DNA from: Phycisphaerae bacterium
GTDB lineage: Bacteria; Planctomycetota; Phycisphaerae; Sedimentisphaerales; Anaerobacaceae
DNA length: 49,389 bases
Assembly: GCA_012744475.1 (NCBI GenBank)
Contig: JAAYBV010000073.1
Location: 1-49,389 of the forward strand
Direction of reading: 5' to 3'
Part shown: piece after piece, positions 1 to 49,389 of the stretch
How positions within the stretch are numbered: the stretch's first letter is position 1
How the letters are laid out: the number at the start of each line of letters is the position of its first letter
Notes under the pieces: generated by a model
Seen by the model: only the letters and a program-made list of their open reading frames with translations
What the model was told of the DNA's origin: nothing
The model's database searches: none
Made by a program: the position numbers and the translations under genes

Positions 1-108
1 ACAGATGGAACGTTCGTTGCCAGAGCGATAGTGATGCCGGGAATGTCAACCTCGGCGTCATAGCACAAGGGTGGCTGGGACAACGTTAAACCAGTTGAGA
101 GGCACGAC

Positions 109-1059
109 ATGCAGGAGAAACCTCTTGTCAGTTTTCTTCTTGTTGCATACAAGCAGGAACGCTTTGTGCGCGAGGCCGTGCAGAGCGCCCTCGCGCAAAC
201 CTACCAGCCGCTGGAGGTCGTACTGTCCGACGACTGCTCTCCCGATCGCACATTTGAGATCATGAAAGAGGAGGCAGAGGCGTACCGTGGACCACACCGG
301 GTGATCCTGAACCAGAACGAGCAGAATGTGGGACTCGCGGAGAACTTGAATCGGGCGTGGCAGTTGACCCACGGCGAGTTCATCGTCATTCAGGCTGGAG
401 ATGACCTTTCACTGCCGTACAGGACCGAAACACTGGTCGCGGTTTGGCGAGGCCCTACGCCAGTCGACTGTGTGTTCTCCGATGTCGCCATTATCGACGC
501 AGACGACAGACACGTTACGGATGCGAGACTTGGACAGGACCCGCACTTTGTCCCCAAAAGCCTCGAGCGGGCAATCGTCTCTGGGAGTTGCTTCATTTGG
601 GGGTGCTCGGCCGCTTATTCGCGGACCTTGTTTACTAATTACGGCCCGTTGAATGCAAACGTGCTAGCGGAAGATCACGTGCTCCCGTTTCGTGCACTCC
701 TTGATCGTGGAGTTGGATATTGCAGCGAAGTGCTACTGAAATACCGTTCGCACGGGGCTAACCTGTGGTATGGCAACCGGAACAAGAGGAAGCACTCGCG
801 TGAAGAGTCGAAACGCTGGGCAGTCAGTGAAGCAGCCGTTGTCGATGAATGGATCAAAGCGTGGGATATAAGTGGTCGACCCCACGATGCTCTTCGAGAG
901 ACCCTTATACGCTCTCGGCGTCGGTGTGCGTACCACATCAGGGCGCATGACGTATGCCGGTTGATGGTACCTATTTTGGCGGCCAGAGGGCTCGCAGATG
1001 GTCTATCTCTGCGAGCCGCCGCTGATCTTGTTAAGAGACACATTCTCCGTATCGGCTAG
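109..1059 (+). CDS. Family 2 glycosyltransferase
   Basis: The product (316 aa) is predicted to transfer a sugar from an activated donor onto a growing surface-polysaccharide repeat on the cytoplasmic face of the membrane. It has a GT-A fold: an N-terminal strand and helix (PLVSFLLVAYKQERFVREAV), the donor-binding DDCSPD at residues 41-46, and the metal-binding AGDD at 96-99. An LAEDHVLPF segment near residue 186 matches the catalytic-base ED region of GT2 enzymes. The ATG follows a GAGAGG ribosome site. It is the first complete gene of a run of polysaccharide genes on this strand. Donor and acceptor cannot be read from sequence. Confidence 0.92.
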   Translation: MQEKPLVSFLLVAYKQERFVREAVQSALAQTYQPLEVVLSDDCSPDRTFEIMKEEAEAYRGPHRVILNQNEQNVGLAENLNRAWQLTHGEFIVIQAGDDLSLPYRTETLVAVWRGPTPVDCVFSDVAIIDADDRHVTDARLGQDPHFVPKSLERAIVSGSCFIWGCSAAYSRTLFTNYGPLNANVLAEDHVLPFRALLDRGVGYCSEVLLKYRSHGANLWYGNRNKRKHSREESKRWAVSEAAVVDEWIKAWDISGRPHDALRETLIRSRRRCAYHIRAHDVCRLMVPILAARGLADGLSLRAAADLVKRHILRIG

Positions 1060-1186
1060 TCTTCACCACAGGCGGAACGATCTCCTTGCTCTCTACTCTA
1101 ATTATCGGCAAGGAACTGTCTCACTCATTCTGACACAGAGGGGATACAGCATTCCACAGGTCAGAGGTACTGTACGTAGGCTGACA

Positions 1187-2131
1187 ATGAACGTCGCAAT
1201 GGTTGTCCCGGCCCACAACGCTGAGGCGTGGATTCGGCGAGCTATAAATAGCGCGCTGAACCAGACTGTCCGGCCGGCAGAGCTGATCGTTGTTGACGAC
1301 GGTTCAACCGATGACACTGCCAGAATGGTCAGACAGTACGGAGAGGAGGTGGTGTACGTACATCAGGAGAATGCTGGCCCGTCCGTAGCTAGGAACCGCG
1401 GCATCGATCTCGCCAGATCGGAATGGATTGCATTTTTGGATGCTGACGACGAGTGGCTACCACACAAGACAGAACGACAGCTACGCGTGCTGGAAGACAA
1501 TCCCGATCTCAGATGGTGTGTGGCAGCAGTGTGTCGGAGAGGTAGGAACAGCGCGGCACCGTACTCCCCGCCATTACGGCCAGCACGAGACGGGAGCAAT
1601 CAGACGCGCGTTGGTTACTTCTCGGCTGTGCTCAAGCGGGCGCAATTCATCACATCAGGCTTTATTATTCATCGATCTCTTCTGGAGGAATCGGGAGGTT
1701 TCGATCCCGAAATGCGTGGAGGGGAGGATGTGGATCTGTGGTGTCGTATTGCTTTACAGCATCCCTTGATCGGGTATTGCAGTGAACCCTGCTGGATCTA
1801 CCATCAGGATAATCCAGGCTCCGCCCACCGCAGAGCAGCTGGCTGTCGCGACCTCCCAGTGAAGAGCTTCTGCCGGAATATGCGTCTGGCCATGAAGCTC
1901 GGACCAGAGGTCGCCGGTGCCTTCCGTCCATATGCCAGGAAGAAAGTGCTGGACAGTCTTCTGCGAAAAGCTGCCCGGGAGTGCCGTATCTCACGTGCTA
2001 CTCTCGATGAGGCCAATCAGCTCTTTCCGCTTGAAGTGTATGAGAAGGTTCTCTTGAGGAGTGTGGCGGTTATGCCCAAGGCGATAGCCAGCAAGATAGC
2101 GGGCAGGCTCAGGGATGTAGTCGCTTTGTAG
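1187..2131 (+). CDS. Family 2 glycosyltransferase
   Basis: The product (314 aa) is a second GT2 enzyme. It shows the textbook order: MNVAMVVPAHNAEAWI at the N-terminus, DDGSTDD at residues 37-43, NAGPSVARNRG near 62-72, the DADDEW metal site at 85-90 and a GGEDVDLW motif near residue 180. The frame is open upstream to about position 998, but the first 63 codons have no GT2 character, so the ATG at 1187, where the fold begins, is preferred. It lies 9 bp before the next glycosyltransferase, so the two are probably co-transcribed. It probably adds one sugar of the same glycan; the linkage is unknown. Confidence 0.92.
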   Translation: MNVAMVVPAHNAEAWIRRAINSALNQTVRPAELIVVDDGSTDDTARMVRQYGEEVVYVHQENAGPSVARNRGIDLARSEWIAFLDADDEWLPHKTERQLRVLEDNPDLRWCVAAVCRRGRNSAAPYSPPLRPARDGSNQTRVGYFSAVLKRAQFITSGFIIHRSLLEESGGFDPEMRGGEDVDLWCRIALQHPLIGYCSEPCWIYHQDNPGSAHRRAAGCRDLPVKSFCRNMRLAMKLGPEVAGAFRPYARKKVLDSLLRKAARECRISRATLDEANQLFPLEVYEKVLLRSVAVMPKAIASKIAGRLRDVVAL

Positions 2132-2139
2132 AAGGACAT

Positions 2140-3312
2140 ATGGGTAGTTCCAGACAGAAGCCAAGTGTATGCTTTGTGGCGATGAACGCGTACAGCGTCC
2201 TGTCCGGCCGGAAGGATGTCAACCATACCGGCGGGGCGGAGGTGCAGCAGTTGCAGATGGCCTCCTGGCTGGTCCGCCAGGGCTATTCGGTGAGTTTCGT
2301 GACGCTCGACCACGGTCAGCCGGACGGCGTCGATCTGGGCGGCATCCGAGTCTTCAAGGCCTATGCCAAGGACGCCGGGATACGAGGTCTGCGATTCATC
2401 TACCCTCGCTGGTCAGGCTTGTGGGGCGCCATGGCCTGCGCGAATGCCGATGTGTACTACCAGCGGACGGCTGAGTGCCAAACCGGTCAGGCTGCCCTGT
2501 GGTGTCGCCTACATCGGCGGAGGTTCATTTTTGCCGCGGCAAGTGACGCTGATTGTAGCGCATCCTTGTACGGCTTGACGTGCCGGCGAGAGAAAACGAT
2601 GTACCGCCTGGGCCTGCGGCTGGCGGATGGAGTAACCGCCCAGACGGTCACCCAGCAACGCATGCTGCGGAAGAACATGGGGATCTCTGCCTGTGTCGTT
2701 CGCAACTGCGGTTCAAATCCAACTGTGTCGTCGCCCCCGGAGGCACGGGCTGCCACAGATGCGAACGCGAACCATGTGCTGTGGGTGGGTCGAATCAGCA
2801 ACGCGAAGCGGCTGGAATGGCTCCTCGACGTCGCGCAGCGCTGTCCGGATATGATGTTCGACGTGGTCGGCGCCGCCAACACTCAATGCGATTACGTGTC
2901 GTCGCTGATCGCCCGTGCCGCCACTATCTCCAACGTGCGGATGTACGGAGGCGTACCGTATTCGGATATGCCCGAGTACTACCGACGCTGCAGCGTACTG
3001 TGCTGCACCTCGGCCTACGAGGGTTTTCCGAATACCTTCCTGGAGGCCTGGAGCCTGGGCATTCCGGTGGTTTCGACGTTCGATCCCGATGGGGTCATTG
3101 CGGGCAACGGCCTGGGGTGGGTGGCGCAGAATGTAGATGAACTGGTGACCTGCCTGAACAGAGTCTGCCAGTCGCCGAAGCTTCAAATGGAGGCATCGAA
3201 GGCGGCCAGGCAGTACTACGTAGCGTATCACACCCCCGACGCCTGTCTGCCCGAGTTCGAGCGATTGCTCCTGGATATTACAGGCGACGGTGTCGGGCGT
3301 CAAGGGCAGTGA
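2140..3312 (+). CDS. GT-B glycosyltransferase, family 4 type
   Basis: The product (390 aa) is predicted to be a retaining GT4-type glycosyltransferase of the polysaccharide pathway. The N-terminal domain has the family's Gly-rich acceptor loop (HTGGAEVQQLQMASWLVRQG). The C-terminal domain has LWVGRISNAKRLEWLLDVA, the phosphate/ribose-contact strand, and an E-x7-E donor site in EGFPNTFLEAWSLGIPVV about 100 residues from the end. A GAAGGA ribosome site precedes the ATG. The gene starts 9 bp after the previous stop and its stop overlaps the next start. The exact sugar is unknown. Confidence 0.92.
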   Translation: MGSSRQKPSVCFVAMNAYSVLSGRKDVNHTGGAEVQQLQMASWLVRQGYSVSFVTLDHGQPDGVDLGGIRVFKAYAKDAGIRGLRFIYPRWSGLWGAMACANADVYYQRTAECQTGQAALWCRLHRRRFIFAAASDADCSASLYGLTCRREKTMYRLGLRLADGVTAQTVTQQRMLRKNMGISACVVRNCGSNPTVSSPPEARAATDANANHVLWVGRISNAKRLEWLLDVAQRCPDMMFDVVGAANTQCDYVSSLIARAATISNVRMYGGVPYSDMPEYYRRCSVLCCTSAYEGFPNTFLEAWSLGIPVVSTFDPDGVIAGNGLGWVAQNVDELVTCLNRVCQSPKLQMEASKAARQYYVAYHTPDACLPEFERLLLDITGDGVGRQGQ

Positions 3313-4595
3313 AAAGAGACCATCGCATGCACACTGTTGCGGATCGAGAAAGTAGATGCACCAGCATCGACGTGCAGTTGCGGCCGTTCCCGTATCCGTA
3401 TCGGGCGATGCTGGCGATTTGCAGCGATCTGGACGATACGCCGGACAGACATGTGTATTGGGAGATCATGCGGTTCCTGAACACCACGGACGAGACGTCG
3501 ATGGGACCCGGTGTCAGATTGGAGGTGGGCAATTCGATTCACTTTCGCGCACAGCCTGGAATATTCTCCTACTACAGTACGGACGATGCTGGGCGCGAGA
3601 TGGTGCGAACAATGATTCAGAGCGGTCACGTCGATTGTCTTCATTCCTTCGGCGAGTGCATATACACCCGCGACGAAGCAAGACAGGCGCTTGATGAATT
3701 GGAGCGCCACGATTGTCATCTGGAAGTCTGGGTAGACCACGGCGGGACTGTCACTAACTTCGGGCCCGACATTATGCAGGGACACGGCGATGAGGTCAGT
3801 CACCCAGCGTACCATGCGGATATGACAATCAACTATGGCATCAAGTATGTTTGTCGTGGACGGGGGACGAGTATTATTGGACAGGACATCGCGGCCAAGT
3901 TCGGTGGCATCTTCACGGCGAAACACCCGGTGGCATCGGGGCGCACGTTGATCAAGGAGCTTGCGAAGCAGGGCTTGGCACGCATGGGCAATCCGAAGTA
4001 TGCCATGCACAAACGTAATGCGACACTCAGGCCGATCGCTCTGCGGGATGAGAGGAAAGTATATGAATTCATGCGGTGCAATCCGCATTGGGGTGGCGTG
4101 GATTCCTGCGCAACCGGCCGATCGATAGGTGACGTACTGACCGGCGAGATGCTCGCCCGTCTCGTAGAAAGAGGCGGAACTTGCGTGTTGTATACTCATC
4201 TTGGCAGAATCGATGATCGAACGGTGCCATTCAATCCGAAGGCGGCAAGCGCATTCCGTCGATTGGCGGAGGAGTCGCACGACGGACGGATTCTGGTTAC
4301 CACGACGCGTCGGTTGTTGGGATATCGCCGTGCGCTTCAGGAGGTTGCTTTCACAACACGACGGGAAAAAGGCATGCTGCGGATTGATCTAACCACTCGG
4401 ACGCCCATCAACTGGGTGGGCGTGCTACCTACTGAGGACCTGGCTGGGCTGACATTTTACGTCCCTGATTCGGAGGCAGTCCTTCTCGCAATAGATGGGA
4501 CGCCGTGTACCGATCTCAAGCGTAATCCTGCTGATCCCACAGGGTGTTCAAGTGTCTCGCTACCATGGTCTAGACTGGAGTTTCCGAGGATATGA
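3309..4595 (+). CDS. Polysaccharide deacetylase-like protein
   Basis: The product (428 aa) resembles a divergent NodB-type carbohydrate esterase 4 protein. It has an ICSDLDDTPD segment near residue 35 in the place of the catalytic TFDDG motif, and a VDCLHSFGE segment near 105 where family members carry metal-binding histidines. The C-terminal 90 residues (from about FTTRREKGML) look like a beta-rich accessory domain. There is no clear signal peptide, so a cytoplasmic or lipid-linked substrate is possible. The GTG start makes a 4-base GTGA overlap with the upstream stop; an ATG six codons later (3327) with AAGAGA upstream is the alternative. Deacetylase activity is inferred and the motifs are imperfect. 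Confidence 0.8.
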   Translation: MKRDHRMHTVADRESRCTSIDVQLRPFPYPYRAMLAICSDLDDTPDRHVYWEIMRFLNTTDETSMGPGVRLEVGNSIHFRAQPGIFSYYSTDDAGREMVRTMIQSGHVDCLHSFGECIYTRDEARQALDELERHDCHLEVWVDHGGTVTNFGPDIMQGHGDEVSHPAYHADMTINYGIKYVCRGRGTSIIGQDIAAKFGGIFTAKHPVASGRTLIKELAKQGLARMGNPKYAMHKRNATLRPIALRDERKVYEFMRCNPHWGGVDSCATGRSIGDVLTGEMLARLVERGGTCVLYTHLGRIDDRTVPFNPKAASAFRRLAEESHDGRILVTTTRRLLGYRRALQEVAFTTRREKGMLRIDLTTRTPINWVGVLPTEDLAGLTFYVPDSEAVLLAIDGTPCTDLKRNPADPTGCSSVSLPWSRLEFPRI

Positions 4596-4694
4596 TCGAC
4601 AGCTATCACACAGGATTCGTCGTGGTGAGTTTCGCAGAAATCCTACTTGCACTCTCGTACGTTGTTCTGAAGACCCCCGTGGAGGTACCCTGAA

Positions 4695-6677
4695 ATGTGT
4701 GGCATAACAGGGTATCTTGCGCCGGGCAATGGAAGACGCGCGGAGGAGATGCGAGCCGTCGCCCACAGTATGGCGGATGCGTTGCAGCACCGAGGGCCCG
4801 ATAGCAGCGGTGTCTGGGTATGTCCAATGCAGGGATTGGCGTTGGCGCACCGGCGTTTGTCTATCATCGATCTGTCTGCCAATGGCAACCAACCCATGCA
4901 ATCTCTGCATGGGCGATACGTGATCGTCTTCAATGGTGAGATCTACAACCATCGGGAACTGAGGAGCGAGTTGGTGTCTTGTGGCAAAGCGTTCCGGGGG
5001 AGTTCCGACACGGAGGTCATTCTCGCGGCATGTGAGGAATGGGGCGTGGAGGAGACCATCACACGATGTATCGGCATGTTTGCCATTGCGCTCTGGGATA
5101 CAGAGAAGAAGGATCTATATCTGATACGAGACCGAATGGGAGAGAAGCCACTCTACTACGGGTGGCACAATGGCGCGTTCCTGTTTGCATCGGAACTGAA
5201 GGCGATGAGACAACATCCCAGCTTTCGGGATGACATCGATAGGGACGCTCTGGCCCTCTATTTCCGATATCGCTACATTCCCGCACCCTACTGTGTCTAT
5301 CAAAACACATACAAGCTCAAACCCGGCACCATACTGAGAATATCTGCTGCTGGAAAATCCAATGGTGCGGCTCGCGCGTCGCAGGTGGAAACGACATACT
5401 GGTCGCTCCCAGAGATAGCCGAGCAAGCAGAGTCGGTGGGGTATGACGGTACGTCAGAAGAGGTTGTGGCCACACTGGAACACCTTCTGAAGCAGTCGAT
5501 TGAAGGACAGATGATCGCAGACGTTCCGTTGGGTGCCTTCCTATCAGGCGGAATTGACTCCACGACCGTGGTAGCTCTCATGCAGAGTCTGAGTCCCAGG
5601 CCGATCAATACATTCTGTATAGGGTTCAACGACGGACGCTACGACGAAGCGCCTTATGCAAGAGAGATCGCCAGACATCTCGGATGTTGTCATACAGAGC
5701 TCTATATAACACCGCAGGACGCTCTTGAAGCCGTGCCGCGCATGCCGCACGTGTATGATGAGCCGTTTGCGGACGCCAGTCAAATTCCGACGTTCCTGCT
5801 CTCGAAGTTGACGAGGAAGCACGTGACTGTAAGTCTCTCGGGAGATGGCGGAGATGAACTGTTCTATGGCTATGGCATCTATGGTCTACTGTTCCGCCGA
5901 TGGCGCATCGCACGGAAGATCAGAATCGGCAGCAGGCTTCTTCGTCCCGCTATACTGCAAACGGTCCGATGGATGTGCAATGCAGACCAGAAGCAGCTTG
6001 GCGTCGTGGATGCTCTCTTGACTGCCGACCACCCCATAGACGCATACAGGGCTATGGTATCCGTGAACAACGCCCCATCGGACCTTGTGCTGGGGTCGCG
6101 TGAGCCGGAGACCATATGGTCCCGGCGGACATCCTGGCCTCGTCTCTCTTGCCAAGAGAACGCCGTAATGGCTCTCGACGCACTAGCGTATCTGCCGGAC
6201 GATATTCTCGTGAAGGTCGATCGGGCGGCCATGGCATGCAGCCTCGAAGCGCGCATTCCTTTCCTTGATCACCGAATCGTCGAATTCGCGATGAGATTAC
6301 CGTTCTACATGAAGTTCCGCGACGGAACAACCAAATGGCCCGTGAGGCAGATATTGCACAAATACGTGCCTCGTAGACTCGTGGAACGCCCGAAGAAGGG
6401 CTTCGGCGTGCCCTTGAGCATGTGGTTTCGCAACGAACTGAGAGAGTGGATGCGCGATGTGCTCAACAGACGGAATATAAGGGACTCCGGCATTCTAAAC
6501 GAGGATGCTGTACAGAGGTATGTTGATGCGCACATTGAAAGGCGGCAAGATCATGGCCAGATCTTGTGGAGCATGCTGATAATGCAATGCTGGCTTAATG
6601 ATCATGGTCGGCGGCACTCTGGTGCCGAAGGCGAACTGTGCGGGCGTACTGGCATCACCGATGTCAGGGCGCCTTAG
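4695..6677 (+). CDS. asnB: Asparagine synthase, glutamine-hydrolysing
   Basis: The product (660 aa) has the class B asparagine synthetase layout. The N-terminal glutaminase domain starts with MCGITGYL, so the Cys2 nucleophile is exposed after Met removal, and carries RLSIIDLS near 54-61 and the GEIYNH loop near 81-86. The C-terminal synthetase domain has the PP-loop SGGIDST at 284-290 and SLSGDGGDELFYGY about 90 residues later. All key residues are present. A GGAGG ribosome site lies 9 bases before the ATG. Homologues inside O-antigen and capsule loci (for example WbpS) are thought to amidate sugar acids, so the substrate here may be a uronic acid rather than aspartate; that is inference from context. 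Confidence 0.93.
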   Translation: MCGITGYLAPGNGRRAEEMRAVAHSMADALQHRGPDSSGVWVCPMQGLALAHRRLSIIDLSANGNQPMQSLHGRYVIVFNGEIYNHRELRSELVSCGKAFRGSSDTEVILAACEEWGVEETITRCIGMFAIALWDTEKKDLYLIRDRMGEKPLYYGWHNGAFLFASELKAMRQHPSFRDDIDRDALALYFRYRYIPAPYCVYQNTYKLKPGTILRISAAGKSNGAARASQVETTYWSLPEIAEQAESVGYDGTSEEVVATLEHLLKQSIEGQMIADVPLGAFLSGGIDSTTVVALMQSLSPRPINTFCIGFNDGRYDEAPYAREIARHLGCCHTELYITPQDALEAVPRMPHVYDEPFADASQIPTFLLSKLTRKHVTVSLSGDGGDELFYGYGIYGLLFRRWRIARKIRIGSRLLRPAILQTVRWMCNADQKQLGVVDALLTADHPIDAYRAMVSVNNAPSDLVLGSREPETIWSRRTSWPRLSCQENAVMALDALAYLPDDILVKVDRAAMACSLEARIPFLDHRIVEFAMRLPFYMKFRDGTTKWPVRQILHKYVPRRLVERPKKGFGVPLSMWFRNELREWMRDVLNRRNIRDSGILNEDAVQRYVDAHIERRQDHGQILWSMLIMQCWLNDHGRRHSGAEGELCGRTGITDVRAP

Positions 6678-6785
6678 CAGAGCGCATCCGCACAACAACA
6701 GACCAGCATGAGGGTCTTGCCGTTGACCACGCTCGCGAAGAAGTCGCTGATGATAGATGTTCGTCTCAGTAATAACGATGTCCGA

Positions 6786-7946
6786 ATGGCTGAATCGCGG
6801 ACATGCGTGGTTCTCGTCGTCGATGATCTTGGATATGGGGGAGCGGAACGCCAGGTCGTCGAGTTAGCCAACAATATGGATTCTGGCCGCTTCGACGTCC
6901 ATGTGTGTGCCCTCTCCGACAATGTACCCTTGAGCAGCACACTGACAGGCGCCGAACAGAGGCTGCATGTAATCAAGAAGGGCAACAGATGTGATTTTAC
7001 GGTTGTACCGCGTGTCGCTCGGTTGCTGCGGGAGTTGAATGCACACGTGGTGCATGGTTTCCTTTTCAGTGCGGAGATTGCCAGCCGGCTTGCGGGGCAT
7101 CTGGCAGGGACCAGGTTGATTGTCGGCTCGGAACGGAACGCCAACCGTCCTATGGCGAGAAGACATGTACTCGCCTATAGGCTAACCCAGCGATATGTGG
7201 ATATCATTGTCGCCAATTCAAACGCCGGAGCAGAGTCCAATGGCCGAATATTCAAGCGACCCTTGTCCGCGTACCGGGTGGTACACAATGGGGTGGATAC
7301 GAAGCGATTTCGGCCTGCCGACGGGACCGAGATTCGAAGGCGGCTGGGAATTCCGGCTTCGGTCCCGGTGGTCGGGGTCTTCGCCAACTTCAAGAAGCAG
7401 AAGAATCACCCGATGACGTTTCGGGCATTCCGACGCGTTCTCGAAGCGTTTCCGGATGCGCGGCTGCTTCTGGTCGGTGATCCGCCGGCAGACAGCCGAG
7501 GCCAGCTTGATGCCTATTACGTTGAACTCCATCGGCTGGTCGATGAGTTGAGAATTCGTGAACGATGCATGTTCGTGGGACACCAGGATACCACAGAGCA
7601 TCTCTATCCCGCTTGTGACGTCACCGTACTCTCATCGTACCACGAGGGTACTCCGAATGTCCTCCTCGAATCAATGGCCTGTGGCGTACCCGTCGTGGCG
7701 ACCAGGGTCTGCGACAACGAGTATATCGTCAAAGAGGGTGAGGTGGGCCATCTCGTTGATGTGAACGACGACGCAGCCATGGCCGATTGGATCGGATTGA
7801 TCTTGGGCGATGGCGCCCGGCGCCGAGAAATGGGCCAGAATGCGCGACAGTGGGTGTGCGATGAGTTCTCCACGAAGCGACTGGCTGAGAAGATGGCGGA
7901 TGTATACACAGAGCTCTTGGGCCGGGGGAATGGGCGGCATTCCTGA
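6786..7946 (+). CDS. GT-B glycosyltransferase, family 4 type
   Basis: The product (386 aa) has a GT4 N-terminus (VVLVVDDLGYGGAERQVVEL) and C-terminal signatures: VVGVFANFKKQKNHPMTFRA, a GHQDTTEHLYPACDVTVLSS strand, and the E-x7-E donor site in EGTPNVLLESMACGVPVV. It probably acts at the inner membrane on lipid-linked glycan. The frame is open from an ATG at 6708, and another in-frame ATG lies at 6750. No start has a strong ribosome site; 6786 is chosen because family members usually begin a few residues before the first strand. It ends 11 bp before the next glycosyltransferase. Confidence 0.9.
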   Translation: MAESRTCVVLVVDDLGYGGAERQVVELANNMDSGRFDVHVCALSDNVPLSSTLTGAEQRLHVIKKGNRCDFTVVPRVARLLRELNAHVVHGFLFSAEIASRLAGHLAGTRLIVGSERNANRPMARRHVLAYRLTQRYVDIIVANSNAGAESNGRIFKRPLSAYRVVHNGVDTKRFRPADGTEIRRRLGIPASVPVVGVFANFKKQKNHPMTFRAFRRVLEAFPDARLLLVGDPPADSRGQLDAYYVELHRLVDELRIRERCMFVGHQDTTEHLYPACDVTVLSSYHEGTPNVLLESMACGVPVVATRVCDNEYIVKEGEVGHLVDVNDDAAMADWIGLILGDGARRREMGQNARQWVCDEFSTKRLAEKMADVYTELLGRGNGRHS

Positions 7947-7957
7947 GTCAGTGTACT

Positions 7958-9349
7958 ATGAGTACGATTCGCAAGATTGCGTCGTATGTGCTGCTGGTCA
8001 GCGCGTATGTGTTTACGTGGCTGGTGGCGGTCGTGGGGCATGCGATCCCCCGGCGGCGGTGGAAGCCGAACGGGCGGATCGCCGTCACGGGAACGATATT
8101 CAATCCTAACTGGTACCTCTCGCACATCACGCCGCTGACCCGCAGCGGGGTCAAGGAAGTCATCCTCGTGATCGACGAGCCGCTCCAGCCGATGGCCGGC
8201 GTTCGCTTTGTCTGTCCTCCGAAGTGGCTGGCGAGGCTGATCAGCCGGGCGGGAGCCAAGGCCCTCTGGCTGCTCTGCGTCGGCATTCGGTACCGACCCG
8301 ACCTGTTCATGGGCTACAACCTCGTCGCCGGCGGGTGTACGGCCCTCGTGGCCGGCGCTATCCTCGGCCGGCCCGCCTGCTACCAGATGACCGGTGGCCA
8401 GCTCGTCCTCTCGACCTTCTCCTACGACGCCTTTGAGAAGGCAGGAAGATTTGAGCAACGCATCGCCGGTGTCATCGAGCGCCTTGCCGTGAGCGTGATC
8501 AAGAAGTTCGGCCTGGTGGTGGTACGAGGGAACAAGGGGAAGGCGTTCCTGACCGGGTACGGCGTCAACACGGACATCGCCATCATCACAGGTAGTACCA
8601 AGAGCGACCTGCAACCCCCGCAAGCTGACCGCCATATCGATCTCATCTTCTTGGGACGCTTGGTTCCCGTCAAACAGGTCGACCAGTTCATCGAGATCGT
8701 CCATCGCGTCTCCCATACCGTACCCGAGATCAAAGCGGCGATTGTCGGAGACGGTCCGCTGATGCCAGACCTGAAGGCAGAGGTCGAGAGGCTGAAACTT
8801 ATGAAGAACGTTGAGTTCCTCGGCAAACGAGCGGACGCGGAATCTCTGCTCGGTCAGGCACGCTTGTTCGTGCTGACATCTAAATCGGAGGGGCTGTCAA
8901 TCGCGATGCTTGAAGCCATGAGAATGGGCACGGTGCCGGTAGTAGCAGACATTGGTGAGCTTGGCGATTTCGTCACTGACAGTGTGAATGGTTGGCTAAT
9001 CACGCCGAATTGCATAGACGAGTATGTAGTGAGGGTCACGCGAGTCCTACAAGACAAGAACCTCTGGAAAGAGCTGTCGGATCGGGCCATCGAAACGTCG
9101 CGACGGCGGTGTGATGTCACGGCGGTCTCCGAAGCTTGGCGACAGAGCTTCCAAGGCGTCATCGGATATGTGCCGGAGCTACGTGTCGGCCGACTCTGGA
9201 ACGCCGAAAGTGCATCATCTACGGCGCGTACAATCGCCTTGGATAATGGCCATCGCGGGTATACGCCCAAGGACAGCTACGGCGCCGGACTTCTTTCAGA
9301 CAGAAGACACGGAGTCACGTCAACAGGCGAGGCCTGTGATCGTCAATGA
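7958..9349 (+). CDS. GT-B glycosyltransferase with unusual C-terminal extension
   Basis: The product (463 aa) begins with a hydrophobic segment (YVLLVSAYVFTWLVAVVGHA), probably a membrane anchor, followed by a GT-B fold. The C-terminal domain shows DLIFLGRLVPVKQVDQFIEI, AAIVGDGPLMPDLKAEVERL and the E-x7-E donor site in SEGLSIAMLEAMRMGTVPVV. A normal GT4 would end near SEAWRQSFQG; about 60 further residues have no family character. The first third is GC-rich, while the part after about 8570 is visibly less so. Both features suggest recombination within the gene or a shifted 3' end. The enzyme class is clear; the donor is not. Confidence 0.88.
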   Translation: MSTIRKIASYVLLVSAYVFTWLVAVVGHAIPRRRWKPNGRIAVTGTIFNPNWYLSHITPLTRSGVKEVILVIDEPLQPMAGVRFVCPPKWLARLISRAGAKALWLLCVGIRYRPDLFMGYNLVAGGCTALVAGAILGRPACYQMTGGQLVLSTFSYDAFEKAGRFEQRIAGVIERLAVSVIKKFGLVVVRGNKGKAFLTGYGVNTDIAIITGSTKSDLQPPQADRHIDLIFLGRLVPVKQVDQFIEIVHRVSHTVPEIKAAIVGDGPLMPDLKAEVERLKLMKNVEFLGKRADAESLLGQARLFVLTSKSEGLSIAMLEAMRMGTVPVVADIGELGDFVTDSVNGWLITPNCIDEYVVRVTRVLQDKNLWKELSDRAIETSRRRCDVTAVSEAWRQSFQGVIGYVPELRVGRLWNAESASSTARTIALDNGHRGYTPKDSYGAGLLSDRRHGVTSTGEACDRQ

Positions 9350-9387
9350 CCATATGGTTTAGGTGCTCTTACCAGAGAGAGTAGCTT

Positions 9388-9897
9388 ATGCAGCACGAGC
9401 TGGGCAGGCAGACGCTGAATCAATCCTCTGTGTTAGCGGCAAGTACGGGCATCAGGCAAGGCTGGACGAGCAGACTCTTCCTGACACTTCACAGCGTGGC
9501 CCACTGGCTAGGTGGACATGGCTTGAAGCCTCTTGGGCGTGTGGTCCAGGTTCTGAGCCGGTTTCTGTATGGCTCTGACATCGACGCGATGGCATGCATA
9601 TCGCGCCGAGCCGTTATTCCACACACGGTTGGAATCGTGATCGGCGAGACGACGATTATCGACGAAGCTGCGGTAATCATGCCAAATGTAGTCCTCGGCG
9701 CGCGCCAGTCTGATCTGGACGGGCGCCGTCACCCTCATATCTGCAGGGGAGCGCTTGTTGGAGCAGGCGCTGTCGTACTCGGCCCTGTTACGATCGGCGA
9801 AAATGCGAAGATCGGAGCCAATTCAGTCGTGTTGGAGAATGTAGCCCCTGGGACTACAGTTGTGGGCAATCCGGCAAGACAAATCGAGCGAACATGA
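9388..9897 (+). CDS. Left-handed beta-helix (hexapeptide) acyltransferase
   Basis: The product (169 aa) is a serine-acetyltransferase-type hexapeptide protein, probably acetylating a sugar of the polysaccharide. Hexapeptide turns run from about residue 72 (ISRRAVIPHTVGIVIGETTI) to 160, including IICRGALVGAGAVVLGPVTI-like steps and the closing GNPARQI signature. The HPHI segment supplies a likely catalytic His. The N-terminal 60 residues are mostly helical. The gene ends in an ATGA overlap with the next gene, so the two are translationally coupled. CysE function in amino-acid synthesis is unlikely given the location. Confidence 0.88.
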   Translation: MQHELGRQTLNQSSVLAASTGIRQGWTSRLFLTLHSVAHWLGGHGLKPLGRVVQVLSRFLYGSDIDAMACISRRAVIPHTVGIVIGETTIIDEAAVIMPNVVLGARQSDLDGRRHPHICRGALVGAGAVVLGPVTIGENAKIGANSVVLENVAPGTTVVGNPARQIERT

Positions 9898-11336
9898 GAA
9901 GAGCACGGTCACTCAAGAACCTCTGGGACGACGTTCCTCTGTGCGTGAGATCGACTCTCGGGCGAGGACTCGGACTGGTACCATTAGGCCTCCTGTTGGG
10001 CAGGGAATTTCAGAACAGCCGCGCGTTCGTCCGAGAAGCCCAATGGTGGCCGGCGGGTCGGGCCAGGGAGTATCAACTGGCCCGGCTGCGCGAGATGCTC
10101 ACGCTGGCCTATGAGCACACGGAGTTCTACCGGCGGGCATTCGACAGCGTCGGTTTCCGTCCGCAGGACCTCCGCACGCTGGATGATATGACGCGCCTGC
10201 CTACCATTGACAAGTCCGTGGTCGCGGAGAATCTGGCGGACATGTGCACGCGAAGTGTGGATGCGCGGGACGTCGACTACATATCGACCGGCGGCACAAG
10301 CGGAACGCCGCTCCAATTCTACATCGACGCCAGTCGTTCCTCCGTGGAGTATGCCTATCTGACGACGAGCTGGGAACGTGCCGGCTATCGCCTCGGGATG
10401 CCCATGGCGGTGCTGCGGGGACGAATGGTGAAGCCTGATCGAAACGGCCTGTGTCACGAGTACGATCCGATTCTCCGTCACCACTACTACAGTAGCTTCC
10501 ACATGACCGATGACAACATGGCGCGCTACCTGCGACATGTCCGTGGCATTGGCCCCTGTGTGCTGCACGCATACCCTTCGTCCGCCCACGCGTTGGCCGG
10601 GCACATGCTGGCGGCAGGAGAACCGGCCCCGCACAATATTCGCGCTATTATCCTGGAATCGGAGACGGTATACCCGGATCAGCGTGAGACGATGGAGAAG
10701 GCATTCGGCGTGCGTGTCTTCTCTTCCTACGGGCACAGCGAAAAATGCGTGCTGGCCGCCCAGTGCGACCACAGCCAGGACTACCACGTCTGGCCCACGT
10801 ACGGCTATTTCGAGTTGTTGGATGAACGGGGGACACCCATTGCCACAGCGGGCCAGGAGGGAGAAATCGTCGGCACCGGGTTTATCAACACGGTCATGCC
10901 GTTCATCCGGTACCGCACCGGCGACCATGCCACTTACGTGGGGGAGCGATGTGAGGCATGCGGTCGTCAACACACGGTGCTCCGAGACATCAAGGGACGG
11001 TGGCCGCAAGGGGGGCTGATCGCGGCGGATGGGTCGGTCGTCAGCATGACCGCCCTCAACGTCCATGACGACACGTTCAGGCACGTACGGGAATACCAGT
11101 TCCATCAGTCCTCACCTGGCAAGGCGACGTTGTGCGTCGTCCCCACCATCACGCTCGATGCGGAGGAGAAACGACGGATCGTCACGAATATGAACAAGCG
11201 GCTTCAGGGCCAGGTGGTGCTGGACCTGGAGGTGCGGACCGAGCTGGTTAAGACGGAGCGTGGAAAACAGCCGAGAGTGATTCAGAAGTGCGATTCTCCG
11301 AGCGAATCAGCGGTCGAAGCGAGGGAAACGGCGTGA
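9894..11336 (+). CDS. CapK/PaaK-like adenylate-forming enzyme
   Basis: The product (480 aa) belongs to the phenylacetate-CoA ligase/coenzyme F390 synthetase-like branch of the adenylate-forming superfamily, whose members occur in capsule loci as CapK. The AMP-binding loop STGGTSGTPLQF is near residue 130. SSYGHSEKCVLAAQC follows near 280, and YRTGDHATY near 340 supplies the conserved ribose-binding Asp. A CEACGRQH pair of cysteines nearby could bind zinc, as in some F390 synthetase-like proteins. The C-terminal lid domain ends with a KTERGKQPRV segment bearing the likely catalytic Lys. It may activate a carboxylate for transfer to the glycan; the substrate is unknown. It is coupled by 4-base overlaps on both sides. 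Confidence 0.88.
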   Translation: MRRARSLKNLWDDVPLCVRSTLGRGLGLVPLGLLLGREFQNSRAFVREAQWWPAGRAREYQLARLREMLTLAYEHTEFYRRAFDSVGFRPQDLRTLDDMTRLPTIDKSVVAENLADMCTRSVDARDVDYISTGGTSGTPLQFYIDASRSSVEYAYLTTSWERAGYRLGMPMAVLRGRMVKPDRNGLCHEYDPILRHHYYSSFHMTDDNMARYLRHVRGIGPCVLHAYPSSAHALAGHMLAAGEPAPHNIRAIILESETVYPDQRETMEKAFGVRVFSSYGHSEKCVLAAQCDHSQDYHVWPTYGYFELLDERGTPIATAGQEGEIVGTGFINTVMPFIRYRTGDHATYVGERCEACGRQHTVLRDIKGRWPQGGLIAADGSVVSMTALNVHDDTFRHVREYQFHQSSPGKATLCVVPTITLDAEEKRRIVTNMNKRLQGQVVLDLEVRTELVKTERGKQPRVIQKCDSPSESAVEARETA

Positions 11337-12505
11337 TCCATCTGGTTCTGAGTCTGGATTATGAGATTTTCGGCAACGGCTCGGGGGATGTCCGGCGGGA
11401 CATGATCGAGCCGACGCGGCGGCTGCTGGCGCTGTGCGACGCGCACGGCGCGAAGCTGTCGATCTTTCTGGAGGTGGGCGAGTATTGGGCGATGAAACGG
11501 GCGGAGCAGGCCGGCACGCTGCGTCTGGGATACTCGCCTTCTCAGGAAATCGAGGAGCAACTGCGCGAGGCAATCCGGCGGGGGCACGATGTGCAACTGC
11601 ATTTGCACCCCTGGTGGATTGGCGCGAGCTTCGAAGAGAACCGCTGGCGTCTGTGCCCGCAGTATCTGCGGATCACGGATCTGCCCCACGGCCTGGGCTC
11701 GCAGAACGACCCGCTGTCGGTCGTCGGCGTCCTGAACGCCGGCAAGAGCACGTTGGAAGCCCTGCTCCAGCCCGTGTCCCAGGAGTATAAGTGCCTGGTG
11801 TACCGGGCGGCGATGTTCTGGGGACAGCCCTCGGGCGAACTGATCGCCGGGATGAAAGAGGTCGGGCTCGTGGCGGATTCGTCCGTCGTCAACGGCCTGC
11901 ATGAGACGGCCCCGGCGGCGACAGATTACCGCCATGCTCCCTCGGCGATGGGCTGTTGGTGGACCAGCGCGGACGACATCGGTCGAGCCGGCCCGGCAGG
12001 CGAGCACATCGTGGAATTCCCCGTGTGCTCCGAGATGAGGCCGTACTTGTACAACTTCAAATGGAACAAACTGCGTACGAGCCTGCAACGCAGACGCATA
12101 GAGAAGGACAACCTGCACGGCCACGGAATGATGGAGGCCAGGAAGAGCCGGGATTCGCTCGGAACGCTCCTGCGGAAGCTCGGGACGCGGCAGCCCCTGA
12201 AGTACGATTTCTGCAAGCTCAGTGCGCAGGATATGATCCGCCGGCTCCAACAGATTGTACGAGCCGACCAGAGGGAAGGGGCGGGTGACAGGGCCGTGGT
12301 GCTGCTCGGTCACAGCAAGGACTTCTGGAACGACCGCCACCTCGATGCGTTTCTGCGATTCGTGAAGGAGCGTTGCAGCGACACCGTGTGCTTCCGCACC
12401 CTGGGGGATCTGGCACGAACAGTCTGCGCAGGGTGCTGTCACAGTGCGAGTCTCGCAAATGATTCACGATCGGCGGGTCTCGATGAACAGAAGAGAATCG
12501 CGTGA
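11333..12505 (+). CDS. Polysaccharide deacetylase-family protein
   Basis: The product (390 aa) resembles NodB-fold polysaccharide deacetylases. VLSLDYEIFG at the N-terminus takes the place of the TFDDG motif, and HDVQLHLHPWW near residue 87 supplies the His pair of the metal site. A further GHSKDFWND segment near 325 fits the late motif region. The frame is open to 11288, but the GTG at 11333 overlaps the previous stop as GTGA and has GAGGG upstream, so it is the likely start. No signal peptide is visible, so it may act inside the cell. It is not closely similar to the deacetylase-like protein at 3309. Confidence 0.85.
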   Translation: MIHLVLSLDYEIFGNGSGDVRRDMIEPTRRLLALCDAHGAKLSIFLEVGEYWAMKRAEQAGTLRLGYSPSQEIEEQLREAIRRGHDVQLHLHPWWIGASFEENRWRLCPQYLRITDLPHGLGSQNDPLSVVGVLNAGKSTLEALLQPVSQEYKCLVYRAAMFWGQPSGELIAGMKEVGLVADSSVVNGLHETAPAATDYRHAPSAMGCWWTSADDIGRAGPAGEHIVEFPVCSEMRPYLYNFKWNKLRTSLQRRRIEKDNLHGHGMMEARKSRDSLGTLLRKLGTRQPLKYDFCKLSAQDMIRRLQQIVRADQREGAGDRAVVLLGHSKDFWNDRHLDAFLRFVKERCSDTVCFRTLGDLARTVCAGCCHSASLANDSRSAGLDEQKRIA

Positions 12506-12713
12506 CCGGTTATGGGACGTGCCGCCATCATGTACGCTGTCCTTGGTCTGGCATACGACAGAACGCAGGAAGATTACGTAGAATATAGATAGACCGACGG
12601 GATGGCATTTGCATCCACCGTGGCGGATAGGGGGACAACACGCGGCCGTGCATGAGCAGTGGACATCGGGCAGTCGCCGCAAGACTGGGTGGTGAAGAGA
12701 GGTGATGGAAGCG
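12506..12713 (+). other. Intergenic leader before the giant beta-helix gene
   Basis: About 200 bases without a gene. There is a short hairpin-forming GGATG...CATCC pair near 12600-12615 and a strong ribosome site GAGGTG at 12699-12704, nine bases before the chosen ATG at 12714. No clear sigma-70 promoter was found. Confidence 0.4.
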
Positions 12714-15700
12714 ATGGACCATTTCAAGAGGACAATTCTGGCAATCATCTTCGGGCTGTCTTCGTGCGCATTTGGTGCCAACATTTTTGTGGACAATCAA
12801 TTGGCAGACGATTGCACCTCTGGCGAGTACTCGATTGCCCACAGAGACAATTCCGGGTCTGATGGCGACGCGTACAATGGTTTGCAGGAAGCCGTGAATG
12901 CGGTATCCGCTGGGGGCACCGTTTGGATCCGAGGAGGGATCTATGCTCTATCTGCCCCGATTCAGATTGTAAACAAGACGGGCACAAGTACTTCCGCGAA
13001 GATCACGCTGGCGAGCTATGACTCGGAACAGGTGACTCTCAATGGTTCTAGTATACCGTATTCTGAGTATGCTGGCGTGCTCTCTATATCTAATTCTGAT
13101 TACATCATTATCTCTGATATGACAATAACTGGTTACAGTAGCGAAGGCATTAGGGCCTCAAATGCTGCCTACCTTGAGGTTGACAATGTAGTCATTACTG
13201 GGCACGGCCGCAACGGCATACACGCTATTACCTCTGATTATGTGAAAATTGCCGAATCAGTGATCTCTGGGAATGGTAGTGCTGGCGTATATCTCTGCGG
13301 TTCGTCACATGGCACGGTGACACGCAATGAGATACATAGCAACGGTTTGGGTATCACCATAACAGGGCAAGGCACGCCGGAGGTACATGCCGGACACAAT
13401 GTTGTCAGCAGCAACCTTGTCTATAACCACACGAGTATCCCAGAACACTCAGACGGAATTAATTCTTCATCCGGAGCGCACCACACTACAATTGCGGGCA
13501 ACATTGTTTTCGCCTGCTACGATGATGGTATTGACTGCAGCACGAGCCAAGCCGCCCAGACAGCCCTCTCCAATCTGTACCATACAATCACAAACAACAT
13601 TGTCTTTGAGATTGGGGATGCGGGCGGAGATGGCGACGGCAACGGGATAAAAGTGTCCACAAACTGTGGAGGCGGAACGCTCGTGGCTGGCAACGTTGTC
13701 TTCGGCTGCGAGCGGGCCGGCTTCGACCAGGACAAGGTGCTTGGGTATCCAGCGAATCTCTTCTACGGCAATTTGGCTTTTGGCTGTACGCGATATGGAT
13801 TATTTATGGATGCACCCTCCTTACCACAGGATGAGGATGCTGTTCTATATAACAATCTCGCGTATGGCAATGAGACCTTGGATTTGCGAGTATCCAACAA
13901 TCTGGCTGTTCAGAAGTGCGACTACAACTTCTGGGCTGACGCAGGTTTCGTAGAAAACATGGATGAGCATTCGTTATCTGGAGACCCGTTGTTGAATGAT
14001 CCGGATCTGGTTATCAACATTGTGTTTGAGTCCGGTTGGAGCATTGATCAGAAGCTGGGATATATCAGGGACCAAGTAAGACACAAGTTCCGCCTGCGGC
14101 CCGGAAGCCAAGCGACAGACAGTGGTATGGTTATCCCAGGGTACCACAACGCTAGCGCGGGAGACGAGGCTGGCGACGGGCAGGTATGGTATGGAAGTGC
14201 TCCCGACATCGGAGCATTCGAAGTTGTCCTTGCGGCTATCGCTGATGTGTCGGTTCATAGCACGAGCCGGAACTCAGTGACCATTGCCTGGACTCCGCCG
14301 GACCAGGAGGTCTACCGGAGACCGACGTACTACGACATCAGATATGCCACAGAGCTCCTGGATGAATCGAGTTGGGCTGCCGCGACCCGGGCTCAGGGCC
14401 AACCGTTGCCTGGGGATTCCGGTGGTCAGCAGTCCTTCACGTTGACTGGCTTGAGTCCTGCCATAACATACTATGTTGCCATCGAGACAAGAGACGAATT
14501 GGGGAACCGCTCGTGGTTGTCAAACGTGGTCTCAGGGACGACTACCACGAGTGGGAACCGTGCTCCAGTATTTGAGCCGATTGGTGACAAATCGGTCTTT
14601 GAAACGCAGACGCTCACCTTCACGGTGGGGGCCACGGACGCCGATGGCGACACGCTGACGTATTCGGCGAGCGGGCTTCCGACGGGCGCCAGTTTCACGC
14701 CGGCGACGCGGGTGTTCACGTGGACGCCGACGAACACACAGAGCGGCACGCACTGGGTTACGTTCGGCGTCACCGATGGCCAGATTCCCGTCACGCAGAC
14801 GATTGCCATCACCGTCGCCGAGGTGGTCAACAACGCACCGGTCCTTGCGGCCATCGGCAACAAGAATGTGAATGAGGGCTCTCTGTTGAGTTTCTCGGTC
14901 AGCGGCACGGATTCCGACGGGCACAGCCTGACCTACTCCGCGACAGGCCTTCCGTCGGGCGCCAACTTCACGGGCCAGACGTTCACCTGGGTGCCGACGT
15001 ACGAGCAGGCCGGCACCTATTCCGTGACGTTCAGGGTCAGCGACGGCGAGCTGACGGATTCCGAACCGATCACGATCACGGTGGCCAACGTCACGCCGGA
15101 CCTCACCGCTCCGACGACGGCGGCAAGCTATCCGGCGGTGGATGCGATTCAGGTCCCGCTGAATCCGGTCATCAGCTTGACGGTTTCGGACGCCGGACAA
15201 GGCGTCGACGCCGGCACCGTGACGATTCGCGTCAACGATCAACTTGTCTATTCGGGCAACGCGGCGAGCTACCAGAGCGTCTACGGCGTCTGCAGCCGCA
15301 CGGGGACGCAGGCCAGCTACCGCTACGCCTACCAGCCGGCCGAGGCGTTCCGTTTTGACGAGCAGGTATCGGTCCGCGTCACGGCATCGGACCTGGCCGG
15401 CAACGCCATGACGCCGTACAATTGTTCGTTCACCACGGAGATGCGGGTCTTCGGCGACAACCGCCCGGCCAGTTGGGCCCCGGACGACGCCGACAAGACC
15501 AGTCCGGCGACGGTTTGCGACAGCGCCGGCAATATCTGGCTCGCATACCACGCGGGCGAGGCCGGTCAGAGAGACATCTACGTCAGCAAACTGACCCTGG
15601 GCAGCGCCAATTTCGCCGGTCCCATCCAGCTGACTACCCACAGCAGCGACCAGTGCTTTCCCGCCATTGCGATCGGAACCGACGACACCCTGTACGTTGT

Positions 15701-17186
15701 GTGGCAGGACCGCCGACGAGGAAACTGGGACATCTACATCCGCACCTCCGGCGACGGCCTGACCTGGGCGGCGGAAACGCGAATCACCGATTCCGACGAC
15801 AACCAGATTCGCCCTGCGATCGCCGTCGATTCGCAATCGCCCAATCGCGCCTGCGTCACCTGGCAGGACGACGGCGCGGGCAATCAGGACATCTACGTCG
15901 GTGTATCGAACAACGCGTTCTCGACCAAGACGATCACGCAGGTCACCACGAACGCCTCCGATCAGACGGATCCCGCGATAGCGGTCGACGCGTCGAATAC
16001 CGTGTATCTGGTCTGGGCTGACGGCCGCAATGGAACGAACGATGTCTACGGCGCCGCATCCAACAGCGGTCCCTGGACGAATGTGGCTGTGGCAACCGGG
16101 GCGGGCAGCCAGTCGGCTCCCGTCGTTGCGACGGAGGCGGCCGGGACGGTCCTCCATTTTGCGTGGGTCGATGATGCGGGGACGGACGCGACGATCCGCT
16201 ATGCGTCCTCAGACGGGATGCCCGGCAGCCCTTTGGCCGGGACGAACGTCGTGGATGACACCTCCGGGGCCGACCAGATGGCGCCCTCGATCGCCACAGT
16301 CGGCAGCGCCGGCGAGAGCCTGCAGGTCTTCCTGTGCTGGACGGACGAGAGAAACGTCAACGCAAACGGCCGCGACACGGACTTGTATTTCGTCGATGTG
16401 TCGGCGGGCCAGGGGACGAACGTCCTCGTGGGCGACGGCGGAACCGGGTCGGACCAGAGCGAGCCGGCGGTGGGGGTGGATCGCTACGGATATCCGTATG
16501 TGCTCTGGACGGACAGCCGCAACGTCGCGAAGTACGTCTACTACGCCGGCAGCACGTACATGGCGCCGGACCTGCTCGAATCCGAGTTGGTGACCGCCTC
16601 GACCGGCAGGACTATCGGCGTCGTGCCGCCCACCTCGCTGAACGATGTCTCCGTGGTGATTCCCGCCGGGGCGTGCCCGCACGACGTCACGATCACCATC
16701 GCGCGACTGCTCAATCCGCAGTCCATCCTGTCGTCAAACGTGCTGGCCTTCGACTTCGGGCCGAGCGGCCTTCAGTTCAACCAGCCGGTGACGGTGACCA
16801 TTCCTTATCCGGCGGCCGACTACAGCGGCGGCACCCCCGTGCCGTGCTGGTACGTCTCTGAGACCGGCACACTCAGCCAGCAGGACATCACCGACGTTCA
16901 GATCCTGGACCTGAGCGATACGCTTAAGGCGTTGCGATTCCGCACGACTCACTTTACGTCGTACTATCTGCTCGAGTCTTTCGTCGATGACGACGGCGAT
17001 GGTACGTGGGATGGCGACGACGGCGGCGACAGCAGCGGCGGGGGAGGAGGCGGAGGCGGCGGCTGCGCGCTTTCCCATGCATCCCGCGAAAGCGTCATCG
17101 CATTCCTCCTTCCCTACGTCGCATTAGCGTTGTATATGAGCGTTCTCCGATGGAGAGACCACAAGCGCATTCGGTTGTACAAATAA
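12714..17186 (+). CDS. Giant secreted beta-helix/FN3/Ig-like protein with Gly-rich sorting tail
   Basis: The product (1490 aa) is a cell-surface or secreted protein. In order it has a signal peptide (ending near SSCAFGA), a right-handed parallel beta-helix to about residue 500 (repeats such as GNIVFACYDDGIDCST), a fibronectin III domain near 510-615, two He_PIG/cadherin-like modules near 615-800, an Ig-like module near 810-900, and beta-propeller-like repeats with VVWQDRR, VTWQDDG and VWADGRN near 910-1290. The C-terminus has a Gly run, one Cys, a hydrophobic helix and a basic end (RWRDHKRIRLYK), as in GlyGly-CTERM and JDVT-CTERM proteins. The beta-helix may bind or cleave polysaccharide. The start is set by GAGGTG nine bases upstream; GTG 12702 and ATG 12705 are alternatives. 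The 5' half is strikingly AT-rich. Confidence 0.9.
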   Translation: MDHFKRTILAIIFGLSSCAFGANIFVDNQLADDCTSGEYSIAHRDNSGSDGDAYNGLQEAVNAVSAGGTVWIRGGIYALSAPIQIVNKTGTSTSAKITLASYDSEQVTLNGSSIPYSEYAGVLSISNSDYIIISDMTITGYSSEGIRASNAAYLEVDNVVITGHGRNGIHAITSDYVKIAESVISGNGSAGVYLCGSSHGTVTRNEIHSNGLGITITGQGTPEVHAGHNVVSSNLVYNHTSIPEHSDGINSSSGAHHTTIAGNIVFACYDDGIDCSTSQAAQTALSNLYHTITNNIVFEIGDAGGDGDGNGIKVSTNCGGGTLVAGNVVFGCERAGFDQDKVLGYPANLFYGNLAFGCTRYGLFMDAPSLPQDEDAVLYNNLAYGNETLDLRVSNNLAVQKCDYNFWADAGFVENMDEHSLSGDPLLNDPDLVINIVFESGWSIDQKLGYIRDQVRHKFRLRPGSQATDSGMVIPGYHNASAGDEAGDGQVWYGSAPDIGAFEVVLAAIADVSVHSTSRNSVTIAWTPPDQEVYRRPTYYDIRYATELLDESSWAAATRAQGQPLPGDSGGQQSFTLTGLSPAITYYVAIETRDELGNRSWLSNVVSGTTTTSGNRAPVFEPIGDKSVFETQTLTFTVGATDADGDTLTYSASGLPTGASFTPATRVFTWTPTNTQSGTHWVTFGVTDGQIPVTQTIAITVAEVVNNAPVLAAIGNKNVNEGSLLSFSVSGTDSDGHSLTYSATGLPSGANFTGQTFTWVPTYEQAGTYSVTFRVSDGELTDSEPITITVANVTPDLTAPTTAASYPAVDAIQVPLNPVISLTVSDAGQGVDAGTVTIRVNDQLVYSGNAASYQSVYGVCSRTGTQASYRYAYQPAEAFRFDEQVSVRVTASDLAGNAMTPYNCSFTTEMRVFGDNRPASWAPDDADKTSPATVCDSAGNIWLAYHAGEAGQRDIYVSKLTLGSANFAGPIQLTTHSSDQCFPAIAIGTDDTLYVVWQDRRRGNWDIYIRTSGDGLTWAAETRITDSDDNQIRPAIAVDSQSPNRACVTWQDDGAGNQDIYVGVSNNAFSTKTITQVTTNASDQTDPAIAVDASNTVYLVWADGRNGTNDVYGAASNSGPWTNVAVATGAGSQSAPVVATEAAGTVLHFAWVDDAGTDATIRYASSDGMPGSPLAGTNVVDDTSGADQMAPSIATVGSAGESLQVFLCWTDERNVNANGRDTDLYFVDVSAGQGTNVLVGDGGTGSDQSEPAVGVDRYGYPYVLWTDSRNVAKYVYYAGSTYMAPDLLESELVTASTGRTIGVVPPTSLNDVSVVIPAGACPHDVTITIARLLNPQSILSSNVLAFDFGPSGLQFNQPVTVTIPYPAADYSGGTPVPCWYVSETGTLSQQDITDVQILDLSDTLKALRFRTTHFTSYYLLESFVDDDGDGTWDGDDGGDSSGGGGGGGGGCALSHASRESVIAFLLPYVALALYMSVLRWRDHKRIRLYK

Positions 17187-17360
17187 CAACAGCAATTGTT
17201 GTATTTACCTTATGATGTGGTTCCATCTGGCACGGATGACTACGTCCCAGCGGAAGCAGTACACACGATCCTCCACATATCCTGTCCTGCGACTTTCGTC
17301 TGATAGCAGGGTATCTTCTGTCTGCAGCGCGACCATGGAGATGACGCAAGAGGAACGGAT

Positions 17361-19109
17361 ATGAACAGACTGACCGGGACGATTCTGTGGAATCGGACGA
17401 ACGAGACTACTGTCGCTGAGGACACGAAGTTCTCTCATTCTCATCTGGAACTCGTGGCAGAACGAACAAATGTGTTCGCCTTCGACGAGGCAGGATACCA
17501 CTACAATGCTGCCACAGGTGTTCTGGTGTCCATCATGGGTTACGTCACCAATATCTATGATCTGCGTGACCGCTATGGAATTGACTCTAGCCGCGACGTA
17601 GAAATCGTGGAGAGGCTGTATTCAACCGTCGCAGACAGAAGCATAATGGCTCTTCTGGACGTCATGGACGGGGTCTTCTTTGTGCTGGTTTACGACGATC
17701 CGCAAGAACGGGCCCATCTCGCGCAGTCGGAATTTGGCTGTCCTTTGCCTGTCTACTATACGAATACTCCTGAAGGACTCGTCTTTAGCACAAGTATGAA
17801 GCTCCTTCTTCAGAAAACGGGGATAAAGAGGAGATTTCACAGACCAGCTGTAAAGGACTTCATGTCCTATGGCGAGATCGTGTCCGATGAGAACACTATA
17901 GTTGAAGGAGTCAAGAAGCTTGTTACTCAACGGAACCTGATCGTCGATGTTCCATCCAGGAAGATGCGCTACGAGTCATTTCGCGGCCGGGACGGAGGCG
18001 TGACCAGAGAAGAAGCGGAAGCGCGCCTCATCTACTCCGTCGGCAACACTGTCACGAAGTTATCCAGGCAACTGAGAAGCCATGACCGCTTTCTAACGCT
18101 GACCGCAGGCTGGGACAGCAACCTGATATTGTCCTTCTTGTACGGGGACGGCGCGCCCCGCATCAACGCGGTTACAATCAATGGCGGCGGGACTACAAAC
18201 GAAGTCCCTTCGGTTGAACATGTGTTGCGGTTCTACTCGTCAGACAGAGTCAAGCATCTGACTGAGACGATGGATAGCTCGCTCTTTGACTTCATGCCCA
18301 ATGTGGTTTGGATCTATGAAGGGTACATGGTTCAGTGTGGGATGCTACTCCGATATGCGTTGGCAAGGCTCATTGGCGGCGCCGGCGGCAACGCGGTCTT
18401 TCTTGGATCCGGCGCCGATCCGATCTTGAACACAGAGATGGGGCCCGGAGGCAACAGGGTGTATGAGCCGTACGCTGATACTGTGAGTCTTGGCTCGCTG
18501 AGTGAAGTGAAGCGAACCGTTCGGAACATGTGCAAGAGCGGCCTAATAGGGGATTTGTACTTCGCCGTGAAGGGCGAGACAGGGGAACAGTGGATGCGGC
18601 GGAAGTCTCTGCGCGCTGGTTTCCGAGAAAGGTACAACACGCAGATAGACTACAACATGAAGATGCACGAGCTCATGCTGAACAGCTTCGGCATCCAAGG
18701 ATTGTATCCCTTCATGAACAGAGATACAGCTCAGTGTGCGAGACCCCTTCGTCCGTGGAACGACAGCAAGTCCCTGTATAAAGAAAAGGCCAGAGAGTAC
18801 TTGGGCCCCGACATCTCTCGTGTGCTGAAAAAGAGTGGATCTGTTGTCGATACGGAGAGTCTCTTTGACGCGAATCGACACTGGTTTGCAGAGATGACTT
18901 CCGGCGAATTCATCAGAGAGGTTCTCACGCCCCGACAGGTCAGCAGGATTCGAGCCAACCCTGCCGATTATCCGAGTTCCCTGCTCAGGGTTCTGTACCT
19001 CTGCCTCTTTGAGAGGCTCATTCTGTCTGGTGACTTTGACGACCAGTTCGGCAAGGCCCACGTGGCTGCGTCGTTGGCAGCTGTATTCGGCCAACGAACA
19101 TGGAGTTGA
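17361..19109 (+). CDS. Asparagine-synthase-related protein without Cys2
   Basis: The product (582 aa) is a diverged relative of class B asparagine synthetases. The N-terminal half keeps glutaminase-domain-like segments (MALLDVMDGVFFVLVYDD near 96-113; PLPVYYTNTPEGLVFSTS near 129-146), but the protein starts MNRLTG, so the catalytic Cys2 is missing. The synthetase half has LTAGWDSNLI at 247-256 in place of the SGGxDS PP-loop. PP-loop chemistry may remain with ammonia or an amine as nucleophile, as in lasso-peptide and beta-lactam synthetase relatives. AAGAGGAAC precedes the ATG. Lying in a glycan locus with a full asnB, it may modify a sugar or peptide; no function is established. Confidence 0.85.
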   Translation: MNRLTGTILWNRTNETTVAEDTKFSHSHLELVAERTNVFAFDEAGYHYNAATGVLVSIMGYVTNIYDLRDRYGIDSSRDVEIVERLYSTVADRSIMALLDVMDGVFFVLVYDDPQERAHLAQSEFGCPLPVYYTNTPEGLVFSTSMKLLLQKTGIKRRFHRPAVKDFMSYGEIVSDENTIVEGVKKLVTQRNLIVDVPSRKMRYESFRGRDGGVTREEAEARLIYSVGNTVTKLSRQLRSHDRFLTLTAGWDSNLILSFLYGDGAPRINAVTINGGGTTNEVPSVEHVLRFYSSDRVKHLTETMDSSLFDFMPNVVWIYEGYMVQCGMLLRYALARLIGGAGGNAVFLGSGADPILNTEMGPGGNRVYEPYADTVSLGSLSEVKRTVRNMCKSGLIGDLYFAVKGETGEQWMRRKSLRAGFRERYNTQIDYNMKMHELMLNSFGIQGLYPFMNRDTAQCARPLRPWNDSKSLYKEKAREYLGPDISRVLKKSGSVVDTESLFDANRHWFAEMTSGEFIREVLTPRQVSRIRANPADYPSSLLRVLYLCLFERLILSGDFDDQFGKAHVAASLAAVFGQRTWS

Positions 19110-19212
19110 GTGTAGCTTGTAGGTTCTTCACGCACCTTTGCATTACTGGAGATTCATTGGGCTTGAGTTCAGCTCGGGAATAGGCTGAGAGAGAAGAAGG
19201 TGGAAAAGCAAG

Positions 19213-21357
19213 ATGGAACAGGTTACACAGCAAATAAGACATGGCGAAGTTGTTGTGAAGGAGGTCCCCTGGCCTTGGGTAGGACCTGGAATGGTCTTGG
19301 TTCGCAATCACTATTCGCTGATCAGTGCCGGGACAGAGGCATCGAAGGTCAAGACGGCTCGAAAGAGCCTGATCGGCAAGGCCAAGGAGCGTCCGCAGCA
19401 GGTCAAGCAGGTGCTGGATTCTCTCCGGACCAAGGGGCCGGTGCAGACCTACCGCGCGGTAATGAAGAAGCTCGATGCGTATTCCCCCTTGGGCTACAGT
19501 TCGGCCGGTGAAGTGATTGAGGTCGGCGCGGACGTCGAAGACATCCATGTAGGGGACCGGGTGGCTTGCGCGGGTGCCGACTACGCCAACCACGCGGAGA
19601 TCGTTTGTGTGCCGCGGAATCTGTGCGTGAGACTCCCAGACAATGCGAACTTGCGAAACGCCAGCTATAGTGCGGTCGGGGCGATTGCCTTGCAGGGCAT
19701 CAGGCAGGCGGATCTGAGGCTGGGGGAAAGCTGTGCCGTGATCGGGCTGGGACTGCTGGGGCAATTGACCTGTCTAATGCTGCGTGCCAGCGGAGTTCGG
19801 ACTTTCGGGATCGACATTGATGCCGGTGTCGTCGAGATCGCCTCGACGCATTGCTGCGACAGGGCGTGGCCTCGTCAGACCCCGGGGTTGTCATCCATTG
19901 TCGCGAATGAGACGGGCGGACTGGGGGTCGATGCTGTGATCATCACGGCAGGGACGTCCAGTTCCGATCCGATCAACTGCTCTGGTGAACTGGCACGCCG
20001 GCGAGGCCGAGTCGTTGTAGTCGGGGCCGTGCCCACGGGATTCGATCGCGAACCACACTGGTACAAGAAAGAACTGGAACTACGGATGTCGTGCTCGTAT
20101 GGTCCGGGACGGTACGATCTGGCCTATGAGAATAGGGGACTGGAGTATCCCGCCGCCTACGTTCGCTGGACCGAGAACCGCAATATGCAGGCTTTTCAAG
20201 ACCTCCTGCATTCCGGACGTATCGACATCAATTATCTCACCACGCACGAATTCCCGCTCGAAGAGGCCGCCAAAGCCTACGATTTGATCCTAAATCATTC
20301 CGAACCCTTCTTGGGCATCATGCTTGCATACGATGTCACCAAGCCCTTGAGGAGAGAGCCTGTTCGTACGGGCGCATTCCGGCCCGTGGGCAAGGTGAAC
20401 CTGGCCTTCATCGGCGCGGGCAGCTATGCACAAGGGAACCTGCTTCCCAACATACCCAGGCACGATACCGATGTTACCTGTAAGGCCGTGATGACTCAGT
20501 TCGGAACCACTTCTAAACGAGTGGCGGAGCGTTTTGGATTCCAGCTTTGCACTGACTCGGACGACGACATCCTGGAAGATCCGGACATCAATGCCGTTTT
20601 CATCACGACCCGTCACGATACGCACGGGCAGTACGTTAAGCGATGCCTGGAGGCCGATAAACATGTCTTCGTGGAGAAGCCCCTTTGCATCAACGTGCAA
20701 GAACTCGCCGAGATACGGGAGGTCTGCATTGCCCATCGACATCGCCAACTGGCGGTGGGTTTCAACCGGCGGTTCGCGCCGTTGGCAACGGAGTTGAAGA
20801 GTCGGCTCTCGGGAGGTCCTCTCGCGATGCTCTACCGAGTCAATGCCGGGACCATTCCAAGCGACACCTGGATTCAGGACAAGCAGATCGGCGGAGGACG
20901 CATCCTGGGCGAGGTGTGCCACTTCGTCGATTTCCTCGCCTGGATGTGTGGTTCGGTCCCGGTGGAGGTCTTCGCCCATGCGTTGCCCGATCCACAAGGC
21001 CTCAATGATACCGTGTCCATAAACTTGTCCTTTGCCGACGGTTCGGTCGGGACCGTCAGTTACTTCGCAAACGGTGCCAAGGAGCTGCCCAAGGAGTATA
21101 TCGAGGTCTTCTCCTCGGGCACGACGGGGATTATCGTGGATTTCAAGGAGATGACCTTCTTTGGGAAAGGCAAGCCAATTCGCAGGCGTCTGCTCAATCA
21201 GGACAAAGGGCAGTCGCAGATGATGAAGGAATTCCTTCGCCAGCTTCGTCAAGGGGAGGGGCCGCTGATAGCCCCCGATGATATCTTCGCCGTGACCGAA
21301 GCCTGTTTCGGTGTTCTGGATTCCATTCGCACACGGAAGGCCGTAAAGATCGGATAG
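19213..21357 (+). CDS. Bi-domain oxidoreductase: MDR dehydrogenase fused to Gfo/Idh/MocA
   Basis: The product (714 aa) fuses two redox domains, an arrangement known from other polysaccharide loci. Residues 1 to about 370 are a medium-chain, zinc-type dehydrogenase with SLISAGTEASKV, the GYSSAGEVIEVG entry loop, and CAVIGLGLLGQLTCLML as the nucleotide-binding turn. From about residue 395 a Gfo/Idh/MocA domain begins with VNLAFIGAGSYAQG, carries the catalytic-region VEKPLCI near 487, and has the GGRILGEVCHFVDFLAW strand near 560. It is expected to oxidise or reduce a nucleotide sugar or polysaccharide-linked sugar using NAD(P). It is followed after 42 bp by the DUF218 gene. Confidence 0.93.
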   Translation: MEQVTQQIRHGEVVVKEVPWPWVGPGMVLVRNHYSLISAGTEASKVKTARKSLIGKAKERPQQVKQVLDSLRTKGPVQTYRAVMKKLDAYSPLGYSSAGEVIEVGADVEDIHVGDRVACAGADYANHAEIVCVPRNLCVRLPDNANLRNASYSAVGAIALQGIRQADLRLGESCAVIGLGLLGQLTCLMLRASGVRTFGIDIDAGVVEIASTHCCDRAWPRQTPGLSSIVANETGGLGVDAVIITAGTSSSDPINCSGELARRRGRVVVVGAVPTGFDREPHWYKKELELRMSCSYGPGRYDLAYENRGLEYPAAYVRWTENRNMQAFQDLLHSGRIDINYLTTHEFPLEEAAKAYDLILNHSEPFLGIMLAYDVTKPLRREPVRTGAFRPVGKVNLAFIGAGSYAQGNLLPNIPRHDTDVTCKAVMTQFGTTSKRVAERFGFQLCTDSDDDILEDPDINAVFITTRHDTHGQYVKRCLEADKHVFVEKPLCINVQELAEIREVCIAHRHRQLAVGFNRRFAPLATELKSRLSGGPLAMLYRVNAGTIPSDTWIQDKQIGGGRILGEVCHFVDFLAWMCGSVPVEVFAHALPDPQGLNDTVSINLSFADGSVGTVSYFANGAKELPKEYIEVFSSGTTGIIVDFKEMTFFGKGKPIRRRLLNQDKGQSQMMKEFLRQLRQGEGPLIAPDDIFAVTEACFGVLDSIRTRKAVKIG

Positions 21358-21399
21358 GCATCGGCCTTTTCTGGTGATGCCCGGCACGCTACGACGTCT

Positions 21400-22074
21400 G
21401 TGAAACGAAGAACCACAGTCACCCGTATTCGATTCAAGCTCTTCGTCAAGAGGCAGATCTACGTGCCCACGTTGTGGGGGTGGGTCCTGCTGGTGGCGGC
21501 CATGGTGGGGTTGTCGCTCGGTTGCCTGTATCGTGCGTATCCGTTCCTGGCCTATGAGAATGCCCTCGACGCCGAGGTGTTCATCACCGAAGGATGGGTG
21601 CCGGACCACACGCTCGAACAGAGCTTGCCAATGCTCACCGCCGGCCCGAACCGGTTGATCCTTGCCACGGGCGGGCCGATCGGCGCGGGGTCTCACTTGT
21701 CCGCGTACAAGAGCTATGCGCAAGTGGTGGCCGCGACGCTGGTGAAGCTGGGCGTCAGCGAGGAGCAGATCGTGGTCATTCCCTACCAGGCCGTGGAAAG
21801 GGGTCGGACCTATGCGGCGGCCCTCGAAGTCCGCCAGTGGCTGCAGAAGAACCCCGGCGTCAAGCGGGCCAATCTCGTCACCACCGGTCCCCATGCCCGC
21901 AGAAGCTACCTCACATTCCGGAAGGTCCTGCCGCGCACGTTCGAATTGGGGGTCTGCGTGGTCCCTCCGCAGGAATACGACCCACAGCGCTGGTGGGCCT
22001 ACAGCGAAGGATTTCGAACGGTCGTTTCCGAGGCCATCGCGTACACCCATGCCCGACTGATCGGCGTACGCTGA
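21400..22074 (+). CDS. DUF218 (SanA/YdcF/ElyC-like) membrane protein
   Basis: The product (224 aa) has one N-terminal membrane segment (near 26-45, WGWVLLVAAMVGLSLGCLY), then a Rossmann-like DUF218 domain: DAEVFITEGWVPD near 58, ILATGGPIGAGSHL near 87, QIVVIPYQAVERGRTYAAAL near 123 and the conserved VTTGPHARRSYLTF near 160. Such proteins face the periplasm and affect envelope polysaccharide or peptidoglycan precursors; their enzymatic role is not settled. It starts with GTG. It sits just upstream of the exosortase-associated genes, so a role in envelope glycan export is a fair guess. Confidence 0.87.
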   Translation: MKRRTTVTRIRFKLFVKRQIYVPTLWGWVLLVAAMVGLSLGCLYRAYPFLAYENALDAEVFITEGWVPDHTLEQSLPMLTAGPNRLILATGGPIGAGSHLSAYKSYAQVVAATLVKLGVSEEQIVVIPYQAVERGRTYAAALEVRQWLQKNPGVKRANLVTTGPHARRSYLTFRKVLPRTFELGVCVVPPQEYDPQRWWAYSEGFRTVVSEAIAYTHARLIGVR

Positions 22075-22081
22075 GCCAGTG

Positions 22082-23281
22082 ATGCTCCAACTGACCAATC
22101 CAACCGAAGTGGACGTCACCGAGGCCCTGCACGGTCTGCTGGGCTTCGTGGAGTCGTCGGACTACGCCGGCTACGATCCCTACGATGCCCTGAACAGCCC
22201 GCTGATTCGACGGATCAGCGGCAAATCGAAATGGGCTCGAATGGCCTTCACCCAGGCGCTGCGCCGCTGCCCCGTGAACCTGCGGCCGCTGCTGGGGGTC
22301 GAAAAGGGGCACAACCCCAAGGGGATCGGCCTGTTCCTGTGGGGCTACGCCAGGCTCTTCAAGCTCTATCAGCGGGAGGAAGATTTCGACAAGATACGCT
22401 ATCTGCTCGATCTGCTCGACCGGCTGAAATCGGCCGATTGCTCCGGCAACGCCTGGGGCTACAACTTCGACTGGCAGTCGCGGGCCTTCTTCCGCCCGCG
22501 CGGCGTCCCCACCATCGTCAACACGTCCTTCATCGGCCATGCCCTGCTGGACTGCTACGCGTACACGGGTCTGCAACAGGCCCTGGACCTGGCCGTCCCG
22601 ATCAAGGAGTTCCTCCTGAACGACCTCCATCGGATGGCCGAGGGAGATTCGTTCTGCTTCAGCTACACTCCGGTCGACACCGACGTGGTCCACAACGCCA
22701 ACATGCTGGGGGCCTCGATTCTCATCCGGCTGGCGGAACACGCTTCGGATTCCGCCTGTGAGGATGCGGCGTGGTCCAGTCTGGCGTACTCCATGCGATA
22801 TCAGCAGGAGGATGGGTCGTGGTACTACGGAAACGCGCGGTCCTACCGCTGGATCGATTCGTTCCACACCGGCTTCAATCTCGAAGCTCTGCGGTACTTT
22901 CTGGATGAGAGCGACTCCGCACGCTATCGCCAGGCGTATGACAAAGGGGTCCGCTACTACGCCGATCACTTCTTCCTCGACGATGGCACGCCGAAGTACT
23001 ACCACGACCGGCTTTATCCGATCGACATCCACGCGTCCGCCGAGGCGATCAGTTTCTTCTCCGCGATGGGACCGGCGTGGCGCAGTCTGACGGAGCGCGT
23101 CCTGACGTGGATGCTCCGCAACATGCGCAGTCCCCGGGGCTACTTCTACTCGCGACGAACGCGGTGCTTCACCAACCGGATTCCATACATGCGCTGGGCC
23201 CAGGCGTGGGTGTTCCACGCGCTGACGCAGTACATGCTTTGTTCCATCGGTTCTGACACGACACAAGGGCAAGTGAGATGA
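22082..23281 (+). CDS. Alpha/alpha-barrel-like protein of the exopolysaccharide locus
   Basis: The product (399 aa) is soluble and mostly helical, with repeating aromatic-rich hairpins (GNAWGYNFDWQSRAFF near 123-138, FCFSYTPVDTDVVHNANM near 196-213, DGSWYYGNARSYRWIDSFHT near 241-260). This pattern resembles six-hairpin glycosidase/epimerase-type barrels, and homologues sit in many exopolysaccharide loci, often under uninformative names. A GTG three bases upstream could also start it. It overlaps epsI by ATGA, indicating coupling. A glycan-processing role is inferred from context and shape; catalytic residues were not identified. Confidence 0.82.
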   Translation: MLQLTNPTEVDVTEALHGLLGFVESSDYAGYDPYDALNSPLIRRISGKSKWARMAFTQALRRCPVNLRPLLGVEKGHNPKGIGLFLWGYARLFKLYQREEDFDKIRYLLDLLDRLKSADCSGNAWGYNFDWQSRAFFRPRGVPTIVNTSFIGHALLDCYAYTGLQQALDLAVPIKEFLLNDLHRMAEGDSFCFSYTPVDTDVVHNANMLGASILIRLAEHASDSACEDAAWSSLAYSMRYQQEDGSWYYGNARSYRWIDSFHTGFNLEALRYFLDESDSARYRQAYDKGVRYYADHFFLDDGTPKYYHDRLYPIDIHASAEAISFFSAMGPAWRSLTERVLTWMLRNMRSPRGYFYSRRTRCFTNRIPYMRWAQAWVFHALTQYMLCSIGSDTTQGQVR

Positions 23282-23985
23282 CTGAGAAGAACACGTCCTC
23301 CTCCCGCCGGGCCACGGTGGCTGCGGCGGTGGCGGGGGGCCTGATGCTGCTGTTCGGGTTGGGCTATCGCGCCGTACAAGCGAAGATGGAGGCGCCGGTC
23401 AACACGACCCCGGTCTCGCAGGAGTCGCTGGACCGCCTGCCGCTGGAGATCGGCGGCTGGGCCGGCCGCGATAGGCCGGTTGACGCCAACATCATCGAGG
23501 CCACCGACACCGATGCGCACGTGAGCCGCCAGTACGTCTCCAACACCGGCTTCGGAGCGGTCTCGCTGTGGATCGCCTCGGGTGTGCGGGCCCGCGACCT
23601 GATGCCGCACCGTCCGGAGGTCTGCTACACCGGCAGCGGCTACACGCTGGTCAAGCACGAAGCCCCCGACCTGCCGCTCGATGACGGCGGCGTGCTGCCC
23701 TGCAACGCGATGCAATTCTCACGAGGCGTTCTGAACAGCAGCAGGGTACTCGTCCTGTACTACTATCTCGTCGACGGCCAGTACTGCCGCGACGTCTCGG
23801 AGTGGCGCTACAAACTGCTGTGGACGCGAATCGGGTACATCGCCCAGGTCCAGGTCGTCGTGGGGATCGCCGAGACCGCGCCGGCGGAAGCTGCCATGCG
23901 TTCGGCGGGCGATTTCGCCGTCCGATCGGCGCCCCTGATTGCGGCGTTGTTCCACGGCCCGGAGCCGACCGCCGGCGCAAACTGA
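23278..23985 (+). CDS. epsI: Exosortase-associated protein EpsI (DUF3485)
   Basis: The product (235 aa) has one N-terminal membrane segment (residues about 14-31) and a DUF3485/EpsI domain. Diagnostic parts are LPLEIGGWAGRD near 57-68, the highly conserved HRPEVCYTGSGY near 111-122, and VLVLYYYLVDGQYCRD near 157-172 with a terminal WRYKLLWTRIG segment. EpsI partners exosortases in PEP-CTERM/exopolysaccharide systems, either as a separate protein as here or fused to the exosortase. Its biochemical role is unknown. It overlaps the upstream gene by four bases and lies 35 bp before the exosortase gene. Confidence 0.92.
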   Translation: MTEKNTSSSRRATVAAAVAGGLMLLFGLGYRAVQAKMEAPVNTTPVSQESLDRLPLEIGGWAGRDRPVDANIIEATDTDAHVSRQYVSNTGFGAVSLWIASGVRARDLMPHRPEVCYTGSGYTLVKHEAPDLPLDDGGVLPCNAMQFSRGVLNSSRVLVLYYYLVDGQYCRDVSEWRYKLLWTRIGYIAQVQVVVGIAETAPAEAAMRSAGDFAVRSAPLIAALFHGPEPTAGAN

Positions 23986-24020
23986 CACAACAGACCTCTC
24001 GACATACAGGGGAAACGAAC

Positions 24021-24971
24021 GTGGTGGAACGCATAATTCGACGCAGGGCGGCTGTGGCACGATCCGAAGAGGGTCTGTTGTCCGAGACCGCCGCCAGGCT
24101 GATTCCGGTCGTGGCGCTTCTGACGCTGCTGACCGGCTGGGCCTACTGGCCAACCATGGTGGACCTGTTCAAGGAGTGGCAACGGGACGACGACTACTCG
24201 GCCGGGCAGCTTGTGCCGCTGGTGGCCGTCTTCTTCGTCTGGGTCGCTCGCAAGCGCCTGGCCGGCTTGACGTTGCGGCCCTGCTGGGCGGGCGGGCTGG
24301 CCCTGCTGCTCCTGGCGCAGGCGGCCCGGGCCTATGGCGTGCTGTTCGTGTTCGAGTCGGCCGACCGCTACTCGCTCGTGCTGACCATCGTGGCGCTGGT
24401 CCTGTTGGTGGCCGGGACCGAGGTTTTCTGGCGGGTCAAATGGATTCTGCTGTTCCTGTTCCTGATGGTCCCTCTGCCCGGCCGCATCCACAACCTCATC
24501 AACGGCCCCCTCCAGAGCTTCGCCTCCACAGCCTCGGTGTTCGTCCTGGAGGCGTTCGGCGTCCGCGTCAGCCAGCAGGGCAACGTCGTCACGCTCGATG
24601 GGCGGATCCCCATGGCGGTCGCCGAGGCGTGCAGCGGCCTCCGCATGCTCACCGCCTTCATCATAGTCGCCGCCTTCATCGCCTACATGGTCAAACGCCC
24701 GACATGGCAGAAGACCGTCCTGGTGCTATCGAGCATCCCCGTCGCCGTACTGTGCAATGTGCTCCGGCTCGTCGCCACCGCGGTCCTTTTCCTGCACGCC
24801 AGCACGGAAACAGCCGAAAAATTCTTTCACGATTTCGCCGGCCTGGTGATGATGCCGGCCGCCGTCATGCTCATGTTCGGCCAGCTCTGGCTCCTGGCCG
24901 CCATCACCAAGACCGAAGAAAAGCCCAAAAAGGCGGTCATTATAGGACGACAGAAGGTCCGCGCCACGTAG
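24021..24971 (+). CDS. Exosortase (PEP-CTERM-type transpeptidase)
   Basis: The product (316 aa) is a polytopic membrane protein with about eight hydrophobic segments. It carries the exosortase catalytic set: Cys204 in AEACSGLRML, Arg249 in CNVLRLVATA and His270 in EKFFHDFAG. PLPGRIHN near 151 is also typical. It should cleave sorting tails of secreted proteins at the outer face of the inner membrane and pass them to a further anchor or export step. The GTG at 24021 follows AGGGGAAACGAAC and gives a normal N-terminus; longer in-frame readings overlap epsI. Three proteins with a matching tail are encoded immediately downstream. The numbered subtype was not assigned. Confidence 0.94.
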   Translation: MVERIIRRRAAVARSEEGLLSETAARLIPVVALLTLLTGWAYWPTMVDLFKEWQRDDDYSAGQLVPLVAVFFVWVARKRLAGLTLRPCWAGGLALLLLAQAARAYGVLFVFESADRYSLVLTIVALVLLVAGTEVFWRVKWILLFLFLMVPLPGRIHNLINGPLQSFASTASVFVLEAFGVRVSQQGNVVTLDGRIPMAVAEACSGLRMLTAFIIVAAFIAYMVKRPTWQKTVLVLSSIPVAVLCNVLRLVATAVLFLHASTETAEKFFHDFAGLVMMPAAVMLMFGQLWLLAAITKTEEKPKKAVIIGRQKVRAT

Positions 24972-25015
24972 GCCGGATGCTCTTAGGCTTACCTATCTTG
25001 CCATCTATAATTCAC

Positions 25016-25044
25016 TTGATCTTGCCCATTCTTTCATGTAGAAT
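25016..25044 (+). promoter_or_regulatory. Predicted sigma-70-type promoter
   Basis: TTGATC and TAGAAT are separated by 17 bases (4/6 and 5/6 matches to consensus). They lie about 55 bases before the first sorting-tail gene, so the cassette probably has its own start independent of the exosortase operon. Confidence 0.55.
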
Positions 25045-25099
25045 GTATTCGGGTGTGGTTTTGTGCGCCCTCAATAGAGGCACTGAAAAGGTCAATTGA

Positions 25100-25714
25100 A
25101 TGAGGAAGGCAGGCAGGGTTATGGTGAAGAGAGCGATTTTGGCAGTGGTCGTGGCGTCCATGTTGGTGGTGCCGGCATTTGCAGACATGAAGGTCAGAAT
25201 CCACAACGGCGTTGGGACCACCAGTGGTGGCGAATTTCGTGCTGAGGTGTTGGACAGCCCTATTGGCATCTACGACGCAGGTGATTTCATCAGCACTTTC
25301 TGCCTCGAACTCGTCGAGACCGTCTCGATTGACGGCGAGTACTGGGTAACTCTCAGCGACAGAGCGGTGCAGGGTGGGGTAGGCCCGGCGGGAGATCCGC
25401 TCGACGACCAGAGCAGGGTGATTTACAACTGCTGGCTGGATGAGCTGGAGCACACAAAGGGCAATGCGGACCTGGTCCAGAATGCCCTCTGGTATCAAGA
25501 AGGAGAAGGGGGATCATCGAACTATCTGAATAGCATCCCGGGCAGCGCCGCCGATGTCATGGTGATGAACCTGTGGACTGTGGCTGCGGGCGAGGGCTTC
25601 GCCCAAGACATGCTGGTTCGCGTCGCTCCGGTTCCCGTTCCTGGGGCGGTGTTGCTGGGTGTTCTGGGCCTGGGTGTGGCGAGCGCTCGGCTGCGAAGAC
25701 GCAGTTCGAAGTAA
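25100..25714 (+). CDS. Secreted exosortase substrate with thioester-domain-like motifs
   Basis: The product (204 aa) has a signal peptide (cleavage likely after VVPAFA, near 28), a compact middle domain and an exosortase-type tail: VPVPG at 178-182, a hydrophobic helix, and RLRRRSSK at the end. Cys68 in STFCLEL and Gln127 in LVQNALW match the Cys and Gln motifs ([YF]C-hydrophobic and Q-x-A-hydrophobic-W) of internal-thioester (TED/TQXA) adhesin domains. The match is by eye and a thioester is only inferred. AAAAGG lies eight bases before the ATG; an in-frame ATG seven codons later is less well placed. A promoter lies upstream and a terminator-like hairpin downstream, so it may be a single-gene unit. 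Confidence 0.88.
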   Translation: MRKAGRVMVKRAILAVVVASMLVVPAFADMKVRIHNGVGTTSGGEFRAEVLDSPIGIYDAGDFISTFCLELVETVSIDGEYWVTLSDRAVQGGVGPAGDPLDDQSRVIYNCWLDELEHTKGNADLVQNALWYQEGEGGSSNYLNSIPGSAADVMVMNLWTVAAGEGFAQDMLVRVAPVPVPGAVLLGVLGLGVASARLRRRSSK

Positions 25715-25761
25715 TCTGTCGCCGTAAGTCCTTTTCAGACAACGAATAACACTGAGCTTGA

Positions 25762-25801
25762 CCCCTTCCGGCGTCCGTGCGACGGCGGAAGGGGGGCTTT
25801 G
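25762..25801 (+). terminator. Terminator-like hairpin
   Basis: CCCCTTCCGGCGTC pairs with GACGGCGGAAGGGG (one mismatch) around a five-base loop, followed by GGCTTTG. The stem is strong but the T-run is short. It lies just after the first sorting-tail gene. Confidence 0.6.
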
Positions 25802-25834
25802 TAGAAAAAATCGTCAAAATCAGCGAACTGGCCC

Positions 25835-25863
25835 TTGACAAACTGGGTAAGTCGTGGTACAGT
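25835..25863 (+). promoter_or_regulatory. Predicted sigma-70-type promoter
   Basis: A perfect TTGACA is followed after 17 bases by TACAGT (4/6). It lies about 45 bases before the start of the Cys-rich secreted protein gene at 25907 and just after the preceding terminator-like hairpin. Confidence 0.6.
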
Positions 25864-25906
25864 ACGGCTGGTTATATAGTTCACGGAGTGAAGGGTTGAT
25901 GATCTC

Positions 25907-26467
25907 ATGGTCGAGGTGAAAAGGACAATCCTTGCGGTTGCGGCGGTCCTCGTCGTAGCCGCTGCTGTGCGCGCCGACGTCACACCGGCCTCGGCGGATG
26001 CAGCGCACAGTCTCGACCAGGCGGGCTGCCATGAAGTCCTGCTGTTCGGCTTTGCCGACCGGGCGGATCCCGTGGGCAACGTGGCCTGCCCGACGGTGCA
26101 CGTGGCGGACGAAGAGACCGCCGAGTCGCCTGAGGCCATCGCCCTGAAGGACGGCCGCAGCAGCCTCGACTTCTGCCTCTACGCCCTGATCGGGCTGGGC
26201 ATGTGCCGCTCGGGCCACTGGGTCCGGCGGTGCTCCTTCGGTTTCATCCCTGAATGGTACCACAGCGGTGCTCCGCAGCAGATTGGCCACAGCCATGCTG
26301 TGGGGCCCGATGCGTTTTGTCATGCGGCGGTCTGCTTCGTCCAGCCGGACGATGCGCCCGACCGCCTCATGCCCCTCTACCGCGCCGGGACCATCCCGAT
26401 CCTGGTGCGCACCTCGCAGTTCATCTCCGATGTACTTGCCTCCCGGGCACCTCCGAGCTTGTCATGA
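25907..26467 (+). CDS. Small Cys-rich secreted protein, function unknown
   Basis: The product (186 aa) has a signal peptide (KRTILAVAAVLVVAAAVRA, cleavage near residue 23) and an exported domain with seven cysteines, including GCHEVLLFGF near 41, LGMCRSGHWVRRCSFGF near 137-153 region, and FCHAAVCF near 155. Several His and Cys residues could bind metal or form disulfides. Unlike its three neighbours it has no exosortase tail, and the downstream bases do not restore one in another frame. It has its own promoter. The family was not recognised; a role in the same surface system is inferred only from position. Confidence 0.75.
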   Translation: MVEVKRTILAVAAVLVVAAAVRADVTPASADAAHSLDQAGCHEVLLFGFADRADPVGNVACPTVHVADEETAESPEAIALKDGRSSLDFCLYALIGLGMCRSGHWVRRCSFGFIPEWYHSGAPQQIGHSHAVGPDAFCHAAVCFVQPDDAPDRLMPLYRAGTIPILVRTSQFISDVLASRAPPSLS

Positions 26468-26470
26468 GCA

Positions 26471-26508
26471 CTGATGGCCTGCCCTGGTTTTCTACGGGCA
26501 GGGCCGTC
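26471..26508 (+). terminator. Hairpin after the Cys-rich protein gene
   Basis: TGATGGC-CTGCCC pairs with GGGCAGGGCCGTCA around a loop containing TTTTC. There is no T-run after the stem, so it may be a stability hairpin or a weak terminator. Confidence 0.35.
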
Positions 26509-26587
26509 ACAGACTTCGCCCTTCCGACCGTGCGGACGGAGGGGAAATTGACTTTGACAAGCTTTCACAGGAAAAGGAGCAAGTACA

Positions 26588-27184
26588 ATGAAGAAGTACA
26601 GTATCGCAGTCCTCATCGCCGCGCTGATCGCCCTGACCGCCGGTTCGGCTTCCGCCGACTTGATGGCTGTGGGAGCAGCGGAAGTGTCGAACTCGTGGAC
26701 ACAGCAGTTCAACGTCAACGACACGTGGATGTTCTTTTCTGCCGAAACCAGTTGGGCCGACAATTTCGATGCCATGACAATCAACATGACGCAGGGGGAA
26801 CTGGAGGACCCGGCACTGACCGATGCCTCCCCCGCGTTCTCTACTATTGATTACACTAACGCTGACTATGACGTTGTGGCATATGGCTGGAATATGCAGG
26901 ACGTCGATTTCACTCTCCATTTTGAGGGTTTCATGAATGATCCCGTAGCCTTCGATCTGAAAGTGTACGACTTCAGTGGCGGCCCCTTCGGTGGGGGTGG
27001 CTACTATGCTAGTGGCTGGGCTACGGCTAGCTGGAATGGTACCGACTGGACAATCGTGGACAATTCGATGTGGTTAGACCAATGTGGTGATCCGATAGGA
27101 CTCCAGGTTCCGGTTCCGGGTGCGGTGCTGCTGGGCATGCTCGGGTTGAGCGTTGCCGGCGCCCGACTTCGTAAGAACAGATAG
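26588..27184 (+). CDS. Secreted exosortase substrate, unknown domain
   Basis: The product (198 aa) has a signal peptide (MKKYSIAVLIAALIALTAGS, cleavage near SASA) and ends with QVPVPGAVLLGMLGLSVAG followed by ARLRKNR, the tail recognised by the nearby exosortase. The 140-residue middle is acidic and aromatic-rich (NDTWMFFSAETSWADNF, a FGGGGYYASGWATASW stretch) and looks beta-sandwich-like; no family was recognised. An ideal AAAAGGAG ribosome site is nine bases upstream. Only 38 bp separate it from the next tail-bearing gene, so those two are probably one transcript. Confidence 0.87.
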   Translation: MKKYSIAVLIAALIALTAGSASADLMAVGAAEVSNSWTQQFNVNDTWMFFSAETSWADNFDAMTINMTQGELEDPALTDASPAFSTIDYTNADYDVVAYGWNMQDVDFTLHFEGFMNDPVAFDLKVYDFSGGPFGGGGYYASGWATASWNGTDWTIVDNSMWLDQCGDPIGLQVPVPGAVLLGMLGLSVAGARLRKNR

Positions 27185-27222
27185 TTCAAGAGGCAGCCCC
27201 TTTGTGGGTGGAGGATACACTG

Positions 27223-28080
27223 ATGAAAAGAACGATGATACTTGTAGCTCTGAGCGCCGTCCTGGCCCTCAACGCCGCAGCCCTGGCTGGTCCCGGTGGC
27301 CCTCCAGGAACAGCTTTGCAGGACGTACTGAACGATATTACCGTCAGCTCTACGGGAAGCGATCCGGGAGACACTTGGCTTCCCGGTGACCCTACTTCCA
27401 CGGGCTCGATCAACAGTTCAGTGATTGTTGATAGCCCTTTGTACTATGTCGACGACGACCTGGATACTCTGTGGGAAATCGGAGGCACGGGGGCTTCGTT
27501 TCAGACCGTCATTGTCGAACTCGCGACTTTTGCGTCCGGCAACCGGTTCGGAATCTACGATCCCGTGACGATGACCAGATTCGAACTGTTCGGCGGGAGC
27601 GCCGGTAGTGGAAACAGCGTCCTGCTGAGCATCGATCCAGTTACTGGAGGTATATATCTGGGTAGCCCCGCCGTGTATCAGGGAGTGAACTTCTCGGGAA
27701 ATCTGTTCGGATTCTATCTGGATTCCACGCTGACCTCTGCAGGGGCAGACAATACAGTGAACGGCGGCGGTCTGTTCTATAGCAACACGTTGCTCAATCC
27801 CGATAAACTCGACCATATGTATGCATATCAGGGCGGGTACGGCGACTACGTGAAGCTGCCGAATGCTTACAACGAGTCAGGTTACACCGTTGGCCCATGG
27901 GTCGCCAACGAGTACGTATTGGCGTTTGAAGATTTGCGTGGCGACTACTCTGACTGGGATTACACGGACTTCGTCGTGATGGTCGAGTCGGTCAATCCCG
28001 TTCCGGTTCCTGGGGCGGTGCTGCTGGGTGTGCTCGGGTTGAGCGTGGCCGGCGCGCGGCTGCGGAGGCGGCAGTCGTAA
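27223..28080 (+). CDS. Secreted exosortase substrate with DUF4114-like domain
   Basis: The product (285 aa) has a signal peptide (TMILVALSAVLALNAAALA) and ends in PVPVPGAVLLGVLGLSVAG then ARLRRRQS. Before the tail, LAFEDLRGDYSDWDYTDFVV matches the acidic FEDxxxxxSDxDYxD motif of DUF4114, a probable calcium-binding module common in exported proteins. The front half has acidic and Gly/Ser repeats typical of surface beta proteins. The ATG at 27223 follows GGAGG with good spacing; an upstream in-frame start at 27202 would put extra residues before the signal peptide. A strong terminator follows the gene. Confidence 0.88.
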   Translation: MKRTMILVALSAVLALNAAALAGPGGPPGTALQDVLNDITVSSTGSDPGDTWLPGDPTSTGSINSSVIVDSPLYYVDDDLDTLWEIGGTGASFQTVIVELATFASGNRFGIYDPVTMTRFELFGGSAGSGNSVLLSIDPVTGGIYLGSPAVYQGVNFSGNLFGFYLDSTLTSAGADNTVNGGGLFYSNTLLNPDKLDHMYAYQGGYGDYVKLPNAYNESGYTVGPWVANEYVLAFEDLRGDYSDWDYTDFVVMVESVNPVPVPGAVLLGVLGLSVAGARLRRRQS

Positions 28081-28130
28081 GGGAGCAAGCCTGGGAACAG
28101 GCACAGTTTTGCAGTGAATTAGTCTCTTGG

Positions 28131-28174
28131 CGGCCGGCAAGGTCCTTTATCGGGTCTTGCCGGCCGTTTTCTTT
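28131..28174 (+). terminator. Rho-independent terminator
   Basis: CGGCCGGCAAG (28131-28141) pairs perfectly with CTTGCCGGCCG (28156-28166) around a 14-base loop and is followed by TTTTCTTT. It closes the sorting-tail gene cassette. Confidence 0.85.
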
Positions 28175-28421
28175 ACGCCGGCCGGGGCCGGGCCGGCGCG
28201 CCATGCAGTCGCACTCCTATAATCAGGCCCGCTCCAGCCTCGGTGGAGCGGTTCCTGGTCTCGTCCGGCGGACGCCGCCGCCAGACCGAGCCTTCGGCCG
28301 CATGTCCCCGTGACAAAAACCTCCGCGACGCTAACGGCTGCCATGCCCGCAGTCGATAACTACAGCGTAGGTGCAAAACGGCGATAAGTCCGCAATCCTG
28401 TATCGATTGAGAGAGCCTATC
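28175..28421 (+). other. Intergenic leader before the TPR gene
   Basis: About 250 bases without a gene. A perfect 7-bp stem CGCTCCA/TGGAGCG with a 7-base loop lies at 28230-28250. TATAAT occurs at 28218-28223 but lacks a -35 box at normal spacing. GAGAG precedes the ATG at 28422. Confidence 0.4.
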
Positions 28422-31400
28422 ATGCGTCATGCGAACCGCAGTGCGAAGGTCAACGTCAAGGTGCTGGTCATTGTGATCGTGGTCACCGTGGCCCTGGGGG
28501 TCTCGCTGGTGGTGGCCCGTCAGGTGCGCCGCAATATCCTGTCGAAGATGGACTTCGAGGCCGGGACCGCCGCCTTCGAGAAGGGCGACTGGGTCAACGC
28601 CTACAAGCACCTTCAGGAGTACCTTGGCCGCAATCCCGATGACGTCGAGATCCTCAAGAAGTACGCCCAGGCGAGGCTGTCGGTCCGCCCGCTGGAGCCG
28701 GCTCACCTCGGGGCAGCGGTCGGCGCGTACCGCCGCGTGATCCAGCTCGACCCGCTCGACACGGTCCCCTACGAGAAGCTGGCGACGATCTACGCCGCCA
28801 GGGGCGCCGCCGAGGAGTTGGTCTACATCGCCGGCAAGCGGCTGGAGCACGAGCCGAACGACGTCAAAGCGTCCCTCTGGCAGAGTCAGGCGCTGGTGGG
28901 TCTGAACCGGCTGCCGGAAGCGCGCGACACGCTCGCCGGGCTGCTCGAACGACTCGAATCCGACCCGCAGGAGCACATCGAGTACATCCGGGCCTGCGCG
29001 CAGATGAGCGGCCTGGAGATCGCCGGCGGCACGCCGGAGGCCACGACTGCCGCGCTGGGCTGGCTGAACAAGGCGGTGGATCGTTTCCCGCAATCGGCGG
29101 AGGCCCTGGCATCCCGCGCGCGCTTCTATCGCCTTGCGAACGTCCCCGGCGTCAACGGCGCCGAGCGGCAGGAACTGGCCCGAAAGGACCTGCTCGCGGC
29201 CGATGAACACGGCACCGACGACCCGAGGGTCCGCCTGTTTCTGGCGCGCGAGTGGATGGCCCACGGCGAGTATGACAAGGTCGCGGCCGAACTGGAGGCG
29301 GCCGACCGCCTGCCCGAGGCGGCCATCGCGGAACGCTACTTCGATCCCGACACGTGGGTGGTCGACCGCTACGACGTGGCCTCCGAGCTGGCGATGCGGA
29401 ACGGAACTCACGCCGAAGGCGCGGCGATGACCGATGCGGTTTTCGAGAAGCTCGAATCCAAGGGGCACCGGCTCGCCATGTATCCCAACGCCGTCCGACT
29501 GTGCGTAGGCGCCGGCGGCGAGGACAACATCGCCAAGGCCGCGGCGTATCTGAAGGAGTACGAAGACGCGTTGTACGCCCGCCAGAGGGCGGGTGAGGCG
29601 AAGGCCGAGCTGGCGTTCCTCAAGGCCTTGGTCGCCCGGGCCAAGGGCGACTCCTATACGGTGATCGAGTCGCTCCAGCCGCTGGTGTCCACGGGGACCG
29701 CAGCGCCGGAATTCCTGCGACTGCTGGCGGAGGCGTTTGCGCGAACCGACCAGACCCGGCGGGCCGTCGACGCGATGCGCCGCTACCTCGCCGACCGGCC
29801 GCGTGACTTGGGCGTAGTGGTGCAGTTGACGAGAAACTACCTGAGGTTGCAGGATTGGACGGGGGCCTTCGAGACGGCCCAACAGGGCGGCCGTTTCTAT
29901 CCCGACGACATCGATCTGAACGTGCTGCGGATCGAGGCGGGCACGCACATCGCCGTTCAGCAGCAAGGCTCGCCGGATCTCGCGAGGCTGCGGGAGCTTG
30001 AGGCGGAACTGGCCGGTCTGCGCAAGGACGAGAAGAATGCCCGCCGGATCGATATTCGAGTGCTCCAAGCGGTGATCGGGAATTACCTGGCCCAGAGCGA
30101 AACGGATGCGGCGGCCAGAGAACAGAAGCTCGCGGAGGTCGAGCAGCAGTTGCGCCTCGCGATGGAGGAATGCGACAGTCCTCTGCCTGCGGCGATGCAG
30201 CTCGTCCGGCTGTACTTCCAGCAGAAGCAGACGGACAAGGCGCTCCAGGAGGGCCGCGCAGTGTGTACCCGCCACGCGGAGCTGGCCGAACCGTGGCTGG
30301 CCCTGGCGGGGCTGCACGTGGCGGCCGGCGACCCGAATGCCGCCATCCGTTGTCTGGATGAGGCGGCGCAGAGCGTGGCTGGCGAGCCGGCAAAGCGGTC
30401 CATCGCCATCCGTCGCGCGCTGCTGGAACTGACGCGTGGCAATCGCGCCGGCGGCATCGCTATGCTGAACGACCTGGCGGCGCGCGACCCGCGCGACGTT
30501 CAGGTCCGCGCCATGCTCCTGGATCTCCGCGAGGTCCAGGCCGATCCGGCCCGAGCGGATGCGCTGGTCGCTGAACTCGAGAAGGCCGAGGGCGAAAGCG
30601 GCCTGTTGTGGCGTCTGTACCGCGCCGCGACGTGGCTGTCGCGAGACGACTGGCGAACGAAACAGCAGGGGATTGTCGATCTGCTCCAGTACTGCTGCGA
30701 TGCCGATCCGGAGTGGACGGCGCCGCCGCTGTTGTTGGCGCAGTTGTACGAGAAGACCGGCGAGCTTCGGAAGGTGGAGGAGGTCTGCCGCCAGACGCTG
30801 GCGCGGAATCCCTCGGCGGTTGTCCTTGCCGACAAGCTGGTGACGCTGCTGGAGGCCCAGGGCCGTGCGATGGAGGCGGAGGCGGTCCGTCAGCAGGTGG
30901 ATGCCGATCCTCGCGTCGTCAGCGCGTGGAACGTCAACGCCGCGATACGCGCCGGCGACATCTCGGACGCCGTCGACGAGCTGCGGCTGCGAATCGCGAA
31001 CGACCCGCGCGACGTCCAGTCCCGCGTGGTCCTGGCCCGGCTGCTCCATGAGAAGATGAACGACGCCGACCAAGCCCTGAAGCTGCTGGACGAAGCGGAG
31101 GCGATCGCGTCGGCCTCGTCCACGACGGTCATGGTGCGTGCGGCCATCCTCAAGGCCCAGGGACGCGCCGAACAGGCGCAGCAGGTCGTGGATCGATACG
31201 TGGCCGGCAAGGAGGATTTCGTCGCGTACCTGATGCGCGCGAACTACCACGCCGGTCAGGAGCAGTGGTCGCAGGCGGAGGCGGACTACAGAAAGCTGAC
31301 CACATTCGAGGACAAGGACCAGCAGGTGGGCGGCTACGGGCTGCTGAGCAACTTCTACGTACGCCGGGGCCGCCTGGACGACGCGATCGGCACGCTGGAA

Positions 31401-32969
31401 GAGGGGCTGGGCGCACACCCGAAGGACCTGACGTTGCAGCGGGCGCTGATGAAGCGGCTGCTCCAGCGAGGACAGGGGCAGGACCGCGAAAGGGCCCTGG
31501 CGATGCTCGGGGCGCTCGAAGAGGCGCTGCCGCAGGACCCCGACTTGACGAGAACCCGCGCCGTGGAACTGCTGCGGCAGGGGGACCCCCAAGGCACGTC
31601 CCTGCTGGAGAAGGTGGTGGCCCAGACACCGGCGGACGTCGGCGCCCACCTGATGCTGATCAACGCCGCGATGCAATCCGGGAAGATCGAGGCGGCGCGC
31701 ACCTACTCGATTCGAGCGGTGGGCGCCAATCCCAAGGCTCCGTCGCTGCTTTCGGCGCGAGGGCGCATCGAGATCGTCCTGGGCAACGGACAGGTCGCGA
31801 CGGAGATGGCGCGCCTGGCGTTGGCGGAGGACCCGAACTATGCGCCGGCTTTGGACGTGCTGTTGGACGCCGGCCTGCTGACGGAACAGGACAGCCTCCT
31901 GCAAGAGGCGATTCGATCGGCTCGCGCGATCGGCCGGGACGATCCCAACCGACTCGAGGCCATACGCCTGGTCAGCGCCAAGGCGGCGGATCGCAAGAAC
32001 CCCACGCTCCTGGCGGGGGCGCAGGAGTGGATCGAATCCGAATTGGCCCAGGCTCCGTCCGATGTGCGCCTGTTGATGGCCCACGCGAATATCCTGGTGG
32101 CTTTGGGAACGCCGGAGAAAGGCATCGCCGAACTGACCGCCTATTGTCGGAGCGACGCGGGCGCAAAGGACCTTGACGCGATCGTGATGCTCGTGGATCT
32201 GCATCGTCTTGCACGCGATTTCGAGCCGGCCTATGCGTGGCTCGATCGGGCCGCGCAGGTCGCGCCGAAGAACCAGACGGTGGTGCATGCCCGATTCCTG
32301 TGCCTGGCGGCGCAGTCGCGCTGGGACGACCTGGCCGGCATCAGTGCGGCGTACATCGCCTGCGAAAACCAGGACCCGGCGATTGTGACCCGGGCGGCGG
32401 GGGTGCTGGCGTCCCTGGACACGCCGGCCCTGCGAAGCGAGGGCGTCAAGCTCTTCGAACACGCCGTGAAGACCTGGCCGACGTTGCCCGATGCCCGCCT
32501 GGGGCTCGCCTCGGCGCTCTATCGAACGGCAGACGCCGAGAAGGCCAAACAGACGTACCAGGAACTGCTCGATGCCTATCCGAACAACACGCAAGTCCTC
32601 AACGACCTGGCGTGGATCATCCAGGAGCAGGAAGGCGACTACGAGGCGGCCCTGAAGCTGGCCGACAGGGGGCTCAGTCTGGGTGGCAGCGACACAGACC
32701 GCCGGCATCTGCTCGACACCAGGGGCACAATCCTCTCGAAGATCGACCGCCTGTCCGATGCGAGGGCCGATTTCGAGGCACTGCTGAAGCTGACGGAGCC
32801 CGACACCGCGCAGAGGGCCAAGGCGCTGCTGCAACTGGGCCGGACCTGCGCGAAACTCGGCGACGTCGATTCGGCGAAGAAGCACCTGCGGGATGCGTTG
32901 GAGATCGACCGGGCGAACCCCGCGTTCACGCCCGAGGAGCGGACCGAGATCGAAGGGCTTCTCCAGTGA
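28422..32969 (+). CDS. Giant membrane-anchored TPR protein (PrsT-like)
   Basis: The product (1515 aa) has one N-terminal membrane segment (VKVLVIVIVVTVALGVSLVV, residues about 12-31), and the rest is alpha-helical repeats. TPR units are plain throughout, for example AGTAAFEKGDWVNAYKHLQE near 48, LEPNDVKASLWQSQALVGLN-like steps, LLSNFYVRRGRLDDAIGTLE near 970, and ALLQLGRTCAKLGDVDSAKK near the end. PEP-CTERM systems commonly encode a large TPR protein (PrsT) beside the exosortase; this is longer and is anchored by a helix rather than lipid. It probably scaffolds export or assembly at the periplasmic face. The ATG at 28422 has GAGAG upstream; an in-frame GTG at 28371 is a weaker start. Confidence 0.92.
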   Translation: MRHANRSAKVNVKVLVIVIVVTVALGVSLVVARQVRRNILSKMDFEAGTAAFEKGDWVNAYKHLQEYLGRNPDDVEILKKYAQARLSVRPLEPAHLGAAVGAYRRVIQLDPLDTVPYEKLATIYAARGAAEELVYIAGKRLEHEPNDVKASLWQSQALVGLNRLPEARDTLAGLLERLESDPQEHIEYIRACAQMSGLEIAGGTPEATTAALGWLNKAVDRFPQSAEALASRARFYRLANVPGVNGAERQELARKDLLAADEHGTDDPRVRLFLAREWMAHGEYDKVAAELEAADRLPEAAIAERYFDPDTWVVDRYDVASELAMRNGTHAEGAAMTDAVFEKLESKGHRLAMYPNAVRLCVGAGGEDNIAKAAAYLKEYEDALYARQRAGEAKAELAFLKALVARAKGDSYTVIESLQPLVSTGTAAPEFLRLLAEAFARTDQTRRAVDAMRRYLADRPRDLGVVVQLTRNYLRLQDWTGAFETAQQGGRFYPDDIDLNVLRIEAGTHIAVQQQGSPDLARLRELEAELAGLRKDEKNARRIDIRVLQAVIGNYLAQSETDAAAREQKLAEVEQQLRLAMEECDSPLPAAMQLVRLYFQQKQTDKALQEGRAVCTRHAELAEPWLALAGLHVAAGDPNAAIRCLDEAAQSVAGEPAKRSIAIRRALLELTRGNRAGGIAMLNDLAARDPRDVQVRAMLLDLREVQADPARADALVAELEKAEGESGLLWRLYRAATWLSRDDWRTKQQGIVDLLQYCCDADPEWTAPPLLLAQLYEKTGELRKVEEVCRQTLARNPSAVVLADKLVTLLEAQGRAMEAEAVRQQVDADPRVVSAWNVNAAIRAGDISDAVDELRLRIANDPRDVQSRVVLARLLHEKMNDADQALKLLDEAEAIASASSTTVMVRAAILKAQGRAEQAQQVVDRYVAGKEDFVAYLMRANYHAGQEQWSQAEADYRKLTTFEDKDQQVGGYGLLSNFYVRRGRLDDAIGTLEEGLGAHPKDLTLQRALMKRLLQRGQGQDRERALAMLGALEEALPQDPDLTRTRAVELLRQGDPQGTSLLEKVVAQTPADVGAHLMLINAAMQSGKIEAARTYSIRAVGANPKAPSLLSARGRIEIVLGNGQVATEMARLALAEDPNYAPALDVLLDAGLLTEQDSLLQEAIRSARAIGRDDPNRLEAIRLVSAKAADRKNPTLLAGAQEWIESELAQAPSDVRLLMAHANILVALGTPEKGIAELTAYCRSDAGAKDLDAIVMLVDLHRLARDFEPAYAWLDRAAQVAPKNQTVVHARFLCLAAQSRWDDLAGISAAYIACENQDPAIVTRAAGVLASLDTPALRSEGVKLFEHAVKTWPTLPDARLGLASALYRTADAEKAKQTYQELLDAYPNNTQVLNDLAWIIQEQEGDYEAALKLADRGLSLGGSDTDRRHLLDTRGTILSKIDRLSDARADFEALLKLTEPDTAQRAKALLQLGRTCAKLGDVDSAKKHLRDALEIDRANPAFTPEERTEIEGLLQ

Positions 32970-33058
32970 GGCTCTTCTCGAGTTCCGTGCAGAAACCGAA
33001 TGAGTTGAAGCCGGGCGGCAGATACACCGGGCGATGCCCGATGGGGAGGCACTGACAC

Positions 33059-34366
33059 ATGAGAGTGGGCGTAGTGGGTGTCGGTTACGTCGGATTGGTG
33101 ACGGCGGCGTGTCTGGCCGATTCCGGCACGGACGTGATCTGCGTCGACAGCAACGAGGAGAAGATCCGCCAGCTCCGCGAGGGCGTCATCCCGATCTATG
33201 AGCCGGGCCTGGCGGAGATCGTCAACCGGACGCGGACCACCCGCCGGCTGCAATTCACCACGTCGCTGAAAGAAGCGGTCGAGAAGTCGCTGCTGCTGTT
33301 CATCGCCGTGGGAACGCCCAGCGGCCAGGACGGTTCGGCGGACCTGTCGGCGGTGTTCAGGGTCGCCGAGGGCATCGCCGAGCACATGGACGGATACCGC
33401 ATCCTCGTCGGCAAGAGCACCGTCCCGGTAGGCACGCACGCGAAGATCAGCGAGCGGGTCGCCGCGCGAACGCGCCAACCGTTCGATTACGTCAGCAATC
33501 CGGAGTTCCTCAAGGAAGGCTCCGCGATCGACGACTTCATGAAGCCCGAGCGGATCATCGTCGGCGCCCGGGACCCCAAGGTGCGGGAGATCATGCGGCA
33601 CCTGTACGCGCCGTTCATGCGCCGCAAGGAGCGCATCATCTTCATGGACCCGGCCAGCGCGGAGCTGACCAAGTACGCCGCCAACTGCATGCTGGCGACC
33701 CGGATTTCGTTCATGAACGAACTGAGCGCGCTGTGCGAGGCGGTCGGCGCCGACATCGAGCTGGTGCGCGCCGGCATCGGCAGCGACGCGCGGATCGGCA
33801 ACGCCTTCCTGTTCGCCGGCGCCGGCTTCGGCGGCAGTTGTTTTCCCAAGGACGTCCGCGCCCTGATCCACACAGGCCAGGAGCACGGCGTGCCGATGAA
33901 CATCATCCAGGCGGTCCGGCAGGTGAACGCCGAGCAGCAGAGGCGCTTCGCGCAGAAGGTGCTCGACTACTACGTCGGCAGAGAGACCCAGACCACGCTG
34001 GCCGTGTGGGGACTGGCGTTCAAGGCGCGAACGGACGACGTCCGCGAGTCGCCGGCGATCTTCTGCGTCGAGGAATTCCTTAAGGCCGGCATGCAGGTGC
34101 AGGCCCACGATCCGGAGGCCATGGGCCCGGCGCGGCAACTCCTGGGCGAGGCCGTCATGTTCTGCCAGGACTACTACGAAGCCCTGGACGGAGCGCAGGG
34201 ACTGGTGATCCTCACGGACTGGCAGCAGTTTCGCAATCCGGACTTCGAGTTCATCGCCAGGAAGCTGTCCCGTCCGGTGATCTTCGACGGGCGCAACCTC
34301 TACGATTCGGCGTACGTGCGCTCGGCCGGCATCGAATACCACTGCGTCGGCCGGCCCAACGCCTGA
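33059..34366 (+). CDS. ugd: UDP-glucose/GDP-mannose dehydrogenase family, probable UDP-glucose 6-dehydrogenase
   Basis: The product (435 aa) is predicted to oxidise UDP-glucose to UDP-glucuronate with two NAD+ in the cytoplasm. It starts with the NAD-binding VGVVGVGYVGLVTAACLADS, has SKSTVPVGTH-type residues near 120 (GKSTVPVGTHAKI), the family segment EFLKEGSAIDDF near 150, and the catalytic Cys in GFGGSCFPKDVRAL near 257. The C-terminal UDP-binding domain has WGLAFKARTDDVRESPA near 318. GGGGAGG precedes the ATG. The product could feed glucuronate to the polysaccharide locus, where an asparagine-synthetase homologue might amidate it. A GDP-mannose or UDP-ManNAc substrate is possible. Confidence 0.94.
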   Translation: MRVGVVGVGYVGLVTAACLADSGTDVICVDSNEEKIRQLREGVIPIYEPGLAEIVNRTRTTRRLQFTTSLKEAVEKSLLLFIAVGTPSGQDGSADLSAVFRVAEGIAEHMDGYRILVGKSTVPVGTHAKISERVAARTRQPFDYVSNPEFLKEGSAIDDFMKPERIIVGARDPKVREIMRHLYAPFMRRKERIIFMDPASAELTKYAANCMLATRISFMNELSALCEAVGADIELVRAGIGSDARIGNAFLFAGAGFGGSCFPKDVRALIHTGQEHGVPMNIIQAVRQVNAEQQRRFAQKVLDYYVGRETQTTLAVWGLAFKARTDDVRESPAIFCVEEFLKAGMQVQAHDPEAMGPARQLLGEAVMFCQDYYEALDGAQGLVILTDWQQFRNPDFEFIARKLSRPVIFDGRNLYDSAYVRSAGIEYHCVGRPNA

Positions 34367-34398
34367 CGCCAGCCGATTCGCCGCACCGTCCGGGATGG

Positions 34399-37098
34399 CT
34401 ACGTGCCTTGCGGGGCCGCCGAGGAACTCTGCTCCGACGGCGACAGGGTCGAATCCGCCGCGTCGAGACGCCGCGGCTCACGGCGCTGGCCCGGCAGGGC
34501 GGGATAACCTCGCCAGCCTTCGGTCAACCCCTGAACGATGTGGAGAATCAGGACATCGTTTGTCTGCGCATCCCAGTCGCGGCGGACCACGGCGGCCGGT
34601 CCGGCCGTCCGGGTCAACGGCGACAGGGCGCCCCACAGCGCGCTTCCGACGGCGGCGACGGAGATGCCGACCTCCGGCGCGACGCGCGGCGCGGGCCAGT
34701 TGGGCATCGCCGCCCGATCCAGCAGATGGCTCAGACGCTCGGCGTCCGGGCGGACACAGGCGGCCAGGTCGGCGACGGACAAAGAATCCACCCAGACCTT
34801 GACCACCTCGAGCGTGAACAGGACGCCGAGATCGGAACTGCGGGCCTGCGGGTCCTGGAGGTGCCGGACGACGCACTGCGCCCAGGCCTTCGGTTCCAGC
34901 GCCAGATCGCGCAGAGACTGTCCGATGCGCGATCGCAACGTCTGCCGGAAGGCCTCGGCCAACTGACGGTCCCAGTCCGCCGCCAGCAGGTCGAACAGCA
35001 CCTCGCGGCCCGGCGTCGCATCGGACATGCCTTGACGCAGAAGGGCCTGACGCGGGTCGAGGGTGAGCCGGTCGATCCACTGGACCATGGCGGTGACCTC
35101 GCGAATCAGATCGTTTTCGCGGGTCGGGATGCTGATGCCGCCGGCCAGCGGCTCGGGGACCTTGGGAATGCGTTCGATCAGCCGGACGCGACCGACGCGC
35201 GGTCTCAGGGCCAGCGCCGCCGCCACGCCAATCGCCACCAAGCCTGCCCCGTGGCAGCCCCATCGCAGTGAAGCATCGGTCCCGAGAGGGCTCGTCGCCC
35301 GCAGGCACAGAACCAGCCATGCCGACGCCAGGCACAACAGCCCGAACGCGCGCCACGTCCAGAACGGCGGACAAAGATGGTCGGGCGCCTCTTCGCACTT
35401 GGGCTGATCGGCGCGAACCTGAACCGGTCCGGTGAGGATCACGCTGACGCCGATGACCGCCAGCAGGGCGGCCACCCCGGATTGCAGGGCCGTGGCCACA
35501 GTCCACAGATCGGGCCAGAGCGACCACGCGACGGCGACCACGCCGCACCCCGCCAGCGCGATCGCCAGCGAGCGCATCCACAGCGGGGCACGCTTGCGGT
35601 AGGAAACGACGGGAGCCGCCTTGCCGACGTCGCATCCTTCCGGCACGACGGTCCTGCTGTGCGTGGTCCAGCCGGTGGGCTGAGTCGCCAGCACAGCCGC
35701 GGCCAGGCACAGCAGAGCCCCTCCGAGGGCGAAGACGCGTTCTTCAGAGAGCAACCCCGCCGCCAGACCGACAAAGCCCATGACCAGAAACAGCAGTCCG
35801 AATCGCCAGGCGGTCGTCCCAGCTGGGCGGCTCACGCTTGCTTGCGTCCGGGTCTGGCCGATCGGAGTGAAGCGGTCCACCCAAGCGTCTTCGGTCTTGC
35901 CGAGCCAGACTCGCATGGGTTGATACGTCTGTTCGTCCTGACGGCGAAGCACCTCGGCCGCACGGCTGCGGACTTGCTGGCGCTCGACGAGCTTCTGCCG
36001 CGTCAGCAGACATCGAAGCCGGGGTTCGGCACACTTGAGAAGATGGCTAAGGCTCGCCAGGGGCGCACGGCCGCAGATGCGTCCGACGGCGGCGCCGATC
36101 GCTTCGCAGGCATCCTTGTTACGCACCACCAACTCGTATGCGGCGGCATCCGGCTCATCGGCGTCGCTCGGGCGGGCCTGCGAGACGGCCTCGTAGATGC
36201 TCTCGATCCGTTCGACGAGCTTCTGCGCTTCTTCGTCGATATGTCGGCGACGCTCCTCGGCAAGGACCTCCTGGTACAGGCCGGCGAGGTCCTCGTGGAC
36301 CAGTCGTTGCGCCGTGCGGCGGATCACCTCCGGAAGGTTCAGGTGGATCGCGCGCAGGCCGAACGATCCGCAGACGTTCAAGACACTCTCCTGCGGCGTG
36401 ATGCGGCGTCTCTCGTTTTGCCGAAGGGGACCTCGGCAGGTCACCCCATGGTGAAGGAGAAACTGAGCGGCGAACTGGTCCATCTGCTCGGGCCGCTCGA
36501 ACCACATGCCGCCGGCGTCACGTCCGTCGAGCAGGTAGATCTTCTGGGCGAGCAGATCGTCCTGAAGGCGGGCCGTCAGGCGGGTCCAGGCTTCGAACCA
36601 GAGATCGTCGAGTTCGCGGCCGGACGCCGCGGTCCGGCCCGTCAGCGCGACGATCGCCATGTCGTGGGCCGGATCACCTGTCCGCAGCAGCTCCATCGCG
36701 GGCAAGGCCCGGTCGACCGAGCCGGCCTCCGACAGATCGATCAGGATGTACGAGCTCATGCGGACACGGCCCGGGAGGTTCGCATCCGCCGCCGGCTCCT
36801 TCGAGTGCAGCGTGCGAATCAGCGACGCGACGGTCGCCGACAGGGACTCTTCGGACAGGCCATTCGTCTGGCTGCAGGCCGGAATGTCGAAGTCGGAAAG
36901 CCAGGTCCAGTGGCCCGCCGCGACGCGCCGTCCCGCCGGGTCCATCGACAGAAAGGCGAACGGACCCTGTACGGGCACCGTCAGGCCCCTGGCCGTTTCG
37001 GCAAACGCGGCCACCGTCTGCTCGGCGCGACACCCGACGGCGACGAACAGAATCGGCGCCGGGCCGATTCCTTTCGCTTGTGTGTCATTTCCGCTCAC
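34399..37098 (-). CDS. Six-TM protein with degenerate tubulin-like N-terminal domain
   Basis: The product (899 aa) is the last gene of the tubulin-like/VWA operon, 37 bp after the tubulin-like gene. Its N-terminal 200 residues show the same order of strands and loops as its upstream neighbour (ILFVAVGCRAEQ 16-27, FLSMDP 49-54, ILIDLSEAGS 118-127, IVALTG 149-154), but the nucleotide-binding glycines are lost. A helical region follows (about 200-420). Six membrane segments in three pairs occupy about 425-650, and a cytoplasmic helical domain ends the protein. It starts with GTG. The relation to the tubulin fold is by eye. It may anchor the tubulin-like protein to the membrane. No enzymatic motif was found. 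Confidence 0.87.
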   Translation of the reverse strand: MSGNDTQAKGIGPAPILFVAVGCRAEQTVAAFAETARGLTVPVQGPFAFLSMDPAGRRVAAGHWTWLSDFDIPACSQTNGLSEESLSATVASLIRTLHSKEPAADANLPGRVRMSSYILIDLSEAGSVDRALPAMELLRTGDPAHDMAIVALTGRTAASGRELDDLWFEAWTRLTARLQDDLLAQKIYLLDGRDAGGMWFERPEQMDQFAAQFLLHHGVTCRGPLRQNERRRITPQESVLNVCGSFGLRAIHLNLPEVIRRTAQRLVHEDLAGLYQEVLAEERRRHIDEEAQKLVERIESIYEAVSQARPSDADEPDAAAYELVVRNKDACEAIGAAVGRICGRAPLASLSHLLKCAEPRLRCLLTRQKLVERQQVRSRAAEVLRRQDEQTYQPMRVWLGKTEDAWVDRFTPIGQTRTQASVSRPAGTTAWRFGLLFLVMGFVGLAAGLLSEERVFALGGALLCLAAAVLATQPTGWTTHSRTVVPEGCDVGKAAPVVSYRKRAPLWMRSLAIALAGCGVVAVAWSLWPDLWTVATALQSGVAALLAVIGVSVILTGPVQVRADQPKCEEAPDHLCPPFWTWRAFGLLCLASAWLVLCLRATSPLGTDASLRWGCHGAGLVAIGVAAALALRPRVGRVRLIERIPKVPEPLAGGISIPTRENDLIREVTAMVQWIDRLTLDPRQALLRQGMSDATPGREVLFDLLAADWDRQLAEAFRQTLRSRIGQSLRDLALEPKAWAQCVVRHLQDPQARSSDLGVLFTLEVVKVWVDSLSVADLAACVRPDAERLSHLLDRAAMPNWPAPRVAPEVGISVAAVGSALWGALSPLTRTAGPAAVVRRDWDAQTNDVLILHIVQGLTEGWRGYPALPGQRREPRRLDAADSTLSPSEQSSSAAPQGT

Positions 37099-37135
37099 GA
37101 ACGCTCACCAGCCTTCCATCAGCATCTCGGCTCGT

Positions 37136-40054
37136 TCAGAAGTTCATCACGTCGGCAACGTCCACCTCTTCCTTGAACCTCCTGAGGTCCTCGCGGCAGG
37201 CGCCGAGCACGTCCCTGGCGATCTTCTGCTCGCTTTGCGGGACCGTCTCGATGCACTGCTCGACCTGCTCGACTACGTGCTCCAGCAGCGCCAGACCCCT
37301 GCTCAAGCCTCCCTGCACCGCGTCGCAATCGGTCAAGGCGATCTCCTGGAGAATCAGATCGATCCGCGAGTTCGTGCCGCCCTGAAGCTCGGCCAGGTGA
37401 ATGGAAGTGGCCGGATCGCTCAGGGAGCGCAGTTGCTGCCGCAGCCGCTCGTTCACGGTCTCGGTCATCCGGCGGAAGGAGCCCACCTTGGCGGCGCCGG
37501 CCTCGTAAATCTGTCGTTCGAGCAGGTTGCCCTGCCGGCTCGACTGGTCCCGCCATTCGGCCAGGGCGCTCTGAAAGGCGGTGTACCAGTTCTTGTCCAG
37601 CCACAGGTCGGAGAACTCGAATCCCATCCGCCGGACGTATTCGTCGGTGGCCGCGACGTACTTGCTGTAGCGGCTGATTGCCTCCAGGCAGAAACCATAG
37701 CTCAGTCGCATGAGCTGGAGCCATTCGCCGGTGTGTTGATTGCAGGCCTCGGTGACGCCCGCCTCGCGAAGGCTGACCTCCATGTTGTGCGTCAGGAGCG
37801 TCGGCACGCAAGACCCGACGACCTGCTGGGCGACGGCCACCGACAGCGGCGAGGCGTACTTGCGCGACTTGTCCAGATCGATCTTCGGCTCGGCCAGGCG
37901 CCATATCTCGCAGATGCTCCGGTAGTAGGGATGGTCGTTGATCGACTGACTTGCCGACGGCCCGTTCCGGAACAGGTCCCAGCTATGGCGCTCGATGTCG
38001 TTCAGAAAGCGCTTCATGCCCTCTGACAGTCGGGCGAGTCCTTCGGCCAGCCGATCCTCCACGACGCGGACCTCCGCCAGTTCCGTTTTCGGCTCGCGGA
38101 TGGACAGGATACATGAGGTCAGGACGGGCTTGATCAGGCTCTGCCGGAAGTCTCTGGCGGCGACCGCGTCCAGCGCCTCCTCAGATTCCAGCGGCAGACA
38201 CAGCGGGGTCGAGAAGAAATCCGCCTCGCGGTCGCGTCCGGCCGGACGCGGTGAGGCGGTTCCCACGTCCGTCACGGCGTCACCGTTGCCGCCGGTCTTC
38301 TCGCCCAGCGACTTGCGCTGCCATGCCAGGGCAATGACCGCGTCGAGGGACTGCTTGCGGACCCGCAAAACGCGAGCGGTGGTCTTGAGCGATTCGGTCA
38401 GGTGTTCGTGGAGCAGCGCCTCGGCCATCGGCGGCCAGCAGGCGTCGATGGTCTTGTCGATCGCCGGCACCACGTCGCTCGACGTCCAGGACAAGGCCGG
38501 CACGCGGACCGCCAGCGTTTCCATCGCGCTGCGGGCCTGCGTGAGGATGTCCGCGACCACGGCATTGATGTTGGTCGGAGCGGATGTCTGCTTGTGAGCG
38601 AGCATCGCCTCGACCGCCTCGGTCCAGGCGTCCAGGCAGGCGCCGATCTGGTTGAGCGGCTGCAACGGCTCGGCGTTGAAGAAATCCTCTTCGATCATCT
38701 CGTCCACCGCCGCGAGCAGCGCTTCGATGGGCTTGTGCGGAGCGACAAGTTTCTCCGCCTCCTTTCGCGCCAGCGGAACGAGCGAGACCTCCAGGTGACG
38801 GCGGAGACTGGCGAGCACGCTGGAGACGACCTCCGGCGATGTCCCCTTGCCGGACGGCTCCCAGGGGAAAGAGATCGTCGGTGGGACAAGCTCTTTCGCC
38901 GAAGGGGCGAATCCGGCGCTGTTGGCGATTCGCTGCTGCACCTGTCGGCGATAGTGGGGCCGCCCGTTGTTCTGGCCGGCGTTGAGGTTCTCCAGGTCGG
39001 CCAGGACGCGCGACTGAATGTTGTGTGTTCGGTGTCCCGGCACGCCGCACCAGAAACCGTAGCTCGAAAAGCACTGCCGATGGTTGTTCACCGGGTCACG
39101 CTGCGGCAGAATCTCCGCCAGTTTGTTATTGGCGTCCGAGCGCACCTGCTGGCTCAGCGGCTCGACCGTCAGCGCCCGCAGCGCGCGAGCGATCAGCCGG
39201 ACCAGGTGCTTGCGGTCGCCGCTGCCCATGTCGACCTGGCCGTTGAGCAGGTAGAGGAAGTTGAACGGTCCCGTGTCCCGCCGGAAGCAGTCCTCTCCGC
39301 TGCGGTCCGTGCGGTAACGGACGCGGATGTCCGAACGCCGTTCGTCGCTGAGAAACTCGATCTGGTCCAGCGTTGCACACGCGGTCGCTTCGAGCTTCGG
39401 CCGCAGCATCGGGTCAATGCGAAAGGCATCGGGCAGCAGCAGGTGGCCGACGATCTCCGCCGGCTTCGGAAACGACTCCCGCGACCACCATCGCAGGTTG
39501 TACGCCATGTCGATGAGCATGCCGGCGCCGGTCCCGCCGCACACGCTGCTGGCGATGTGGACCACCGGCGCGCCGTCGGAGGCCAGAACGAAGGGGCCTC
39601 CGTTCTCGTCCAGAGGCTGTTGCGTGCTCGTGCGAAGGCTGCTGAACCGCGTGGCCGCCGCCTCGTGGATGATGCTCTCGCGCAGCTCGAAGAACACCAG
39701 CCGGCCGAGGCGCGGAATGCCCTGGCAGCCGTAATCGGCGAAGGTGGCGTCCTCGCGGAAGCCGCGCATCCAGTCCAGGTGCGGATGGAACTCCGGGAAG
39801 CTCGCGTTGTCCCGCACGACCTCGCCGACGTCGAGATAGTGAAACAGGTTGATGAAGTCCGACAGGATGCCCTCGGGCGGGCCGCCGTCGTCGGAGGCGT
39901 CGGTGTCGAGCTTCAGGAAGCGGATGAACGGCGGTACGGTGCCCAGCAGCTCGCGAATGTAGTGCTCGACCCACTGGCAGACGAGCACCCCGGTGCCCCC
40001 CAGACCGACGATCAACGTCGGGCGTACGATGATAGGACTGTCACTCAGTCGCAT
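37136..40054 (-). CDS. Tubulin-like (FtsZ/tubulin superfamily) protein
   Basis: The product (972 aa) has an N-terminal GTPase-type domain: PTLIVGLGGTGVLVCQWVE at about 13-31 as the first nucleotide loop, RFLKLDTDAS at 45-54, and VCGGTGAGMLIDMAYNLRW at 171-189, the counterpart of the GGGTGSG signature of FtsZ and tubulin. The remaining 700 residues are helical without membrane segments. This fits the Tubulin_2-type family, predicted to take part in membrane remodelling with VWA proteins. The ATG at 40054 has GAGG nine bases upstream; an earlier in-frame TTG at 40090 is less likely. It lies 49 bp after the VWA gene. Polymerisation or GTP hydrolysis is inferred from the motif, not shown. Confidence 0.9.
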   Translation of the reverse strand: MRLSDSPIIVRPTLIVGLGGTGVLVCQWVEHYIRELLGTVPPFIRFLKLDTDASDDGGPPEGILSDFINLFHYLDVGEVVRDNASFPEFHPHLDWMRGFREDATFADYGCQGIPRLGRLVFFELRESIIHEAAATRFSSLRTSTQQPLDENGGPFVLASDGAPVVHIASSVCGGTGAGMLIDMAYNLRWWSRESFPKPAEIVGHLLLPDAFRIDPMLRPKLEATACATLDQIEFLSDERRSDIRVRYRTDRSGEDCFRRDTGPFNFLYLLNGQVDMGSGDRKHLVRLIARALRALTVEPLSQQVRSDANNKLAEILPQRDPVNNHRQCFSSYGFWCGVPGHRTHNIQSRVLADLENLNAGQNNGRPHYRRQVQQRIANSAGFAPSAKELVPPTISFPWEPSGKGTSPEVVSSVLASLRRHLEVSLVPLARKEAEKLVAPHKPIEALLAAVDEMIEEDFFNAEPLQPLNQIGACLDAWTEAVEAMLAHKQTSAPTNINAVVADILTQARSAMETLAVRVPALSWTSSDVVPAIDKTIDACWPPMAEALLHEHLTESLKTTARVLRVRKQSLDAVIALAWQRKSLGEKTGGNGDAVTDVGTASPRPAGRDREADFFSTPLCLPLESEEALDAVAARDFRQSLIKPVLTSCILSIREPKTELAEVRVVEDRLAEGLARLSEGMKRFLNDIERHSWDLFRNGPSASQSINDHPYYRSICEIWRLAEPKIDLDKSRKYASPLSVAVAQQVVGSCVPTLLTHNMEVSLREAGVTEACNQHTGEWLQLMRLSYGFCLEAISRYSKYVAATDEYVRRMGFEFSDLWLDKNWYTAFQSALAEWRDQSSRQGNLLERQIYEAGAAKVGSFRRMTETVNERLRQQLRSLSDPATSIHLAELQGGTNSRIDLILQEIALTDCDAVQGGLSRGLALLEHVVEQVEQCIETVPQSEQKIARDVLGACREDLRRFKEEVDVADVMNF

Positions 40055-40103
40055 GGTCTGTTTCCTCGCGTCTTCTTCGGCGACTTTCAATTGTCATTGG
40101 CGT

Positions 40104-43100
40104 TCATACACCCATTTGTGACTCGACCGTCTCGACCGGGCTGGGCGGCTCACCGTTTCGGATTCGCACGCTGACCCGTATCGATCGGGCGGTTCCGTCC
40201 ATCTGATAGGGCAGGTCCAGGCTGATCGACGCGGCCTGTCCCGGATTCGGGATTGGGATCGCGCCGGTCTGGCCCGACCACACCCGGCCTCGCCTGGCCA
40301 ACGGCCCCGTCCAGACGCACAGCAGCCCTTTCTCCACGTGCCGGGCGCCGGCGCCGATTCGCGGCGTGATCAGCGCCCACGCCCACCGTCGCGGACAGAC
40401 CGCACGCCGGAGCACGACGCCCGCCGAGGCGATTACGGCAACCAGCGGCCCAAAGCCGGCGGCCTTCGACCGGCTCATCGCGTGCGCAACGTGCAGGTCG
40501 ATGTCGGTCCGCAGAGGCGTCTCCCGCAGGTCGATGACCACGGGGCTGTGGAACGATACAGGTTCGACGGTGGCGATATTCTCCGCGAGCCGGACATCCA
40601 GACCGAGCCGGCCGGGACGAGGAGCCAGCAGCTTCAGCACGAACACCGCCGCCAGCAGCACCGCCGCGCCCAGCAGCGCCCACCAGCACCACGGCGTGAC
40701 CTTGGGGGTCGCGATCGTCACGAACGTGACGTCGGTCCATTCGGAGATCTGCATCCCCTCGCCAGACCCCGGCATCGCATAGGTCGCGCAGCCGACGACG
40801 GCATATCGGTGCGTCGTCGCGGGTCTGGGCCAGCCCCAGAAGCCCCGATGGCCCAGTCGGGGGAGAATCCTCACCGCGGGTTCCGCCTTGCTGCCTTCCA
40901 CGCTGAACGCCTGGGTTGAGGGGCTTTTCGTTTTCAACTCCTGTATGAGCTGCGAAGACGGCGGCTGGCCGGGCGCATCGCGGTCGCGGGCCGGCCACAG
41001 GTAGACGGTCGTTGGGCCTTGGGACCACTGGCCCGTCAGTTCCGGCGCTGCGCGGAAGACGGGCCTGGCCCACAGCGCCGTCGAACCGTTGAAATCGATA
41101 CGCCCTGCGGCCGACTCGATCTCAGCGCCGGTCCGATTGCCCCGAAAGGCCAGCCGCTCCAGCACCGGCGGCAGAACGCGCACGTTCGGATGCTCCCAGC
41201 GAACCAGCTCCTGGCCCTGGGACGACAGTCGGAACTGCACGCTGCCGCTGGCGGGGTCCTCCAGCGGGGCCAGCAGCTCCGGGCTTTTCAACGAGAGCGG
41301 CACGGCCTCGTCGGCGCCCGATTCGATCGCGTGAACGCTTCCTTCCTGCCAGACGGGCCGGGCCGAGGGCAACTGGAATTCGAAGGCCATCGCGGCAACC
41401 TGCGGCGCGCCGGCGCTCTCCTTGTGGACAGTGACACGGTATTCGAACGGCCATTGCCGCACGCCGGGTGTGATCCACGCCGCCGGCGCCAGGACCGGGA
41501 CGACTTCGTGCGGCTGGATCGACAGCAGCACGGGCGTCGTCAGGCTGGCGACGATCTGGCCGGATTGCGGATCACGCCCGACCATCTCCACCGCATATTG
41601 ACCGTTGTCGCCAACCTGGGCCTCTCGCGTCAGCGAGCCGCCGGCGAGGTCGCCCTCCACGGAGAACGCGGTTGTCCATGGCGCCTCCGGCGTCGGACGT
41701 CGCAGCACGCGCAGCGACATGCCCGGCGGCGCCGTGGTCCAGTTGACCGGGCGCACGGCGATTTGCAGACGCGTGGAAAGCTGTGTCGTCACCGCCGACA
41801 AGCCGCCGGAACCGGTCGCCCAGATTTGCGAATCGAACAGAGAACTCTGACCGGACGATGTGAGACGCTGCACGCTTAGAGCCAGTCGAGGCTCCCTGAT
41901 CGCCAGATGGCCGGAGGCGCGTTCCGTTGCGGGTGCGGCCTGTTCCCTCGCAAACTCGATGCGCATCTCCACCGCCGCCCGTCCGATGTTGCGCGGAACG
42001 TACGGGGCGTATCCCTTCAGCTCGCATCGTGTGGCTCGGCCCTGGCGCGTGTCGCTGGGAGTCAGCGCCGTCCATTCGATCGAGTCGCTGACGTCCTGCA
42101 CGTCGCCGAAGGGCGACGTCACCGTCACGCGGCACGATGTCTTGACCTGATCGATCCGCTCGCTGTGTTGCGAGTTGCCTGCGATGTAACCGCCGAACAC
42201 GATGCGCAGCGGGATTCGGACCGGCTCCCATGTATGGCACGCCACGTCCCGGCCGGTTTCTTCTCCGATGCTCAGCTCCTCCAGCAGCAGGCGTCGGTCG
42301 CGCGCGTGGACCCGGCCGGCGTCGAGCTTGATCTCGACCGGCGTTGCCGCCGCAGGCGGCCTTGTGACCACGTACACGTGCGCCGGATACGTCTGTCCCG
42401 ATTGCAGGGGCTCGGGCAGAGTCTGCTCGAGCGACGCCTGACGCTCGCCCGCGGCAGGAGTCACGCTCAGACTCACGGGTCCGTCCGCGCCGGGACGCGT
42501 CAGCTCCAGACGAACCGACGAGATATCCTGGCCGGGCTGCCATTGGGTCGTGAGGCGAACCGGCTCGCCGCAGTAGAGGGTCTCCGCCAGGCCCTGGGCC
42601 GGCGCCTCACCGGGCGGCTGATAAAGGGCCCATCGCAGCAGGCCCGTCGCGATCGGGTCGACGACCGCATAGGTCTTCACGGCCCCCTGGAGGCCTTCGA
42701 TCGTCCCGTCGAGGCTGATCTCGCACCGGTCGGCGCGGGGCAACGGAACCTCGGATTCGAGAGCATACGTCGCCGCCAGCGTGCGTCCCTTGTAGCCGGT
42801 CGGCTTCGGCACGCCCACCAGGCGAACGCTGGGCGTCATCACCTGCGCCGTGTTACTGGTCAGGTCGACCGTTCGCAGTCGCACGCCGCTGAGCGTCTCG
42901 GGGAACATTTGTGCGACCCGCTCGCGGTCGGCGTCGAAGACCGGAAACGCCGAGACCGTCACCAACTGGCGGTGAAGCTCGCCCACCCATAGCGCCTCGC
43001 GCGGGTCGCTGAAGGTGCACTCGACTCGCACCGGCGCCGGTCCATAGGCCAGTTCGAAGCGGGGCAAGCGGAACGGCATGACACCGGCGGACGTCTCGAC

Positions 43101-44798
43101 CTGCGCCTCGGCCCAGCCGGAGACTTGCATCTCGCCTTCGGGCAGTTCCATCGGCCCGGCGAGGAGATTGTCCTGATCGTCCTTTTCAAACGTCCAGCTC
43201 GTCTGGGCAAGCGGCTCGACGTGGAGCGTCCCGGACAAGGGCTTTGCGCCCGAGGTCCCTTCAGGCGCCAGACGAAACGCCACCGACTGGCCTCCGTGCA
43301 GGTTGATGGACAAAGGCTCCGACAGATCGGACACCGAGCCGAGGACCTCGCCCGATGCCCCGACAGCGTTCAGACGAACGCAGGGCGGATGCACCAGCAC
43401 GTCGCTCGTCGCATCGGCCAGCGAGACGTCCGCATCGCCGATACGGTGGACCAGCTCGCCTCGAAACTCGTACAGACCGAAGGCCTCGATGGTGAAGGGA
43501 TCGCTCTCGTAGAGCCGCGAAGGGGCCGTCCACTGCCCGCCGTCCAGAGGCGACGGCTCGCTCTGACCCTGAGACGCGAAGGTCAGGCGGACCGACAGAG
43601 CGCCCGCCGGATCGCTCGTGCGGATGGAAGTCCCCTTGTGACGATCGACCACGTGCGCGGCGATCTGTCCCTGTTCATACACCCACCAGGGCGATGCGGG
43701 CCGAGGTTCCAGTTGCACGACGAAGTCGGGTATGCGATAGAGGCGCGCCCCGGCCGGCGGCGAGAGCGTCCAATATCCCTCCCAGGCTCGCTCCATCGCG
43801 TCGGGCCGGCGAAGAATCGTCGCCTGCCACTGGCTGCTGGTCACGCTGTTGCTGCGAATGCCCGCGTCCGCCTCCAGCCGTGCATCGAGGGCCCAGACGC
43901 GTGTCTGTGCGTCCGCTGCGTTTGCGGGCGGCGCGATGCTCAGAGCCGCCGGCGTGCGACCGACGATCACGGTCGCCCAGTCGTATCGGCTGATCGCGGC
44001 CTTTTCAGCCAGCGCCGCGCCCAGGCCGAAGACATCCAATAGAATGTCGGGCAGCCCCACCGTGCGCGTGATGCGATAGGCCTTGCCGCCGGTCAGCGAG
44101 GCCAGCGCCGCCATCATCTGCTCTGCCGTTCGTTCCGACGACGGCGTGTCGCCGACGCCGGCCCCGGTGCGATAGGACGCTCGGTTGACGATCACAGGGT
44201 ACACGCGAATGTCCTGCCGGGCGAGCCTCGTGGCCGCATTGAGCAGGGGGCCGCCGGTCCTGATGTCGCGCGCCGCATCGCGCGGATCGCCGCGACTGAG
44301 GAGGATGATCTTGCCCGGGCCGTTGCCGTGCTGCCGTCGTGCCGCCTGAATCCGCGCCAGCGCCCAGTCCAGGCCCTGATCGAGCTCGGCATAGAAGCTT
44401 CCAGTGAACGCCGGATCGCGCACCATATTGCGACAGGCGGCCTCGTTGAGGTAACTGCCGCCCCAGGCCAGCAGCGGCGCCGTTTCCTCGCTGGGCAGGC
44501 TGTACCGGACGCGGTCCGAGAAATGGCACACTCCGACGTGGAGGTTGGAGTAGAGGTATGGCAGGAACTGCATGGCGATCAGTTGCGCATCGGCGCGGAG
44601 CGTGACTCGCCGACCCCGACCGTCGTCGGCGGGGGTGTCTGCCCGGTCCATGCCACCCGAGACGTCGACGGCGATCACCACGTAGCAGGGCGGCGCGCCC
44701 GTCAGGACCGCGTCGGAGGTCTGTGCCGTTGCGGCGTCCCTCGCGAATGTGCCGACGAGCAGAGCGGCAACGAGAATGAACGAGATTCCTCTATACAT
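40104..44798 (-). CDS. Large secreted VWA-domain protein with C-terminal membrane anchor
   Basis: The product (1564 aa) has a signal peptide (SFILVAALLVGTFA, cleavage near residue 25) and a von Willebrand A domain at about 37-250. Its metal site reads Asp45-Val-Ser47-Gly-Gly49, so the third MIDAS residue is Gly rather than Ser. About 1100 residues of beta-sandwich-like modules follow. One membrane segment (WCWWALLGAAVLLAAVFVLK, about 1372-1391) precedes a cytoplasmic tail of about 170 residues. The bulk should lie outside the cytoplasm with the tail inside, where it could contact the tubulin-like protein. The gene lies 26 bp after the coiled-coil gene. The ligand is unknown. Confidence 0.88.
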   Translation of the reverse strand: MYRGISFILVAALLVGTFARDAATAQTSDAVLTGAPPCYVVIAVDVSGGMDRADTPADDGRGRRVTLRADAQLIAMQFLPYLYSNLHVGVCHFSDRVRYSLPSEETAPLLAWGGSYLNEAACRNMVRDPAFTGSFYAELDQGLDWALARIQAARRQHGNGPGKIILLSRGDPRDAARDIRTGGPLLNAATRLARQDIRVYPVIVNRASYRTGAGVGDTPSSERTAEQMMAALASLTGGKAYRITRTVGLPDILLDVFGLGAALAEKAAISRYDWATVIVGRTPAALSIAPPANAADAQTRVWALDARLEADAGIRSNSVTSSQWQATILRRPDAMERAWEGYWTLSPPAGARLYRIPDFVVQLEPRPASPWWVYEQGQIAAHVVDRHKGTSIRTSDPAGALSVRLTFASQGQSEPSPLDGGQWTAPSRLYESDPFTIEAFGLYEFRGELVHRIGDADVSLADATSDVLVHPPCVRLNAVGASGEVLGSVSDLSEPLSINLHGGQSVAFRLAPEGTSGAKPLSGTLHVEPLAQTSWTFEKDDQDNLLAGPMELPEGEMQVSGWAEAQVETSAGVMPFRLPRFELAYGPAPVRVECTFSDPREALWVGELHRQLVTVSAFPVFDADRERVAQMFPETLSGVRLRTVDLTSNTAQVMTPSVRLVGVPKPTGYKGRTLAATYALESEVPLPRADRCEISLDGTIEGLQGAVKTYAVVDPIATGLLRWALYQPPGEAPAQGLAETLYCGEPVRLTTQWQPGQDISSVRLELTRPGADGPVSLSVTPAAGERQASLEQTLPEPLQSGQTYPAHVYVVTRPPAAATPVEIKLDAGRVHARDRRLLLEELSIGEETGRDVACHTWEPVRIPLRIVFGGYIAGNSQHSERIDQVKTSCRVTVTSPFGDVQDVSDSIEWTALTPSDTRQGRATRCELKGYAPYVPRNIGRAAVEMRIEFAREQAAPATERASGHLAIREPRLALSVQRLTSSGQSSLFDSQIWATGSGGLSAVTTQLSTRLQIAVRPVNWTTAPPGMSLRVLRRPTPEAPWTTAFSVEGDLAGGSLTREAQVGDNGQYAVEMVGRDPQSGQIVASLTTPVLLSIQPHEVVPVLAPAAWITPGVRQWPFEYRVTVHKESAGAPQVAAMAFEFQLPSARPVWQEGSVHAIESGADEAVPLSLKSPELLAPLEDPASGSVQFRLSSQGQELVRWEHPNVRVLPPVLERLAFRGNRTGAEIESAAGRIDFNGSTALWARPVFRAAPELTGQWSQGPTTVYLWPARDRDAPGQPPSSQLIQELKTKSPSTQAFSVEGSKAEPAVRILPRLGHRGFWGWPRPATTHRYAVVGCATYAMPGSGEGMQISEWTDVTFVTIATPKVTPWCWWALLGAAVLLAAVFVLKLLAPRPGRLGLDVRLAENIATVEPVSFHSPVVIDLRETPLRTDIDLHVAHAMSRSKAAGFGPLVAVIASAGVVLRRAVCPRRWAWALITPRIGAGARHVEKGLLCVWTGPLARRGRVWSGQTGAIPIPNPGQAASISLDLPYQMDGTARSIRVSVRIRNGEPPSPVETVESQMGV

Positions 44799-44824
44799 AG
44801 CACTCCAGAGACGTCAAACGTCCC

Positions 44825-47539
44825 TCATATCTCCTGCCGGTCGGACGGCGCAGAGCCAAGCGGCGTCCTGATCGTCGCGATCCGGCCGATGATCTCCTGT
44901 TCTGTGATGCGGCGTACGGCGTCTTCGGCAAGGCCTTCGGCCCACGCGTCGAGGCCGTCGAGCACCTGCCGTTGCAGGGCCGGCGGATCCTGATCGTGGC
45001 GTCCGGCGAGGTAGAGGCACGCAGCGGCCCGCCGGACCTGATCGTTTGCGTCGAGTCCCATCCCCAGCGCCCAGCCGATGTGCTCCGACGCCTCCTGAAC
45101 CTTCGCAGGCTCTGAGTCGAGCAGCCTTTCGGCCATGGCCAGACAGCGCGTCTTCTCGCACGATTCGAGAAACAGCCGCACGGGATTGCGCGGGTCCGAT
45201 CGTCCCGCCAGACCCGAACCTCTGGCCGGCCAATGGTCCAGGCATCGTCCGGCGATGGCCGAAATGTCGGCGATCGCCTCTACCGGCGCATCGGCCAAAG
45301 CAGGCGTCAACGTGCTTCGCAGGCATTCCCACAGACGCGCAAATCGCCCGGGGTTTCCGTGCAGTTCGCGGAACGCCCGATTCACAAGCGAGCCGGCGCG
45401 GTTCAGCAGGTCGCGACGGTGGCTCTGGCCGCGCTGCTCAGAGCCTGCTGGTGGCGCCGGCAGCATGTGACGGGCCGCTGCCTCGAGAGCCGTCCGCATG
45501 TCGGTAGCCGCCCCCGACGCCGTCGCAGAGGGCCGCTCGCCCGTCAGGCCGAAGAACGGGGCGATCGTGTGCCAGGAGTCGGGACAGAGCGTCAGCACGT
45601 CCGCCAGAAGCGCCTCGACTCTCTCGGGCAGGGCCGGCTCGCTCGACCACTGGGCCAGCGCGGTTCGCAGCCGGAACTGCGCCTGATGCGCGTCGAGCTG
45701 GTCCCGCAGGCGGGACCAGTCTTCCACATGTCCGCTCGGATCGTTGAGATGGCACTGCGCCAGGGCCGCGTACGCCGAGTCGGGGACCGGGGCGGTCCAA
45801 TCGGCCGGCCATGTGCGGCGAAGCTGTCGCAGAGGCTCGCGGATTCTCTTTCGCACGTCCAGTCGCCTCAGGCGACCCAAGTGCCGCTCGGCTCGAAAGG
45901 AAAGCTCCTCCAGCAGACCGACAAACTCGGCGCCGGCCTGCGGTCCCAGCCGGGACTTGTGCTCGGCGAGCCGGTGTTTGAGGTCCTCGATCTGCCGTTC
46001 GGCGGCGGTGAGATTCGTGAGTTTGCAGACCCGCTCCAGTTCGCTGACGAGTCGCGCGCAAGTTCGCTGGAGCTGGAGCTGCCGGAAGTCCTTCTCGTCG
46101 TCTTTGATCCGGAGCAGCTCGGCCTCTACCTGCGCCAGCAGCTCGTCCCGACGGACCTGGTGGTCCACCGCGACGAGGATCTTGCGCTGCACCTCCAGAC
46201 GCGAGCGCGCCAGCTCGAAGCTGCCGGCGGCCACCAGACCCTCGATCTCGGCCAGCTCCTCCAGGGCGGACTGCTCGGCTCGCCGTCCGGGATGGTCCTG
46301 CGACAGGAGGGAGGAAGGAATCTGATTGCCCAACAGCAGTGTCGCCGCTTCGGCATAGCGATCGTGCGCGCACACGGGCAGGTCGTCACCCCAGAGCAGC
46401 AGTTCACACGACGCTTCGCGCGCCGGGGTCTGTTCGGCGGCCTGTGTCGGATCGAGTGACATCGCTTGCGCCGCCAGACGTGACGTCAGATGATTGAGAG
46501 ACCGCCAGGTTGGATCGCCGAGAATGGACGACTCCTCAGGTCCATGCATGGACGCACGGTCCGCGTGGGACGCCGCTCCCAGCCAGTGGCGCCTGGCCTC
46601 TTCGGGAAGTTGGAGGAAGTACTCGGTGAGTTGTCCATCGACGGCCTGCGTGAGGTTGTCCACCTCGATGGCCACGTTGATCACGTTGAGAAGATTGAAG
46701 CACGCGGCCGGAAGCCCCGTCACCGGAGCCGGCCTGCCGGAACTCGTGTCCGACGGGATCGCCGATTTCGCCAGGTCCTGCACGCCGTCCAATCGTCCCA
46801 GCCGGATGCACAGCGCGCCGCGATTGTTGTAGGCCAGAAGACGCAGGTGAGACTCCCGGCACCGCGCCTGGAGAAAGGCATCGTAGTAGCTTACGGCGGT
46901 CTCGAAACGCTCGCTCAGCTCGTTGAGCCAGGCGGCGCTCCACAGGAAGCGAGCACGAATGTTCGGCACGGCCCAATGCCATTGGCACAGCGACTCGACC
47001 CGCGTGCGAAGCGCGTCGATGCCCTCGGCGCGGACGCCCCGCCGGTACATCGACCGCAGCCGGACGAGCAGTTCGGCGGCCAGCGCCTCCAGACACGTTG
47101 AGCCGATCGCACGCTCCAGCGGCTGTTCCGTCGCGCCGTCAGAGCTCTTGGCCGGATCGTGTCGATCGAGCCGGCCATCGAAGACCATCTGCGCCAGAGA
47201 GATCGGCATCACCTTGGCGTCATGATTGTCGATACGGACTCTCAGCATAGAACTCTCGTCCACTCGAGACTCAAACGCTCGGATTCCTACGCTCTTCTCC
47301 ACCCCATCCGTGGCGCCGCGTCGCACGTGTCTCGGCGCAACACGCGACGATCGTCTCGGCTTCCCGGCGGCAGTTCCAGGCAAGCGTCCCGACGAGCGCG
47401 CCCGATCTCCCCGGGGAGATCGCTGCTCGGCGCGCACGATATTATGCCCGACCGGACGCTCTTTGTCCAATGGCAATTCTCCGGATGCAGACCTCGGCGT
47501 CGGTTCATCGGACCTCGGATCGGCCGGATCGCCGCTCAT
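44825..47539 (-). CDS. Large coiled-coil/helical cytoplasmic protein, function unknown
   Basis: The product (904 aa from the ATG at 47539) has no signal peptide or membrane segment. A TPR-like helical pair is seen near 200-265 (LNELSERFETAVSYYDAFLQ). A long charged coiled coil follows at about 425-530 (including ARSRLEVQRKILVAVDHQVR), then helical repeats to the end. The first 97 residues are rich in Pro, Arg and Ser; an in-frame ATG at 47248 starts a more ordered region (MLRVRIDNHDAKVMPISLAQ) and could be the true start, but it would leave a 387-bp gap. Being second in the operon, it is probably a structural partner of the VWA and tubulin-like proteins. The family was not recognised. Confidence 0.82.
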   Translation of the reverse strand: MSGDPADPRSDEPTPRSASGELPLDKERPVGHNIVRAEQRSPRGDRARSSGRLPGTAAGKPRRSSRVAPRHVRRGATDGVEKSVGIRAFESRVDESSMLRVRIDNHDAKVMPISLAQMVFDGRLDRHDPAKSSDGATEQPLERAIGSTCLEALAAELLVRLRSMYRRGVRAEGIDALRTRVESLCQWHWAVPNIRARFLWSAAWLNELSERFETAVSYYDAFLQARCRESHLRLLAYNNRGALCIRLGRLDGVQDLAKSAIPSDTSSGRPAPVTGLPAACFNLLNVINVAIEVDNLTQAVDGQLTEYFLQLPEEARRHWLGAASHADRASMHGPEESSILGDPTWRSLNHLTSRLAAQAMSLDPTQAAEQTPAREASCELLLWGDDLPVCAHDRYAEAATLLLGNQIPSSLLSQDHPGRRAEQSALEELAEIEGLVAAGSFELARSRLEVQRKILVAVDHQVRRDELLAQVEAELLRIKDDEKDFRQLQLQRTCARLVSELERVCKLTNLTAAERQIEDLKHRLAEHKSRLGPQAGAEFVGLLEELSFRAERHLGRLRRLDVRKRIREPLRQLRRTWPADWTAPVPDSAYAALAQCHLNDPSGHVEDWSRLRDQLDAHQAQFRLRTALAQWSSEPALPERVEALLADVLTLCPDSWHTIAPFFGLTGERPSATASGAATDMRTALEAAARHMLPAPPAGSEQRGQSHRRDLLNRAGSLVNRAFRELHGNPGRFARLWECLRSTLTPALADAPVEAIADISAIAGRCLDHWPARGSGLAGRSDPRNPVRLFLESCEKTRCLAMAERLLDSEPAKVQEASEHIGWALGMGLDANDQVRRAAACLYLAGRHDQDPPALQRQVLDGLDAWAEGLAEDAVRRITEQEIIGRIATIRTPLGSAPSDRQEI

Positions 47540-47552
47540 GTGAACGTAGGGA

Positions 47553-47564
47553 ATTTCGCGAAAT
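47553..47564. promoter_or_regulatory. Perfect 12-bp palindrome upstream of the coiled-coil gene
   Basis: ATTTCGCGAAAT lies 13 bases before the ATG at 47539 on the - strand. It could be an operator, but a short palindrome of this size can arise by chance. Confidence 0.25.
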
Positions 47565-47635
47565 GGAAATCTGTGAAGAACGAGGAGTGATCTGCGACCG
47601 AAGCCGATCGATGGATGGCGCCTCGAGAGTGGCTG

Positions 47636-47950
47636 CTATGCGTGGTTGGCTACCAGCAGAATCCCGTCGCAGATTCCCTTGAGCCAGTTGACTTCCTCCG
47701 ACTCGCCGACGAGGGGACCGCCGTTGTGGAAGAGCATCGAGTCCCACAGGGTATCGGGCAGCTGGAAATCTTTCGTCAACGTCGTCACGGTGTTCATGGC
47801 CGAAAAGAGCGCCACAAGCACCTTGGTCTCCGCCGGCAGCTTCTCATATGTCACGCGTATGAAACGTTCGACGTTGCTGCCGCTCTGCCGGTCAGACGTA
47901 TCCTTGTCGTGTGATGGCCCCGTCATTCCCTCGGGGGTAGACCCGTCCAT
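47636..47950 (-). CDS. Small protein opening the tubulin-like/VWA operon
   Basis: The product (104 aa) is soluble, with a polar N-terminus (about 30 residues rich in Ser, Asp, Gly) and a helical core: VERFIRVTYEKLPAETKVLV near 34-53 and LFSAMNTVTTLTKDFQLP near 56-73, ending in GICDGILLVANHA. No family was recognised. The ATG at 47950 has AAAGGACGATCT upstream, a good ribosome site. The frame is open to 48145 but the extra residues are Arg-rich and start before the predicted transcription start. It is followed after 96 bp by the 904-residue gene on the same strand. Confidence 0.75.
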   Translation of the reverse strand: MDGSTPEGMTGPSHDKDTSDRQSGSNVERFIRVTYEKLPAETKVLVALFSAMNTVTTLTKDFQLPDTLWDSMLFHNGGPLVGESEEVNWLKGICDGILLVANHA

Positions 47951-48291
47951 AGATCGTCCTTTCGCCCCATCACAGTGCTGCCTCATGGCTGACGTCAGCG
48001 CTTCGAACCGGTCCGCGACGCCGGCAGGCTCGTTGTCGTCCGGACGACCTCGGCGCTGCCGCGCGGTCGTCCTTGCTCCGAAACGAACCTTCGGAGCCCA
48101 TCTCCACCCGGCGATCCGCTGTCGCCTTTTCCCCAAGATCGGCATTCAGTCTATGATCGCCGGTGGACTCGTCAATTGTGGAGACTACGTATTTTGCCCC
48201 GCGACAATCCGCGGGCGCACAACCCGGAAAACTGGAGATCGCAGGTTGCCTTTTCGGAAAAGCAGGCCGATGCGAGCGGCTCGAAGGCGGT
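47951..48291 (-). other. Leader region of the tubulin-like/VWA operon
   Basis: About 340 bases between the CBS genes and the small protein gene. It holds a predicted leftward promoter and a roughly 190-base 5' leader. No gene or clear terminator for the CBS operon was found in it; a short CTTTTC/GAAAAG stem lies near 48250. Confidence 0.45.
48148..48175 (-). promoter_or_regulatory. Predicted sigma-70-type promoter reading leftward
   Basis: On the - strand TTGACG (5/6) is followed after 16 bases by TAGACT (4/6). Transcription would start near 48141 and run into the small protein gene at 47950 and the four large genes beyond. Confidence 0.45.
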
Positions 48292-48675
48292 TCAGCGGCC
48301 GATGGGCTCCATGATGTACTTGATGAGGTCCCGTCGGCTGATGATGCCGACAAGCTCCCCATCGGCCAGAATGGGGACCCTGCGCAGATGGTTGTTGATC
48401 AGACACTCGCAAATGGCAATGATGTCGTCGTCCTCGTCGAAGCTGATGACGTCGTCGGTCATGTAGTCTCGTGCCGTGCCGCTGGGCGCGTCCTGGCCGC
48501 ACAGAACGCCGATCAGGTCCTTCTCGGTGACGATGCCGACCAGTCGGCCCGACGGTTCGACCACCGGCAGGCCGGTGATGTCGTTCTCGATCAGCAGCTC
48601 CACGACTCTCGCGACAGGGGTGTCGGGCTGGACGCTCACGACGTCGGTTGACATGATGTCTTTCGTCTCGTGCAT
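48292..48675 (-). CDS. CBS-pair protein (second of tandem pair)
   Basis: The product (127 aa) is a stand-alone pair of CBS domains, a module that usually binds adenosine nucleotides and senses energy state. CBS1 begins KDIMSTDVVSVQPDTP and has TGLPVVEPSGRLVGIVTEKD; CBS2 begins ARDYMTDDVISFDEDD and has LRRVPILADGELVGIISRRD near the C-terminus. The Thr/Asp pattern in both VGI(V/I)(T/S)xxD strands suits AMP/ATP binding. The ATG follows AAAGG. It lies 42 bp after its paralogue and is probably co-transcribed. Its target protein is not apparent. Confidence 0.93.
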   Translation of the reverse strand: MHETKDIMSTDVVSVQPDTPVARVVELLIENDITGLPVVEPSGRLVGIVTEKDLIGVLCGQDAPSGTARDYMTDDVISFDEDDDIIAICECLINNHLRRVPILADGELVGIISRRDLIKYIMEPIGR

Positions 48676-48717
48676 ATCGAAACCTTTCGGTTGGCGTAGA
48701 GCCGAGCAGGTTCTTCC

Positions 48718-49116
48718 CTACGCGGGAGCCTTCTCCGTGAGCCATTGCTCTTTGATGTGTTGGATGACGTCCTTGCGGCTGATGATGCCGACCAGCCGAC
48801 CGTGGTTGAGGATGGGAACGCGCCGGAAGTGGCTGGCTGCCAATCCGTCCGCGACGGTCCCAATCTCCGTCTCCTGGTCGAACGCCACCACCGCCCTGGT
48901 CATGTAGTCCTCGACCTTCCCGGGCCGGTCTTCCACCTCATAGAGCAGCTTCAGGACGTCCTTCTCCGTGACCACGCCCACCAGCATCCGATCCTTGTCG
49001 ATGACAGGCAGGCCCGTCACGTTGTTCTCCACCATCATCCGGATCGCCCGATAGATGTCCGCGTCCTTGGATACGGCCACGACCTCGGTCGTCATGATGT
49101 CCTTTGCCTTGAGCAT
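48718..49116 (-). CDS. CBS-pair protein (first of tandem pair)
   Basis: The product (132 aa) is another bare CBS pair: KAKDIMTTEVVAVSKDADIY opens CBS1, with VTGLPVIDKDRMLVGVVTEK. CBS2 starts VEDYMTRAVVAFDQE and has FRRVPILNHGRLVGIISRKD. It parallels the downstream CBS protein along its whole length, so the two arose by tandem duplication. GGGAGG lies eight bases before the ATG. Such proteins regulate a partner through nucleotide binding; the partner is not identified here. Confidence 0.93.
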   Translation of the reverse strand: MLKAKDIMTTEVVAVSKDADIYRAIRMMVENNVTGLPVIDKDRMLVGVVTEKDVLKLLYEVEDRPGKVEDYMTRAVVAFDQETEIGTVADGLAASHFRRVPILNHGRLVGIISRKDVIQHIKEQWLTEKAPA

Positions 49117-49288
49117 GTGGCAAACCTCCCATGGCCTACAGGCCCCATAATCGTACTTCCTCCCTCCGTCGTGTTTATCGGCTGGCGGGAGGCCTCAGAT
49201 GAGGATTTCCTGGGGTTTTGGGCTATCTGGACGGCGTTTCGGGGGCCCCGCTCCGGTTGGGGGTGTCTGTGAAAATATCCTGGCAGCC

Positions 49289-49383
49289 GTGTGGCAGCGG
49301 CAAGCGCAGGCTTGCCGATGGTGATACGCATGCCGTCGAAGCCATCGGCAAACTCCGCCTTGCTCCGTTTGCCGCTGCCACAC
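49289..49383. repeat. Nested inverted repeat at the window edge
   Basis: GTGTGGCAGCGGCAA (49289-49303) and TTGCCGCTGCCACAC (49369-49383) are perfect 15-bp inverted arms. Inside them TTGCCGATGG (49312-49321) and CCATCGGCAA (49342-49351) form a second perfect pair. It lies upstream of the CBS genes. It could be a REP-like element, a structured RNA or a terminator of a gene beyond the window. The 49117-49288 stretch holds only the CBS gene's ribosome site. Confidence 0.6.
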
Positions 49384-49389
49384 ATGGCG

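Follow-up and report, generated by a model that had tools for sequence, protein, structure and literature searches.

Operons that combine FtsZl1 with VWA proteins were predicted, from gene context only, to form a membrane-remodelling system, and the reported range of FtsZl1 proteins extends from archaea to Planctomycetota (PMC2875224). As described there, an OmpA protein, a P-loop GTPase and a kinase are frequent or present in several genomes, though not obligatory partners, and the membrane attachment and polymerisation of FtsZl1 were left open in 2010. As far as covered here, the text of that paper, supplementary families A1-A2 and B1-B9 aside, does not describe these operons as encoding a second protein of tubulin type, and a search of the open-access literature with limited terms returned no description of a pseudo-tubulin partner of FtsZl1.

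Here we analysed a window of 49,389 nucleotides (the whole stretch of DNA studied) from a Phycisphaerae bacterium. The original prediction described five genes on one strand separated by 26-96 bp, and our check of the open reading frames (ORFs) confirmed all of them: they form one operon-like run on the minus strand (47950-34399), with intergenic gaps of 96, 26, 49 and 37 bp from 5' to 3'. The genes, in that order, are the following:

47636..47950, minus strand: small protein, accessory, 104 aa from a downstream ATG; homologue at the same position in 2/8 relatives
44825..47539, minus strand: helical protein P0004, 904 aa; homologue in 6/8 relatives
40104..44798, minus strand: putative diverged VWA-type protein P0003, 1564 aa; hydrophobic segments at the N-terminus and at 1367, plus a C-terminal tail
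37136..40054, minus strand: FtsZl1-type (Tubulin_2) protein P0002, 972 aa; PF13809 E 4.4e-35; GLGGTG and CGGTGAG intact
34399..37098, minus strand: predicted six-TM pseudo-tubulin P0001, 899 aa; candidate tubulin-type domain at about 14-242, then a helical region, six TM helices (within 428-631) and a C-terminal domain

Judged by its sequence, the operon is an FtsZl1/VWA system, with a VWA-type gene 49 bp upstream of P0002. The order of the four large genes, whose conservation had been proposed as a check, is common to all nine relatives up to where each contig ends, and the two genes downstream of the operon were found in none of eight relatives. The idea of a five-gene unit held in part: the four large genes are conserved, whereas the small gene has homologues at the matching position only in L013 and L020, among eight relatives searched. 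The core of the system is the four large genes, with the small gene outside it. An alternative 169-aa frame exists for the small protein, and similarity to the relatives begins at residue 62 of that frame. Scans for promoter-like sites (3 found, 1.1 expected) and terminator-like sites (6 found, 7.4 expected) were uninformative.

Conservation of the helical protein P0004 begins near residue 96-98, so its true start may be further downstream; Pfam gives it no match below E 0.3. The contigs of the two relatives without a P0004 homologue begin within the VWA gene. Profile comparison gave a weak match (P 0.005) between P0004 and a TPR-like protein at the equivalent position in two other planctomycete genomes (G123 and G586), with P 0.27-0.64 for four unrelated control pairings. 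Comparison of P0004 with P0001 (P 0.094) and with P0002 (P 0.14) gave only weak signals.

The 972-residue protein P0002, originally predicted to belong to the tubulin superfamily, does match Tubulin_2 (PF13809; E 4.4e-35, 122 bits against a curated cut-off of 27), and its loops GLGGTG and CGGTGAG are identical in all eight aligned sequences. We confidently assign P0002 to the FtsZl1 family, its fold being assigned from the Pfam match. Since it keeps both glycine loops, we take P0002 as the nucleotide-binding subunit, and it would be expected to bind nucleotide. The length of 972 aa counts from a conserved ATG; with a start at the TTG at 40090, the protein would have 984 aa. The AlphaFold model (mean pLDDT 35.3) is too poor to judge the fold, and its C-terminal region is helical, but with pLDDT mostly below 50. 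Among solved structures there was no convincing sequence relative (the best was a short match to FtsB, E 0.11). The core had been likened to the FtsZl1/VWA system of Makarova and Koonin, and the Tubulin_2 protein with its VWA-type neighbour bears this out. Pfam searches of the five window proteins, with E up to 1, likewise found no OmpA, kinase or P-loop GTPase domains, in agreement with the reported absence of an OmpA-family protein and a separate GTPase.

P0003 had been described as a secreted VWA protein. Its VWA-type character and N-terminal hydrophobic segment stand, but the call is weaker than was implied: P0003 has no Pfam match, VWA_2 was found in one of seven homologues and only at E 0.014, and the NCBIfam VWA match is sub-threshold (E 0.0014, 18.2 bits against a cut-off of 81.25). 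The VWA family profile, searched against PDB, found no solved-structure relative. The protein carries a DVSG motif, and in profile comparison its residues 163-273 match a VWA protein from a different family (P 5.6e-5), which Pfam confirms (VWA_2, 8.5e-14); the ten-column match at the motif itself has P 6.1e-4 (0/100 shuffles). At residue 5 of the metal motif the window protein has Gly, and the relatives have Ser, Gly or Asn. The motif and the profile matches point to a diverged VWA-type protein. The N-terminal signal peptide was judged by hydrophobicity alone and, given a second hydrophobic stretch near 1445 besides the segment at 1367, the C-terminal tail may lie on either side of the membrane.

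P0001 had been regarded as a six-TM anchor that could not be placed. The six segments are upheld, since the hydrophobic segments counted coincide with six helices in the AlphaFold model, and these, with the hydrophobic segments of P0003, fit the membrane-bound layout first suggested; the N-terminal domain, in turn, is predicted to be a degenerate tubulin-type domain. Its strands and helices alternate tubulin-fashion in the model, which is of modest quality (mean pLDDT 65.7, pTM 0.38, 8 related sequences only). The top two PDB matches in Foldseek are TubZ (E 1.7e-3 and 2.0e-3), in a search where all matches stay short of E 0.001, with PatB acetyltransferase, Ras/Rab GTPases and other folds ranking close behind. 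Model residues 14-242 align with gamma-tubulin over 184 residues at 3.6 A (VIA Z 13.1); the C-terminal strands added in some VIA rows have pLDDT 42-66.

When the N-terminus of P0001 was compared by profile with 21 FtsZl1 N-domains, P was 5.1e-4 and the score 36.0, reached by none of 200 column shuffles (maximum 24.9), and 19 comparison slices from the proteins of this operon and of the G123/G586 operon scored 12.0-26.7 against FtsZl1. P0001 and FtsZl1 match best over the strand and helix that come after T4 (KIYLLDGRDAGGMWFERPEQMDQFAAQF vs FLYLLNGQVDMGSGDRKHLVRLIARAL). Pfam alone detected nothing in P0001, and hhalign of the full-length family alignments of P0001 and P0002 reached only P 0.065. 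In the alignment of eight sequences, the T1 place of P0001 has sequences such as VAVGCRAE or VGVGPCAE, and the T4 place has DLS. GGTG is absent from the T4 place in 8/8 sequences and the GTP-binding glycine loops are not kept, which is why we name P0001 a pseudo-tubulin. The model and the profile match suggest both a degenerate tubulin-type fold and homology for its N-terminus (about 14-242).

Tubulin_2 matched in 22/392 genomes, 19 of them above cut-off and one being the window's own genome; FtsZl1 regions were compared in 19 of the other 21 genomes and in G201, with G192 and G256 (below cut-off) left out. The gene after FtsZl1 in G123 and G586 matches the FtsZl1 profile (P 2.5e-4, 0/200 shuffles), as does that in G075 (P 1.5e-14), for which Pfam also reports Tubulin_2 (E 2.3e-12). 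Going by these profile matches, downstream FtsZl1-like partners are also found in these three other planctomycete genomes. P0001 did not match the partners directly (P 0.075 for G123/G586, P 0.25 for G075), so the connection is only via FtsZl1, and BLASTP of G123 proteins against P0004 or P0001 returned nothing significant. The three Thermaceae partners (P 0.17) and the G031 partner (P 0.048) fail the FtsZl1 profile test, and had a mixed outcome against combined profiles. Nine surveyed loci are kinase-FtsZl1 fusions, and G146 (below cut-off) has no such operon. Inspected by eye, G571 has a different downstream gene, G177 no candidate up to the contig end, and G150 another gene order, while G034 and G530 are short or ambiguous. 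The Azospirillum neighbour P0018 has no Pfam match. A pseudo-tubulin after every FtsZl1 gene was rejected as a general rule, the positives being the window, G123, G586 and G075 only.

The Thermaceae loci bear on a role in phage defence, in which FtsZl1/VWA modules would be parts of defence islands. In 3/3 Thermaceae plasmid records, brxL comes after genes for a vWA, a tubulin-like and a hypothetical protein, in one record with a transposase gene in between, and one record has an HmaC match nearby. However, with a threshold of E 0.001 PADLOC recognised none of the five window proteins (up to E 1 its one match is LmuB, 0.74) and gave no match for the three Thermus triad proteins, and the tested flank of the operon in the window consists of exosortase and sugar genes. 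P0002 is present in 7/80 genomes searched, window's genome included. It occurs in 6/6 searched genomes of the window's genus, which vertical inheritance fits better than a mobile system. We thus consider a defence role very unlikely.

FtsZ was searched in the window's genome and 14 controls: PF00091 and PF12327 (FtsZ, FtsZ_C) had no match in the window's whole genome and matched 13/14 control genomes in each search. The host apparently has no FtsZ, the usual division tubulin, and canonical FtsZ is consequently absent from the operon too. An operon substituting for FtsZ in cell division would suit such a planctomycete; however, with P0002 restricted to 7/80 genomes and P0001 to 2/248 genomes of the class, most relatives must divide without it, and we regard this role as highly improbable.

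The reading we favour, tentatively and with a likelihood a little short of even, is that the four large genes code for a single FtsZl1-type complex containing two subunits of the tubulin superfamily, in which the pseudo-tubulin P0001 anchors the GTP-binding P0002, and which is coupled to the VWA protein. P0002 would bind GTP in the cytoplasm, where both ends of P0001 would sit given its six helices, and would dock onto P0001 via a tubulin-type interface. P0001 would act as membrane anchor and as template or cap for a P0002 oligomer, in the role that gamma-tubulin has for a microtubule, or would form the immobile half of a heterodimer, and P0004 could be a cytoplasmic adaptor. P0003 would span the same membrane, its tail touching the assembly in the cytoplasm and the part outside binding a ligand or surface partner, perhaps via metal; GTP binding would thereby be linked across the membrane to cell-surface events. 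Docking, polymerisation, complex formation and the effect on membrane or surface are what we infer for this complex. A broader proposal, which we find doubtful, is that some FtsZl1 systems pair a GTP-binding subunit with a catalytically dead partner, in this lineage an integral-membrane nucleator or cap that would tie the tubulin polymer to the membrane and, via the VWA protein, to the surface of the cell. A planctomycete lacking FtsZ would then have no tubulin-type proteins but these two.

The original prediction went on to a trans-envelope, membrane-remodelling machine. Remodelling or vesicle formation, in which a tubulin-like filament would bend the inner membrane with the six-TM protein as anchor, follows the prediction made for FtsZl1/VWA operons. 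The core genes and membrane proteins are as in the FtsZl1/VWA operons (PMC2875224), and a membrane-bound second tubulin would suit such a machine. However, gene context is its sole basis, filaments are conjecture, the authors did not confidently locate the T6-H7 elements in FtsZl1, and a reviewer of that paper proposed transport or signalling instead (PMC2875224); we hold remodelling to be unlikely. Experiments on Tubulin_2 proteins were found, with limited terms in the open-access literature, only in a Synechocystis study (PMC9880817), which points to a surface or pilus-linked module for motility and adhesion, with the tubulin-like protein organising or signalling to the apparatus and the VWA protein outside. 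Phototaxis was impaired when sll0445 (Tubulin_2), sll0446 or sll0447 was interrupted, and the sll0445-sll0447 proteins were predicted by co-fractionation to be in complexes with pilus assembly proteins (PMC9880817). However, photosystem II fluorescence was altered in the same mutants, which leaves room for an indirect effect. Such a module seems to us improbable here.

A membrane-embedded pseudo-tubulin beside an active one would, if true, give a testable answer to how FtsZl1 reaches the membrane and whether it polymerises, and would be an example of a tubulin-type domain become an integral membrane subunit. The tubulin-like protein, the membrane pseudo-tubulin and the surface protein may together constitute a membrane-tethered cytoskeletal machine.

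Compared with known systems, P0002 has the Tubulin_2 domain and the phylum in common with the kinase-FtsZl1 fusions of Planctomycetota; unlike P0002, these have a fused protein kinase (Pfam in 2/9, the rest by eye), and by eye no VWA gene was recognised beside the nine loci. In BtubA/B and gamma-tubulin, GTP is bound by each partner, and neither is known to be an integral protein of the membrane. Cooperation between two unlike tubulin-superfamily subunits is the logic of those systems and the one proposed here; P0001, in contrast, lacks the glycine loops and is predicted to be membrane-embedded. In Synechocystis, as here, a Tubulin_2 protein is encoded inside a gene cluster (sll0445-sll0447), whose neighbours are described as having FtsA and DivIC domains (PMC9880817). 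With the FtsZl1/VWA operons, as described in PMC2875224, our locus shares a glycine-loop FtsZl1, an adjoining VWA gene, large membrane-associated proteins and the phylum Planctomycetota, and it differs from them in the putative six-TM pseudo-tubulin directly after FtsZl1. The FtsZl1/VWA system was already known; what this locus adds is a predicted six-TM pseudo-tubulin beside FtsZl1.

The five minus-strand open reading frames of the original prediction were confirmed, with gaps of 96, 26, 49 and 37 bp between them. P0002, proposed as a member of the tubulin superfamily, matched Tubulin_2 in Pfam (E 4.4e-35), and P0001, proposed as a six-TM protein, does have six hydrophobic segments. The small protein, P0001, P0003 and the helical P0004 gave no credible Pfam match (0/4). 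P0003 has three hydrophobic segments; its putative VWA assignment comes not from Pfam but from a motif and from comparing profiles with a VWA protein that belongs to a different family. Beside the operon, the window holds:

109-34366, plus strand: glycosyltransferases, asparagine synthase, exosortase (PF09721, E 1.5e-62), a large Ig/beta-helix protein and UDP-glucose dehydrogenase

These genes suggest a region for exopolysaccharide and exosortase functions.

Genome contigs were scanned for P0002 relatives, giving eight loci (67-85% identity over the best segment), and the neighbouring genes were sought there by tblastn (matches above 60 bits reported). The conserved neighbourhood expected from the original prediction was found: the four large genes keep their order at the relatives' loci as far as the contigs reach. 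The VWA gene lies 5' of the tubulin gene in 8/8 loci; the six-TM gene lies 3' of it in seven (the L019 contig stops within the tubulin gene), and six have the helical gene (the L015 and L016 contigs begin within the VWA gene). The small gene was detected at two of the eight, and the window neighbours of the six-TM gene, UDP-glucose dehydrogenase and a 1532-aa protein, at none; the window ORF at 25100-25714 had a 27% identical match in L017. In a ninth relative (L039, genome G201) all four genes are present as well, with the stretch ending inside the helical gene. Since identity to the window in alignments is higher for the tubulin protein (68-86%) than for the six-TM (42-68%), VWA (44-65%) and helical (46-61%) proteins, constraint is strongest on the tubulin subunit. 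By eye, a CBS-domain pair-type gene lies 5' of the small gene (window 48718-49116), with a similar one upstream in L020 (774-1214), and an ABC transporter ATPase-type gene lies directly 3' of the six-TM gene in L018 (15712-16713; gap 34 bp) and L017 (15858-16862).

The AlphaFold model of P0001, built from eight sequences, had a mean pLDDT of 65.7 and a pTM of 0.38 (other models, pLDDT 45.7-59.7). Strands and helices alternate in its N-terminal domain, where 10-residue blocks over residues 11-220 average a pLDDT of about 74 (range 40-90). No Foldseek match passed E 0.001; the top two were TubZ (E 1.7e-3 and 2.0e-3), followed by acetyltransferase and P-loop folds from E 0.018. When the model was compared by VIA-align with 988 chains from Foldseek, the best match was a chain of the gamma-tubulin ring complex (Z 13.1 over 184 residues, 3.6 A), then a microtubule chain (13.0), OdinTubulin (12.8), CetZ (12.4) and FtsZ (12.2). 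Among the 50 entries listed, 49 are by title (of entries, not chains) FtsZ, TubZ, PhuZ, CetZ, tubulin or microtubule/axoneme assemblies, the exception being an egg cytoplasmic lattice. Some alignments reach as far as residues 801-874 of the model, a stretch that would form a second, tubulin-like domain, but the pLDDT there is 42-66 over 811-860.

An FtsZl1 profile was made from 21 N-domains (Planctomycetota, Thermaceae, Deinococcus, Azospirillum and one cyanobacterium). The P0001 N-terminus matched it at P 5.1e-4, against 0.14-0.42 for six controls (three other protein stretches and three reversed sets); enlarging the profile by one sequence gave 1.4e-4, against 0.081-0.68 for the same controls. 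Its score of 36.0 was reached by 0/200 column shuffles (highest 24.9). When 21 protein slices were scored, the N-terminal slice of the six-TM protein reached 36.1 and that of its counterpart in genomes G123 and G586 reached 38.0, and the remaining 19 scored 12.0-26.7, the top one being the second slice of that counterpart. The aligned part lies after T4 (FLYLLNG in the window's FtsZl1, KIYLLDG in P0001).

The window's genome (99.62% complete, 118 contigs) gave no match to PF00091 or FtsZ_C (PF12327); each was matched in 13 of 14 control genomes. Tubulin_2 occurs there at one place only, so no tubulin-type protein other than P0001 and P0002 was detected in this genome. P0002 is present in 7/80 genomes, namely all six of the window's genus (its own included) and one other of the same family; P0001 was found in two of 248 genomes of the class, and Tubulin_2 in 22 of 392 of the phylum at E 0.001, with 19 above the cut-off. 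The operon thus has a narrow distribution and is stable within the genus, whereas the family to which it belongs is broader and patchy. Of the P0002-bearing genomes, five are seemingly the same assemblies as loci among the eight, so the two sets are not additive. In three genomes of the window's order (G146, G192 and G256; loci L010, L011 and L052), Tubulin_2 matches stay below the cut-off (E 1.2e-4 to 2.3e-4); the open frames concerned are 445-460 aa long.

Some other FtsZl1 operons also have downstream partners. G123 and G586 carry a TPR-like gene, a VWA gene, FtsZl1 and then a protein that has one or two hydrophobic segments, in the same order as the window; the match of this last protein to the FtsZl1 profile spans almost the entire tubulin domain (P 2.5e-4, then 2.6e-5; 0/200 shuffles). 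In genome G075 (L032, 9451-15058) two Tubulin_2 proteins stand in tandem, the gene after FtsZl1 matching at E 2.3e-12 with an altered GTP loop (ADPLASG in place of GGTG); a VWA gene before the pair was not recognised by eye. Direct comparison of the three kinds of partner was not significant (P 0.075, 0.25 and 0.035). The corresponding genes of genome G031 (P 0.048; 7/200 shuffles reach the score) and of three Thermaceae plasmids (P 0.17; 17/200) did not pass against the profile. A pseudo-tubulin partner is thus supported for the window's lineage, for G123/G586 and for G075, three settings that do not establish it as a general feature.

The Thermaceae plasmids (L040 7329-15288, L041 6907-15999, L058 6321-14398) carry vWA, tubulin-like and hypothetical genes, then brxL, with a transposase gene before brxL in L041 and HmaC and PDC-S01 matches upstream in L058; the module looks to sit in a defence island. 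In Azospirillum and Cylindrospermopsis, FtsZl1 genes have proteins of solute-binding or transporter type nearby (L054 5298-6587, L055 11608-16927), as a reviewer of Makarova and Koonin's 2010 paper observed in Polaromonas (PMC2875224).

That paper defines FtsZl1, its VWA neighbours and the membrane-remodelling hypothesis, and a reviewer there favoured transport or signalling (PMC2875224). Later work sets Tubulin_2 apart as a divergent group (PMC9871819). The sole Tubulin_2 experiment we found in the literature comes from Synechocystis: when sll0445, the Tubulin_2 gene, or its neighbours were interrupted, phototaxis was impaired and the fluorescence of photosystem II changed (PMC9880817). For the window, we propose that a heterotypic tubulin assembly would be docked at the membrane and coupled to an extracytoplasmic VWA protein; P0001 and P0002 would touch each other and may polymerise, and any cellular use of the pair is likewise inferred. 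The new element is the pairing of an intact subunit with a degenerate one, the degenerate one being in the membrane.
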